In this document: positions 1 to 64,000 of the stretch, one piece after another | Position numbering within the stretch: position 1 is the first letter of the stretch | Layout: each line of letters begins with the position of its first letter | Assembly: GCA_013816585.1 (NCBI GenBank) | Contig: JACDEE010000002.1 | Coordinates: forward strand, 124,001-188,000 | Source of the DNA: Sphingosinicella sp. | GTDB taxonomy: Bacteria; Pseudomonadota; Alphaproteobacteria; Sphingomonadales; Sphingomonadaceae | Length of the DNA stretch: 64,000 bases | Direction of reading: 5' to 3' | Translations under genes and position numbers: made by a program | Notes under the pieces: generated by a model | What the model was told of the DNA's origin: nothing | Databases searched by the model: none | Seen by the model: the letters and a program-made list of their open reading frames with translations, nothing else

Positions 1-91
1 CGGCCAATTCCGACCAGCGTTCGCGCTCCTGCTGCCATCCGCGGCTGCGGAAGCGGCGATAGCCTTCGACGAGTGCGTTGAAATCGGCCAA
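1..91 (-). CDS. N-terminus of a probable beta-carbonic anhydrase (partial, runs off the window start)
   Basis: Reverse-strand translation from TTG at 91 reads [30 protein letters not shown], resembling the N-terminus of sphingomonad beta-carbonic anhydrases; start codon uncertain. Confidence 0.45.
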
Positions 92-180
92 GACCAGTTC
101 CCCATATCTGCAACTGGTCGTGGCCTAATCGCAAGCGGGGAGGGGTGGCAAGTCGCCTCCGACATCGCTATCTGGCCCGC

Positions 181-1101
181 ATGAGCGAAATCGCCCCGAT
201 CGTAGCGCCGAAGCAGCGCAAGCCCGACTGGATCCGCGTCAAGGCGCCTACCAGCACGGGCTTTGCCGAAACCAGGAAGCTGATGCGAAGCTTGAACCTT
301 GCCACCGTGTGCGAGGAAGCAGCCTGTCCCAATATCGGCGAATGCTGGACCAAGAAGCATGCGACGGTGATGATCCTGGGCGACACCTGCACCAGGGCGT
401 GCGCATTCTGCAACGTCAAGACCGGCATGCCTCGGGCCGTAGATCCGCTCGAACCCGAACATGTCGCCACTGCCGCAGCCGAGCTGGGGCTGGAACATAT
501 TGTCGTTACCTCGGTCGACCGGGACGATTTGCCCGACGGCGGAGCGATGCAGTTCGTCCGGGTGATCGAGGCGCTTCGCCGCAACACTCCGTCGACCACC
601 ATCGAGATTCTGACGCCAGACTTCCGCAACAAGGCGCAGGCCGCGGTCGAACAGATCATCGAGGCGCGCCCCGACGTCTATAATCACAATCTGGAAACGG
701 TGCCGCGACTTTACCCGACGATCCGCCCAGGCGCGCGTTATTATGCCTCGCTCCGCCTGCTGGAGAGCGTGAAGCGGCACGACCCGTCCATCTTCACCAA
801 ATCGGGTGTGATGGTCGGCCTTGGCGAAGAGCGGCTGGAAGTCCATCAGGTGATGGATGACATGCGCTCCGCCGACATCGATTTCCTGACGATGGGCCAA
901 TATCTGCAACCAACGCCCCGTCACGCCAAAGTGGCGGATTTCATCACGCCGGCGGCTTTCAATGCTTATGCGGCGATCGCGCGCGCCAAGGGCTTCCTGC
1001 TGGTGGCGGCATCCCCGCTGACCCGGTCGAGCTATCATGCCGGGGACGATTTTGCGAAGATGAGGTCGGCGCGCGAAGCCAAGCTGGCGGCAGCGCGTTA
1101 G
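181..1101 (+). CDS. lipA: Lipoyl synthase
   Basis: Radical-SAM [10 protein letters not shown] motif and N-terminal [13 protein letters not shown] cluster; ATG at 181 preferred over the 145 ORF start. Confidence 0.97.
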
Positions 1102-1106
1102 AGGCG

Positions 1107-1577
1107 ATGCCGCGCCACAGCGAAACACGGAACATGCCTTACACGCCCCAGCAGATGTTCGATCTGGTGGCGGACGTGAAGCGTTACCAGGAATTCCTGC
1201 CCTGGGTTGCCGCTACCCGCATCCGGTCGGACAGCGAAACCCAGATGGTCGCCGATCTGGTCGTGGGTTTCCGTTCGCTCAAGGAAACCTTCACTTCGCA
1301 GGTGAACAAGCGTCGGCCGGACAATATCACCATTGATTATATCGAAGGGCCGCTGAAGCATCTTCACAATAGCTGGAAATTCAAATCGGACGGGCAGGGG
1401 GGGACCGAGGTGGATTTCTGCGTCGATTTCGCCTTCCGCTCCCGCCTGTTCGAAACCCTGGCGGGGCAGATGTTCGACCGCGCGCTGCGCAAGATGATCG
1501 GCGCGTTCGAGGCGCGGGCGCAGGAGCTTTACGGGTCTACCGGCATCAATAGTTCGAGCGCGCACAGCGCCGCCTGA
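1107..1577 (+). CDS. Coenzyme Q-binding protein COQ10 / RatA-like START-domain protein
   Basis: MPRHSETRNMPYTPQQMFDLVADVKRYQEFLPW...FKSDGQGGTEVDFCVDFAFRSRLFE typical of COQ10/RatA family. Confidence 0.9.
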   Translation: MPRHSETRNMPYTPQQMFDLVADVKRYQEFLPWVAATRIRSDSETQMVADLVVGFRSLKETFTSQVNKRRPDNITIDYIEGPLKHLHNSWKFKSDGQGGTEVDFCVDFAFRSRLFETLAGQMFDRALRKMIGAFEARAQELYGSTGINSSSAHSAA

Positions 1578-2050
1578 AGCCTGACGCCGCCCCGGCCCAG
1601 ATCGCCAAATTCGCGGCGATCCGCCACTATTTCGGTCGGATCTGCACCGCGTCGGGCTCTTGAAAAGACCACCGTGCCGACCGGTTTCCGATCACTTCCG
1701 CCGCCCGGCCCGGCTATCCCGGTCACCGCAACGGCGGTGTCGGCACGTGTCCGGGCAAGCGTGCCCTGTGCCATTCCCCAGGCGACGGCGATGGAAACCG
1801 CGCCGAAAGTCTCCAGCACATCGAGACTTACGCCGAGCAAGTCCATCTTCGCTTCGTTCGAATAGGTGACGAAGCCTGCCTCGAAAACGTCGGAAGATCC
1901 GGGTATCTCGGTCAGCGCCGCCGCGACGAGCCCGGCGGTGCAGCTTTCTGCCACTGCTATCTTCGTCCCGCGCTCGCGATTGGCCTCGATCACTCGGCGC
2001 GCTGCCTCGACCAGCTGCGGCGGAAACAGGGTATCGCGCGTCTCGCTCAT
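1529..2050 (-). CDS. CinA C-terminal domain protein (nicotinamide-nucleotide amidohydrolase, PncC-like)
   Basis: VAESCTAGLVAAALTEIPGSSDVFEAGFVTYSNEAK and AVTGIAGPGGGSDRKPVGTV motifs; C-terminal domain only. Confidence 0.93.
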   Translation of the reverse strand: MSETRDTLFPPQLVEAARRVIEANRERGTKIAVAESCTAGLVAAALTEIPGSSDVFEAGFVTYSNEAKMDLLGVSLDVLETFGAVSIAVAWGMAQGTLARTRADTAVAVTGIAGPGGGSDRKPVGTVVFSRARRGADPTEIVADRREFGDLGRGGVRLQAALCALELLMPVDP

Positions 2051-3207
2051 AATTCCTCCGGAACCCGGACCGTGGCCACTGCCTGCGCGGCAATGCCCTC
2101 GCTGCGTCCGGTAAAGCCCAGCCGCTCGGTCGTAGTCGCCTTAACGCTGATCCTGGCCAATGGGAGCCCGAGCAGGTCGGCAATCTTCTGGCGCATGGCA
2201 AGCCGGTGGGGGCCGATCTTCGGAGCTTCGCAGATGATCGTCAGGTCCACATGATCGATCCGCCCGCCACGAGAAGCGATCAGGCCTCGAACATGATCGA
2301 TGAAACGAGAGGAGGGAGCCCCGCGCCATTGCGGATCGCCTGGCGGAAAATGATCGCCGATATCGCCCCCGCCAATCGCGCCCAGCAAGGCATCGGTGAG
2401 GGCGTGGAGAGCCACATCGGCGTCGCTATGGCCTGAAAGACCGCGTGCGTGCGGTATCCGGACGCCGCCGAGCCACAAATCTTCGCCCTCGGCAAAGGCA
2501 TGGACATCAAAGCCGAGGCCGGTGCGGCTGACGAAAGAGGCGGCCAGCCGCTGTTCGGCCGCAGCAAAATCGTCCGCAAGCGTTACTTTCTCCAGTGAAT
2601 GGGAACCGGCGACGCTCGCGACCTTGTAGCCGGCGGCCCGCGCCACCTGTGCATCATCGGTCGCCTCCGTGGAGGCGTCCCATTGGCGGTGTGAAGCTAA
2701 GATTATGTCAAAGTGGAATGCTTGAGGTGTCTGTATTTTATGAATATTTTCTCGCGACAAATTGTCGCAGAGCTGATCATCCACGCGCGCCAGACTGTCC
2801 ACCAAGGGCAGGGTCGGCACCGCTCCGTCAGAGCTCGCAAGCGCATCGATCAGGCGATCGATTACCGTCCCAGGCAAAAAGGGCCGCGCCGCGTCGTGAA
2901 TCAGTACGATATCGGCGCCGCCTTCGGCCGCGATCGCCTCGAGGCCATTACGGACCGATCGCTGGCGGGTTGGCCCGCCGATGATGGGGTGGGGAAGGGT
3001 TACTCCACTCTCCCGATAATATTCTTCCTGTCCGGTCCCGATTATAACTCTGGTTTCGTGGATCCGGGGGTGATCGAGGCGCTCCACGGCGTGGGCGAGC
3101 AAGGTCTTTCCGGCGAGGCGCGCATATTGTTTGGGGAGGCTGGCGCCGGCGCGGTTGCCGCTGCCTGCCGCCGCCACCAATGCGACGCACTTTCCCCCTC
3201 TAGTCAT
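2047..3207 (-). CDS. ispDF: Bifunctional IspD/IspF (MEP cytidylyltransferase / MECDP synthase)
   Basis: IspD N-terminus VALVAAAGSGNRAG fused to IspF GLGFDVHAFAEGEDLWLGGVRIPH...GHSDADVALHALTDALLGA. Confidence 0.97.
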   Translation of the reverse strand: MTRGGKCVALVAAAGSGNRAGASLPKQYARLAGKTLLAHAVERLDHPRIHETRVIIGTGQEEYYRESGVTLPHPIIGGPTRQRSVRNGLEAIAAEGGADIVLIHDAARPFLPGTVIDRLIDALASSDGAVPTLPLVDSLARVDDQLCDNLSRENIHKIQTPQAFHFDIILASHRQWDASTEATDDAQVARAAGYKVASVAGSHSLEKVTLADDFAAAEQRLAASFVSRTGLGFDVHAFAEGEDLWLGGVRIPHARGLSGHSDADVALHALTDALLGAIGGGDIGDHFPPGDPQWRGAPSSRFIDHVRGLIASRGGRIDHVDLTIICEAPKIGPHRLAMRQKIADLLGLPLARISVKATTTERLGFTGRSEGIAAQAVATVRVPEEL

Positions 3208-3274
3208 GATTTGCCCCTAGCCGAGCCCGGTCTTGTCCGCCAGCGCCTTTAAGATTAGGGGCTTGGGCCGTTTC

Positions 3275-4273
3275 ATGCCCAAGCTAACCCCCATCTCGAT
3301 CGGTCCTGTCCGCATAGAAACGCCTGTGATTCTGGCGCCGATGACTGGCGTCACCGACCGGCCGTTCCGCAAGATCGTAAAGCGTTATGGGGCGGGGCTG
3401 ACGGTTACCGAGATGATCGCCAGCCAGGCGATGATCCGGGAAACGCGCCAATCGCTGCAAAAGGCCGCCTGGGATCCGGTGGAAGATCCGGTTTCGATGC
3501 AACTCGCCGGCTGCTCTCCCGTCGAAATGGCCGAGGCGGCCAAGCTTAACGAGGATCGCGGCGCGGCGATCATCGACATCAACATGGGCTGTCCGGTCAA
3601 GAAGGTGGTGAACGGGGATGCCGGCTCGGCCTTGATGCGCGACATCCCGCTTGCCGCCGCGATCATCGACGCGACGGTGAAGGCGGTGAAAGTCCCGGTC
3701 ACGCTCAAGATGCGGATGGGCTGGGACCATGGGAACCTCAATGCCCCCGAACTGGCGCGCGTCGCAGAAGATCTGGGCGTCCGGATGATCACCGTCCATG
3801 GCCGCACCCGCAACCAATTGTATAAGGGCGAGGCAGACTGGCGCTTTGTCCGCCAGGTGAAGGACGCCGTGAACGTCCCGGTCATCGTCAATGGCGACAT
3901 CAATTCGATCGATGATGCGGAGGCCGCGCTCGAACAATCGGGGGCCGACGGATTGATGATCGGAAGGGGCGCGTATGGCAAACCATGGCTGCTGGGGCAG
4001 GTCATGCATTGGCTCGAAACGGGGCGCCGCCTGGCGGACCCGAGCCTCGACGAACAATATGACCTGATCATCGAACAATATGATACGATGCTGGATCATT
4101 ATGGTGAAGTGATCGGCGCCAATTGCGCGCGAAAACATATCGGCTGGTACACACGCGGCCTGCACGGGTCGGCTGAATTCCGGAATGCGTTCAACAAGGA
4201 AGCCAGCCCTCAGAAGGCCAAGGCAATGCTGCGCGAATTTTACGCGCCCTGGCTCACCCGCGCCGCCGCCTGA
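3275..4273 (+). CDS. dusB: tRNA-dihydrouridine synthase B (NifR3)
   Basis: [41 protein letters not shown]; start ATG 3275. Confidence 0.95.
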
Positions 4274-4362
4274 GCGGCGAAATCCATAATTGGCGAGGTG
4301 AATGGCTTTTGAGCCACATTTACTGTGTTTTTTATGCCACAATCATGTGTTACTAAACGCGA

Positions 4363-6612
4363 GTGAACGCTGAAGCGCCGATCTCCATCGAGCAAAGACC
4401 CCGTTGGCGCCGCCGACTTTCCATCGCGCTGAGGCGGAGCTCCGTCGTCTCGTTTATCGAGATCGCCACGATCGCCGCGTTGATCGTGATGGTCACCGCC
4501 AGCTATCTGATCATGACCGAACAAGGTTCGCCCGAAGCGCCGCTTTCGCCGCAATTGGTGGCGATGCTGCTGGTCGCGAACCTGGTCCCGGCCATGGGCC
4601 TGATGGTGCTGGCCGCCCGGCGGGTAGCGGTGCGGCGAGCCTTGCTTTCTCCTTTGGGAGGAAGGGGCCGGCTGCATGTCCGTCTGGTGGCTTTGTTCTC
4701 GGTAATCGCCAGTGTGCCCACCTTGCTGGTGGTGATCTTTGCCTCGCTGCTGTTCCAGGGCGGCATGCAATTCTGGTTTTCGGACCGGTCGCGCACGGTG
4801 CTCGAAAGCGCGCAGAATGTCGCCCAGATCTACGCGAACGAGAATAAAGAGCGGATCCAGCTCGATATCGAGAAGATGGGCTTCGATGTAGCGAACTATA
4901 TCAACCAGTTCGGGATCGACAGTAAGCAGTTCGAGGACGGTCTCTGGTACCAGCTCGCCATGCGCCAGTTCACCGAAGTGGCCTTGCTCAGCCTCAATTC
5001 GAAAAACGAAATCCAGATGCAGGTCGGGGTCAATATCTATGACCGGCCATTGGAAGAGCGTTTTGCCCCAGCCGTCCTGAACAGCCTGAAGGCGGGTGAG
5101 ACTCGCGTGGTGATCAACGCCGACGATCGCGTCGAGGCAGTCATCCGGCTGGATCCGCAGGCCCCGGTCTTCCTCTACGCCGCGCGCGCGGTGAACCCGG
5201 TCGCGATCGCGCAGATGGAGCAGGCCAAAAATGCCGCCAGCGATTACCAGAAAACGCTCACCCGGGCGCGCACTCTGCAATTCCGCTTCAATGTAATCCT
5301 GCTGCTGGTCTCGTTGCTGATCGTCGGCGTGTCGATCTGGATCGCGCTGACGCTGGCCGACAGGCTAGTGCGGCCGGTTGGCCAATTGGTGGATGCGGCG
5401 CGAAGGATCACGGCCGGCGACCTTTCGGCGCGCGTCGCCCATTCCGCCCATAATGACGAGGTCGGGACGCTCGGCAACGCGTTCAATCGGATGACCGAGC
5501 GGCTGGAAAAGCAGACCGGCGCGCTGGTAAGCGCCAATAATCAGCTGGATAATCGCCGCGCCTTTACCGAAGCGGTTCTTTCAGGCGTTACCGCGGGAAT
5601 CATCTCGGTCGATAATGATCGACGCGTGCGGTTGATCAACAGCTCCGCCGAGACCTTGCTGAAGACGGGGAATAAAGGCGCGGTCGGACAGAAACTGGCC
5701 AAACTCGCACCAGAGCTCGACAGTCATCTGGACAGCGGCGAGCGCGAAGACATCATTCAATTCGCCTCGGGCGGCGATCCGCGCACCCTGGCGGTGAAGC
5801 AGGTCAACGTGGAAAGCGGATGCGTCATTACCTTTGACGACATTACCGACCAGTTGCTCGATCAGCGCCGGGCGGCTTGGTCCGATGTGGCGCGAAGGAT
5901 CGCGCACGAGATCAAGAACCCGTTGACGCCGATCCAGCTTGCCGCCGAACGGCTGCAGCGCCGCTACGGATCGGAAATCACCTCGGATCCTTCAACCTTC
6001 GAGCGCCTGACCGGAACGATCGTCCGGCAGGTCGGCGACCTTCGACGGATGGTCGACGAATTTTCCTCGTTCGCTCGGATGCCCAAGCCGGTTTTCCGCG
6101 AGGAAGTGATCGTGGAAGTAGCCAAGCAGGCCCTGTTCCTGCATGAGGTCGCCCATCCGGACATACGCTTCACGCTACACGCATCTGATCCTTCGCCTTC
6201 ACTCGTTTGCGACCGGCGCCAATTGGGGCAGGCGCTGACCAACCTGGTCAAGAACGCCGTCGAAGCGATCCAGCAGAAGAAGGAATGCGGCGGCGAACCT
6301 GGGGACCAGCAGGTTACCATGACGGTGGGGGAGAAGGATGGTCTTCTGACGATCGAGGTTTCCGATACTGGCATCGGCCTTACCGGCGATCGGGCGCGGC
6401 TGACCGAGCCTTATATGACGACCCGGGCGAAGGGCACGGGCCTGGGCCTGGCGATCGTCAAGAAGATCGTTGAAGAACATTTCGGCCAGATCGAATTTGA
6501 AGACGTTGCCGGTGGGGGCACTCTGGTCCGGCTGGCATTCGACGCGGCGGCGCTGGCGCGGCTCGATTTCGGTGGAACGACCAGCCCTGAAGATTTGAAA
6601 GCAAACGGTTGA
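4363..6612 (+). CDS. ntrY: Nitrogen regulation sensor histidine kinase NtrY
   Basis: N-terminal TM segments, HAMP, PAS, HisKA (RRIAHEIKNPLTPIQLAAERL) and HATPase; followed by ntrX. Confidence 0.93.
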   Translation: MNAEAPISIEQRPRWRRRLSIALRRSSVVSFIEIATIAALIVMVTASYLIMTEQGSPEAPLSPQLVAMLLVANLVPAMGLMVLAARRVAVRRALLSPLGGRGRLHVRLVALFSVIASVPTLLVVIFASLLFQGGMQFWFSDRSRTVLESAQNVAQIYANENKERIQLDIEKMGFDVANYINQFGIDSKQFEDGLWYQLAMRQFTEVALLSLNSKNEIQMQVGVNIYDRPLEERFAPAVLNSLKAGETRVVINADDRVEAVIRLDPQAPVFLYAARAVNPVAIAQMEQAKNAASDYQKTLTRARTLQFRFNVILLLVSLLIVGVSIWIALTLADRLVRPVGQLVDAARRITAGDLSARVAHSAHNDEVGTLGNAFNRMTERLEKQTGALVSANNQLDNRRAFTEAVLSGVTAGIISVDNDRRVRLINSSAETLLKTGNKGAVGQKLAKLAPELDSHLDSGEREDIIQFASGGDPRTLAVKQVNVESGCVITFDDITDQLLDQRRAAWSDVARRIAHEIKNPLTPIQLAAERLQRRYGSEITSDPSTFERLTGTIVRQVGDLRRMVDEFSSFARMPKPVFREEVIVEVAKQALFLHEVAHPDIRFTLHASDPSPSLVCDRRQLGQALTNLVKNAVEAIQQKKECGGEPGDQQVTMTVGEKDGLLTIEVSDTGIGLTGDRARLTEPYMTTRAKGTGLGLAIVKKIVEEHFGQIEFEDVAGGGTLVRLAFDAAALARLDFGGTTSPEDLKANG

Positions 6613-6616
6613 TTTT

Positions 6617-8005
6617 ATGGCGTTAGACATTCTCGTCGTCGACGACGAACAGGATATTCGGGAATTGGTATCCGGAGTCCTCGAGGACGAGGGATATGCA
6701 CCGCGTTCGGCCTCCAACAGCAGCGAGGCGCTGGACGCTCTCGCAGAGCGGCGGCCGTCCCTAGTCCTGCTGGACGTGTGGCTGCAGGGCTCGAAGCTCG
6801 ACGGATTGCAATTGCTCGAAGAAATAAAGCGCCGCGACCCGACGCTCCCGGTCCTGATGATTTCCGGCCACGGCAATCTCGACACGGCGGTCGCGGCTAT
6901 CCGTCAGGGCGCTGTGGATTTCATCGAAAAGCCGTTCGAGGCGGGGCATTTGCTCCATCTGGTTGCGCGGGCCACCGAAACCGACCGGCTCCGGCGCGAG
7001 AATGAAACGCTTCGTGCGCAGATCGGACAGGAAACTGAGTTGACCGGGTCGAGCGTCGGAATAAACGCGGTCCGCGCCACGCTAAAGCGCGTGGCCGGGA
7101 CCGGAAGCCGCGTCCTGATCACTGGGCCGGCGGGCGTCGGCAAGGAAGTGGCGGCGCGCCTGCTGCACGATTGGAGCCAAAGGGCCAAGGCACCGTTCAT
7201 CGTGGTCAGCGCCGCGCGCATGACCCCCGAGCGGGTCGAGGAAGAATTGTTCGGTGTGGAGGAGGGGGGTGAGCTCGCCCGCCCGGGCCTTCTGGAACAG
7301 GCGCATGGCGGGACCTTGTTCCTCGACGAGATTGCCGACATGCCGATCCCGGCGCAGGCCAAGATATTGCGCGTGCTGACGGACCAGAGCTTCACCCGTG
7401 TTGGCGGGCAGCGAATGGTCAAGGTGGACATGCGCGTCGTCTCGTCCACCGCGCTCGATCTTTCCGAGGAAATAGCGGCGGGGAAGTTCCGCGAAGATCT
7501 ATTCTATCGCCTCAACGTCGTCCCGGTGCATCTGCCGGCACTGGCGGAGCGGCGGGAGGATATTCCGGAGCTGGTGGCGCATTTCGCCGCCCGTTACGCC
7601 TCGGAACAGCGAGTTCAGACGCCCGGCATTTCGGACGACGCCATAGCCGCGCTGCAAGCCTACGACTGGCCGGGCAACGTGCGCCAGCTTCGCAATGTTG
7701 TCGAACGAACGATCATCCTTGCCCCGAGCGAACGGCTCGGCTGCATTGAAATTGACATGCTGCCGCCGGAGATCCTGAACGAGCAGGCGCAATTGAACCC
7801 CGGCCAGGCGGTCAAGGCGATCATGGGTGCCCCTCTGCGGGAAGCACGGGAGAATTTCGAACGGGAATATCTTCGGGTCCAGATTCGCCGTTTTTCGGGC
7901 AATATCTCTCGCACTGCGACCTTCATCGGGATGGAGCGATCAGCTCTGCACCGGAAATTGAAGGCTTTGGGAATAGGCGACGCCAAAAGCGAGGAAGTCG
8001 AATAG
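6617..8005 (+). CDS. ntrX: Response regulator NtrX (receiver-AAA+-Fis-type HTH)
   Basis: Receiver domain [17 protein letters not shown]+ ([20 protein letters not shown]), C-terminal HTH; GAFTGA motif absent (see findings). Confidence 0.93.
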
Positions 8006-8123
8006 GGAGCGTTCCCAGGCTAGCCGGTCATTGAAACTGGGCCAGGCCCCTTTTACGTTAGCATCCAGCGACGCCGAACCACGGCGCCCCGCAGGCCATG
8101 ACCTGCCAATAAGGAGAACATCG

Positions 8124-8618
8124 ATGGCCGACCGGGTCAACAACCTACAGGACATGTTCCTGAACAGCCTCAGGCGATCAAAGACACCCGTCACGATGTT
8201 TCTCGTCAAAGGTGTGAAGCTGCAGGGAATCATAACCTGGTTCGACAATTTCTCCGTCCTGCTGCGCCGGGACGGCAATGCGCAGCTTATCTACAAACAT
8301 GCCATTTCGACGATCATGCCCACCCAGATGATCGACCTTGCCGAGATCGAACGCGCCTTTGCCCAAAGCCAGGATAAGAAGAAGTCCGTTTTGCTTCAGG
8401 AAGTATTTCTAACTGCGGTTCGACGGGCCGAGGAACCGGTGACGATGTTCCTCGTCAATGGCGTGATGCTCCAGGGGCATATCGCCGCCTTCGATCTTTT
8501 CTGCCTGATCCTCCAGCGCGAGGGGATGTCGCAGCTGGTCTACAAACATGCGATTTCCACAGTGCAGCCCGACAATCCAATCAGCCTCGTCGAAGGCGAA
8601 GCGGAGCAGGACTCCTGA
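8124..8618 (+). CDS. hfq: RNA chaperone Hfq with two tandem Sm-like domains (164 aa)
   Basis: Two copies of the Hfq core: [28 protein letters not shown]...[10 protein letters not shown] and [28 protein letters not shown]...[10 protein letters not shown]. Confidence 0.95.
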
Positions 8619-9916
8619 GCATATTCGACCGGTCGGCTGACGAAGATGTCAGCCGCGGCGCTCGCGCCATCATCGCGCTTCCCGATCTTGGCGGGGAGGC
8701 GAGGCGTGATGTAGAGGCACGCCTGGACGAAGCGACCGGCCTTGCCGAAGCGATTGGCGTGGTCGTCGCCGAGCGCCTGCACTTCAAGATAAGATCGCCA
8801 AAGCCGGCGACCTTGTTCGGGTCCGGACAGGTCGAATCAATCGCGGCCGCTGCTGCTGAGGTGGAGGCCGAGCTCATCATCGTGGATGCGGCGATCACGC
8901 CGATACAGCAGAAGAATCTGGAAAGCGCCACCAAGACCAAGGTGATCGACCGGACAGGGCTTATTCTGGAAATTTTCGGCGAGCGAGCGGCCACGTCGGA
9001 AGGGCGCCTTCAAGTGGAATTGGCCCATCTCGATTATCAGGCAGGCCGCCTGGTCCGGTCCTGGACCCACCTTGAGCGGCAGCGCGGTGGTTTTGGCTTC
9101 CTCGGCGGTCCCGGTGAAACCCAGATCGAGGCGGACAGGCGAATGATCCGCGACCGCATGGCGAAGCTTCGCAAGGAGCTGGAGCAGGTGACCCGCACTC
9201 GCGCGCTGCACCGCGCCCGGCGACAGCGGGCACCCTGGCCCGTAATTGCCCTGGTCGGTTATACCAACGCCGGAAAGTCCACGCTTTTCAACCGCATGAC
9301 GGAAGCTGACGTCATGGCGGAGAATTTGCTTTTCGCCACTTTGGATCCGACCATGCGCGAAATCGCCATGCCCGGGATCGAAAAGGCCATATTGTCGGAT
9401 ACGGTAGGCTTCATCTCGAACCTTCCCACCCAATTGATCGCGGCTTTCCGGGCCACGCTCGAGGAAGTCATTTCGGCCGATCTGATCATCCACGTACGCG
9501 ACATCTCGCATCCGGACACCGACGCGCAGCGGATGGATGTCGAACAGGTGCTGACCGACATCGGCGCCGCGGGCGAGGGGAAGGCACCCCTGATCGAGGC
9601 CTGGAACAAGATCGACCTGCTGGACGACGAGGAGATCAGCAGGGTTCAGGCGGAAGCCGTGCGCCGCGAGGATGTGATTTTGATCTCAGCGCTCTCGGGA
9701 CAGGGGCTGGAATCACTATTCGCCTGTGCCGTGTCGAAGCTCAGCGAAGGCAATCAGATACGCAAGGTCACTTTGCCCGTAGGCGCGGGGGAGGCGATTG
9801 CGTGGCTCCATTCCAATGGCGAGATAGTCGGTCAGCGGCGGCGGGACCTTCAGACGGATTATGAAGTGCGCCTGTCGGATACCGACTGGGCTCGCTTCCA
9901 GGCGCATTTCAGCTAG
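8615..9916 (+). CDS. hflX: GTPase HflX (start uncertain; probable CTG at 8615)
   Basis: [37 protein letters not shown]; conserved N-terminal coding continues upstream of GTG 8759 to about 8615 in frame. Confidence 0.88.
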
Positions 9917-10686
9917 GATTTCAGCTCTTTCTTGGCGCGCTGCCAAAGGTTTTCCAGCGAATCGATGTGCATGTCGCCCAAAGGCCCGTCAGCCAATTGC
10001 TCAACCTTTCGGAACCGTGCCTCGAAGCGCGCGGAAGCTTCACGCAGGGCGGTTTCGGGGTCTATGTCGAGGTGCCGGGCATAATTGACCATTGAAAAGA
10101 GCAGGTCGCCCACCTCCGCACTTCGCTCGTCCTGCGTTTCCGCGGCGTCTATCTCGCTCAATTCCTCGTCAATCTTGCGGCGCGGCCCGTCGGAATCGGG
10201 CCAGTCGAACCCCACTCGCGAAGCCCGGCGCTGCAGCTTTTCCGCGCGTTTCAGCGCGGGGAGGGCCAGGGCGACATGGGCGAGGGCGCTTTGGTCCTCC
10301 CGTTCACCACGCTCGGCCGCCTTGAGGGCTTCCCAGCCGGGACTCTCATCTTCATCGCCAAATATGTGCGGATGCCGGCGGACCATCTTCGCGCATATCG
10401 AGCGGAGGACGTCTTCGATGGCGAAGGCGCCCGATTCCTCCGCCATTCGGGCGTGGTAGACGATCTGAAGCTGGAGGTCGCCGAGCTCGTCCTGCAGATC
10501 CGCCATGTCGCCGCGCTGGATCGCATCGGCGACTTCATAGGCCTCTTCGACCGTGTAGGGCGCAATCGTTTCGAACGTCTGTTCACGGTCCCAGCTGCAG
10601 CCATTCACCGGATCCCGCAACCGCCGCATGATCTCGACCAGATCGGCGAGAGCGGAATTGCCTTTGCAAACGTCCATACCCGACAT
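9913..10686 (-). CDS. mazG: Nucleoside triphosphate pyrophosphohydrolase MazG
   Basis: LVEIMRRLRDPVNGCSWDREQTFETIAPYTVEEAYEVADAI; start MSGMD at 10686 preferred. Confidence 0.96.
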   Translation of the reverse strand: MSGMDVCKGNSALADLVEIMRRLRDPVNGCSWDREQTFETIAPYTVEEAYEVADAIQRGDMADLQDELGDLQLQIVYHARMAEESGAFAIEDVLRSICAKMVRRHPHIFGDEDESPGWEALKAAERGEREDQSALAHVALALPALKRAEKLQRRASRVGFDWPDSDGPRRKIDEELSEIDAAETQDERSAEVGDLLFSMVNYARHLDIDPETALREASARFEARFRKVEQLADGPLGDMHIDSLENLWQRAKKELKS

Positions 10687-10767
10687 GATCCTTGTTGACG
10701 TCATCCTGGAAAGGACTTCTCTCCAACGATATCTAAGCCTCGAAAGGCCGAGAAAGGTTAAACGAGA

Positions 10768-11121
10768 ATGGCGAAGCATCGGATTTATTCAACCAGCGTC
10801 TCCAGCGTCTATCCCCATTATGTCGCCAAGGCCGAGAAAAAGGGACGCACCAAAGCCGAGGTCGACGAAATATTCCGATGGCTGAGCGGACATAGCCAGA
10901 AGTCGCTGGACGACACGTTGGCAAAGGGAACCAGTTTTGAAGATTTTTTCGCGCACGCGCCCCGGATGAACCCGTCGCGGTCACTGATAACCGGCGTGAT
11001 CTGCGGCGTTCGACTGGAGGAAATCGAAGAGACGATTATGCGCGAGATCCGTTATCTGGACAAATTAATCGACGAACTCGCCAAGGGAAAGACGATGGAG
11101 AAAATACTTCGTACCCCATAG
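10768..11121 (+). CDS. DUF2200 family protein
   Basis: [43 protein letters not shown], compact 117-aa DUF2200 pattern. Confidence 0.85.
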
Positions 11122-11188
11122 TCTTGACCGTGAGGGGAGCGAACGACGCCTGAGCAGTGATCCCGGAACATGGCAACGGCACAATTCA

Positions 11189-11216
11189 ATGTCCGATAAT
11201 ATACATTATGTAAAAT
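11189..11216. other. Candidate chromosome dimer resolution site (dif; XerC/XerD 28-mer)
   Basis: ATGTCCGATAA-TATACA-TTATGTAAAAT; right arm TTATGTAAAAT differs at 1 of 11 from the E. coli dif XerD arm TTATGTTAAAT; lies between convergent genes. Confidence 0.75.
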
Positions 11217-11319
11217 TTGTATCCGTTTTCGAACATGGAAGCTGGGCTGAGCGCAAAATAAAAGGCAGCCCCCTCAATTGATTACGCCGCAGGACTAGAT
11301 GCAAGCGCCAAGGCGACAA

Positions 11320-11919
11320 TCAAGGCGTCAGAATGAGATTGGTGCCTTCCACTCGCCAGCCGGAAAGCGATGAGAGGAAGTTCATGCCGAGCACATTCAT
11401 GTCGCCAAACGCCTCGGAGACATGGACGGCAAAATCTTCCCGCTCGATCTGCCCGACCTGAAGATTTTCGACCCGCGCCCGCTGTACGGTTATGCTGCCA
11501 TTCGCGGTGTTCACCAGTACGGGAAAGCCGCCGCCGACCCGAATATTGGCCTGGCGCGCGGTTTCGGCCGAAATGCTGGTCGTCGTGGCGCCGCTATCGA
11601 TCAGGAACCGCACAATCTGGCCGTTCAATTGCGCGTTTACCCAGAAATGGCCATCAGGCGATTGCCTGATGCGAAGGTCTCCGCCCACCTGGACGCCGCC
11701 TTGCTCGGCCCGGCTTTCATCCATGACTCGCTTTCCGAGCCGCAAAATATCGTCTTTGAGCGCAAACAGGACGAATATAAGCAAGAAGATGATGATCCAG
11801 CCTGCCATCATCTTGAACCCCTGGCGCATCGGAATTCCGCGGACCATAAGGCCACTGGCCACCAGGATGATACACAGAATAAGGTAAACAAGTTCAGGTG
11901 TTTGGCCACCGCCGCTCAT
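11320..11919 (-). CDS. Retropepsin-like aspartic protease, TIGR02281 family
   Basis: N-terminal TM segments; FLIDSGATTTSISAETARQ and NVLGMNFLSSLSGWRVEGTNLILTP. Confidence 0.88.
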   Translation of the reverse strand: MSGGGQTPELVYLILCIILVASGLMVRGIPMRQGFKMMAGWIIIFLLIFVLFALKDDILRLGKRVMDESRAEQGGVQVGGDLRIRQSPDGHFWVNAQLNGQIVRFLIDSGATTTSISAETARQANIRVGGGFPVLVNTANGSITVQRARVENLQVGQIEREDFAVHVSEAFGDMNVLGMNFLSSLSGWRVEGTNLILTP

Positions 11920-12680
11920 AGTCTAACCTCAAGCCCATCATGTCCGGGAACGACAATGTCCGGCAGTTCGGCGCAAAGCGTCTCATAATCCATCGACTGG
12001 TCCATATGGGTCAGGATGGCCATGCCGGGGTTGATGATCCCGATCCAGTCCAGCGTCCGGGCGAGATGAGGATGGGTTGGATGCGGATGGCGGCGCAGGG
12101 CATCCACGACCCATAAGTCGACGTTTCGGAAGAGCTCGACCATCTCATCGGTGAGGATATTGAAATCGGTCGAATAAGCGATCGATTTTCCCTCCGCATC
12201 GAAGCGGATCCCGGCGGAGGTTATTTCGCCATGTGGTTGGTCCACGATCCGGACCCGGATGCCGCCTATTTCCATCTCATCGGGGAGCAGGGCGGCGGTG
12301 ACGACCGGCGGATACCCTCCCTTCCCCTCGAAGGCATAATCAAAGCGGTGGGTGAGTGTCTCCAGCGTATCGCGCCTCGCGAAGCCTGCCACGGGAGCCC
12401 CTTTGGCGTGGAACAGCTGCCTCAGATCATCGATGCCGTGGCAATGGTCGGCATGATCGTGGGTCCATAACAAAGCCGTCACGTCCGTGATTTTGGCGTC
12501 AAGCAGCTGTTCGCGAAGATCGGGGCTGGTATCGACCAACATCCTGGTGTCGCCATGGGTCACAAGGATGGAAGCCCTGCGCCGCCGGTTCTTCGGATTG
12601 GCAGGATCGCAATCGCCCCAATCGTTGCCGACCCGGGGCACGCCCGATGAAGTGCCGCAGCCGAGGATGCGGACCTGCAT
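11916..12680 (-). CDS. MBL-fold metallohydrolase (PhnP-like phosphodiesterase)
   Basis: ILGCGTSSGVPRVG, WTHDHADHCHGIDDLR. Confidence 0.9.
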   Translation of the reverse strand: MQVRILGCGTSSGVPRVGNDWGDCDPANPKNRRRRASILVTHGDTRMLVDTSPDLREQLLDAKITDVTALLWTHDHADHCHGIDDLRQLFHAKGAPVAGFARRDTLETLTHRFDYAFEGKGGYPPVVTAALLPDEMEIGGIRVRIVDQPHGEITSAGIRFDAEGKSIAYSTDFNILTDEMVELFRNVDLWVVDALRRHPHPTHPHLARTLDWIGIINPGMAILTHMDQSMDYETLCAELPDIVVPGHDGLEVRL

Positions 12681-12681
12681 G

Positions 12682-13458
12682 TCAGTTGCGCGTCTTTGCG
12701 AATAATTTGCCGAAATTGGACGACGTATATCGGGAAAGCTCTTCCAGGCTTTCGGACCGAAGATCGGCGAGGAACCGCGCGGTGTCGGCGACGAAGGCCG
12801 GCTCGCAGGGCTTTCCCCGGTGCGGAACGGGAGCGAGGAAGGGAGAATCGGTTTCGATCAACAGGCGTTCGGCAGGAAGGCTGCGGGCCGTTCCCTGCAA
12901 ATCCCGTGCGTTCTTGAACGTCACGATGCCGGATATCGAGATGTAGAAGCCGAGGCCGAGCGCCTTCTGCGCAAAATCGGCACTGGCGGTGAAGCAGTGA
13001 ATGACTCCGGTGAACGCCCCCTTGTCCATCTCGTCGGCTAGGATGCGATACGTATCCTCCTCGGCCTCGCGGGTGTGGACGATGATCGGCAGGCCCGTTT
13101 CCCGTGCCGCGACGATATGCGAACGGAAGCTCGCCCGCTGACGATCGCGATCCGATCGGTCATAATAGAAATCCAGCCCGCTTTCGCCGATGCCCACCAC
13201 CCTCGGATGCCGGGCCCGATCGATCAAAGTCGTGGCCTCGACATCGGGATGAATGTCGGCCTCATGCGGGTGGATCCCCACCGATGCCCAGACATCCTCT
13301 TCTCGGTCGGCCACGCCGATGACATCGTCCCATTCGCTGGCGCGGGTCGAAATGTTCAGCATTGTGGTAACGCCGGCAGCGCGGGCGCGCTCGAGCACTC
13401 CGGCCTGATCCTCGACCAGGCCCTTATAGTTCAAATGGCAGTGGCTATCGATGAACAT
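12682..13458 (-). CDS. TatD family metal-dependent hydrolase
   Basis: MFIDSHCHLNYKGL, VGIGESGLDFYYDRS, IHCFTAS, LIETDSPFLAPVPHRGKPCEPAFV. Confidence 0.95.
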   Translation of the reverse strand: MFIDSHCHLNYKGLVEDQAGVLERARAAGVTTMLNISTRASEWDDVIGVADREEDVWASVGIHPHEADIHPDVEATTLIDRARHPRVVGIGESGLDFYYDRSDRDRQRASFRSHIVAARETGLPIIVHTREAEEDTYRILADEMDKGAFTGVIHCFTASADFAQKALGLGFYISISGIVTFKNARDLQGTARSLPAERLLIETDSPFLAPVPHRGKPCEPAFVADTARFLADLRSESLEELSRYTSSNFGKLFAKTRN

Positions 13459-15017
13459 CAGGCCTCCGCGGGTAGTTCCAGCCTGGGGAAGATGGGGGTC
13501 GGCAGCGCCAGGCGGAAGCCGGAATCGGCGAGCCGCTTGTAGCTGTCCGTTTCCCCAAGGGCAGCAAAGCTCCGCTCCGCCTCGGGAATGCCCATCTGGT
13601 CGAGCAGTCTGGCGGACGAATCCGGAATGACGGGCTGGATCGCGATGGCCAGGTCACGAATGGCGACATAAAGCGTTCCGAGTACGGCCGTCATACGATC
13701 GGGATCGGTTTTGCGGAGCGTCCAAGGTGCCTGGGTATCGATATATTGGTTGCAGGCAAACACCGCCCTCAGCCACGCTTCGATGCCTTGCGAAAGGGCC
13801 AGGTCACCAAAGGCATCGCCCATTTCGGTCCGGGTAGCGGATATTATGGTCGCCAGCAGGTCCGCGTCGACCGGATCGCCCTTCCCGCCTATGGGAAGCA
13901 CGCCGTCGCAATTCTTGGCGATGAACGACAAAGTACGCTGGGCCAGATTGCCGAAGCTGTTGGCGAGATCGGCATTCACGCGCGTGACGATCGCTTCCGC
14001 GCTATAGCTTCCATCCTGGCCGAACGTGACGTCACGCAGCAGGAAGTATCGCAATTGGTCCACTCCGAAAGCGTCGGCAAGCGCCAGGGGATCGACCACA
14101 TTGCCGACCGACTTGGACATTTTCTCCCCCCGATGGAGGAGAAAGCCGTGGCCGAATACCTGGGAGGGAAGCGGGATTCCCGCGGACATCAGGAAGGCCG
14201 GCCAATAAACCGCGTGGAAACGGATGATATCCTTTCCGATAATGTGTACATCCGCTGGCCAATATCGCTTATAAGCATCTGTATTATCTGGATAACCAAC
14301 GCCAGTCAGGTAATTGGTGAGCGCATCCACCCAGACGTACATTACGTGATTTTCCGACCCCGGCACCTTCACGCCCCAGTCGAAGCTGGTGCGCGATATG
14401 GAAAGATCGGACAGGCCGCCTTCGACGAACCTCATGACTTCATTGCGGCGCGCGTCGGGGCGCACGAAGTCCGGATTGTCCCGATAGTGAGCGAGCAAAG
14501 GCTCCTGATATTTGGACAGCCGGAAAAACCAGCTTTCTTCCACCGTCCACTCGACTTCTGTGCCCTGCGGGGACAGACGCTCGCCGCTATCGGCCAGGAC
14601 GAGCTCCTTTTCGTCATAATAAGCTTCGTCCCGAACCGAATACCAACCCTCGTAGCGGTCGAGGTAGATGTCGCCTTTATCCACCATGGCCTGCCAGATG
14701 GCCTTGCTCGCTACATGGTGGACCGGTTCGGTGGTCCGGATGAACCGATCGTAACTGACGTTGAGCCGGTCATCCATCGCCTTGAAATGAGCCGACATTT
14801 CTGCCGCCAGTGCGGCCGGCTCGACGCTCTGGTCGCGCGCTGCCTGCGCCATTTTCAGGCCATGTTCGTCGGTGCCGGTCAGGAAGAAGACATCACGGCC
14901 CTTCTGGCGCTGGAACCGCGCGATGGCGTCGGCAGCGATCGCTTCATAGGCATGGCCGATATGTGGGCGGCCATTGGGATAGCTGATCGCGGTGGTGATA
15001 TAAAATGGCTTGGACAT
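13458..15017 (-). CDS. metG: Methionyl-tRNA synthetase
   Basis: MSKPFYITTAISYPNGRPHIGHAYEAIAADA and KMSKSVGN. Confidence 0.97.
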   Translation of the reverse strand: MSKPFYITTAISYPNGRPHIGHAYEAIAADAIARFQRQKGRDVFFLTGTDEHGLKMAQAARDQSVEPAALAAEMSAHFKAMDDRLNVSYDRFIRTTEPVHHVASKAIWQAMVDKGDIYLDRYEGWYSVRDEAYYDEKELVLADSGERLSPQGTEVEWTVEESWFFRLSKYQEPLLAHYRDNPDFVRPDARRNEVMRFVEGGLSDLSISRTSFDWGVKVPGSENHVMYVWVDALTNYLTGVGYPDNTDAYKRYWPADVHIIGKDIIRFHAVYWPAFLMSAGIPLPSQVFGHGFLLHRGEKMSKSVGNVVDPLALADAFGVDQLRYFLLRDVTFGQDGSYSAEAIVTRVNADLANSFGNLAQRTLSFIAKNCDGVLPIGGKGDPVDADLLATIISATRTEMGDAFGDLALSQGIEAWLRAVFACNQYIDTQAPWTLRKTDPDRMTAVLGTLYVAIRDLAIAIQPVIPDSSARLLDQMGIPEAERSFAALGETDSYKRLADSGFRLALPTPIFPRLELPAEA

Positions 15018-15092
15018 CCGCTGGGGACATAGAGAGTTTTCGCGCGACCTCAACCCGCCTGCGCGGCGGATTCCGAACCAGTGCTGTTGGCG

Positions 15093-16067
15093 CTATCGAA
15101 CGGGGGCGAGCGAGGCGAGCATCCCAGCCAGCTCGAACGTGACGCTTTGCGGATCGAGCGAAAGGCGGGCAGCGCTCGCTGCAAGGTTGGAAGCGCGTTC
15201 CCACGTCGCGAGCGCTTCCGCGAGCGGATCTCCGCGCCGTTGCTTGGCCAGTTCCGCAATCAGCGAAGGCGCGCGGCGCAGGAATATCTCGTAACGAGGC
15301 TGGGCAGACTTAAGCGCGAGGCTTTGGGCAAGGGCGCTGCGCCGGGCATTGGTCGGATCGCCCCTGGACGCGATTTCCGAAAGCGCCTTGTTCATCACAT
15401 CCACTTCGAGGCCGCGAAACGCGACCGCGCGACCGGGCGAACCCTCCCCCGCCTCGGACAAAGCTTTGATTTCCTGGTCATCTGCGTCGGGAAGCGCGCC
15501 GCGCAACGCTGCCATCATGGCGTCATCGCCCAGAGTGGAAAGGCGAAGCTGGCGGCAGCGCGAGCGGATCGTCGGCAACAGTCGCTCCGGGGTATGGCTT
15601 ACCAATAAAAACAAGCATTTGGCTGGCGGTTCTTCCAAATTCTTGAGCAGGGCGTTGGCAGCCGCGCGTTCCAGATCGTCGATCGAATCGATGACCACCA
15701 CCCGCCAGGGCGACATGGAGGCGGTGGTGGAAAAGAGTTTCGAAAGGCCCCTGACCTGATCGACGGTAATGCTTCGGGCCAGGTCGGCGCCCGTATCCCG
15801 CGGCAGCCGTTCCAGCCGCACCAGGTCCGGGTGGCTGCCCGCCTCTATCAACCTGGCGGTGGGATGATTGTCGGGGACATCGAGGCCCGCCGCGTCGACC
15901 GGGGGCCCGGCCGCTTCGGCCAATATGCGGAGCGCCGCCTTGTCCGCGAACAGGGCCTTGCCGACCCCTTCCCCACCGCTGATCAGCCAGGCATGGTGAA
16001 GGCGCCCCGCCGCCCAGCTGCCATGAAAGGTGGTGACGGCTTCGTCATGGCCGTGGAGCGGCGTCAA
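15093..16067 (-). CDS. holB: DNA polymerase III delta-prime subunit
   Basis: HAWLISGGEGVGKALFADKAA...SIDDLERAAANALLKNLEEPPAKCLFLLVSHTPERLLPTIRSRCRQL. Confidence 0.92.
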   Translation of the reverse strand: MTPLHGHDEAVTTFHGSWAAGRLHHAWLISGGEGVGKALFADKAALRILAEAAGPPVDAAGLDVPDNHPTARLIEAGSHPDLVRLERLPRDTGADLARSITVDQVRGLSKLFSTTASMSPWRVVVIDSIDDLERAAANALLKNLEEPPAKCLFLLVSHTPERLLPTIRSRCRQLRLSTLGDDAMMAALRGALPDADDQEIKALSEAGEGSPGRAVAFRGLEVDVMNKALSEIASRGDPTNARRSALAQSLALKSAQPRYEIFLRRAPSLIAELAKQRRGDPLAEALATWERASNLAASAARLSLDPQSVTFELAGMLASLAPVR

Positions 16068-16699
16068 AGCAAATCTTCCAGCGCGGCGAGAAGCCTTGGC
16101 GTCACTTCTTCGGCCGATCCGCTAGCGTCGATCGTTCGAAAGCGTTCGGGTTCGCCCGATGCAAGGTCCGCAAAGGCTGAAGCCACCGCCTGATGGTAGG
16201 AGGCGTCTCGGGCGCCGATCCGGTCGGCGCTGTCACCGTCCCTCTGCATCGCGCGCTGCGCGGCTTCTTGCGGTCCGAGGTGAAGCAGAAGGGTTCGATC
16301 GGGAAGAAATCCCCCGCTGCCGACGTCATGAAGCGCGCGGACCTTTTCCACCCCCAGGCCGCCTGCTCCGCCTTGATAGGCGAGCGAACTGTCGAGGAAC
16401 CGGTCGCACAATACCCAGGCTCCGCGCCCCAAAGCGGGCTTTATGGTTTTGACGACATGATCTGCCCGGGCGGCGGCAAACAAAAGCGCCTCCGCACCAG
16501 AATTCCAGCGATCTTCATCGCCCTGAAGCAAAAGGGCGCGGATCGCCTCGGCGCCCTTGCTTCCGCCCGGTTCACGGGTTTCCACAACTTCGTGTCCCCG
16601 CGCTCGAATGAGGTCGGCAAGGCGACGGAGCTGGGTCGACTTGCCCGCCCCCTCCCCGCCTTCGAGCGTGATGAACCTGGCAAGGACCAATTCTGTCAC
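16064..16699 (-). CDS. tmk: Thymidylate kinase
   Basis: FITLEGGEGAGKSTQLRRLADLIRARG, TREPGGS, DRFLDSSLAYQG. Confidence 0.96.
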   Translation of the reverse strand: MTELVLARFITLEGGEGAGKSTQLRRLADLIRARGHEVVETREPGGSKGAEAIRALLLQGDEDRWNSGAEALLFAAARADHVVKTIKPALGRGAWVLCDRFLDSSLAYQGGAGGLGVEKVRALHDVGSGGFLPDRTLLLHLGPQEAAQRAMQRDGDSADRIGARDASYHQAVASAFADLASGEPERFRTIDASGSAEEVTPRLLAALEDLL

Positions 16700-16702
16700 C
16701 GA

Positions 16703-17875
16703 TCAGGCAAAGATCGAGGTGAGCGCCGTCCAAAAACGGCCGAAAAAGCCCGCTTCCTCCACATCATCCGCGGCGACCAGCGCCATGGTCTGCGGCGGAG
16801 TGTCTCCCGTCTGGACGACGAGATTGGCGATATGCTGACCTTTCTTGATCGGCGCCTTGATCGGGCCGTCATAAACGACCTTCACCCTGATATCGCCGTT
16901 CATGAGGCCGCCCGGCAGGGTGACGGCTAGATTGCGGGGCGCCACCAAAGCTACCTCATCCTCGCCGCCCAATTGAACCTTGGCATCCGCGACCTTCTCG
17001 CCCTGTTTGAACAGCGGCTGCGATTTCCAGGCGCGGAAGCCCCAGTTCATGAACTTGACGCTCTCGTCGATGCGCTGATTGTAGCTGCCAAGGCCCGCAA
17101 CCACCATGACCAGGCGGCGCCCATTCTGCTCGGCCGACCCGGTAAAGCCGTAGCCGGCCTCAGCGGTATGGCCGGTCTTGAGACCGTCGGCGCCCTGCAC
17201 CTTGCCCAGCAAGGGATTGCGATTCCCCTGGGTAATCGGCTGGTTGCCGCCGAGCGTCCGGCCCCAGGTAAAGCTCTCTTTCTGATAGAAAGCCTTGTAG
17301 AGATCCGGTGTCTCAAGGATCGTCGCTTCGGCCAGCAAAGCGAGATCGCGCGCGGTGGTAAAGGTCACTCCTTCGTCGGGCCAGCCATTCGAATTGCCGA
17401 AATTGCTGTTGTTCATGCCAAGCCTCTTGGCCTCGGCAGTCATCCGGGCGGCAAAGGCCTGCTCGGTTCCGGCAAGGCATTCTGCCAGCACGACGCTTGC
17501 ATCGTTGCCAGACAAAGTAACGACGCCATGCAGCAGATTTTCGACGCTTACCTGCTCGCCGGCCGACAGGAACATGGTAGAACCGGCTTCGGGACCGTGC
17601 CATTGCCGCCAGGTCTCGGGGCGCACCTGGCACATCTGATTGAGCTTGATCTCGCCCTGCTTGATGAGATGGAAGGCAAGATGGGTGGTCATCATCTTCG
17701 CCATCGAAGCGGGCGGTATGCGTCTGTCCGCATCCTTTGCGTAGAGGATTGCGCCGGAAGAGAGATCCTTCATGAAGGCGACCGGGGCGACGGTATCGAA
17801 AGGCGGTGCGGCAGCGCTGGCAGGAAGCGTCAGAGCAGTCGTTAAAGTGAGGAGAAACAGAGCATTACGCTTCAT
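16703..17875 (-). CDS. D-alanyl-D-alanine carboxypeptidase (peptidase S11, DacA/DacC type)
   Basis: IPPASMAKMMTTHLAF (SxxK), SGNDASVVLAE, KTGHTAEAGYGFTGSAEQNGRR; signal peptide. Confidence 0.94.
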   Translation of the reverse strand: MKRNALFLLTLTTALTLPASAAAPPFDTVAPVAFMKDLSSGAILYAKDADRRIPPASMAKMMTTHLAFHLIKQGEIKLNQMCQVRPETWRQWHGPEAGSTMFLSAGEQVSVENLLHGVVTLSGNDASVVLAECLAGTEQAFAARMTAEAKRLGMNNSNFGNSNGWPDEGVTFTTARDLALLAEATILETPDLYKAFYQKESFTWGRTLGGNQPITQGNRNPLLGKVQGADGLKTGHTAEAGYGFTGSAEQNGRRLVMVVAGLGSYNQRIDESVKFMNWGFRAWKSQPLFKQGEKVADAKVQLGGEDEVALVAPRNLAVTLPGGLMNGDIRVKVVYDGPIKAPIKKGQHIANLVVQTGDTPPQTMALVAADDVEEAGFFGRFWTALTSIFA

Positions 17876-17964
17876 AGTTCTGAGCCATCTTTTATCTATC
17901 GGATCGATTTCCGCGCCGGGAACGGGATATTCTTAAACGCTAAAGGCGGGCTCTGCCAGCGCCT

Positions 17965-19029
17965 TCAACGTGCCACGGCATCCGCGAGCAGGCCGACCGA
18001 CAGCGCGTAGAAATTCGAACAATTATAATCGAGGATCGCGCGATAATTATTGGTCAGCAAATAGGCGGTCCGGCCCGGGCCGTCCGGCTCGATCAATGTC
18101 GCGAATTCGCTATTGCCCGGCCAGCCACCACCCTGCGGGACCAGGCCCAGCGCACGCCATTCGGCCATGGTCCGCCAATTGCTGTGCCGTTCATGCACCC
18201 GCGGGCAGCGCGGACTGATGAGGCGTGTCGAGAGCCCGGCGCGGCTGAAACTGGACGGCACGGAGACTGGGATTCCCCAGGGCACACCTGGCTTCCAGCC
18301 CGCATTGCTGAGATAATTGGCGATAGAGGCCAGGGCGTCGATCTCGCTCGACCAGATATTGGCGCGTCCGTCGCCATCGGCATCGACTCCCAGACGCAGG
18401 AACATGCTCGGCAAAAATTGCGGGTAGCCGGTGGCACCGGCCCAACTTCCCTTCAGCTGACTGCGCGCATAGCCGCGATCGACAAGTTTCAGCGTGGCGA
18501 TGAATTCGTCGGCGAAGAGCTGCCGGCGGCGCCCCTCATAAGCGAGCGTCGCGAGCGAATTGAGCAGGTCAAAATCGCCGGTGACCGCGCCGTAGCTGGT
18601 CTCATGCCCCCATATCGCCACCATGATCGACGGATGGACTCCGTAACGGCGCCCGATCTCGTTCAGGCGGCCGATATTGGCGGCATAGCGGCTGCGGCCG
18701 CGGCTGATCAGGTCCGCGCTCACGTGCCGCTCGCGATAGGGAGCGAAAGCGGGAACGGCGGAACCTCCGCTCGCTCCGCCCGGCTGGGCTCGATCCAGTT
18801 CCACCGTGCGGGCGCTGAATTCCAGTGTGGGGAAGATGCGGTCGATCGTGGCCTGGCGTATCCCGGCCCTTTGCGCCTCGACGCGAAGTTGCGGAAGATA
18901 GGCCTGGAAGCCCGCCTGGGTGTAGTTGCTTTGTGCGTAGGCAGCGCTGCCGACAGTGGCGGGCGGAGGCACGTAGGCCGCGAGGACGATCGCGATAACC
19001 TGGCTTACCAAACGCATATTCTTCCTCAC
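17965..19029 (-). CDS. Lytic murein transglycosylase, MltB family
   Basis: MVAIWGHETSYGAVTGDFDLLNSLATLAYEGRRR; GSWAGATGYPQFLPSMFL; C-terminal peptidoglycan-binding-like segment. Confidence 0.92.
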   Translation of the reverse strand: MRKNMRLVSQVIAIVLAAYVPPPATVGSAAYAQSNYTQAGFQAYLPQLRVEAQRAGIRQATIDRIFPTLEFSARTVELDRAQPGGASGGSAVPAFAPYRERHVSADLISRGRSRYAANIGRLNEIGRRYGVHPSIMVAIWGHETSYGAVTGDFDLLNSLATLAYEGRRRQLFADEFIATLKLVDRGYARSQLKGSWAGATGYPQFLPSMFLRLGVDADGDGRANIWSSEIDALASIANYLSNAGWKPGVPWGIPVSVPSSFSRAGLSTRLISPRCPRVHERHSNWRTMAEWRALGLVPQGGGWPGNSEFATLIEPDGPGRTAYLLTNNYRAILDYNCSNFYALSVGLLADAVAR

Positions 19030-19126
19030 AAACGCAAACTCACCTGCGGCATAAGCGCGCCGAATCCAATAGCGTTCCGCCTATATCTTGCACCAACCGG
19101 CGCTTGGCGACTAAGGCGCGGGAGAC

Positions 19127-19216
<90 letters not shown>

Positions 19217-19245
19217 AAAGCCGTCCGAAGGGGCGGCCTTTTTGG
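19217..19245 (+). terminator. Candidate terminator downstream of tRNA-Ser
   Basis: AAAAGCCGTCC GAAG GGGCGGCCTTTTT hairpin with T tract. Confidence 0.6.
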
Positions 19246-19323
19246 CGGATTGGTGAGGCTTAGAACCCACCTGGGTTCGGAGCCGAAGCCGCCAGGCGAA
19301 GACGGGCGAAGCAAAGCGAGCCC

Positions 19324-19339
19324 AATCCCATCCTCTCCG
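19324..19339 (+). repeat. Partial duplicate of the tRNA-Ser 3' end
   Basis: AATCCCATCCTCTCCG versus AATCCCACCCTCTCCG at 19198-19213, 15/16 identical. Confidence 0.7.
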
Positions 19340-19523
19340 GTGCCGCCTCGCCGTCCGTAGTCAATAACCGCACCCGGCCCCGATGAACCCTTAGCCCCCT
19401 TCGTGCGCTATACTTGAATACAAGGCGCGCGTGCGTCACCACTAGAGGCAAATCGTCGCTCTTGCCGGCGAGAGAGGGAGGTTGAGTGGCCCGATTTCTT
19501 TTCCCCCAAGGGGTTAAAAGCTG

Positions 19524-21344
19524 ATGGAGGAAGAAGGTCGCCCGCGCACCAGGATCGCCCTGCTCGACGATGCCGCGGAGCGGTATCGCCAGATCCTGAA
19601 CGCCGCCAAGGACGGCATCATCGCCATGGATCCCGAAGGGTGCATTGACGGGGTGAACCCCGAAATCGAACAAATGTTCGGCTATTCGGAGGATAACCTG
19701 ATCGGCCAGGGGATTGGCGTGCTGTATGCCAGGAGGCCGGCGCCAAACGAAGTGGATGCGTTCCTGCAATTGGTGAGAAGCCAACCCGAAAGCACGAACC
19801 GAGAATTCGTGGGCAGGAGAAATGACGGCACAACCTTGCTGTGCGACGTCGCGGTCACGCCCATGCAGTTGTCGACCGGAGTCCATTATGTCGCCATCGT
19901 CCGCGACATTACCGAGCGGAGGCGGATAGAGGAAGTAAAGGACCAGTTCGTAGCGACGGTCAGCCACGAATTGCGGACCCCCCTCACTTCCATCGCCGGA
20001 TCGCTTGGCCTTCTGGTGGGCGGCGCTGGCGGAGAGCTGCCCGCGACAGCGATACGCCTGATCAAGATAGCGCACAGCAATAGCGAGCGTCTGGTGCGAT
20101 TGATCAACGACATATTGGATGTGGAAAAGATTGAATCCGGAAAGATGGTGTTCGAGCGACATCCAATCCTGCTGCAAACGCTGGTTACGCAGGGTATCGA
20201 CGCCACCTCGGGCTATGCGTCCCAGTATGACGTCAAGCTTGAACATCTGCCCGGAGCCGGGGACGCCTTGGTGATGGCCGATATGGATCGGCTTATGCAG
20301 GTGATGTCCAACCTCATTTCCAACGCGATAAAATTCTCCCCGAAGGGAGAGACAGTTTCGATCGGCGTCGAAAAAATCGAGAGCCGCTATCGAGTGACTG
20401 TCAGCAACAAGGGCCAGGGAATTCCCGAGGAGTTTCGAGGTCGCATTTTTTCGAGGTTTGCGCAGGCCGATGCTTCCTCCACGCGCCAGCAGGGTGGGAC
20501 CGGGCTGGGCCTTAACATCGTCCGGGAAATCATCACCAGGCTTGACGGAATTGTCGGCTTCGACAGCGTCCCAGGCGAAGGCGCGAGTTTCTACTTCGAG
20601 CTCCCGGCGGCGCCTGGCGCGGAAGTATCGAAAAAAACCCAGGTGCTCATCTGCACCCCCAATGCCGAGGCGCCCAATGCGAAATTGCCGGCGGAACTCG
20701 AAGGCCGCGTCAGGTTTGCGGGCACTCCGGACGAATTACGAAATCTGGTAGATTCGGACAAATTCTCTGCAATCGTGCTGGATCTGCAGCTTACCGACAA
20801 AGACAGGCTGGATATCATCAGGCAGATTCGCCAGGATCCGGCCAGCGTGGGTACGCCGATCATCCTGATGTCGGATTCCACGCAGGGGAAAGAAAACGCC
20901 CTGCCAGTCCAGTCCATCCTGGAATGGCTTCACGAGCCTGTGGAGGGCGCCGACCGGTCTACTGGCAGAAGCGACCGAGACTCGGGCGTGCCGCGCATCC
21001 TCCATGTCGAGGACGACAGGGATATATTAAGCATCATCGCCGATGCCTTTGGCAAGGATGTCGAAATCGTGGCCGCGGTAAATCTGACCGAGGCCCGGGC
21101 AGCTCTCAGCGAACAGACATTCGATGTCGTCATCCTGGATTTGATGCTGGAAACCGAGTCGGGGCTGGATCTATTGCCTGAGCTTCGGCGCGCCCAAACC
21201 CCGCCCGTGCCTGTGGTCATTTTCAGCGGCAATGATGTGGGTCCCGAAGCTGCGAGCGCCGTAGACGCGGTGCTGACCAAATCACGAGTCAGCCTGGCCC
21301 AGGTAGTGCGAACCGTGCATTCTCTTATCAAGGACAGCGGTTAG
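19524..21344 (+). CDS. PAS-HisKA-HATPase hybrid histidine kinase with degenerate plus canonical receiver domains
   Basis: PAS region; FVATVSHELRTPLTSIAGSLGLL; GTGLGLNIVREII; C-terminal ILHVEDDRDILSIIADAF...DVVILDLML. Confidence 0.92.
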   Translation: MEEEGRPRTRIALLDDAAERYRQILNAAKDGIIAMDPEGCIDGVNPEIEQMFGYSEDNLIGQGIGVLYARRPAPNEVDAFLQLVRSQPESTNREFVGRRNDGTTLLCDVAVTPMQLSTGVHYVAIVRDITERRRIEEVKDQFVATVSHELRTPLTSIAGSLGLLVGGAGGELPATAIRLIKIAHSNSERLVRLINDILDVEKIESGKMVFERHPILLQTLVTQGIDATSGYASQYDVKLEHLPGAGDALVMADMDRLMQVMSNLISNAIKFSPKGETVSIGVEKIESRYRVTVSNKGQGIPEEFRGRIFSRFAQADASSTRQQGGTGLGLNIVREIITRLDGIVGFDSVPGEGASFYFELPAAPGAEVSKKTQVLICTPNAEAPNAKLPAELEGRVRFAGTPDELRNLVDSDKFSAIVLDLQLTDKDRLDIIRQIRQDPASVGTPIILMSDSTQGKENALPVQSILEWLHEPVEGADRSTGRSDRDSGVPRILHVEDDRDILSIIADAFGKDVEIVAAVNLTEARAALSEQTFDVVILDLMLETESGLDLLPELRRAQTPPVPVVIFSGNDVGPEAASAVDAVLTKSRVSLAQVVRTVHSLIKDSG

Positions 21345-21420
21345 CTTTCATTTTACGTAAGGGCTCGCGAGCAGCTAGGCACGCCCGACACCGATGGAGC
21401 CAGAGAGGACCAATTGCGAC

Positions 21421-21801
21421 GTGGCTCGAATAATATTCGCCGATGATGACGAGCTCTTGCGCGATGTGGTTCTCGCAACCCTCAGCGCCGCAGGCTACGT
21501 CGTTGGCGTGGTGCCTGATGGAGAGACGGCGGTGAGGGCGGTGATCCTCAAACGGCCGGATCTCGTCATCCTTGATGTGATGATGCCGGGAATTGGCGGC
21601 GTCGAGGCCGTGCGGCAGATCCGGGGGTCGGAAGTCGGCTACGAAATACCGATATTGATGCTGTCGGCGCGGGGGCACGAAGGGGATGTGCAAATCGCGC
21701 TGAGGGCCGGGGCCGACGATTATCTCAAAAAACCGTTCGATCCGGACCAGTTAATCGCCCGCGCCGAAGTACTCCTGGCGGAGCGCAAGCGAAGCTTTTG
21801 A
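21421..21801 (+). CDS. Single-domain response regulator (CheY-like)
   Basis: VARIIFADDDELLRDVV...PDLVILDVMMPGIGG...LMLSARG...DYLKKPF; GTG start at 21421. Confidence 0.9.
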   Translation: MARIIFADDDELLRDVVLATLSAAGYVVGVVPDGETAVRAVILKRPDLVILDVMMPGIGGVEAVRQIRGSEVGYEIPILMLSARGHEGDVQIALRAGADDYLKKPFDPDQLIARAEVLLAERKRSF

Positions 21802-21825
21802 GCCTCCGGTCAGGCTATGCGCCTC

Positions 21826-22782
21826 TCAGATAAGCTTGATTTCGCGCAGCCGCTGCAGCAGATAATCATGGGATCCGATCGGCTCCGGATAAAGGTTTTG
21901 TCGTTCTTCGCTGATGCAATTGGGCAGCGTCTCGATCACATATTCGGGCTGAAAATGCAGAAAGAACGGCGTCGAGAAGCGCGGCATGGACCGCCGCTCG
22001 GGCGCAGGATTGACCACACGGTGCGTGGTCGATGGGAGCACGTTGTTGGTCAGGCGCTGGAGCATGTCGCCAACATTGACGACCAGCGATCCAGGCGGTG
22101 GGTTGATCGGCAGCCAGCGGCCGTCGCGGTCCTTGACCTCCAGCCCCGCCTCTTCCGCGCCCAGCAGCATGGTGATCGTATTGATGTCTTCATGCGCGCC
22201 GGCGCGAACGCCGGGGGCATCGACCGGAACCGGCGGATAATGGAGCAGGCGAAGCACACTGTTGCCGTCCTTGACCGTGGGAACGAAGAAATCGTCCTCA
22301 AGCCGAAGATAGTGAGCCACCGCACGAAGCAACTTGCCGCCCATGGCGTCCAGGGCGTCATATAGGCCGAGCAGATCCTGCTTGAAGCCGGATATTTCGG
22401 CGGGCCAGATATTATCCTGCATATATTGGCGTAAGCGGCTCCCTTCCGGAAGCTCGCGGCCTACGTGCCAGAATTCCTTGAGGTCGGAGACCTTGGCATC
22501 CTTGGCCGTTTCGATGCCGAAAGGCGTATAGCCACGGGCACCGCCGCCGCCGGGAATATGGTAGGATCGCTTCACTTCATCCGGAAGCGCGAAAAACTCC
22601 TTGGTCTTCGCGGTGGCGCGGTCGATCACCTGCTGGTCGAGGCCATGATCGGCAACCACGGCAAAGCCGTATCGCTGAAACGAGGCTCCGAATGCTTGGG
22701 CGAAGTTCTCAAAATCGGTGTCGTACAATTTCATCGAAACGGGCTCGATGCCGGGAAGGGAATGTGCGCTGGCCATGAGCAA
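21826..22782 (-). CDS. Isopenicillin N synthase family 2OG-Fe(II) dioxygenase
   Basis: GARGYTPFGIETAKDAKVSDLKEFWHVGR; GAHEDINTITMLLGAEEAGLEVKDRDGRWLPI; STTHRVVNP. Confidence 0.9.
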   Translation of the reverse strand: MLMASAHSLPGIEPVSMKLYDTDFENFAQAFGASFQRYGFAVVADHGLDQQVIDRATAKTKEFFALPDEVKRSYHIPGGGGARGYTPFGIETAKDAKVSDLKEFWHVGRELPEGSRLRQYMQDNIWPAEISGFKQDLLGLYDALDAMGGKLLRAVAHYLRLEDDFFVPTVKDGNSVLRLLHYPPVPVDAPGVRAGAHEDINTITMLLGAEEAGLEVKDRDGRWLPINPPPGSLVVNVGDMLQRLTNNVLPSTTHRVVNPAPERRSMPRFSTPFFLHFQPEYVIETLPNCISEERQNLYPEPIGSHDYLLQRLREIKLI

Positions 22783-22885
22783 CTATAACCAAAACAGGGG
22801 CCGTGGCGCGACAGAAAATTGCGCCCCCCTTCCCACTTTCGCTTCCAGCGGCTAGGCGGCGAGGGTCATATTCGTGAGGAACCCG

Positions 22886-24076
22886 ATGGCCCAACCGACC
22901 ACCCTGCCCTTCGACTGGGCGGATGCCTTTGCCCTGGATACGCAGCTCACCGACGAGGAACGGCTCGTCCGCGATACCGCCAGGGGCTATGCGCAGGAAA
23001 AGCTGCAGCCGCGGGTCACCGACGCCTATCTCGAAGAGAATTTCGATCGTTCGATCATGACCGAGATGGGCGAATTGGGCCTGCTGGGCGCCACGATTCC
23101 GACCGAATATGGCGGTGCCGGACTCAATTATGTGAGCTATGGCCTGGTCGCGCGTGAAGTCGAGCGCGTGGATTCAGGCTATCGGTCGGCAATGTCGGTC
23201 CAATCCTCTTTGGTCATGTATCCAATCCATGCCTATGGCTCGGAGGAGCAGAGGAATAAATATCTTCCGAAACTCGCCACCGGGGAATGGATCGGATGCT
23301 TCGGCCTGACCGAACCGGATGCGGGATCGGATCCAGGCGGAATGCGCACCCGGGCGCAGAAGGTCGATGGTGGTTATCTTCTGTCCGGGTCCAAGATGTG
23401 GATCACCAACTCGCCGATCGCCGACGTCTTCGTGGTGTGGGCAAAATCGGACGAGCATGACGGGCAGATCAGGGGCTTCGTCCTGGAAAAAGGCATGAAA
23501 GGCCTTTCGGCTCCGGCGTTGAAACAGAAATTGTCCCTGAGGGCGTCGATCACCGGTGAAGTGGTGATGGACGAGGTCGAAGTTCCGGACGAAAATCTTC
23601 TTCCCAACGTCAGCGGCCTCAAGGGACCGTTCGGGTGCCTCAACCGCGCCCGCTACGGCATCGCCTGGGGTTCGATGGGCGCGGCCGAGGCCTGCTATCA
23701 CGCGGCGCGCCAATATACCCTCGAACGAAAGCAATTCGGCCGGCCGCTCGCCGCGACGCAGTTGGTGCAGATGAAGCTTGCCAATATGATTACCGAAATC
23801 ACGCTTGGGCTTCAGGCCGCGCTTCGGGTCGGCAGGCGCCTGGACGAAGGCGAACTCATTCCCGAGACGATCAGCCTCATCAAGCGCAATAATGTCGGCA
23901 AGGCGCTGGATATCGCGCGGGTCGCGCGGGATATGCATGGCGGGAACGGGATCAGCGCCGAATTCCAGGTGATGCGCCACGCCGCCAACCTTGAGACGGT
24001 CAACACCTATGAAGGCACGCACGACGTTCATGGCCTGATCCTGGGCCGGGCGATCACTGGAATTGCGGCCTTCTGA
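22886..24076 (+). CDS. Acyl-CoA dehydrogenase, glutaryl-CoA dehydrogenase-like
   Basis: [100 protein letters not shown]; glutaryl specificity inferred. Confidence 0.88.
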
Positions 24077-24077
24077 C

Positions 24078-25226
24078 ATGGACAAGCCGCTCGCCGGGCT
24101 GAAGGTTCTGGAGCTCGCGCGGATTTTGGCGGGTCCCTGGGCCGGCCAATTGCTGGCGGACCTCGGCGCCCAGGTGATCAAGGTCGAACGTCCCGGCACC
24201 GGCGACGATACGCGCCAATGGGGGCCTCCATTCATCACCGGGCCCGGCGGCGAAGATCTGGGCGCGGCCTATTTTCACGCCTGCAACAGGGGCAAGCAAT
24301 CAATCGCGATTGATCTGGAGAGCGGGCAAGGACAGGATCAGGTGCGCTCGCTTGCGGCCGATGCAGACGTGGTGATCGAGAATTTCAAGGTGGGCGGCCT
24401 GCAGCGCTTCGGGCTCGACTTTCAATCGCTTGCCAAGACCAATCCGGGGCTCGTTTATTGTTCGATCACCGGCTTTGGCCAGGACGGGCCTTATGCCCCC
24501 CGCGCCGGATATGATTTCATCATCCAGGGAATGGGCGGTGCCATGTCGCTGACCGGAGAACCGCACGGCGAACCGCAGAAGAGCGGCGTTGCCTATGCCG
24601 ACCTGTTCACGGGCCTTTATTCGACCGTCGCGATCCTGGCGGCGCTTCGGGACCGGGACCGGACGGGCAAGGGAGCTCATATCGACATGGCCCTGCTCGA
24701 CACGCAGGTTGCCGTACTGGGTAATCAGGCGCTGAACTTCCTGGCTTCGGGCAGCGTGCCCCGACGGATGGGTAATGGCCACGCCAATCTCGTTCCCTAT
24801 CAGGCCTTCAAGGTTTCCGACGGGGAAGTGATCGTCGCCGTCGGCAACGACCGTCAGTTCGAGCGTCTGTGCACGATCCTGGGCCTTTCCGAACTGGCGG
24901 CGGATGAGCGATTCCAGACCAATCCGCAGCGAGTGCTCAATCGGCTTATCCTCATCCCGCTGCTTCAGGAGGTGATGAGCAAACGCGGGCGGTCCGAATT
25001 TTACGAGGCGCTCGAAAATGCCGGCATTCCGGCAGGGCCGATCAATCCGCTGGACGCGGTATTCGCAGATCCTCAGGTAACCGCCCGCGGAATGCAGCTG
25101 GACCTGGATGGAGTACCGGGACTCGCCTCCCCCATCGTGATCGATGGCAAGCGCCAGGTCTCCGATAGGGCGAGCCCCGCATTGGACGGCGACGGAGACG
25201 AGCTTCGCGGCCCATCTGCCGCCTGA
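24078..25226 (+). CDS. CaiB/BaiF family CoA-transferase
   Basis: LAGLKVLELARILAGPWAGQLLADLGAQVIKVERPGTGDDTRQWGPP. Confidence 0.95.
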   Translation: MDKPLAGLKVLELARILAGPWAGQLLADLGAQVIKVERPGTGDDTRQWGPPFITGPGGEDLGAAYFHACNRGKQSIAIDLESGQGQDQVRSLAADADVVIENFKVGGLQRFGLDFQSLAKTNPGLVYCSITGFGQDGPYAPRAGYDFIIQGMGGAMSLTGEPHGEPQKSGVAYADLFTGLYSTVAILAALRDRDRTGKGAHIDMALLDTQVAVLGNQALNFLASGSVPRRMGNGHANLVPYQAFKVSDGEVIVAVGNDRQFERLCTILGLSELAADERFQTNPQRVLNRLILIPLLQEVMSKRGRSEFYEALENAGIPAGPINPLDAVFADPQVTARGMQLDLDGVPGLASPIVIDGKRQVSDRASPALDGDGDELRGPSAA

Positions 25227-25553
25227 TCAATCGACCTTCAGCGTGGTGGCGTCCGCACGCTCGATAGTGAGGTTGACGGAACGGGGTCCGATTGGGCTCG
25301 TCCGGTGGACCGCGCCGGCGGGCACCGTCAGCATCTGCCCCGGGCCGAGCTCTACCTTGCGGTCTTTGAATTCGATCAGTAATCCCCCTTCCAGCACGTG
25401 GAAGACCTCGTCGGAATCGGGATGGCTGTGCCAGTAGAAAGGTTCGGTCATGACGCTGATCCGGACGACATGATCATTCACTTCGCCGACCACGAAGTTG
25501 GTATAGGAATCCTGGATCGAATTCGCGATTTGCGTCAGATCCGCTTTATCCAT
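25227..25553 (-). CDS. Cupin-domain protein
   Basis: MTEPFYWHSHPDSDEVFHVLEGGLLIEFKDRKVELGPGQMLTVPAGAVHRTSP; real start 25553 (or 25574), not the 25802 ORF start. Confidence 0.88.
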   Translation of the reverse strand: MDKADLTQIANSIQDSYTNFVVGEVNDHVVRISVMTEPFYWHSHPDSDEVFHVLEGGLLIEFKDRKVELGPGQMLTVPAGAVHRTSPIGPRSVNLTIERADATTLKVD

Positions 25554-25570
25554 CGATCCCTCCCTGCTGG

Positions 25571-26110
25571 TCATGGCGCTCTCGCGGTGTGGCGGAAGAT
25601 CAGGGTTGGGCGATTCTTGTAAACGGTTTCGACAGCCTGGACGAACCCCGCCTTCTGCGCGACGCGGATCGAGGGCGTATTTTCGGGATTGATGATGCAG
25701 GCATATTCGGGCGCTTCGAGATGCGCCCTCCCCCATTCCATTGCCCTGGTCACGGCTTCGCTCGCAAAGCCTTTTCCATGACACCAGGGATCGAGCACCC
25801 ACCCCATTTCGGGAACACCCTCGATGGAAGGCGTAAGATCGCGATGAAAATCGCCGAAGCCCACGTCTCCCACGAACCGGCCGGTCGATTTATCCTCGAC
25901 CGACCAGAAGCCGTATCCAAGCATCGCCCATAAGCCCCGGTAGCGCAGGATGCGAGACCAGACATCTTCACGCGTAAAGGATACGCCGCCGATATGCTCG
26001 ACAACCTGGGGATTGCTCCACATGGCCGTGGAGGCTTCGAGATCGTGGGCGGCAGGCGCGCGCAGGCGCAACCGCTCCGTTTCCAGGATCGGAATGCCGA
26101 TCGAGGTCAC
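25571..26110 (-). CDS. GNAT family N-acetyltransferase
   Basis: ILETERLRLRAPAAHDLEA...GFGDFHRDLTP...GWVLDPWCHGKGFASEAV. Confidence 0.92.
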   Translation of the reverse strand: MTSIGIPILETERLRLRAPAAHDLEASTAMWSNPQVVEHIGGVSFTREDVWSRILRYRGLWAMLGYGFWSVEDKSTGRFVGDVGFGDFHRDLTPSIEGVPEMGWVLDPWCHGKGFASEAVTRAMEWGRAHLEAPEYACIINPENTPSIRVAQKAGFVQAVETVYKNRPTLIFRHTARAP

Positions 26111-26116
26111 GAAGAC

Positions 26117-26347
26117 TTATTTCTTGCCGAGGGTCAGCCCGCCGAAACGCTTGTTAAAGCGCGCAACCTGGCCGCCCGTGTCGAGCATCTTGCCGTGGCC
26201 GCCGGTCCAAGCCGGATGCGAGGTCGGATCGATGTCGAGGGCCAGAGTGTCGCCTTCCTTGCCCCAGGTCGAACGGGTCTGGAAGCTGGTGCCGTCGGTC
26301 ATCTGGACGGTGATCATATGATAATCGGGATGCGTATCGGTCTTCAT
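26117..26347 (-). CDS. rpmE: 50S ribosomal protein L31
   Basis: [50 protein letters not shown]; 76 aa. Confidence 0.96.
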
Positions 26348-26463
26348 GTCTGATTTTCCTGGGTTTTGACTGGTTCCGACCAGCCTCTGCGAAAGCGAAT
26401 GGGCCATTAACCGCTGGGGCGGCGATTGACAAGTCATGCTGCACCGCACTAGCCAAATCTTAG

Positions 26464-26602
26464 CGAAGGTGCCGCCTGTTAAAGGGCGGTGAAAAGGGAA
26501 GCCGGTGAAGATCCGGCGCTGTGCCCGCAACTGTAAGCGGATAGCTCCTCCCCTCCAATTGGGGAACGAGCATCGACCCGCAAGCCAGGAGACCTGCCTT
26601 CG
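26464..26602 (+). promoter_or_regulatory. Cobalamin (B12) riboswitch
   Basis: CGAAGG...GGGAAGCCGGTGAAGATCCGGCGCTGTGCCCGCAACTGTAAGCGG...CAAGCCAGGAGACCTGCCTTCG: conserved core plus B12 box; terminal P1 CGAAGG/CCTTCG; upstream of btuB. Confidence 0.95.
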
Positions 26603-26710
26603 TTGTCGTCCGCATACGGCCGGGTCCAGCCTGCTATGCGTGGCATCGCCGGCAATTCGCGCCTGCGGTTCCTCCGAGACGGCAATCATGTCGTCAACGG
26701 AGGTATATAT

Positions 26711-28594
26711 ATGCATCAATTCATCATTCTGGCCGCGGCCGCCATAAACCAGCAGCAGGTCGAAGTCGCCGACGCGCCCGAAGATCAAATCGTGGTGACC
26801 GGGTCGCGGGAATCGGTGGCCATCGAGGCGGCGCCCGTTTCGGTTGCAGTGCTGGATCGCGAACAATTGGAAGCGCTGGCGCTGCCGCTGGCCGCGGACG
26901 TGCTGCGGCTTTTTCCCGGAGTCTCGGTGGCCTCGACCGGGCCCAAAGGGACCCAGACCCAGGTCAGGATCCGCGGCGCGGAGGCCAATCACAGCTTGTT
27001 GTTCGTGGACGGTATCCGGTTCAACGATCCCGCCGCCGGGAACGAGCCTCGCTTCGAATTGCTGACGACGGACTCGCTGTCGCGGATCGAAATGGTCCGC
27101 GGGCCGCAATCCGCGCTCTGGGGGTCCGAGGCCCTTGGCGGCGTGGTAGCAATCGAGACCGCCAATCCGCTCAGGGATGCGGGTTTCAGGGCTCTCGGCG
27201 AATATGGCTCCTTGGACAGCCTGCGCGCCTCCGCGCAGTTCGGAATGCGCTCGGGGGACCTTGGCATTTCTGGCTCCGGTGGATGGCTTCGAAGTGATGG
27301 CATAGACAGCTTCGGGGGCGGCGGTGACCGCGACGGGTTCCAAACCCGATCCGCCAATCTGAAGGTGATCTTCAGCCCGATCGCCGAGCAGGAAATCGGG
27401 CTTTCCGGGCATTGGATCGACGCAAGCAGCGGTTTTGATGGCTTCGACCCCGCCAGCTTCCGCCGGGCCGACACGCTCGATTCCACCGACAACAAAGTCA
27501 TGGCCTTGCGGGGTTGGGCTGCGAGCAAATGGAAAGGATGGTCGCTGCTGATCGACGGTGATTTCCTCGAGAGCGACAATCGGAACATGCTGGACGACGC
27601 ACCGCTAAATCGCACGGCGGGAAGCCGCTTCACGCTCGGAACCCAGCTCTCGAGGCAAATCGGCCGGCACAGATTTACGGGAGCCATCGAATATGAAGGC
27701 GAGGATTTCCGTGCCCGCGACCAATCCTTTTTCGGCCAGACGGATCAGGACCGATCGCGCGACCTCAATGCCTATGTAGGCGAATGGCATGCGGAATGGT
27801 CGCAGCGCGTCGCAACCGATGTCGCATTAAGGCATGACGATTTCAGTGAGTTCGCGGACGCGACGACGCTCAGAGCTTCGATACTGTTCCGGCCTGCAGC
27901 CCATTGGGCGCTACATGGCTCCTATGGCGAAGGGATCGCGCAGCCCACTTTTTATGACCTGTACGGATTCTTTCCCGGCTCCTTCGTTGGGAATCCTGAT
28001 CTGAAGCCAGAAAGATCAAAGGGTTGGGAGGCAGGTCTTCGCTGGGAAACAAGGAATGGAAGCCTCGGACTAACCGGCTTCAGCAACAGGCTTCAGGACG
28101 AAATCGTCGATATCTTCGACAATGTCACCTTTTTGGGGAGCACCGCGAATGCCGATGGCAGGAGCCGGCGGCGCGGCGCCGAGCTCGAAGGCCGATATTC
28201 ATTCTCACCCCGCGCCGAACTCCTCTTAAACTACACCTATCTGGAATCGGGCGAGCAGCAGGTGGCTGGAAAAGGCCGACTGCGCGAGGTCAGACGGCCC
28301 AGGCACAGCGCCAATGCGGCCCTGGTCGGATCGGCGGGCAAGCTCAGTTGGGGAGCAAGCCTTTCTTATGTCGGCAAGCGGCAGGACGTGGATTTCGATC
28401 TGTTCCCTGCCCCCAGGATCACACTCGACGATTATCTGCTAGGGTCCCTCAAGCTTGGCTATCAGGTCAGCAGAGGTTTGGAGGCCTATGCGCGGGTCGA
28501 GAATGGCTTCGATGCCGATTATCAGGATGTGATCGGCTACAACACGCCTGGAAGGACGGTCTATGCGGGTCTTCGCCTGCATCTTGGCCGCTAG
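26711..28594 (+). CDS. btuB: TonB-dependent vitamin B12 receptor BtuB
   Basis: [10 protein letters not shown] TonB-box region, plug ([23 protein letters not shown]) and beta-barrel; downstream of B12 riboswitch. Confidence 0.93.
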
Positions 28595-29348
28595 CCTGAT
28601 CGCCGGCGTGGCGGAGGCGGCCCCGAAAAGGGTCGCCTCCCTCAACCTGTGCACCGACGAATTGCTGCTGACACTCGGCGAGCCGGCACAAACCCTGTCC
28701 GTGACGCATCTGGCGCAGCAGGCCGCTGAAACGCCTTTATGGAAAACCGCGCGCCAATATCGTCGCAACGACGGCAGCCTGTTGTCCGTCATCGGGATGA
28801 AGCCCGATTTGATCCTCACGATGGGTGGCGGTGCGCGCGACAGGGTAAGGATAGCTGAACGGCTTGGTCTCCGGATCGTGGATGTCCCCTACCCCACTAG
28901 TCTCGCGGATATCGAAAAGGGCATCGGTGCCGTGGCGGCAGCCCTTGACCGGCCAGAAGCCGGGAGGCGTGTTCTGGCCGAAATTGCGCGGCTGAAGGCA
29001 GGCGCGCCCTCGAGGCAGGCCGACACGATCTGGATTGGCGGCGGAGGCCGAAGCGTCGCTGCCAAGGGACTGGCGGCCGACTGGATGCGGCTTGCGGGAC
29101 TCAGCCAACGTCGACTCCAGGGGGATCGCGTCTCGCTTGAGCGTTTGCTGGTGGCTCCTCCTTCGGTCCTGCTCCGAAGTAATTATCGGCAAGGGCAATA
29201 TTCGAACGAACAACGCTGGCTGTCGCATCCGCTGGCCAGCACGGCCGGCAAATCCAGGATCCTGGAGGCGGACGGGCGCCGCTGGACCTGCATGGGACCC
29301 TTGATGGTCTCCGAAATCCAGCGCCTGCGGCGGGAAGTCGGGCAGTGA
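28563..29348 (+). CDS. btuF: Cobalamin ABC transporter substrate-binding protein (BtuF-like)
   Basis: KRVASLNLCTDELLLTLGEP...IGMKPDLILTMGGG; within the btu locus. Confidence 0.85.
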   Translation: MRVFACILAASLIAGVAEAAPKRVASLNLCTDELLLTLGEPAQTLSVTHLAQQAAETPLWKTARQYRRNDGSLLSVIGMKPDLILTMGGGARDRVRIAERLGLRIVDVPYPTSLADIEKGIGAVAAALDRPEAGRRVLAEIARLKAGAPSRQADTIWIGGGGRSVAAKGLAADWMRLAGLSQRRLQGDRVSLERLLVAPPSVLLRSNYRQGQYSNEQRWLSHPLASTAGKSRILEADGRRWTCMGPLMVSEIQRLRREVGQ

Positions 29349-30304
29349 GCCGGGGCATCTTCATCCTCTTTCCGCTGGCGGCGGCTGCTTTTTTCGTTTC
29401 GCTGCTTTTACCCTCGCTTGGCGCGCTGATGGAGCGCGATACGGCCCTCTTCACCGCCATTTTCGTGGAGCTCCGTCTGCCTCGGGCGTTGCTGGCTTTG
29501 GCTTATGGCGCGATGCTGGGGGCTTCCGGGGCCGCGATCCAGGCGCTTTTCGCCAATCCTCTCGCCTCCCCCGATCTTACCGGTACGACCAGCGGTGCCG
29601 CGCTTGGAGCAGTAGTGACCGCCTATCTGTTCGGCTTCACCGCGCCTCTCGCACTTTCGGCCGGCTCGGTGATCGGGGCGCTGGGAGCACTTTCCCTTTT
29701 GCTCGCGCTGGCCGGGCCACGCGCCGAGACCGCGACTTTATTGCTGTCGGGGCTCGCAATCAGCGCCCTCGCAGGTGCGCTCACTACGTTGGCGCTGGCC
29801 CTCGCGCCTTCGCCGTTCGCCTTTTACGACGCTTATGACTGGTTGATGGGTTCGCTGATCGATCGAAGCCTCAGTCAGGCGGCGTTCGCTTGCGCGCCCG
29901 CATTGACCTGCATCCTTTTGCTGATGCGCCTTGCCCCGGCGCTGGACAGCCTTACACTAGGCGAGGAAGTGGCTGAGGCGATCGGCTATGATGTCGGCCG
30001 CACGCGCCTTTGGGTCGTCTGCCTCACCGCGCTGGGCGTCGGGGCTTGCGTCGCCATTTGCGGAGCGATCGGCTTTGTCGGGCTGATTGCGCCCATTTTT
30101 TCCCGGCGTCTGACACGGGGACATCCGGGCCGCGCGATCCTCCCTGCCGCCCTGATCGGAGGCATATTGTTGCTGACCGCCGACCTGGTGGTGCGGACCG
30201 CCCCGCTCGGGCGCACGCTTCCGATCGGTGTAGTGACGGCTCTGCTCGGCGCTCCATTCTTCCTTTGGCTGGTAGGCCATATGCGCTGGAAGCTCGGCCG
30301 ATGA
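29345..30304 (+). CDS. btuC: FecCD/BtuC-family ABC transporter permease
   Basis: LRLPRALLALAYGAMLGASGAAIQALFANPLASPDLTGTTSGAALGA; GFVGLIAPIFSRRLTRG. Confidence 0.92.
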   Translation: MSRGIFILFPLAAAAFFVSLLLPSLGALMERDTALFTAIFVELRLPRALLALAYGAMLGASGAAIQALFANPLASPDLTGTTSGAALGAVVTAYLFGFTAPLALSAGSVIGALGALSLLLALAGPRAETATLLLSGLAISALAGALTTLALALAPSPFAFYDAYDWLMGSLIDRSLSQAAFACAPALTCILLLMRLAPALDSLTLGEEVAEAIGYDVGRTRLWVVCLTALGVGACVAICGAIGFVGLIAPIFSRRLTRGHPGRAILPAALIGGILLLTADLVVRTAPLGRTLPIGVVTALLGAPFFLWLVGHMRWKLGR

Positions 30305-31005
30305 ATGCGCTTCTTGCCGCCAAGTCGGTCGCGATAAGCGGACGCCTGGCCGAAACGTGCCTCTCGATCGGGCGCGGGCAGCTCGTCTGCCTGGTCGGAC
30401 CGAATGGTAGCGGCAAGACGAGCCTGCTGCATGGGCTTGCCGGCGTCGGAACCGCAAGCGGAGAAGTTCGGGTGGATGGCATCGATCCCAAGGGATTGGC
30501 CCCCAATCGAAGGCAGCGCCTGTTCACCTATTTGCCCGCGTCACGGGACCTCAAATGGCCGCTGAGCGCCGCCGATCTGATCGCGCTCGGGCTTCCGCGC
30601 GGCGCGTGCAGTGAAGAAACGGTGGCAAGGCTGGAGCTTGGCGGGATGCTGGAACGGCGGGTTGACCAGATGTCCACCGGAGAGCGAAGCCGGGTGCTGA
30701 TTGCCCGGGCGTTGGCGCCCGATCCAAAATTGCTGCTGCTCGATGAACCCACCGCCAACCTGGATCCATTGTGGCAACTGAAACTGATGGCTTATCTGCG
30801 GGAGCTCGCCCACGACCGGGGGAAGGCGATCCTGCTAGCCGTGCACGATCTGGATGTGGCGCTTCATTCTGCTGATCGCCTGATCATGATGCAGGACGGG
30901 CGTGTGGCGGCAGACGGCGAACCCCAGGCGCTACTGAAAAGCCCGCATATGAAGGCGATATTCGGGATCGAGCGCCATTCGGGCGCGTGGCGCCCGGCCT
31001 GTTAG
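30301..31005 (+). CDS. btuD: ABC transporter ATP-binding protein (BtuD-like)
   Basis: [50 protein letters not shown]; start ATG 30301, not the longer 30010 ORF. Confidence 0.92.
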
Positions 31006-31490
31006 GCGGAAGGTGGATCCGCGATCATGGCGGTGAAATTAGCCTCTGCCGCGACCTTGCCGTCGATCAATGCCTTGCCTGCGAATTTACAGACACTGCT
31101 GCGTTTCTGCACGAACTCCACTTCCAGCCGCAACAGGACGCCCGGTTCGACCGGTGTACGAAACTTGGCGCCGTCTATGGCCATGAAATAAACGAGCTTC
31201 CCCGAGCCGGCGAGGCCAAGCGATTCGACCGCAAGTATACCGGCGGCCTGCGCCAGCGCCTCGACGATCAGCACGCCGGGCATGATCGGTCGCCCCGGAA
31301 AATGCCCGTTGAAGAAGTTTTCGTTGATCGTCACGGCCTTGATCGCGGCGATGGATTTATCGACGATCAATTCCTCGACCCGATCGACGAGGAGCATCGG
31401 ATAGCGATGCGGCAGCGCCGCCATTACCCGCTTGATATCAAGCGGTCCCCTGTTTTCAGGAGCGGCGGCGCTGTCGATTTCGGAGTTCAC
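31002..31490 (-). CDS. fabZ: 3-hydroxyacyl-ACP dehydratase FabZ
   Basis: [17 protein letters not shown]...[32 protein letters not shown] start at 31490. Confidence 0.95.
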
Positions 31491-32113
31491 CGGCCCGTGG
31501 GCTGCTGCGGCTGGACAGGAGCGGGCTGCTGCTGTTGCGGCAAAGGAGCAACGGTTACGCTGGGAAGCGCCTGGTTTAGCGCCGCCAGCACGTCGTTGGT
31601 GATGTCCAGCGACGGCGAATGAGCGAGCGTGGCGGCCACGTCCACAGCGACGTTCGCGCCGCGGCGCTCCATCACCTGGCTGATGATCGGGTTCAGGCGC
31701 TCGTTGATCTGCCGGACAACATTGGCCTGGGTCGACTGAACATTTTGTTCGAGACGCTGGATTTCCTGGCCCGCGGTTGCCTGGCGCTGTTGAAGCGCCT
31801 GCGCGCGCTGCTGAAGGGCGGCTTCTGCTGTCGTGCGGGCGGCGCCCTGCTGGGCACGGGCGGCGCGGGCAGCCTGTTCGATCGATTGCGCTTCCGTCTG
31901 GATCGGCTGGCCCAATTGCTGCGCGCGCTGCCGCGCCGAATTCAGCTGGGTCTGGATCTGGCCTTGCGCGCTCACGCACGCAGTGCATTCCCGAAAGATA
32001 CGTTCGCTATTTACCACCGCGACGGCCGCATTGCCGACCTTCTGGGCCGAAGCGGCGGCGGGGATGGTGAGCGAGATGGCGGCGATTGCCGCTCCTAGGG
32101 CTATTTTGTTCAT
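31487..32113 (-). CDS. OmpH/Skp family periplasmic chaperone
   Basis: Signal peptide; long coiled-coil [43 protein letters not shown]; downstream of bamA. Confidence 0.9.
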
Positions 32114-34740
32114 CAGAATGCGGTTCCTACGTTGAAGGTGAAAAGCTTCGTATCGTCGCCTTCCTCTTTCAGGATCGCCTTGGCGATATCGATCCTGAAG
32201 GGGCCGAACGGCGAGTTCCAGTTGATCCCAAAGCCGACGGAGAGGCGAGGCTTAGGAGAGTCTCCCACAAACTTCTCCTGGAAAGGGCTAATGCCTCCGG
32301 CGGGAGTGGTGCCGGTGGGGCAAGTTCCGGCGTCGGAGGGCGGTGTAGACTGGCCATTGGCACCGATGCACCTGTTCTGGGTGCGCGGATCAGATGGCAG
32401 GATGCTGGTCGTATTAGGGTCCTTGATGCCGAATACAGAGCCGATATCGACAAAAACGGAAGGCCGCAGTCCCATCTCTCGTATACCGGCGCCTAGCGGA
32501 ATTTCGATTTCGGCGCGTCCCGCATAATAAGCACGGCCGCCAATGGCATCCTGCGAAATAAGGCCCTCTTTCCCGGGAACAAGGGCGCCATCTGCGCCGT
32601 AACGCCGACGAAGGACCCGCGGTCCAATTCCGCGAATGTCGAAGCCTCGCATCTGCGGTTCTCCGAGGAAGAACCGGTCGATCAGGCGAACCGGGTCCTG
32701 ACCGGACCCTTCGGAATCGTCAAAGCTGTGGACATAACCACCTTCGACATTGGCCGAAAAGATGAACCCGCGCCCGATATTCCAATATTTAGCGGCGCTG
32801 GCGCGCGTTCGCAAATAGTGGATGCTTCCGCCCAACCCTGCAAAATCCTGGTGAATCAAGGCGCGCTGACCGCGGGTCGGGCGAAGGCGATTGTTGAGCG
32901 TGTTATATTCAAGCGAATAGCCGACCGACGACACAATATTGGTGCCGATCGATTCGCAAAGATAGCGTCCGGCGATCAGCGGGTCACAGACCGCAGGGAG
33001 CGGACCGGCACCGTCGGGATCCGAGAAGAACAGATCCTCATCCAGCGTCACCTTGTCGTGGTTCAACCCGTAACGCACGGCCATCGACACATATTCGGTG
33101 ACCGGGAAACCAGCGCGAAGCTGCCCGCCGGTCGTTACCTGCTCGTAGGTGGTGTTGCGGTCATTGTTGATGAAGTTGAAGCTGTTGAAGTCGCGCCGGT
33201 AGACATCGAAACCGAGCGCGATATTGCGATCGAACAAATAGGGCTCAGTGAAGCCGAGCTCGACCGACTTCGAATAGGTCGAATAATTGACGCTGGCGCG
33301 GACGACCTGGCCCTTGCCCATGAAGTTGCGCTGCTGGATCGACGCATTGATCAGGAAGCGCTCGAGGCTGGAGAACCCCGCCGAAAGCTGCAATTCGCCG
33401 GTGGATCGTTCTTCCAGATTCGTGGTCAGGATGACGCGGTCCGGAGCCGACCCCTCCGTCTGCTCGATCTCCAGATTGTCCTGGAAGAATCCGAGCGACT
33501 GGATGCGATCGCGTGAGCGCTTCACCCGGACGCTATTGAACGGATCTCCCTCGACCAAACGGAATTCGCGGCGGACGACCTTGTCGCGGGTGTTGGTGTT
33601 GCCGTTGATATCGATCCTTTCGACATAGACGCGGGGCGCCTCCGCGATCTTGAAAGTGACCGACATGGTTTTCTTTTCGGGATCGCGTGAGAAATCCGGC
33701 TGCGCATCGGCAAAGGCATAGCCGAACAGCCCGGCCGTCTCGTTGAGGCTGGTGACCGTATCCTCGATCAGCTTGGCATTATACCAGTCACCGGCCTTCA
33801 TCGGCAGCAGCTGCTGCATATCCTCGGACTTGAAGTCGCGGATTTCGCTTTCGACCTTCACGTCGGCGAATTTATACCTTTCGCCCTCCTCCACCACATA
33901 AGTGATGATGAAGTCGCGGCGATCGGGGGTGAGCTCGGCCACCGCGGAAATGACGCGGAAGTCGGCATAGCCCTGGGTCAGGTAGAATTGGCGCAATTTC
34001 TGCTGGTCGGCGGCAAGACGGTCAGGATCGTAGCTGGTATTGCCGCTGAAAAAGGAGGTGAGACGCGCCTGCTGGGTATACATCTCGCCGCGCAGGTCGG
34101 AATCGGGAAAGGCTTCGTTGCCGATGATGTTGATCTGGCGGACCTTGGACTTGGGCCCTTCGCTAATCTCGAACACCACATCGACGCGATTCTGGTCGAG
34201 CTGGATGATCTTCGGTTCGACCTGGGCGGCGAAACGGCCCTGGCGGCGATAAAGCTCGATGATGCGGGCGACATCGGCGCGTGCCTTTGAACGCGTGAAG
34301 ATCTGCCGCGGAGCAAGCCGGATCTCCGGATTGATCTTGTCCGCCTTGAGGCGCTTATTGCCTTCCAGCACGATGCGATTAATGACCGGATTTTCCACCA
34401 CCCGGATGATGATGTTTCCAGTGTCGACGCCGCCGATCGTGACGTCGGCGAACAATTCGGTTTCCAGCAGATCGCGCAGCGCCTGGTCGACGCTTTCGCG
34501 GTCATAAGCATCGCCGACGCGAAGCTGCATGTAGGATATGACCGTTTCCGGCTCCAGCCGCTGGTTGCCGCTGACGGCGATGGAACGTACCGTACCGGTA
34601 CCGGGCAGGCCGGTGGCCGGAGCTTGGGGCGCCGGGGCCGGCTGGGCATAGGCCGGAACCGCCAGACCGCCGAGGATCGTGCCCATCAGCAGAACGGAGC
34701 AAAGCCGCCGTTTCGTGGAATTTTCCTTGATCGCTGTCAC
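32113..34740 (-). CDS. bamA: Outer membrane protein assembly factor BamA
   Basis: POTRA repeats and C-terminal barrel with IRGIGPRVL and FDIRGI region; terminal ...KLFTFNVGTAF. Confidence 0.96.
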   Translation of the reverse strand: MTAIKENSTKRRLCSVLLMGTILGGLAVPAYAQPAPAPQAPATGLPGTGTVRSIAVSGNQRLEPETVISYMQLRVGDAYDRESVDQALRDLLETELFADVTIGGVDTGNIIIRVVENPVINRIVLEGNKRLKADKINPEIRLAPRQIFTRSKARADVARIIELYRRQGRFAAQVEPKIIQLDQNRVDVVFEISEGPKSKVRQINIIGNEAFPDSDLRGEMYTQQARLTSFFSGNTSYDPDRLAADQQKLRQFYLTQGYADFRVISAVAELTPDRRDFIITYVVEEGERYKFADVKVESEIRDFKSEDMQQLLPMKAGDWYNAKLIEDTVTSLNETAGLFGYAFADAQPDFSRDPEKKTMSVTFKIAEAPRVYVERIDINGNTNTRDKVVRREFRLVEGDPFNSVRVKRSRDRIQSLGFFQDNLEIEQTEGSAPDRVILTTNLEERSTGELQLSAGFSSLERFLINASIQQRNFMGKGQVVRASVNYSTYSKSVELGFTEPYLFDRNIALGFDVYRRDFNSFNFINNDRNTTYEQVTTGGQLRAGFPVTEYVSMAVRYGLNHDKVTLDEDLFFSDPDGAGPLPAVCDPLIAGRYLCESIGTNIVSSVGYSLEYNTLNNRLRPTRGQRALIHQDFAGLGGSIHYLRTRASAAKYWNIGRGFIFSANVEGGYVHSFDDSEGSGQDPVRLIDRFFLGEPQMRGFDIRGIGPRVLRRRYGADGALVPGKEGLISQDAIGGRAYYAGRAEIEIPLGAGIREMGLRPSVFVDIGSVFGIKDPNTTSILPSDPRTQNRCIGANGQSTPPSDAGTCPTGTTPAGGISPFQEKFVGDSPKPRLSVGFGINWNSPFGPFRIDIAKAILKEEGDDTKLFTFNVGTAF

Positions 34741-34819
34741 GCGTCCCCGCCTTTAAAGTGCAGACCGGCCTGTGGCCGTGCCCGGATTACCCTGTTTGTC
34801 TCGCCCTGCCCCATCACGA

Positions 34820-35950
34820 TCAGCCGATCAACCCGCCAAGCCGATTCCAGACACCAAAAGACGCCAGGTCGTTAAAGGTCACGAAGACCATCAAAGCCAG
34901 CAAAGCCGCCAGCCCGGTCCGGAACGCCCATTCCTGCGTTTCGGGGCGAAGCGGTTTTCGTCGTACGCCTTCAACGAGGTAGAAAAGCAAATGGCCGCCG
35001 TCCAGCAGAGGGATTGGCAACAAGTTGAGGAATCCCAGATTAATTGAAATGAGTGTCATCAGCCAGAAGAAGGGAAGCCAGCCGAGACTGGCCTGCTGGC
35101 CGGAGACTTCGGCGATCTTAAGCGGTCCGCCCAATTCCTTGACGGACCTGTTGCCGCTGATCACCTGCCCCAGCGCCACCACCATCGATTGAACGGTCTC
35201 GCCGGTCTGCTTGAAGGCGGCGCCAATCAGCTGGCCCGGAGGCAGTTCGGACATGATTATCGCACCGGACACTCCAAGAAGACCGACCCGGGCCGAATTG
35301 CCGAACTCGTCACGCAGGGTTTTCGCCTCAGGCGTCGCCCGGAGTTCGATCGTCTGTTCACCCCGCTGAACGTCGAAAATCATACTCTCCGCTGGTCGAA
35401 GGCGGACGTGGCTATAAAGGTCGGCGAAGGTTTCGATGCTGCGGCCGTCAATGGCCAGGATCTGGTCGCCCTCTTGAAAACCCGCTTCTGCGGCAGGGCT
35501 GCCAGAGGAAACGCCGCCGATGACCGCCGGGCTGGTTGGATAGCCGGCCGCCGTGAAAATCGCCATGAATGCCAGGATCGCGAACAGGAAATTGGTGGCG
35601 GGGCCCGCCGCGACGATGATGAAACGCTGCCATAATGGCCTGGCCTGGAAGGTCTCGGCACGCTGCTCCGGCGGGAGGGAGAGCCATTCAGCCGAGGGTT
35701 GGCTGGCGGGATTCATGTCGCCCTTGAACTTCACATAGCCGCCTAGCGGAAGCCAGCCGACCTTCCAGCGCGTGCCGCGCCTGTCGGTCCAGCCGAATAT
35801 CTCGCGCCCGAAGCCGATCGAAAAGGTTTCGGCTTTTACGCCGAACCAGCGGCCCGCGAAATAATGACCGAGTTCGTGGATAAAAATGAGCGGCCCGATA
35901 CAGGCGAGAAAGCTCAACACGGTGATCAATAGGCCAGGATTGGGCGTCAA
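34820..35950 (-). CDS. rseP: RIP metalloprotease RseP
   Basis: FIHELGHYFAGRWFGVKAETFSIGFG; PDZ domain; NLLPIPLLDGGHLLF. Confidence 0.95.
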   Translation of the reverse strand: MTPNPGLLITVLSFLACIGPLIFIHELGHYFAGRWFGVKAETFSIGFGREIFGWTDRRGTRWKVGWLPLGGYVKFKGDMNPASQPSAEWLSLPPEQRAETFQARPLWQRFIIVAAGPATNFLFAILAFMAIFTAAGYPTSPAVIGGVSSGSPAAEAGFQEGDQILAIDGRSIETFADLYSHVRLRPAESMIFDVQRGEQTIELRATPEAKTLRDEFGNSARVGLLGVSGAIIMSELPPGQLIGAAFKQTGETVQSMVVALGQVISGNRSVKELGGPLKIAEVSGQQASLGWLPFFWLMTLISINLGFLNLLPIPLLDGGHLLFYLVEGVRRKPLRPETQEWAFRTGLAALLALMVFVTFNDLASFGVWNRLGGLIG

Positions 35951-37113
35951 ATCTCATACTTCCTTGCGATTGCTCCGGCGACCGAGCGGGCTTCCGCGTC
36001 GATCTCCAACACCTCGTCGAGAGTGAAAGGTGCGGCAGGAGCGAAGGATTCCAACGTCTTGCCCGCAATAGTGGCAATATCAAGGAAGCCGATGCGATTG
36101 TCCAGAAAGGATGCGACGGCTATTTCATTGGCGGCATTGAGAATTGCCGGACCCGCACCTCCTTCGCCAAGCACGCTTTTGGCAAGCGCCAAAGCCGGGA
36201 AACGCTCCAGATCGGGCTCTTCGAAATCCAGCTTGCCGATCGCCACCAGGTCGAGCCGCTGACATGGGGTCTCCATGCGTTCGGGCCAGGCCAAAGTGTG
36301 CGCGATGGGGATACGCATATCCGGGGCACCCAGCTGGGCCAGCACCGAGCCATCGACATATTCAACCAGGCTGTGGATCACCGATTGGGGATGAATGACC
36401 ACGCCGAGCGCGTCCGGCTGCGGAGGGAAAAGATGGAATGCCTCGATCAGTTCCAGCCCCTTGTTCATCAAGGTGGCCGAATCGACCGAGATCTTGGCGC
36501 CCATCGACCAATTGGGGTGCGCTACCGCCTGCGCGGGGCTGGCCTTGCGCATTTGATCCAACGTCCAGGTACGGAACGGGCCGCCGCTGGCGGTGAGCGT
36601 GATCCGCCGAACCGCCTCCGGCCGGTCCCGGTCGAGACACTGGAAGATGGCATTATGTTCCGAATCGACCGGGAGTAGACGCGTGCCGCTGCTGCAGGCG
36701 GCCTGCATCATGATATTGCCGGCCGAAACCAAAGCCTCCTTGTTGGCGAGCGCGATAGTGCCTCCTCCCTCGATCGCGGCCATGACCGGTTTCAGGCCCG
36801 CGCAGCCGACGATGGCGGCCATCGTCCAGTCGGCGCCCGAGCGCGCGGCATCGATCACGGCCTCGCGCCCGGCGGCGATTTCGATTTCAGTACCGGCCAG
36901 CGCTTCCTTGAGGTCACCAAGCAGATTCTCGTCGCCGATCACCGCGGCCCGGGCATCGACGCGCTTCGCGGCGGCGGCAAGACCCGCGACGTCCCGAAAA
37001 GCCGTGAGCGCCAGAACTTCATAATGTTCGCGATTGCGCTCTATCAGGTCGAGCGTGGATTGGCCCACCGACCCGGTTGCGCCCAATATCGTCACGCGTT
37101 TCCTGGTGGTCAC
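35947..37113 (-). CDS. dxr: 1-deoxy-D-xylulose-5-phosphate reductoisomerase
   Basis: VTILGATGSVGQSTLDLI; LANKEALVSAG; DSEHNAIFQCL. Confidence 0.96.
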   Translation of the reverse strand: MTTRKRVTILGATGSVGQSTLDLIERNREHYEVLALTAFRDVAGLAAAAKRVDARAAVIGDENLLGDLKEALAGTEIEIAAGREAVIDAARSGADWTMAAIVGCAGLKPVMAAIEGGGTIALANKEALVSAGNIMMQAACSSGTRLLPVDSEHNAIFQCLDRDRPEAVRRITLTASGGPFRTWTLDQMRKASPAQAVAHPNWSMGAKISVDSATLMNKGLELIEAFHLFPPQPDALGVVIHPQSVIHSLVEYVDGSVLAQLGAPDMRIPIAHTLAWPERMETPCQRLDLVAIGKLDFEEPDLERFPALALAKSVLGEGGAGPAILNAANEIAVASFLDNRIGFLDIATIAGKTLESFAPAAPFTLDEVLEIDAEARSVAGAIARKYEI

Positions 37114-37913
37114 AGGCCGATCCACGCCAGCGCGAGCGTCGCGACGCACACCGGAAGGAGCCCGTCGAGCCGGTCCAGAACGCCGCCATGCCCGGGCAGG
37201 ATCGTCCCGCTATCCTTTACCCCGGCTTTCCGTTTCATCGCGCTTTCGTAAAGGTCTCCGAGCTGCGCGAGCAGACCCATTGGGGCTCCCGCCAGAATGA
37301 ACAGGCTGCCGAGGTCGAACGCCCAGGCCACTGCGGCGCCAAGGAGACCCGCGCCGGCCATTCCGCCAATCAGCCCGGCCCAGGTCTTGTTGGGGCTGAT
37401 CTTCGGGGCAAGCTTGGGTCCACCAACCGAACGTCCCGCAAAATAGGCGAATATATCGGTCGCCCAGGTCACGATCATCGTCCAGAAAACAATCTCCCAG
37501 CCAATTTGATTGAGCGCCAGCAGCGCGAGCGTCGGGATGGCGATGTAGAGATAGCCGATCCCAAGCCGCACGGTTCGGGAGATCGCGGCGAGCAGGAGGG
37601 CGAATCCGGCGGTTGCGCCCAGGATGGCCCAGAAAGGGCCGGCTTCTTCAGCCCCGCCAGTGCGAAGCGCGAATTCTGGAATGAGCCAGAGGTTTATTGC
37701 CAGCAGCAGCATGCCGATGATGGGCCAGGTGCGGCGCAGTTTGTGCATATCGCAATATTCGATCAGCATCAGAGCCGCCGCCACGCCCACCAGGATCCGG
37801 AATGGCCAGCCGCCAAGATAGATAGCGGTCACCGCCACCGCGATCATCACGATCGCCGCGGCCGTGCGTGTGGGGAGGTCGGATTTGCTCTTCGGGGGTG
37901 AAACGCTGTTCAC
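37110..37913 (-). CDS. cdsA: Phosphatidate cytidylyltransferase
   Basis: TWATDIFAYFAGRSVGGPKLAPKISPNKTWAGLIGG; SAMKRKAGVKDSGTILPGHGGVLDRLDGL. Confidence 0.96.
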   Translation of the reverse strand: MNSVSPPKSKSDLPTRTAAAIVMIAVAVTAIYLGGWPFRILVGVAAALMLIEYCDMHKLRRTWPIIGMLLLAINLWLIPEFALRTGGAEEAGPFWAILGATAGFALLLAAISRTVRLGIGYLYIAIPTLALLALNQIGWEIVFWTMIVTWATDIFAYFAGRSVGGPKLAPKISPNKTWAGLIGGMAGAGLLGAAVAWAFDLGSLFILAGAPMGLLAQLGDLYESAMKRKAGVKDSGTILPGHGGVLDRLDGLLPVCVATLALAWIGL

Positions 37914-38683
37914 AGCCCACCGAATCGTCGCTCGCGACCCGCAAAATCAGCCAGCGCGGCGTTCAGGGCCTCGGCCCCGAAATCGGGCCAGAGCGTATCG
38001 ACGAAGAGCATTTCGGAATAGGCCACCTGCCACAACAGAAAGTTGGATAGCCGCTGTTCGCCGGAAGTGCGAATGAGCAGGTCTAGTGGAGGAAGTTCGG
38101 CGGTATCGAGCGCCGCGTCGATCATTTCCTCGCTGATCTGGGCCATATCGGCGCCGCTCCCGGCAATTCGGCCAACCGCCTTCACTATCTCCGCACGGGC
38201 GCCATAATTGAGGGCAATTGCCAATGTCATCCGCGTGTTGGCGGCGGTCTTTGAAACCGCATGATCGATCATTTTAGCGACATCCGGCTTGAACGCGTTG
38301 TGATCGCCGATAATCTTCAGCCGGATCCCCTCGCGGTGCAGCGAATTCAGTTCCGATTGCAGATAGAAGCGCAGCAGTCCCATCAGATCGTTGATCTCGG
38401 CTTCGGGACGGCGCCAGTTTTCCGACGAGAATGCGTAAAGCGTCAGGCATTCGACGCCGGCTTCGCCCGACGCGCGAAGGACCTTGCGGGCCGCTTCGGC
38501 ACCCGCTTTATGCCCTGCGGCCCGGGGTAGCCCCCTCGCCTTCGCCCAGCGGCCATTGCCATCCATGATGATGGCGACGTGACGAGGCACGGGGTGCCTC
38601 GGCGCGGTGCCATCGACGTGCCGGGGTATGACGGAACCGGCAGATTCCGGCCGCGGCTCGGCGCTGGCCGAATTCGAAGTCAC
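37910..38683 (-). CDS. uppS: Isoprenyl (undecaprenyl) diphosphate synthase
   Basis: [47 protein letters not shown]. Confidence 0.96.
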
Positions 38684-39240
38684 TGCGACAGAATTTCCTT
38701 TTCCTTCGCCGCAGAGGCGGTATCGATCTCGGCGATCGTGTCGTCGGTCAGCTTCTGCACTTCGGTTTCGAGCCTTTTCTGCTCGTCCTGGCTGATCTCG
38801 CCCTTCTTCTCATCCTGCTTCAGCGTATCCATGCCGTCGCGCCGGACGTTTCGAACGGCGATCCGGGCCTTTTCGGCATATTGGCCGGCAAGCTTGGCAA
38901 GCTCCTTGCGCCGTTCCTCGGTCAGATCGGGAATCGGAAGACGGATATTCTGCCCGTCGGTCATCGGGTTAAGGCCGATACCCGCCGACCGGATCGCCTT
39001 TTCGACCGCGCTCACATTCGACCGGTCCCAGACCTGCACCGAAAGCAGCCTCGGCTCTGGCGCCGAAACGGTCGCCACCTGGTTGATCGGCATGTTCGAC
39101 CCATAGACCTCGACATTGATCGGATCGAGCAGTGTGGTGGAGGCGCGGCCCGTGCGAAGACCGCCCAGATCATGTTTCAGGGCCTCGACGGCGCCATGCA
39201 TGCGCCGTTGCAGATCGGCTTTGTTATAGGATGGCATCAT
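38680..39240 (-). CDS. frr: Ribosome recycling factor
   Basis: [51 protein letters not shown]. Confidence 0.97.
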
Positions 39241-39962
39241 TCACTCCCGTTTTGAACGATCGTCGCAATGCCCTCACCGCTGAGAACGCGGGCGAGATTG
39301 CCCTGTTCGCGGATGTTGAACACGACGATCGGGATATCATTGTCGCGGCAGAGCGCGACGGCACTCGCGTCCATGACCTTCAAATCATCGGTCAGGACCT
39401 GCTGGAAGCTGACTTGTTCGTAGCGGGTCGCCGTTTTCACCTTCTTCGGGTCGGCATCATAAATGCCGTCGACGCTGGTTCCCTTGAGCAAGGCGTCGCA
39501 GCCCATTTCGGCGGCGCGAAGCGCTGCGGCCGTATCGGTGGTGAAGAATGGATTGCCAGTGCCGGCGGCAAAGATCACCACCCGGCCCTTTTCCATGTGC
39601 CGCATCGCACGGCGCCGGATATAAGGCTCGCAGATCGTGGTCATCGGAATGGCCGACAGCACCCTGGTGTCGATGCCTGCTTCTTCCAGCGCGTTCTGGA
39701 CCGCCAGCGCGTTCATCACCGTGGCGAGCATGCCCATATAGTCCGCGCTGGTGCGGTCGAAGCCTTGCTCCGAAGCGGCCAGGCCGCGGAAGATATTGCC
39801 TCCTCCGACCACCAGGCACAGTTCATGACCGGCATCCTTGGCGGCGCGGATTTCGCCCGCGACGCGGCTGACCGTGGCTGGATCTATTCCGAATTGTCCG
39901 TCGCCCATCAGGGCCTCGCCGGACAGCTTCAGGAGGATACGGTTGAAGCGTGGGCGCGGCAT
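39237..39962 (-). CDS. pyrH: Uridylate kinase
   Basis: [53 protein letters not shown]. Confidence 0.97.
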
Positions 39963-40054
39963 TTGATGGGCTATCCGTTCGCTGGCAATGGCGTGAGGGT
40001 GCCGCACCTTAGTCAGGACACGCCACCCTCACAAGCTCACGCAGGTACAAGCAT

Positions 40055-41002
40055 TCAGGCCGCGGCAGGCGCTGCCTGTTGCTGGCCGGCGGCCGCCGCG
40101 ACTTCCGCGGCAAAATCGCTTTCCTTCTTCTCGATACCTTCGCCGAGCTGGAAGCGGACATAGGCCTTGAGTGAGATCGGGGCGCCGGCATTCTTCGCCT
40201 CGGTCGTGACCACGTCCTCGATCTTGGTCTTGTTGTCCATGACGAAGAGCTGGCTCATGAGCGCGTTTTCCTTGCGGAACTTGGCGATCGAGCCGTCAAC
40301 CATCTTGGCGACGATGTCGTCGGGCTTGCCCGATTCCTTTGCCTTTTCCAGGGCGATGGCGCGTTCGCGTTCAACCAGGGCAGGATCCAGCTGATCGCCG
40401 TTGAGGGCGAGCGGATTGGCGGCTGCGATGTGCATCGCAAGCTGCTTGCCGAGAGCTTCGAGCATGGCCTGATCGCCGGTCGATTCTAGCGCGACCAGCA
40501 CGCCGATCTTGCCCAGACCCGGAGCGGCGGCATTGTGCACATAGGAAACGACGGTGCCGTCTTTCACTTCCAGCACGGCGGCGCGGCGCAGCGACTGGTT
40601 TTCACCGATCGTCGCGATGTTGGCGGTCAGCTTTTCCTCGACGGTGCCGCCGGCAGGCCACGCGGCCTTCGAAAGAGCTTCGATATCGTCGCCGGTGCTG
40701 AGCGCCAGGCCCGCGACGGTGCGGACGAATTCCTGGAACTGCTCGTTCTTGGCGACGAAATCGGTTTCGCTGTTCACCTCGACGACAGCGCCCTTTTTGC
40801 CTTCGACCGTGACTCCGACCAGGCCTTCGGCTGCGGTGCGTCCGGCCTTCTTGGCCGCGGCGGCAAGACCCTTGGTGCGAAGCCAGTCGATGGCGCCTTC
40901 CATGTCGCCCTGGGTTTCACCCAGCGCCTTCTTGCAATCCATCATGCCGGCGCCGGTGCGCTCGCGCAGTTCCTTTACATTTGCGGCTGTGATTTCCGCC
41001 AT
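40055..41002 (-). CDS. tsf: Translation elongation factor Ts
   Basis: [40 protein letters not shown]. Confidence 0.98.
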
Positions 41003-41067
41003 GTCTTCTTCCTTTGATCCAATGACTTCGCTCGTGCCGAGCCAAATCGAAATGCGTGTGTTGAACG

Positions 41068-41093
41068 CCCCTCGACTTCGCTCGGGACGAACG
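41068..41093. repeat. Sphingomonad-type intergenic REP-like sequence
   Basis: CCCCTCGACTTCGCTCGGGACGAACG; reverse translation gives the recurrent artefact peptide FVPSEVEG; a degenerate half copy lies near 41025-41041. Confidence 0.55.
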
Positions 41094-41104
41094 GAATGTC
41101 GGCC

Positions 41105-41923
41105 TCAGGCCTCGGCCGCAGCCGGTTCGGCAACAGCAGGTTCGACAGAAGCCGGTTCAGAAGCGGCCGGTTCGGCGATGGCGGCCTCTGCGGGCGGCTC
41201 GTCCATGGCGCCGATATCGACACCCCGGGCAGCCTGTCCGCCCTGCCGGCCGGCGGTCGCCGCATCGGCGATCGCGTCACAATAAAGACGGATCGCGCGA
41301 CTGGCGTCGTCATTGGCCGGAACCGGGAAAGCGATGCCCTGCGGGCTCACGTTCGAATCGAGGATCGCGACGACGGGAATGCCCAGCGTGTTGGCTTCCT
41401 TGATCGCCAGCTCTTCCTTGTTAGCGTCGATCACGAACATGACGTCGGGAATACCGCCCATATCCTTGATGCCGCCAAGCGAGAGCTCAAGCTTGTCCCG
41501 CTCACGGGTAAGCTGAAGCACTTCCTTCTTGGTGAGACCGGTCGTATCGCCCGAAAGCTGCTCTTCAAGGCTCTTGTAACGCTTGATCGAGTTGGAGATC
41601 GTCTTCCAGTTGGTGAGCATGCCGCCCAGCCAGCGATGATTGACGAAATGCTGATTCGACCGCCGAGCTGCCTCCGCGATCGGATCCTGTGCCTGGCGCT
41701 TGGTGCCGACGAACAGGACCTTTCCGCCCGAAGCCGAAGCCTGACGCACGAAATCCAGCGCTCGGGCGAACAAGGGTACGGTCTGCGAAAGATCGATGAT
41801 GTGGACCCCGTTTCGCTCGCCGAACAGATACGGCTTCATCTTGGGGTTCCAGCGGTGGGTCTGGTGGCCGAAATGCGCACCGACCTCAAGCAATTGCTGC
41901 ATGGTAACGTCGTTGGACGCCAT
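41105..41923 (-). CDS. rpsB: 30S ribosomal protein S2 with Ala/Glu/Pro-rich C-terminal tail
   Basis: [41 protein letters not shown]; start 41923. Confidence 0.97.
41121..41180 (-). repeat. Four imperfect 15-bp tandem repeats encoding the EPAxx tail of RpsB
   Basis: gccggttcggcaaca/gcaggttcgacagaa/gccggttcagaagcg/gccggttcggcgatg. Confidence 0.75.
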
Positions 41924-42046
41924 GTTAGTTCTCCTTCCGGTTATACCTCTGCAGGGCCGAGAAAGCTGAGCGAGCCAGCCACCGGTATGATGACCCTGCA
42001 TGTGGAATGCCGCGCCCCTAGCTTCCCTTCGTGTCGAAATCAAGTG

Positions 42047-42075
42047 TTGACGTCAGAACAAAACATGAACATATA
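42047..42075 (+). promoter_or_regulatory. Candidate LexA-controlled promoter: TTGACG -35, GAAC-N7-GAAC SOS box (42056-42070), CATATA -10
   Basis: TTGACGTCAGAACAAAACATGAACATATA; perfect match to the alphaproteobacterial SOS consensus GAACN7GAAC (= GTTCN7GTTC). Confidence 0.72.
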
Positions 42076-42147
42076 GCAGGGAACGAGAATAAAGAGGATC
42101 AATCCGGCTCCGGCGACGTTGCTGTGGACAAATCAGGGGATAAGTTT

Positions 42148-42363
42148 GTGACCCATTTCGCCATCATATTGTTTTTCAGCATGATCTTCATCGGCGTCGG
42201 CCTCGCCGCGCAAATGATGGTGAGGGAATATTGGGCCGAGATCTTCGCGGCCTTGCACGGTCAGCAGCCGTTAGGACGCATTGTCCCTCTCTCGCCGTTC
42301 AAAGTGGTGCTGCGTCCGAGCCGGGGACTGGCTGCCGTACGGCCGCGGCGCGCTGCTGCCTGA
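42148..42363 (+). CDS. Small single-transmembrane protein (about 71 aa), candidate SOS-regulated
   Basis: GTG at 42148 preceded by AGGGGA RBS at 7 nt; MTHFAIILFFSMIFIGVGLAAQMMVREYWAEIFAALHG...; alternative in-frame starts at 42124 and 42031. Confidence 0.65.
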   Translation: MTHFAIILFFSMIFIGVGLAAQMMVREYWAEIFAALHGQQPLGRIVPLSPFKVVLRPSRGLAAVRPRRAAA

Positions 42364-43129
42364 TCTTGGCATAAGCTACCATGCTGAAGGGGACCATCAG
42401 CGCATAGATTATCGCCGCAACGCTCAAGGTTTCCCAGGGGGCCGACAGCAAGGCCGCACCCAGCAGGGCGATCACGACGATCGCGCCCAGCCTGACGTGG
42501 CGGCGAAGCCGGAGTGAACCCCAGGAATATGTCGCCACACTGGAAATCATCAGGAAGGCGATGAGAGCAGCCCAGGGCGCGACCAGCCAGAATTCGCGAA
42601 GCCAATTCCATTGCTGGCCGCTGGCGACCCACAGATAGATGGGAAGCAATAGCAGCCCTGCCCCCGCAGGAGCCGGAACCCCGGTAAGGAAGCCGGCGGA
42701 CTTATGCGGCTGGTCCTCCGTGTCTATGGCAGCGTTGAAGCGCGCGAGGCGGAGCGCGGCACAAACCGCATAAGCCAGCGCGAAAATCCATCCGAAGCGC
42801 GGCACGTTCTGCAAGGACCAGAGATGCAGGATGATCGCCGGCGATACGCCGAAGGCGATGACGTCCGAAAGCGAATCGAGCTCAGCTCCGAACCGGCTCT
42901 GTCCGTTGAGCCTCCGTGCGATCCGCCCGTCCATTCCATCGAGAACTGCGGCGGCCACGATGCACCACAAGGCTTTCTCCCAATTGGCGACATCGCCGCC
43001 CGGTGCGGCCGCCGCGATGGCGAAGCGCACTCCGGTCAGACCGGTACATAGAGCCAGAGCGGTGACGGCATTCGGAATCACTGTGCGGAGCGGAATTCCC
43101 CGTCGAGGCCGATTGAGCGCCGGCTTCAC
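42299..43129 (-). CDS. pssA: CDP-diacylglycerol-serine O-phosphatidyltransferase
   Basis: [48 protein letters not shown] (CDP-alcohol phosphotransferase motif). Confidence 0.95.
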
Positions 43130-43860
43130 TGGGCGATACCCTCGATGGTATCACCCAACCCTGCCCGCGCGATTATCGTCTCGCCGGCCACGGTACGCTG
43201 GCCGAGAATCACCTGCGGAGCGGTGCCGGTGGGGAGATAGACGTCTACGCGGCTGCCGAAGCGGATCAGCCCTACACGCTGGCCGGTCGCGACAAAATCT
43301 CCCGGCTTGACCCAGGGCACGATCCGGCGCGCCACCAGCCCTGCAATCTGGGTAAAGCCGATGCGAATGCCGTTCTGGCCTTCGACCAAGATATGCTGGC
43401 GCTCATTATCCTCGCTCGCCTTGTCGAGGTCGGCGTTGAGAAACTTGCCGGCAATATAGACGACGCGCGTGATCTGGCCCGCGATGGGCGTGCGATTGAT
43501 ATGGACATCGAATATGCTCATGAAAATCGAGACGCGAGTTGCCGGCTGCTCGCCAAGGCCCCCTTCGCCCTGCAATTCGCGCGGCGGCAGGACATCCGCT
43601 ATCATGGTCACCATGCCGTCGGCCGGAGCGATGATCAGCCCCTCCCCCTTTGGCGTGGTGCGGATCGGATCGCGGAAGAAGGCTGCAACCCATAAGGTCA
43701 CTCCCGCCATCGGCCAGGCGAGCGTTTCCCAGCTCAACAGCGCGAACAGGAAACAGATACCGGCGGAGATGACCGCGAACTTGCGTCCTTCCGGATGCAC
43801 GTTCGGCAGGCGGTAGCGGACATTCGTGGTGACGAGGTCCGGCTTTTCAAGCGATGTCAT
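43126..43860 (-). CDS. psd: Phosphatidylserine decarboxylase (short form)
   Basis: [39 protein letters not shown]; start 43860. Confidence 0.95.
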
Positions 43861-43907
43861 GCCGCGCCTGTAGCTTTGTCGCGCACTCGGCACAATGGCG
43901 GGAGCGT

Positions 43908-44594
43908 TCAGGCGCGGCGCAATACGGTCACTATCATCTCGGCGCGAAGCGCAAATCCAAGGGATTCGTAAAGGCGTATCGCGGGGGCGTTTTCGGCATA
44001 AGTGTGAAGAAACGGGATCTCACCGCGCTGCTTGATTGTTGCTGCAACGGCCTGCGAGAGCAGGCGCGCATAACCGCGGCCGCGAAAGTCGGGGTGGGTG
44101 CAGACGCCGCTCACCTCCGTATAGCCGTCGAGACGTAGGCGCTCGCCAGCCATGGCGGCCAAGCGTCCGCCCGATTTGATGCCCCAGAAGTCTCCAAGAA
44201 TGTGTGTGCGCGGCAGGAAAGGGCCGGGCTCGGTCAAAGTCGCGAGCGCCACCATTTCGGCTGCATCTTCATCGCCGAGCCGCACGAGATGAGCGTCGGG
44301 GATGTCCGGCGAGACGTGGGTGTCTGTCAACTGAACCGCTGCGGCGGTGCGCTCGATCAATATGCCGGGCGATGCTGGAATCGTCGAGACTTGTAGCAGA
44401 AGCGATCGGGGGTCTGTCGAAGCGATCTGAGTCAGTTGCTGGAGCGAATCCGCCATTTCGTCCCGCGCCCCTGCCAACGGGCTTACGTCCAGCGCAAAGC
44501 GGCGCGCCTTATCGCCGCCTTCGGCCCATGCGGACTGGCATGTGCTGAGTGCCTGCCAAACTGGACGATCTAGAATGTGCGCCATTTTATCCAT
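43908..44594 (-). CDS. GNAT family N-acetyltransferase (C-terminal FR47-like domain)
   Basis: [58 protein letters not shown]; start overlaps the MarR stop. Confidence 0.9.
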
Positions 44595-45069
44595 TTGCTT
44601 CCGCGATGCGTCTGTTGAGTGGGTTCCTCGCCAACTCGTCTTCCAAGGCCGCCAGCTGACCGAGCAAGTTACCGTTAAGCCCCTCGCACAGCTCCCGAAC
44701 AGCCGCCTCGATGCGCGGCCAGAGCTCTCGCTTCGAAGTGTCCACCAGATCGCGGCCGGCTGTTGTGAGGCCCACCATCTTTTGCCGCTGATCGCGGTCC
44801 GTGCGACTAATCTCCACAAGGCCAGCCGCGACAAGGCGGCCCACGCTACGGGTCACTCCCGGCTGTGTTACACCCAATATCCGCGCCAGCGCCGTGATGC
44901 TGAGAGTATCGTGGCGATCGAGAGCGGCCAAAAGAGGGAAAAGGCCGGGCGGAACCGGAGCTCCGAACAACGGGGATTGCTCCACTCCGGCTTGCAGTTG
45001 CTCGCCTAGCCGTTTGAAGCGGCTGCCAAGGCACAAATAACCGAGCTCTTTGATAAGGTCTTCTGCCAT
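44587..45069 (-). CDS. MarR family transcriptional regulator
   Basis: LSITALARILGVTQPGVTRSVGRLVAAGLVEISRTDRDQRQKMVGLTTAGRDLV. Confidence 0.93.
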   Translation of the reverse strand: MAEDLIKELGYLCLGSRFKRLGEQLQAGVEQSPLFGAPVPPGLFPLLAALDRHDTLSITALARILGVTQPGVTRSVGRLVAAGLVEISRTDRDQRQKMVGLTTAGRDLVDTSKRELWPRIEAAVRELCEGLNGNLLGQLAALEDELARNPLNRRIAEANG

Positions 45070-45079
45070 AGCGACTATT

Positions 45080-45097
45080 TACATAACCGGGTATGTA
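45080..45097. promoter_or_regulatory. Candidate MarR operator palindrome
   Basis: TACATAACCGGGTATGTA: inverted repeat TACATA-N6-TATGTA about 10 bp upstream of the MarR start. Confidence 0.65.
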
Positions 45098-45224
45098 TCT
45101 GCAAGTCTGCTGTTCATGCAGGATCCACGCGCGCTTCCCGACGAAAGGCGACGTGCTTGATCCCGCAGGGGCGAAACCCTAGACGCGCCTTCGAACTTCG
45201 TTGCTGACAGGAAAGCACATCCAT

Positions 45225-46442
45225 ATGGCCAAGATCAAAGTAAAAACTCCCGTCGTAGAAATTGACGGCGACGAGATGACCCGCATCATCTGGCAGTGGA
45301 TCCGCGAGCGTTTGATCCAGCCTTATCTCGACATTGAATTGCTCTATTTCGACCTCGGCATCGAAAAACGCGACGAAACCGAGGATAGGATCACGGTCGA
45401 AGCGGCCGAGGCGATCAAGAAATATGGTGTCGGCGTCAAATGCGCCACCATCACTCCCGATGAAGCGCGGGTGGAAGAATTCGGCCTCAAGAAGATGTGG
45501 CGGTCGCCCAACGGCACGATCCGCAACATCCTCGGCGGCGTCGTTTTCCGCGAGCCGATCGTGATCCAGAACGTCCCGCGGCTGATCCCTGGCTGGACCG
45601 ACCCGATCGTCATCGGCCGTCATGCCTTTGGCGACCAGTATAAGGCCACCGACGTGCTCATCCCGGGCCCGGGAAAGCTGAAGCTGGTATGGGAAGGGCA
45701 GAATGGTGAACGGATCGAGGAGGAAGTATTCGATTTCCCCTCCGCCGGCGTAGCCATGGGCATGTACAATCTCGACGATTCGATCCGCGACTTTGCCCGC
45801 GCCAGTCTGAACTTTGGCCTGGACCGCGGCTGGCCTGTCTATCTGTCGACCAAGAATACCATTCTCAAAGCCTATGACGGCCGGTTCAAGGATATATTCG
45901 AGGAAGTTTTTCAGAGCGAATTCAAGGTGAAGTTCGAAGAAGCGAAGATCGAATATCAACATCGCCTGATCGACGACATGGTTGCGTCGGCGCTCAAATG
46001 GAGCGGCAAATTCGTCTGGGCCTGCAAGAATTATGACGGCGACGTGCAATCCGATCTGGTGGCGCAGGGCTTCGGTTCACTGGGTCTGATGACGTCAATC
46101 CTGATGACTCCTGACGGCGAGACTGTCGAGGCAGAAGCCGCACATGGCACGGTCACCCGCCATTTCCGCATGCACCAGCAGGGCAAGGCGACCTCTACCA
46201 ATCCCATCGCCTCGATCTTCGCCTGGACCGGAGGTCTCAAATATCGCGGCAAGTTCGACGGCACGCCCGAGGTCACCAAATTCGCCGAGACGCTGGAGCG
46301 GGTCTGCATCGAGACCGTCGAGCAAGGTCAGATGACCAAGGATCTGGCAATCCTGATCGGCCCCGATCAGAGCTGGATGACTACCGAGCAATTTTTCGAG
46401 GCGATCCGCGTCAACCTTGAAAAGGCGATGGCCGCTTCCTGA
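45225..46442 (+). CDS. icd: NADP-dependent isocitrate dehydrogenase
   Basis: [39 protein letters not shown]; eukaryote-like IDH type. Confidence 0.97.
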
Positions 46443-46563
46443 TCGCCTCGTGATCGTTTCGTACTGGCCGCAGGGCCGGCTCTTCGCGCACGATCAGGCC
46501 CGGAGAGCCGGATCCCGACAGCAACATGGCTGACATCGGCGCGATTTGCGGCATAAAGGTCCC

Positions 46564-48342
46564 ATGGCCACCGAATTCCAGACATCCGGGCTTAGCGACG
46601 CTCTCGTAATTCTGGGTGCGGCCGGGATCGTGATCCCCGCCTTCGCGCGGCTTCGCATCAGTCCCGTAATCGGTTTCATCCTGGTCGGGCTACTGGTGGG
46701 CCCGGCGGGTCTCGGTGCATTGGCAAGCGAAATGCCGTGGCTAAATTATGTCACTATCACCAACCCGGAAGCGGTCGAACCGTTTGCCGAGTTCGGGATC
46801 ATCCTGCTGCTTTTCTCCATCGGGCTCGAACTCTCCTTCCGCCGTCTGTGGTTGATGCGGCGCCTCGTTTTCGGGGTCGGTGCGGCCGAACTGATCGTGT
46901 CGGCTTTGCTGATCGGCATCGGCCTCCATCTGATGGGCCAGAATTGGACCGGCGCGCTGGCGCTCGGTACCGCGCTCGCTTTATCCTCGACCGCCCTGGT
47001 GCTGCCGCTGGTCGGGACCAACAGCCCGGTCGGCCGCTCCGCGCTTGCCATGCTCCTGTTCGAAGATCTGGCGATCGTGCCGATCATCTTTGCCCTGGGT
47101 GCGCTCGCACCCTTCGCTGCCAAGGAGGGCTGGTCGGGTCTAGCCAACACATTGCTGCTCGGCGGCCTGACCGTCGCCGGCATGCTGGTTCTCGGCCGCT
47201 TCTTCCTGCCGCGATTGTTCGCGCAGGCAGCGCATACCAAAAGCCCCGAACTCTTCCTTGCGGCCAGCCTGCTTGTCGTGATCGTTGCGAGCCTTGCCAC
47301 CACCGCAGTGGGTCTGTCGCCGATCATGGGCGCATTGCTGGCCGGAATATTGATCGCCGAAACCGATTATCATGACGAAGTGGAGGTGATCACCGCTCCC
47401 TTCCGAGGCCTCGCTCTCGGCATATTCCTGATCACCGTGGGCATGAGCGTCGACATGCGCCTGGTCGCCGCGAATTGGGAATCGCTGCTGATTGGAGTCG
47501 TCGCCGTGGTGCTGGTAAAGGCCGCGGTTACGGGATTGCTGTTGCGGCTTAGCGGAGCCACCAAGGGCGTCGCCGCGGAAGCGGGCCTGCTCATGTCCTC
47601 GCCTTCCGAAACGACCTTGATCGTCCTTGGCGCAGCGGCGGCGGCGCAGCTCATATCCGCCGAGACCGCCGCCTTCTGGCAAATCGTGACCGCCATCGGC
47701 CTCACCATTACCCCTCTCCTCGCCAAACTGGGACAGCTGGCGGCGCGGCAGGTCGAACCCGGATCCGGTCACGACATTTCTCTGGACGCCGACGGCAGCC
47801 CGCCGCCCGTATTGATCCTGGGCTTCGGGCGCGTCGGCCGGATGGTGGCCGACATGCTCACCGCCCATGGCCGGCCCTATGTCGCGGTCGATTCCGACCA
47901 TGATGCCGTCGCCGCATCGAGGCGCGAGGGCGTGCCGCTGATTTTCGGAGACGTCTCGCGGGCGCAGCTGCTGGACAAGATTCAGCTCGGCAAGATCAGC
48001 ACAGTCGTGCTGACGATGGATGACCCTGTCCTTACAGTCCGACTGACCAAGCGGATCCGCGCTGCCTTTCCGGACCTGCCGATCGTCGCCCGCGCCCGCG
48101 ATTCCCGTCACGCCGCTGAACTTTACCGGGCGGGTGCGACCGACGCGGTGCCGGAGACGCTCGAATCCTCGCTGCAATTGTCCGAAGCTGTTTTGGTGGA
48201 TCTCGGCATCGCCATGGGCCCCGTGATAGCCTCGATCCACGAGAAGCGATCCGAGCTCCGCAAGGAGATCATGGAATTGGGGCAGATGGACGAGGAGCCG
48301 AGGCTGAGGCCTCGGCGTCTTCGCGATGCCCTAAAAAACTGA
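46564..48342 (+). CDS. Monovalent cation:proton antiporter-2 (KefB/KefC-like) with TrkA-N domain
   Basis: TM exchanger domain with GTALALSSTALVLPL; VLILGFGRVGRMVADMLTAHG. Confidence 0.93.
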   Translation: MATEFQTSGLSDALVILGAAGIVIPAFARLRISPVIGFILVGLLVGPAGLGALASEMPWLNYVTITNPEAVEPFAEFGIILLLFSIGLELSFRRLWLMRRLVFGVGAAELIVSALLIGIGLHLMGQNWTGALALGTALALSSTALVLPLVGTNSPVGRSALAMLLFEDLAIVPIIFALGALAPFAAKEGWSGLANTLLLGGLTVAGMLVLGRFFLPRLFAQAAHTKSPELFLAASLLVVIVASLATTAVGLSPIMGALLAGILIAETDYHDEVEVITAPFRGLALGIFLITVGMSVDMRLVAANWESLLIGVVAVVLVKAAVTGLLLRLSGATKGVAAEAGLLMSSPSETTLIVLGAAAAAQLISAETAAFWQIVTAIGLTITPLLAKLGQLAARQVEPGSGHDISLDADGSPPPVLILGFGRVGRMVADMLTAHGRPYVAVDSDHDAVAASRREGVPLIFGDVSRAQLLDKIQLGKISTVVLTMDDPVLTVRLTKRIRAAFPDLPIVARARDSRHAAELYRAGATDAVPETLESSLQLSEAVLVDLGIAMGPVIASIHEKRSELRKEIMELGQMDEEPRLRPRRLRDALKN

Positions 48343-48356
48343 CGGGTCAAAACTGA

Positions 48357-51020
48357 TCAGGCAGCCGCCGCTACACCGTTCATCGCCTGCCGGATCGCGT
48401 CCAGCGCCTTTGGCGCCTGCTTTCCATCAGGCCCGCCGCCTTGCGCCATGTCGGGCCGGCCACCACCTCCCTGACCACCGAGCTCCGCGACGGCGCTGCG
48501 AACGAGGTCGACCGCATTGTGCACACTCGCCAGATCGTCGGTCACCCCCACCGCGACCGTAGCTCGGCCGTCATTCACGGCAACGAGAGCGACAATGCCG
48601 GAACCGATACGTTGCTTGGCTTCGCCCACCATGGAGCGGAGATTCTTGGGATCGAGGTCCTCGATGATCTGGCCAATGAAGGCATGGCCGCCAATCTGTT
48701 CGGGACCGGCGGCCTCCTTGACCTGCCCGCCGCCGCCCAGCGCGAGCGTTTTCCTGGCTTCGGCTAATTCGCGCTCCAGGCGGCGGCGATCTTCGATCAG
48801 CGCCATAACCCGTGCGGGCACTTCCTCTGGAACGGTCTTGAGCGCCGACGCGGCCTCCTTGAGGCGGGTTTCGCGCGAAGTCAGCCACTGGCGCGCGGCT
48901 TCGCCCGTCAGTGCTTCGATACGGCGCACGCCGGAGGCCACCGCGCTTTCCGATATGATCTTCAAAAGCTGGATATCGCCAAGGGCCGAGACATGGGTTC
49001 CCCCACAAAGCTCGACCGAATAGCTTTTGTCGTCACCGCGACCCATCGACAGGACCCGGACTTCGTCGCCATATTTTTCGCCGAACAACGCCATCGCGCC
49101 GGCGTCAATGGCTTCATCCGGACTCATCAGGCGGGTGGATACCTGGTCATTCTCCCGAATGTGGCGGTTCACCTCAGCCTCGACCGCCTCGATATCCTCG
49201 GCCGAGAGGCCCTTGGGGTGCGAAAAATCGAAACGGAAGCGGTCGGGCGCCACCAGGCTGCCCTTCTGTGTGACATGACCGCCAAGCCGGTGGCGCAGAG
49301 CCGCGTGGAGAAGATGCGTCGCGCTATGATTGGCGCGGATCGCGTCGCGGCGCCCGGTATCGACCTGCTGATGCAAGGTGTCACCAACACTGAGCGTGCC
49401 CTGGCTTACCGTAGCCCCAAGCGCGTGAAGGCGCCCAAGAGGCTTCGACGTGTCGCTAACTACCGCTTCAAAGCCATTAATATTGCTGATTTTACCAGCG
49501 TCGCCCATCTGGCCGCCGCTTTCCCCGTAAAAGGGCGTCTGGTTGAGAATGATCACTATTTCATCGCCGGTGCCCGCAAGGTCGACGCGCTTGCCGTTCC
49601 TGACCAGGGCCAGGACCTGCCCCTCCCCTTCATGGCCCGAATAACCGGTGAATTCGGTCGATCCATATTCTTCCGCAATATCGAACCAGATGTCGTCCGA
49701 TGCCTTGTCTCCCGAGCCTTTCCAGGCGGCGCGGGCAGCCTGCTTTTGCCTGGCCATGGCCGCATCGAAGCCGGCGCGATCGACGGCAAGGCCACCCACG
49801 CGGAGGGCGTCCTCGGTCAGATCATAAGGAAAGCCGTAGGTATCGTAGAGCTTGAAGGCGGTTTCGCCCGGCAGAATGTCGCCTGTCTCCATCGACGCCG
49901 TGGCTTCGTCGAGTAGCTTCAGCCCCTTGTCCAGTGTTTGGCGGAACTTGGTTTCCTCCAGCTTCAGCGTCTCTTCCATCAGCGGTTGCGCCCGTACCAA
50001 TTCAGGGTAGGCGGCACCCATTTCTGCCACCAAAGCCGGCACAAGGCGGTGCATCAGCGGTTCTGCGGCACCCAGAATATGGGCATGGCGCATCGCGCGC
50101 CGCATGATCCGGCGCAGGACGTAACCCCTCCCTTCATTGGCCGGAAGCACTCCGTCCGCGACGAGGAAGCCCGAAGCGCGCAGATGGTCGGCGATGACGC
50201 GGTGACTTGCTTGCGTGCCGCCCGTCGTCTCCGTCCGGGTGAACTCGCCGCTCGCCGCGATCAACGCCTTGAAGGTGTCGGTGTCGTAATTGTCGTGAAC
50301 GCCCTGAAGCACCGCCGCAATACGTTCGAGGCCCATTCCGGTATCGATCGAGGGTCTGGGAAGGTCGATGCGGGTTTCGGAATCCACCTGCTCATATTGC
50401 ATGAACACCAAATTCCAGATCTCGACAAAGCGGTCACCATCCTCGTCCGGCGACCCGGGAGGGCCGCCCGGAATATGAGCGCCATGGTCATAGAAGATTT
50501 CGGAACAGGGACCGCACGGGCCGGTGTCGCCCATCGACCAGAAATTGTCAGCGGTCGCAATGCGGATGATCCGCCTTTCGGGAAGCCCGGACACCTTCCT
50601 CCACAGATCGAAGGCTTCGTTGTCCGTATGGTAGACCGTGACCGTGAGGCGGTCGGGATCGAGCCCCCATATTTTGGTCAACAAGGTCCAGGCGTGCGTG
50701 ATTGCCTGTTCCTTGAAATAATCGCCGAACGAGAAATTGCCCAGCATTTCAAAATAGGTATGGTGCCGAGCCGTGTAGCCGACATTGTCCAGATCGTTAT
50801 GCTTGCCGCCGGCGCGGACGCATTTCTGGCTCGACGACGCGGTTGAATAGGGGCGCGTTTCGAGCCCCGTGAATACGTTCTTGAACGGCACCATCCCCGC
50901 ATTGACGAACATCAAGGTGGGATCGTTGTGCGGCACCAAGGCGGCGGACGGCACCAGCGCATGTCCGTTGGACCCGAAATGTTCGAGGAAAGAGCGGCGG
51001 ATATCGTTGGTGGAGGTCAT
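48357..51020 (-). CDS. alaS: Alanyl-tRNA synthetase
   Basis: [64 protein letters not shown]. Confidence 0.98.
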
Positions 51021-51068
51021 GGCCGCGATGTAAGGGAGCTAGCCCATCGGGGCAAGCGAGCAGCGGCA

Positions 51069-51608
51069 TCAAATACCGGGCGTCGGATCACCTTCGCACT
51101 GGGTTTCCTGTGCACAATCATTCGCCGAGGAATCCGAAGGCGTCTGAGTCCGGGCCTGTGCCTGTACTTGGACAAGCATCGCCGGTTTTTCCTCGTCGGC
51201 GACGGGATAATGCGCATAACGTTCAACACTGGCGAGTTCGGCCCGGCGCGCTGCCTCCGCAATTTCGAGCTCTGCTTGCTCTATGATGCGCCCGCTGGTT
51301 GCCCCTGCGTAAAGACCATCGTCGTCCACAGCCGGATCATGCTTGGGGAAATATTCCTCGGGATAGGTGCGGCAGCCGACGCATCCGGTGCCGTAGCCCG
51401 TGGTGAGCGCCGCATTTTGCACGGCGGCCGGCGGGCTATCCCAATCGGGGCGGTTCGAAACCAGATCAGAATGAAAGCGCGCTTGCGACGAGGCGCCGAA
51501 ATGGGCGGGATTGATTTCCGAAATGGCGCTTTTGCCAAGGTAAAGCCCGAGGCCGGTGCCGGCGAGTGCCAGGGCGGTCGCGGTGGAAAGGGTGAAGGGG
51601 TTCGCCAT
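51069..51608 (-). CDS. Hypothetical membrane-anchored/exported protein
   Basis: MANPFTLSTATALALAGTGLGLYLGKSAISEINPAHFG; hydrophobic N-terminus; CVGC motif. Confidence 0.6.
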   Translation of the reverse strand: MANPFTLSTATALALAGTGLGLYLGKSAISEINPAHFGASSQARFHSDLVSNRPDWDSPPAAVQNAALTTGYGTGCVGCRTYPEEYFPKHDPAVDDDGLYAGATSGRIIEQAELEIAEAARRAELASVERYAHYPVADEEKPAMLVQVQAQARTQTPSDSSANDCAQETQCEGDPTPGI

Positions 51609-51983
51609 CTCGTCTTCTTCCACTCAGCCTGTCGTCGGTACTTCCGGTCTCAACGGTCAAACCCCCCGCCCTGTTCCGTGAATGTCTCCCTTGCGCTTTG
51701 AATATGGATAGGAGGATCGTATCGATGTGCATGGCGCGAACGCGCTTTCTCGTTGCTACCCGAATCGGAACTTCAGGGTTTCGACGCGGAGCTCCGATCC
51801 CTGAGCCAGGGCCTTGCCACTTATGCACCGAATTCGATCACCTGGCGGAGCCTAACGAAAATTGGCCGAGGAAGCGGTCTACCGGGAGGTTGAGCCCGCC
51901 TGATCGTCCTGAATTGATGTCCCATCGGACGAGGCGCTTGACCTTGCCCCTTCAATCGTTTTGTTGACGGTACCTCGTCAGCA

Positions 51984-53312
51984 TTGGAGCCGTCCGTGGC
52001 CAAACGCCTTACATATTTCATTCTGATCGGCCTTGTCCTCGGTGTCATTACCGGCTGGGCGATCAATGCCGCGGTCAGCGACGGGTCGCCTGCTTCGGCC
52101 GAGCGCTTGAGCGAGATTGCCGGATACTTCTCGATCGTCACGACCTTGTTCCTGCGTCTCATCAAGATGATCATTGCGCCGCTGGTCTTTTCGACCTTGG
52201 TGGTCGGCATTGCCCATATGGGCGACACCGCCGCGCTCGGCCGGGTCGGTGGACGAGCCATCGGCTGGTTCGTCTGCGCCAGCCTGGTTTCGCTTACGCT
52301 GGGCCTGATCCTGGTCAATCTGCTTCAGCCCGGCTCCGGCCTCGATTTCCCGATCCCTCCCGCCGATGCGGCGAGCGGTATCGAGCGCGGCGCGTTCGAC
52401 CTGAAGATCTTCGTCACTCACCTCGTGCCCGCTTCCATGGCCGAGGCGATGGCCACCAACGAAATACTCCAGATCGTCGTCTTCTCGCTGTTCGTGGGCG
52501 TGGCGATTACGGCGGTGGGCAAGCGAGCCGCTCCGCTGGTGAAAGGCATCGAGGCGCTTGTCGCTGTGATGCTGCAAATTACCGATTATGTGATGCGGGT
52601 TGCCCCGATCGCGGTATTCGCGGCCGTTGCCGGTACCGTTGCCGAACGCGGACCTTCGATTCTGGGCACGTTCGGCTATTTTATGGGCTCCTTCTACCTT
52701 GGCCTTTTCATCCTGTGGGCGTTGCTGATCGGCGCGGCGTTTCTGGTGGTGGGATCCAGGGTGAAGCTGCTGGTCCGCTATATTCGCGAACCGATCCTGC
52801 TGGCTTTCTCCACCGCTTCTTCCGAAGCAGCCTATCCGCGGACGCTTGAAGCGCTCGACCGGTTCGGCGTTCCGCCCCGCATCGCCAGCTTCGTTCTTCC
52901 GCTCGGCTATTCGTTCAATCTCGACGGCTCGATGATGTACATGACCTTCGCGACGATCTTCATCGCGCAGGCTTATGGCATCGACCTGACGCTCGGGCAG
53001 GAAATCACGATGCTGCTCGTGCTGATGATCACATCGAAGGGCGTCGCGGGGGTCCCGAGGGCGAGCCTGGTCGTGATCGCGGCCACTCTCGCCTTCTTCG
53101 ACATCCCCGAGGCCGGTTTGCTGCTGATCCTCGGCGTCGATCATTTCCTGGACATGGGCCGGTCGGCCACGAACGTGGTAGGCAATGCGGTAGCCAGCGT
53201 CGTCGTGGCCAAGTGGGAAGGTGATCTCGATCCGATCGCTCCCGCCGAAATCGAACCGGCCAAGGCGCCCGCACATGTCGAGCCGCCGCCGCCCGCGCCT
53301 GATCGCTTCTAG
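51984..53312 (+). CDS. Dicarboxylate/amino acid:cation symporter (DAACS family)
   Basis: RLIKMIIAPLVFSTLVVGIAHMGD; AFSTASSEAAYPRTLEAL; GYSFNLDGSMMYMTFATIFIAQAY. Confidence 0.95.
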   Translation: MEPSVAKRLTYFILIGLVLGVITGWAINAAVSDGSPASAERLSEIAGYFSIVTTLFLRLIKMIIAPLVFSTLVVGIAHMGDTAALGRVGGRAIGWFVCASLVSLTLGLILVNLLQPGSGLDFPIPPADAASGIERGAFDLKIFVTHLVPASMAEAMATNEILQIVVFSLFVGVAITAVGKRAAPLVKGIEALVAVMLQITDYVMRVAPIAVFAAVAGTVAERGPSILGTFGYFMGSFYLGLFILWALLIGAAFLVVGSRVKLLVRYIREPILLAFSTASSEAAYPRTLEALDRFGVPPRIASFVLPLGYSFNLDGSMMYMTFATIFIAQAYGIDLTLGQEITMLLVLMITSKGVAGVPRASLVVIAATLAFFDIPEAGLLLILGVDHFLDMGRSATNVVGNAVASVVVAKWEGDLDPIAPAEIEPAKAPAHVEPPPPAPDRF

Positions 53313-53944
53313 GACGAAGCCTTCGCATAGGAATAAGGCCCGCCCTTGGCCAGAGCAGCGCCATAAGCAGGGCGGGCATGAATGCGCGCGAGCCAGTCCA
53401 TCAGATTGGGACGGGTCTGATCAAGGCCTGCCCGGTGTCGCGAGGCCTCCAGCGGAAAGCTCATCATGATGTCGGCGGCCGTAAATTTTTCGCCCGCGAA
53501 CCAGGGATGGGTGGCCAGTTCCGCCTCAAGCCAATCCAGATGCTGCCCCAGCATCTTTTGCACCACCGGCTTGGCGGGTCGGCCGAGGAGGCCAAGCCGG
53601 TTGACTATCAGCATCGCGAGCAGGGGCGGCATCATCGACCCTTCGGCATAATGAAGGAATTGGCGGTAACGAAGTACGGCCTCGCGATTCCCCGGGGGGC
53701 CAAGACGACCGCCGGCCTTCTCGACCAGATATTCGACAATGGCTCCGGTCTCCGCGATTATCCGATTATCGTCTTCGATCAGCGGAAATTTTCCCAGAGG
53801 ATGCACCTGTAGGATCTCCGGCGGCGCCAGCATCGTCTTCCTGTCCCGCTCGTAACGACGAACGACATAGGGAATCTCCAGTTCTTCCAGCAGCCAAAGC
53901 ACGCGCTGCGAACGGCTATTCTGAAGATGATGGACGATGATCAT
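53309..53944 (-). CDS. Glutathione S-transferase family protein
   Basis: MIIVHHLQNSRSQRVLWLLEELEIPYVVRRYERD; C-terminal GST region WFAGEKFTAADIMMSFPLEA. Confidence 0.94.
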   Translation of the reverse strand: MIIVHHLQNSRSQRVLWLLEELEIPYVVRRYERDRKTMLAPPEILQVHPLGKFPLIEDDNRIIAETGAIVEYLVEKAGGRLGPPGNREAVLRYRQFLHYAEGSMMPPLLAMLIVNRLGLLGRPAKPVVQKMLGQHLDWLEAELATHPWFAGEKFTAADIMMSFPLEASRHRAGLDQTRPNLMDWLARIHARPAYGAALAKGGPYSYAKASS

Positions 53945-54057
53945 GCGCGGGTCTCCTTCCGCGGGCGCTATGGCAGTGGATGGGGGCAGTCAAACGAAGC
54001 TTGTTTTTGCCGGCCTTCTCCGCAAAGAGCCTCCTCCCCCTATCCCACGGAAACCCC

Positions 54058-55344
54058 ATGAGCGACCGCGAGCCTCAGATCGAAGACCAAAACAAATCCC
54101 CTGCCGCCGCCTATCCAGGGCCCGGCTTCCGGGAATTTGTCGCCTTGATGGCGGCGTTGATGGCGTCCAACGCACTGGCGATCGATTCAATGCTTCCGGC
54201 CCTACCCGCGATCGGCCAGGCGCTCGAAGTGGCGGAAGATAATCGCCGCCAGCTCGTAATCACCTTTTACCTGCTCGGATTCGGAGCCGCGCAACTGCTC
54301 TACGGCCCATTGTCCGACCGCTTCGGTCGCAAGTGGCTGGTGGTGGCGAGCATGCTTTTCTACGCCGTATTTTCCGCGCTGGCGGGTCTCGCCGGCAGCT
54401 TCACCCTGCTGCTGGCCGCGCGCATGATGCAGGGAGTGGCCGCCGCCGCCACGCGCGTATTGGTCGTCGCGATCGTCCGCGACCGCTATAGCGGTTCCGC
54501 GATGGCCCGGGTCATGTCCCTGACCATGATCGTGTTCATGATCGTCCCTGTGCTTGCTCCCACTTTCGGCCAGGGCGTTCTTTCCATCGGCACCTGGCGC
54601 CATATCTTCATCGGCCTTGCCGTCTATGGTTTGGTGCTCGGCATCTGGACCGCGCTGCGCCTGCCGGAAACACTCGCCAAGGGTGACCGGCGCCCCTTTT
54701 CCGCGTCGCAGATCGGGCAGGCCGCAATCGAAACGCTTCGGAATCGAGCCTCGATCGGGAACAGCGTGGCGGTAACCTTGACCTTCGGCGCCTTGTTCGC
54801 CTTCATCAATTCGATCCAGCAGATCGTGTTCGACGTGTTCGACAAGCCGCGCCTGATCGGCCTGGCATTCGCCTGCATTGCCGGGCCCATGGCGCTCAGT
54901 TCCTATGCCAATTCAAGGCTGGTCATGCGCCTGGGCTCGCGGCGACTGTTGCTAAGGGCGCTGACCGCTTTCACTTTTCTGGCCCTATTCCATCTCACCA
55001 TAGCGGCCAATTTTACGGAAAATTTTGCGGTTTTCGTAATGCTGCAAGGATTGACGATGGGCTGCTTTGGACTGATTGGCGCCAATGCCGGCTCGCTGGC
55101 GATGGAGCCGCTCGGCCACATTGCGGGCACCGCATCCTCGTTACAGGGCACGATAACGACCATTGGCGGGGCGCTGATCGGCTTTACGATCGGACAGCAA
55201 TTTGACGGAACGACCATCCCGTTCCTGATCGGCTTTACCTTGTGCGGAGCGGCCGCCCTGTTGACCGCTCATTGGGCCAACCAGGGACCGAAGGCCGGCG
55301 ATCAGGGGAAGGCGGCGGCAACCGCGCCGCCGCCCACACCTTAA
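54058..55344 (+). CDS. Bcr/CflA family MFS multidrug transporter
   Basis: ALAIDSMLPALPAIGQALEVAEDNRRQLVITFYLLGFGAAQLLYGPLSDRFGRK. Confidence 0.93.
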   Translation: MSDREPQIEDQNKSPAAAYPGPGFREFVALMAALMASNALAIDSMLPALPAIGQALEVAEDNRRQLVITFYLLGFGAAQLLYGPLSDRFGRKWLVVASMLFYAVFSALAGLAGSFTLLLAARMMQGVAAAATRVLVVAIVRDRYSGSAMARVMSLTMIVFMIVPVLAPTFGQGVLSIGTWRHIFIGLAVYGLVLGIWTALRLPETLAKGDRRPFSASQIGQAAIETLRNRASIGNSVAVTLTFGALFAFINSIQQIVFDVFDKPRLIGLAFACIAGPMALSSYANSRLVMRLGSRRLLLRALTAFTFLALFHLTIAANFTENFAVFVMLQGLTMGCFGLIGANAGSLAMEPLGHIAGTASSLQGTITTIGGALIGFTIGQQFDGTTIPFLIGFTLCGAAALLTAHWANQGPKAGDQGKAAATAPPPTP

Positions 55345-56415
55345 TCAGATATCGTCTTCGGGTGTCGGGCCCGTCATCAGGGCCTCGGCGACCTGTTCGG
55401 TATTGCCGCGGATGGCTTTCTCGATCCGGTCCGCCATCTCGGGATTTTCCTTCAGATATTGTTTGGCATTCTCGCGGCCCTGCCCGATGCGGACCGAATC
55501 GCAACTGAACCAGGCGCCGGACTTTTCCACGATGCCGGCCTTGACGCCGAGGTCGAGTATTTCGCCGAGTTTGGAAACACCCTCGCCGTACATGATGTCG
55601 AATTCGACCTGCTTGAACGGCGGCGCGACCTTGTTCTTGACCACTTTAACCCGCGTCGTGTTGCCCACGATATCGTCGCGATCCTTGATCTGGCCTGTGC
55701 GGCGGATGTCGAGACGGACCGACGCGTAGAATTTAAGCGCATTGCCACCCGTGGTCGTCTCCGGATTGCCGTACATCACCCCGATCTTCATGCGCAGCTG
55801 GTTGATGAAGATGACGGTGCAGCGAGATTTGGAGATAGAACCGGTCAGCTTGCGGAGCGACTGGCTCATCAGGCGGGCCTGCAGGCCGACATGACTGTCG
55901 CCCATTTCCCCTTCGATCTCGGCACGGGGCACCAGTGCCGCGACCGAATCGATCACCAGGATGTCGACCGCGTTGGACCGGACCAGGGTGTCGGTGATCT
56001 CGAGTGCCTGTTCGCCGGTATCCGGCTGCGAGACGATCAGATTGTCGACATCGACGCCCAGTTTCTTGGCGTAGATCGGGTCAAGTGCATGTTCCGCATC
56101 AATGAACGCAGCCGTTCCGCCCATTTTCTGCGCCTCTGCGACGGTATGGAGCGCGAGGGTCGTTTTGCCCGAGCTTTCGGGTCCGTAAATCTCGATGATC
56201 CTGCCACGCGGAAGGCCTCCGACGCCAAGAGCGATATCGAGACCCAGCGAGCCTGTCGAAATGGTTTCGATCTGGACCGCCTCGCGCGATCCAAGTTTCA
56301 TTGCACTACCCTTGCCGAACGCGCGGTCGATCTGCGCGAGGGCCGCTTCGAGGGCCTTTTGCTTGTCCATATTATCAGAATTCCTGTCGGAAACGACTTT
56401 TAGAGATGCCACCAT
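55345..56415 (-). CDS. recA: Recombinase RecA
   Basis: [44 protein letters not shown]; start 56415 or the downstream MDKQK. Confidence 0.98.
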
Positions 56416-56470
56416 GGCCAAGCTCCCCGTTAGAATGTCCGCGCCGTTCATTCAACGCATGAAAAGTGAT

Positions 56471-56485
56471 GTACATGCTTTGTTC
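56471..56485 (-). promoter_or_regulatory. Candidate LexA (SOS) box upstream of recA
   Basis: Minus strand GAACAAAGCATGTAC (GAAC-N7-GTAC, one mismatch to GAACN7GAAC); overlaps palindrome TTGTTCTTTTGGAACAA at 56480-56496. Confidence 0.6.
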
Positions 56486-56525
56486 TTTTGGAACAAGTAG
56501 GAAACTTTAAGGGATCGATCCGTCT

Positions 56526-56924
56526 TCAGGAGGTAGTGGATTGGCGGGCGCAGGCGTCGAGCGCAGGCTCGATCGCATCAATGGTGAAAGGCTTGTTCAG
56601 CACCGGAGCGTTGGCGTGCCTCGCCGGCGGCGGCTCTATATGTCCGCCAGTGGCAAGAACGAAGGGAATCCCTTCCTCCACGAGGCGGTCGGCCACCGGC
56701 CAGATATGCTCCCCATTCTTGAGGTGAACATCGACGATCGCGACATCGAAGCCCCCTTTGTCGATATGGCCCATCGCGTCTTCGATCGTTTCACACGTGC
56801 CCACCACCTTGTGACCCAATGAGTCGAGAAAGTCCTCGAGCATCATCGCGATCAATGGTTCGTCTTCGACGATCAGAATGGAACGAGGGTCACCCACGGG
56901 AATCGACTTAGAAAATTGTTTCAC
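56526..56924 (-). CDS. Single-domain response regulator, FATGUY-like
   Basis: SILIVEDEPLIAMMLEDFLDSLGHKVVG; DVAIVDVHLKNGE; PFVLATGGHI; NKPFTIDAIEPAL. Confidence 0.9.
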   Translation of the reverse strand: MKQFSKSIPVGDPRSILIVEDEPLIAMMLEDFLDSLGHKVVGTCETIEDAMGHIDKGGFDVAIVDVHLKNGEHIWPVADRLVEEGIPFVLATGGHIEPPPARHANAPVLNKPFTIDAIEPALDACARQSTTS

Positions 56925-56936
56925 AAAGGAAAAGAA

Positions 56937-59363
56937 CTATTTCTGCAGCAAGGCGTCGCGGGTGGCCTCTGCCAGCTTCTGGATCGAGAATGGCTTGGCG
57001 AGGAAGGCTACGCGCTCGAGGTCGATCGACTTCCTCAATTGTTCTTCCGCATAGCCCGAAATGAACAGGATCGGTAGATCCGGATGGGTCTTGCGGGCGA
57101 GCTTCACCGTGGTCGGGCCGTCCATCGTCGGCATCACCACGTCCGAAATGAGCAGGTCGACATGGCCTTCGCGCTCGAGAATTTCCAAGGCAGCTTCGCC
57201 ATTTTCGGCGGTAAGGACGGTGTAGCCGTGCCGGGTGAGGGCCCGTTCCGCAACCGCCCGGACCATGGCCTCGTCTTCGACCAGCAAGATCGTGGCGGTG
57301 CCCCATAATTCGCCGGTCGTGGGCTTCGCCTTGCCTTTGGCTGTCTCGATTTTACCCAGTGCCCGGAACACAGGCAGATAAATGACGAAGCTGGCTCCTT
57401 CGCCCGGTTCCGATTCAGCAAAAATGAAGCCGCCCGACTGCTTCACGATGCCGTATACGGTGGAGAGGCCAAGTCCTGTCCCCTTCCCTACTTCCTTGGT
57501 CGTGAAGAAAGGTTCGAAGATCTTGCCGATCAGATTGGCCGGAATGCCGGTGCCGGTATCGCTTACCCTCAGCGCGGTATAGTCGGCGATAGGCAATATT
57601 TCGCTGGCCATCTTGCGCACGTCGTCGGTCGATACCGAATAGGTCTGGAGCGTCAGCGTACCTGTGCCGTCACCTTTCGATTGCATCGCATCGCGCGCAT
57701 TGACCGCCAGATTGACGATCACTTGTTCCAACTGGCCGGGGTCCGCGCGCACCGCACCCAGGTTGCGCCCGTGTTTCACCTGCAGCTTCACCGTCTCGCC
57801 GAGTAGCCGCTTCAGCAGATTGGATACTTCGGAAATGACGTCGGGTAATTGCAGAACTTGCGGACGCAGCGTCTGCTGCCGCGAGAAAGCGAGCAGCTGG
57901 CGAGTCAGGCCTGCCGCGCGATTGGAATTGCTGCGGATCTGCTGAATGTCGTCATAGTCGCTGTCGCCCGGAGAATGCCGCATCAGCATCAGGTCGCAAT
58001 AGCCGATGATAGCGGTCAGGATATTGTTGAAATCATGCGCGACGCCGCCGGCCAATTGCCCCACCGCCTGCATCTTGGTCGCTTGCGCGACCTGCCGCTT
58101 CAGCCTGTCTTCCTCGCTCGTATCCTTCAGCGAAAGGATCACGGCTGCCTCGCCCAGGCCCCTTGCGCCTGCGATGGTGAGAGCGACCGGCTCCTCCGGG
58201 TTCGATTTGAGCCGTACCGCGATATCCCCGGACATGGCGCGGCCGCGGGCAAAGCGGCGGACCGAATCCGCCACCACCCCTTTGTCCTCGTCCACCAAAA
58301 GGTCGCCCGGATAGATGGGGCGCGCTTCCTTGGAGAGGTTAGCGGCCTTGCGGAACGACTTGTTCAAATAGACGAACCGGCCGTCGCTGTTGGCGAGCGC
58401 GAGGCCGATGGGCAAGAAATCGAGCAGGGAATGAAGGCTGGCGCTGCCCTCCTGGCCGAGGCCGCCCGCTCCCCCGGCATCGTCGAACATGAGGAACAAT
58501 GTCAGCATGTCCTCGCCTTCGCTGATCGGTACCTGGATGATCCGCAAGGGACCCGCGCCCTTTCCCTCCTGGGCAAAATGAAACTGGCCCTGTTCGTTGG
58601 CCGCCAGCAATCCAACCAGTGACGCACCCGGCACCGGGGCGTCCGGATCGCCGAGGGCACGGATAGTGAAGACGCGATTGGCGCTGATCAATTTCCCCTC
58701 GCCGTCGGCAAGCGCGGCCATGATGCCGGCTTCGCCCGCGCGCGCGCCGGCCCTGCCCTCGATCAGACGTTTCGCCTCGTGCGCGAGATCCACATGATGA
58801 CCGCGGCCGAACGTCCAGACGAGCTGGTCGCCGCCCGCCCCTGCGCGGACGATAGCGGCCCGAAGCGCCATGCCGCGCAATTGCAGTCCCTGGACCGTGG
58901 CTCGGCCGTCCCGCCGCGCCTCGCCCGCGGCCTTTCTCATGCGCGCCGAATCTTTATCGTCCTCGAACGGCAGTTCGGTCGGTACCTGATGGCCGCCAAA
59001 CCATTCCGAATAACTGCTGTTTGCGCAGCGCAGGCGGCCGTCGGCGTCGGTGACGGCGGCCGCACTGCCGGATGAATCGAGCGCGGCACGAAGCAAGGCG
59101 ATATCGCTTTCCTGCGCCGTGACCGCCGTGCTTTCCGCCCGGCCGGATTTTGATCGCAGATGGATGATTGCCCCGGTGGCGATCATGCCGGCGAGGAAGG
59201 CGCCAGCGAAAATGCGATCACCGATCAGCCGCAGCAGCAGACCCGCCGAAAGAAAAGCCGCCAAGACGACCAGGCCGAGCGCCCAGCCGCCAGTCCCGCT
59301 GCCCGGATCCCGGCTGAGGCGGGAAAGAAATTCAGGATGGGTGGAAGCCATGGCCATTCCCAT
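56937..59363 (-). CDS. cckA: Hybrid histidine kinase CckA
   Basis: Two N-terminal TM segments; PAS; MQAVGQLAGGVAHDFNNILTAIIGYCDLML; LLAFSRQQTLRPQVLQL; C-terminal receiver TILLVEDEAMVRAVAERAL. Confidence 0.93.
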   Translation of the reverse strand: MGMAMASTHPEFLSRLSRDPGSGTGGWALGLVVLAAFLSAGLLLRLIGDRIFAGAFLAGMIATGAIIHLRSKSGRAESTAVTAQESDIALLRAALDSSGSAAAVTDADGRLRCANSSYSEWFGGHQVPTELPFEDDKDSARMRKAAGEARRDGRATVQGLQLRGMALRAAIVRAGAGGDQLVWTFGRGHHVDLAHEAKRLIEGRAGARAGEAGIMAALADGEGKLISANRVFTIRALGDPDAPVPGASLVGLLAANEQGQFHFAQEGKGAGPLRIIQVPISEGEDMLTLFLMFDDAGGAGGLGQEGSASLHSLLDFLPIGLALANSDGRFVYLNKSFRKAANLSKEARPIYPGDLLVDEDKGVVADSVRRFARGRAMSGDIAVRLKSNPEEPVALTIAGARGLGEAAVILSLKDTSEEDRLKRQVAQATKMQAVGQLAGGVAHDFNNILTAIIGYCDLMLMRHSPGDSDYDDIQQIRSNSNRAAGLTRQLLAFSRQQTLRPQVLQLPDVISEVSNLLKRLLGETVKLQVKHGRNLGAVRADPGQLEQVIVNLAVNARDAMQSKGDGTGTLTLQTYSVSTDDVRKMASEILPIADYTALRVSDTGTGIPANLIGKIFEPFFTTKEVGKGTGLGLSTVYGIVKQSGGFIFAESEPGEGASFVIYLPVFRALGKIETAKGKAKPTTGELWGTATILLVEDEAMVRAVAERALTRHGYTVLTAENGEAALEILEREGHVDLLISDVVMPTMDGPTTVKLARKTHPDLPILFISGYAEEQLRKSIDLERVAFLAKPFSIQKLAEATRDALLQK

Positions 59364-59436
59364 GTCCCGCCCATCTCCCCTCAGTCAAGCAGCGGAGGCG
59401 GCTTGCGGGTTCCAGGGCGACGGGAAGAGCGATGAT

Positions 59437-60000
59437 TCAGACGGGATCGATCTTGGCGGCAGTTGCTGTGCGTCGCCGCCATTTATGGCCCGTCCACCAG
59501 CGCCAGCCGACCAGCGAGATGAAATAGCCGATCACCGCGCTGACGAAGGCGATCGCCAACAATCCGCTGACCAAGGCGGGCGCAGCATCCGACGCAAGCC
59601 AGGCAAGCCATTCAGCCGCACTCGCGCGCCTCTCGTACAAAGCGTAAAAAGTGCTCGTATCCGCATGAAAGCCCAGCGAATTGCCGACGAAGATGGAGGC
59701 TACGAGAATGAAGGGGGTGGTCGCCGGATTGGAAAGGAAGGTCATGGCCGCCGCAATCGGGATATTGGCGCGGAAGGGCACGGCCATCAATGCGGCCCCC
59801 ACGATCTGAAGCCCCGGGATCATCAGGAAAATGCCGACCAGCAGGCCTATGGCCACGCCCCGGGGCACCGAACGGCGCGTGAAGCGCCAAAGTTCGCTCC
59901 GCATTATGCGTCCCGCAAAGGGGCGCATCCAGCGGCTTTGAGCCAGGTCTTCACGCCTGGGGCTGTTCTTCGCCAGCCAGCGGCCGATCCGCTCAACCAT
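59437..60000 (-). CDS. DUF2062 domain-containing membrane protein
   Basis: [55 protein letters not shown]. Confidence 0.92.
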
Positions 60001-60475
60001 GTTGGCGCATCAGGCGGCCCTGCTCCCTCTTCCAATCCTTTTCCTTGTCGTGTTCGCGCTTGTCGTGCGCCTTTCGCCCACGGGCGATGGCAAGCTCGAC
60101 CTTGGCGCGGCCCCGACTGTTGAAGTAGATTGAAAGCGGGACAAGCGTCATCCCCTGACGCGCGACCGCGCCGAACAATTTGGCAATCTGCCGGTGATTC
60201 AGCAGCAGCTTGCGGGCGCGTTTCGGCTCATGATTGAAGCGGTTGCCATGGCTGAATTCGGGAATGTTGGCATTGATCAGCCAGACTTCCTCGCCCTTCA
60301 CCTCGGCATAGCTCTCGGCGATCGACCCTTCGCCGAAACGCAAGGATTTGACCTCTGTCCCGGTAAGGGCGATGCCGGCTTCATATTTGTCCTCGATAGC
60401 ATAATCATAGCGCGCGCGCCGGTTCTCGGCGACGATTTTGACCTTGTCGAATTCGAGGGGACGAGGGCGTGCCAT
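59993..60475 (-). CDS. smpB: SsrA-binding protein SmpB
   Basis: [61 protein letters not shown]-type C-tail. Confidence 0.97.
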
Positions 60476-61350
60476 CAGACCAATCCCGCATGCTCCAGGG
60501 CCCGGTCCACAACCTTTCGGCTGGCATCGGACGGCGGCATCATGGGAAGGCGCAGTTCCGCCCGAAATCCGGGCCTCACGCGAGAGAGCGCATATTTGGT
60601 CGGACCGGGAGACGCATCGCTGAACAAGGCCTTGTGAAGCGGAAACAGCCGGTCCTGGAGCGCAAGAGCCTTTTCGCGTTCTCCGCCTAGATAGGCATTA
60701 TGGAACTCCGCGAACAGACGCGGGGCAACATTCGCCGTGACCGATATGGTTCCGACTCCACCCATGGCCAGAAATGCAAGGGCCATGTCGTCATTGCCCG
60801 ACAACTGGATGAAATCCTGACCGCACAAGGCGCGGTGGGCGGTGACCCGGGTCATGTCGCCGCTGGCATCCTTGATCCCAACAATGGTGGGCAGCCGCGC
60901 CAGCCGGCCCAGCGTCTCGGGATCGATATCGGTCACCGTGCGGCTCGGCACATTATAGACGATGATCGGCAAGATGGATGCTTCGGTCAGCGCCGCGAAA
61001 TGGGCGTAGATCCCCTCTTGGTTCGGCCGATTATAATAAGGGAGGACGACCAGGGCGGCGTCGGCGCCGGCTTCCTCGGCGGCCTTCATATACTGCTTCA
61101 CGAGCGCGGTGCTATTCGATCCGCAGCCGGCGATTACCGGCACCCGCCCCGCTGTCTGTTCCACGCAGGCGCGGATCACCTGCGCTTGCTCGCCAGCGGT
61201 AAGAGTCGCTGATTCCCCCGTCGTGCCGCAGGGCACAAGAGCCTGACTTCCTTCATCAATTTGCCAGTCGACGAAGGCACGGAATGCCTCCTCGTCAAAC
61301 GACTCATCCCGAAATGGCGTCACCAGAGCCGGGATTGACCCGCGGAACAT
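60475..61350 (-). CDS. dapA: 4-hydroxy-tetrahydrodipicolinate synthase
   Basis: [62 protein letters not shown]; start 61350. Confidence 0.96.
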
Positions 61351-61456
61351 GCTCGTCTCCTTCCCGTTGGAAAGCGATCCCACCATAGGCAATCGGATGC
61401 GAACGGTTCGGGATCATTCAGGATCTGATAAGGAGGGGGGCGTTAGTCTGTCCAGC

Positions 61457-63481
61457 ATGCATAAGAAAGCCATAACGCTCAGCCTGCTCGCCATATCGGT
61501 CACAGCGCTCGCGACCACCTCTCCCGGTGGGAAAGTGACGCGCCTTGAGCCGATCGCCATTCAGACGGTGCCCGTGGCGGTTCAACTTCCCCTGGTGACC
61601 GCGCCTCCGGCGCCTTCCTATCGCCCCGTGGCAGGAATTGATTTGGCGGTCAGCCGCTGGCGTCAGCTGCGCCAGAGCGATCGCCTGCCCTTTTCCTCTT
61701 ATGCCTCCTTCCTCACCCGCTATCGCGGATGGCCGGGAGAGGGGGCGATGCGGCGATCGGCCGAACAGGCGCTCGACCTCACTTCCTCGCATGCCGAAAC
61801 CCTCTCTTATTTCCAGGCATTTCCGCCCCTGACCGCCGGCGGCCACGCCTACCATGCCTTCGCTCTGCAGGCCGCGGGCCGTGCCGAAGAGGCAAGGGAG
61901 GCGGCCCGCCGCGCCTGGCATGGCGGCGTCATGCCCCGTATCGCCGAAGACCGCCTTCTGAGCCTGTTCAGCGCATCCTTGGGTCCGGTGGATCACGATA
62001 AGAGGCTCGACACCCTCCTTGCCAATGGCGACGTGACGAGCGCGCAGCGCACGATCGGTTTTGCTTCCGGCCCGCGCCGCGCCCTTTATGATGCGCGAAT
62101 AGCGCTGCAAACGCGCGCGCCCGACGCGATGGGCCGGGTTGCTGTCCTCGGCGCCGTCGGCAACGGCGATCCCGGCCTGCTGATCGATCGCGCCAATTGG
62201 CTACGCAACACGGGACAACCGCTGGCGGCACGTACCTTGCTCGCCCAGCCTCGACTATTGGCCACCAGGCCTGCCAATATCGAAAAATATTATGAAGCCT
62301 TGCTGGTCATGGCCAAGGCCTCCGCCAGTGACCGGCAATGGTCGGCCGCCTATCAGATTGCGAGCCAGATCGACGACGCTTATGCGCCCGGCACCAATAT
62401 CAGCCTGCAACCTTATGGCGAGCGCGACGAATATACGAGCCTTGCCTGGCTGGCCGGGACGACCGCCTTACATCAGCTCGGACGGCCGGCGGACGCGGTC
62501 GGCCTGTTCGAACGCTATGGCCGCGCCGCCTTGTCTCCCCAGACCCGGGCCAAGGGATTTTACTGGGCCGGACGCGCCGCCGCTCAGGCGCAGCAGGCGG
62601 CCCGCGCCAACGCCTTGTTCACCGAGGCGTCGGCCTATCCGGACCAATTTTACGGTCAATTGTCGCTGGAGCGGCTGGGGCGACCGATCCCCGCCCCTTT
62701 TGCGTCCGGCGTTCCGACGCCGGCAGCGCGCGGCGCTTTTGCCAGTCGCGACCTTGTCGAGGCGGTTCGATTGCTTGGACGTCAGGGCCAGCGCGAAGAC
62801 CAGTCGCTATTTGTCCGGGCTTTATCGGAACAGTTGAAAAGCAATGACGAGCGGACGCTGGCGGGCCAGCTGGGCGGCGAGATCGGCCGGCCCGACCTTG
62901 GCGTATGGGTGGCGCGCAGCGCGCGCAGCGAAGGCGCGAGCTTCTATGATCCCGCCGGCTTCCCCCAGGTGCCGATCCCGCCCGCTTACTCGCATCTTTC
63001 GGTCCTCAGTCATGCCATCATGCGGCAGGAAAGCTCGTTCGACCGCGCGGCGGCAAGCGGTGCCGGTGCCAGGGGCATGATGCAGCTGATGCCGGGCACG
63101 GCGCGCGAAACCGCGGGCAAGCTGGGCCTGCCCTATGATTATTCGCGGCTCACCAACGACCCCCAATATAATATCATGCTGGGCAGCCGCTATTTCAGCG
63201 ACCTGATGAACAGTTTCGGCAATTACGCACCACTCGCTGTAGCCGCCTACAATGCCGGGCCCGGCAATGTTCGGAAATGGATTCGCGAAAATGGCGATCC
63301 TCGGTTGCCGGGAGCCGACGTGCTCCGCTGGGTTGAGGAAATCCCCTATTTCGAGACCAAGAATTACGTTCATCGCGTACTGGAAAATGCGGTGGTCTAT
63401 GACAGCATGAACCCGGGCCGTGCCCGCAGCCCCGCCAATATGAGGCTGTCTTATTATCTGGGCAAAAGGCAGCCGGGATAG
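61457..63481 (+). CDS. Soluble lytic murein transglycosylase (Slt-type)
   Basis: Signal peptide; HAIMRQESSFDRAAASGAGARGMMQLMPGTARETA; AVAAYNAGPGNVRKWI; start 61457. Confidence 0.95.
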   Translation: MHKKAITLSLLAISVTALATTSPGGKVTRLEPIAIQTVPVAVQLPLVTAPPAPSYRPVAGIDLAVSRWRQLRQSDRLPFSSYASFLTRYRGWPGEGAMRRSAEQALDLTSSHAETLSYFQAFPPLTAGGHAYHAFALQAAGRAEEAREAARRAWHGGVMPRIAEDRLLSLFSASLGPVDHDKRLDTLLANGDVTSAQRTIGFASGPRRALYDARIALQTRAPDAMGRVAVLGAVGNGDPGLLIDRANWLRNTGQPLAARTLLAQPRLLATRPANIEKYYEALLVMAKASASDRQWSAAYQIASQIDDAYAPGTNISLQPYGERDEYTSLAWLAGTTALHQLGRPADAVGLFERYGRAALSPQTRAKGFYWAGRAAAQAQQAARANALFTEASAYPDQFYGQLSLERLGRPIPAPFASGVPTPAARGAFASRDLVEAVRLLGRQGQREDQSLFVRALSEQLKSNDERTLAGQLGGEIGRPDLGVWVARSARSEGASFYDPAGFPQVPIPPAYSHLSVLSHAIMRQESSFDRAAASGAGARGMMQLMPGTARETAGKLGLPYDYSRLTNDPQYNIMLGSRYFSDLMNSFGNYAPLAVAAYNAGPGNVRKWIRENGDPRLPGADVLRWVEEIPYFETKNYVHRVLENAVVYDSMNPGRARSPANMRLSYYLGKRQPG

Positions 63482-63527
63482 GCCGGGCTGGAGTAGCGCT
63501 TCGGACGGAACGGGCTAAAGCGGGCGG

Positions 63528-64000
63528 ATGACGGATCGTCCCAACTATATCAGCTCGGCAGGCTATCGCGCCCTCCGAGAGGAATATGAGGCCTTGTTTG
63601 CGGTAGAACGACCCAAGCTGGTGGAAACGATCAGCTGGGCCGCCGGTAATGGCGACCGTTCTGAAAATGGCGATTACATCTATGGCCGCAAACGGCTTCG
63701 CGAGATCGACCGGAGGATCAATTTCCTGTCGAAGCGGATGGCCAGCGCCAAGGTTATAGACCCTGCCGGCCACGAGGATAAAAGCCGCATATTGTTCGGC
63801 GCGACCGTGAAGCTTGTCGATGAAAAAGGCGAGGAGCGAGTCGTAACCCTGGTCGGCGAGGATGAGGCCGATGCCAGCGCCGGGCGGATCAGCTGGCAAT
63901 CGCCAATAGCACGCGCGATCCGCGGCGGGGCCATTGGCGACGTGCGGCGCGTGGTGCTGCCGTCCGGCACGCGCGAATATGAGATAATCGGGATCAATTA
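63528..64000 (+). CDS. greB: Transcription elongation factor GreB (runs to the window end)
   Basis: MTDRPNYISSAGYRALREEYEALFAVERPKLVETISWAAGNGDRSENGDYIYGRKRLREIDRRINFL...; no stop codon inside the window, so missing from the ORF track. Confidence 0.93.
   Translation, partial: MTDRPNYISSAGYRALREEYEALFAVERPKLVETISWAAGNGDRSENGDYIYGRKRLREIDRRINFLSKRMASAKVIDPAGHEDKSRILFGATVKLVDEKGEERVVTLVGEDEADASAGRISWQSPIARAIRGGAIGDVRRVVLPSGTREYEIIGIN

Follow-up and report, generated by a model that had tools for sequence, protein, structure and literature searches.

The sequence ATGTCCGATAATATACATTATGTAAAAT at positions 11,189 to 11,216 is very probably the single dif site of its chromosome; from comparisons of sequence, we put the probability at about 0.97. 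It lies in a 64,000-nucleotide stretch of Sphingosinicella sp. DNA (the window), exactly where the initial annotation had placed a dif-like XerCD recombination site. The support consists of an 11-6-11 layout, a single copy, a footprint of 28 bp, convergence of KOPS from ~1 kb on either side, and genes for XerC-like, XerD-like, and FtsK-gamma proteins. The convergence of KOPS polarity, which the initial annotation did not use, is the strongest evidence for dif. FtsK-guided dimer resolution by XerCD is established for Escherichia coli and others. By analogy, FtsK would load on KOPS, translocate along both chromosome arms toward dif, and there activate XerD; XerC and XerD on the two 11-bp arms would exchange strands across the 6-bp centre, and chromosome dimers would be converted to monomers at the division septum. 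The features of the site and its surroundings are as follows.

8031..8618, + strand: hfq, a conserved neighbour
8759..9916, + strand: hflX, convergent with mazG, a conserved neighbour
9913..10677, - strand: mazG, its probable start set by comparison with relatives, in place of the longest-ORF start at 10779
10258..10265, + strand: last KOPS to the left of dif, pointing right (contig position 134258)
10768..11121, + strand: DUF2200 gene, between mazG and dif in the window genome only, among the genomes compared
11189..11216, + strand: very probable dif site, 28 bp (11-6-11), an exact, unique, conserved 28-bp block bracketed by the KOPS switch
11189..11199, + strand: putative XerC-side arm ATGTCCGATAA, with genus consensus AAGTCCGATAA / AAGTGCGATAA
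11200..11205, + strand: central hexamer TATACA, invariant across 21 genus loci, themselves selected by pattern
11206..11216, + strand: putative XerD-side arm TTATGTAAAAT, matching the E. coli XerD arm at 10/11 positions
11320..11919, - strand: TIGR02281-family aspartic protease gene, a conserved neighbour within the family
11916..12680, - strand: MBL-fold hydrolase gene, a conserved neighbour
12319..12326, - strand: first KOPS to the right of dif, pointing left (contig position 136319)
12682..13458, - strand: tatD, a conserved neighbour

KOPS, the FtsK-guiding octamer GGGNAGGG, was counted on the 285,586-bp contig C47, on which dif lies at 135,189; polarity and skew were both computed on stretches rather than on the whole genome. 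There are 71 copies. All 29 to the left of the 28-mer are on the + strand and 37 of the 42 to the right are on the - strand, in both cases pointing toward dif, and the best single switch point falls between contig positions 134,258 and 136,319. Permuting the orientations 20,000 times gave a maximum single-switch score of 54, compared to 66 observed. When all octamers were ranked without prior choice, forms of GGGNAGGG were among the most polarised, and related control motifs had weaker polarity or none. The switch also brackets dif in three relatives (G017, G002, and G022), at ~0.4 to 2 kb on each side, and in members of two other alphaproteobacterial families (G309 and G444), within 1.7 kb and 4.8 kb. 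The 28-mer is the point at which KOPS polarity switches, i.e., the segregation terminus, which supports the reading as dif.

GC skew behaves differently from KOPS. An extremum of cumulative skew had been predicted at the site, with an extremum elsewhere named as evidence against it; the skew is weak, and the contig maximum lies 23.5 kb to the right of dif, near window position 34652 (contig position 158652). Taken formally, this offset counts against the site, yet we set it aside, because skew is not strictly coincident with dif and the KOPS signal is far sharper. Shift points in skew correlate with dif and need not coincide with it (PMC3025954), and in Pseudomonas aeruginosa it is segregation, not replication, that ends at dif (PMC6199493). 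In view of these published offsets, we rely on KOPS to decide and take the distance to the skew maximum as uninformative. As a marker of the terminus, GC skew was set aside altogether, since it is weak here and inconsistent among three relatives, in which the maximum over 400-kb stretches was 93 to 113 kb off, on either side. In six relatives with one long contig, dif lies opposite the parS cluster, at a distance of 0.47 to 0.51 of the main contig (the window's own genome is in 62 contigs). The strand counts given earlier are correct: 8 of the 11 genes in the left 11 kb lie on the + strand, and every gene from 11.3 to 19.0 kb lies on the - strand. Along the contig the bias is modest and in the expected direction (by length, 57% + to the left and 37% + to the right).

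The whole site reads ATGTCCGATAA-TATACA-TTATGTAAAAT. Compared with E. coli dif, the right arm agrees, as first noted, with the XerD arm at 10/11 positions, the left arm agrees at only 5/11, and the centre agrees at 4/6; the left arm is the predicted XerC side by analogy with E. coli. The 28-mer is intergenic and has a lower G+C content than the chromosome, 21% compared to ~61% around it. No other match with ≤3 mismatches was found within the window, where shuffled sequences gave an expectation of 0. A degenerate dif pattern, again allowing ≤3 mismatches, found the 28-mer as its sole match in the whole 2,824,289-bp genome, and the reversed control of that pattern found 0 matches. The initial annotation had proposed a search for further copies and had named a better match elsewhere as evidence against the site; in this 2.82-Mb assembly the count proved to be one, with no other match at ≤3 mismatches.

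The site is similarly single in the genus. Of 26 genus genomes, 21 gave exactly one match, and a loosened pattern revealed one site each, at the same address, in G014, G015, and G023 as well. Only two genus genomes, 68% and 81% complete, had no match even with the loosened pattern, and every genus member that is ≥95% complete has one such site. Across the 21 genus loci from the first search, positions 7 to 23 are invariant, in part a product of the search pattern that selected them, and the outer arm positions are nearly so. Information falls steeply beyond both 28-bp edges, with the exception, on the left, of a short CATC-like stretch, which in the relatives is the start codon of mazG. In two divergent genus members (L272 and L273), the differences are at or adjoining the centre. 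A scan of the family with a looser pattern gave matches in 232 of 251 genomes and 2 hits in the reversed control; the commonest centre among the family matches listed is TATATA, compared to TATACA in the genus. The site is also present on NZ_PXYJ01000001.1 of Allosphingosinicella vermicomposti. Three family genomes that are 90 to 100% complete (G206, G250, and G067) gave no convincing dif with the patterns used. One genome, G055, has two inverted dif-like copies (CATAATAAGTATTATGTAAA; L275 and L285) ~0.74 kb apart, near the MBL-fold and mazG genes, which could be a duplicated dif or a Xer-integrated insert. The exact core CGATAATATACATTATGTNAA is common to the sphingomonad genus and to Actinobacteria (Brevibacterium, Rothia, Arthrobacter, and Gordonia; L037, L053, L089, L096, and others).

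The genome encodes the proteins that such a site would need. A 311-residue protein scores best against XerC, and a 298-residue protein, whose gene adjoins an ORF that we take from our own reading of the sequence to be accA-like, scores best against tyrosine recombinase/XerD models. Both scores are below the curated cut-offs of TIGR02224/TIGR02225, and the XerD-like protein passes the broader NF001399 cut-off; with equivalog scores below cut-off, we base the assignment on best match and on the presence of two such proteins. The two genes are separate, and both are on contigs other than that of dif. FtsK is encoded as well, and its gamma domain is strong.

The order hfq-hflX-mazG-[dif]-protease-MBL-tatD-metS-holB recurs in sphingomonad loci. 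In 20 of the 21 genus loci, and in 56 more that came from the collection scan, mazG lies on one side of dif and/or the protease/MBL/tatD run on the other; these 76 are loci with the TATACA core. Among other genera of the family, 29/30 have at least one of these neighbours beside dif, usually on both sides. In 35 of 64 sphingomonad loci, 2 to 8 bp (mode, 4 bp) separate the mazG ATG from the edge of dif on the XerC side, and dif therefore sits in a short spacer between same-strand genes in many sphingomonads. In one member of the genus (G008; locus L009), whose main contig is 5.7 Mb long, dif lies opposite parS and neither mazG nor the MBL-fold gene is within 1.5 kb.

This setting bears on a further reading, that a mobile element or plasmid left the 28-mer behind as an XerCD target (a dif-like attachment or resolution site), and that it is not the chromosomal dif. 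Mobile elements and plasmids can carry dif-like sites, and the 2009 proteobacterial survey found that about one dif site in four has mobility genes next to it (PMC2731167). Here, however, the site is single copy, its setting is that of hfq, metS, holB, and tmk, the gene order is conserved throughout the family, chromosomal KOPS converge on it, and the flanking genes examined include no integrase or phage gene; we give this origin almost no weight.

Across the class, a strict dif pattern found sites in only 10 of 142 genomes, missing most because arms and centre drift. To gauge the age of the address, we gathered mazG loci across the class irrespective of dif and scanned each with a weight matrix that combined sphingomonad and published sites; this mazG-first search outperformed the strict pattern. 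Within ~2.5 kb, 47 of the 89 loci carry dif, with scores of 17 to 49 bits, a proportion that is no census given the partly sphingomonad origin of the matrix and the choice of loci in order of similarity to the window's MazG. None of the remaining loci had a score >7.8 bits, and the 549 background blocks, each 2.7 kb long, all scored <10 bits. The 47 loci represent 37 of the 63 alphaproteobacterial families sampled. In 33 of them the site is ≤700 bp from the mazG match, and where mazG adjoins MBL or tatD, dif was found in 29/30. Spacing between dif and mazG ranges from 0 to ~2.4 kb across the class, and the orientation is mostly alike, with the XerC-side arm toward mazG. Carnoy and Roten concluded in 2009 that dif has "no apparent specific genetic environment" (PMC2731167); this does not hold for much of the Alphaproteobacteria. 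Among open-access papers, we found nothing relevant on dif together with mazG or hflX.

The window departs from this arrangement in one respect. A gap of 198 bp separates the DUF2200 gene, which ends at 11121, from the protease ORF (11320-11919, - strand), and the initial annotation took the convergence of these two genes as a sign of the terminus. The convergent pair is present, but as an argument for a terminus it falls, being confined to the window genome. In relatives, mazG adjoins dif and has the orientation of the protease, MBL, and tatD genes, and those relatives that have DUF2200 carry one copy per genome, located elsewhere; because the relatives have no DUF2200 gene at dif, we dropped the argument. 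These comparisons indicate that in the window genome the DUF2200 gene was relocated to the XerC side of dif, where it separates mazG from dif by ~0.5 kb, and that the convergent pair is recent. Inspection by eye of the mazG side of the insertion revealed no convincing second half-site of the kind expected from Xer-mediated insertion.

The short spacing in sphingomonads raises the question of whether the 28-mer serves mainly to regulate mazG (as a leader, operator, or promoter), its likeness to dif being secondary. A start codon 2 to 8 bp from its edge in 35/64 loci is what such an element might show, but the 28-mer is conserved where mazG is displaced (by ~0.5 kb in the window, and in other families by as much as ~2.4 kb) and in G008 with no mazG or MBL nearby, the same core is present in Actinobacteria, and the KOPS switch falls at the 28-mer. 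We consider this reading extremely improbable. Functional coupling could instead keep dif beside mazG, if mazG expression or recombination were affected by XerC bound close to the start of mazG or by transcription running through dif. Close spacing in sphingomonads and the mostly uniform direction of the XerC-side arm in mazG-selected loci are in its favour; against it, spacing varies across the class, mazG is separated from dif in the window, and simple inheritance accounts for both position and orientation. Coupling is thus unlikely, and a shade less likely is its more specific form, in which dif would be part of the mazG leader or promoter and XerC/XerD occupancy or FtsK passage near division would influence mazG, holding the address since the class arose.

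Inheritance, in our view, best explains the conserved address; coupling to mazG is possible and not needed. We infer that dif has stayed at tatD-MBL-(protease)-[dif]-mazG-hflX-hfq since an alphaproteobacterial ancestor. It would be hard to move, because KOPS on both sides point at it, and the DUF2200 gene here and the variable spacing elsewhere indicate that insertions and losses nearby are tolerated. Terminus regions are usually regarded as plastic. The address tatD-MBL-[dif]-mazG is recognisable across much of the Alphaproteobacteria; it offers a means of locating dif in genomes whose motif has diverged or whose GC skew is flat, and with it one could test whether dif ever changes position or is held there by KOPS polarity.

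As a dif site, the 28-mer is an ordinary representative of a class already well studied. With E. coli dif and the proteobacterial dif set (PMC2731167) it shares the 28-bp length, 11-6-11 layout, conserved XerD arm, AT-rich composition, intergenic position, single copy, KOPS convergence, and the presence of xerC, xerD, and ftsK in the genome. It differs from them in its left arm, GTCCGATAA rather than TGCGCATAA, and in its TATACA centre, and from the sites of the 2009 survey in having a conserved address. The Actinobacterial dif-like sites have the same 20 specified bases of CGATAATATACATTATGTNAA in a different phylum, and the window's gene neighbours were not found beside those matches. The difSL/XerS and difH/XerH systems likewise carry out Xer-mediated dimer resolution at the terminus, but they rely on a single recombinase, whose gene is often next to the site, whereas here there are two, encoded on other contigs.
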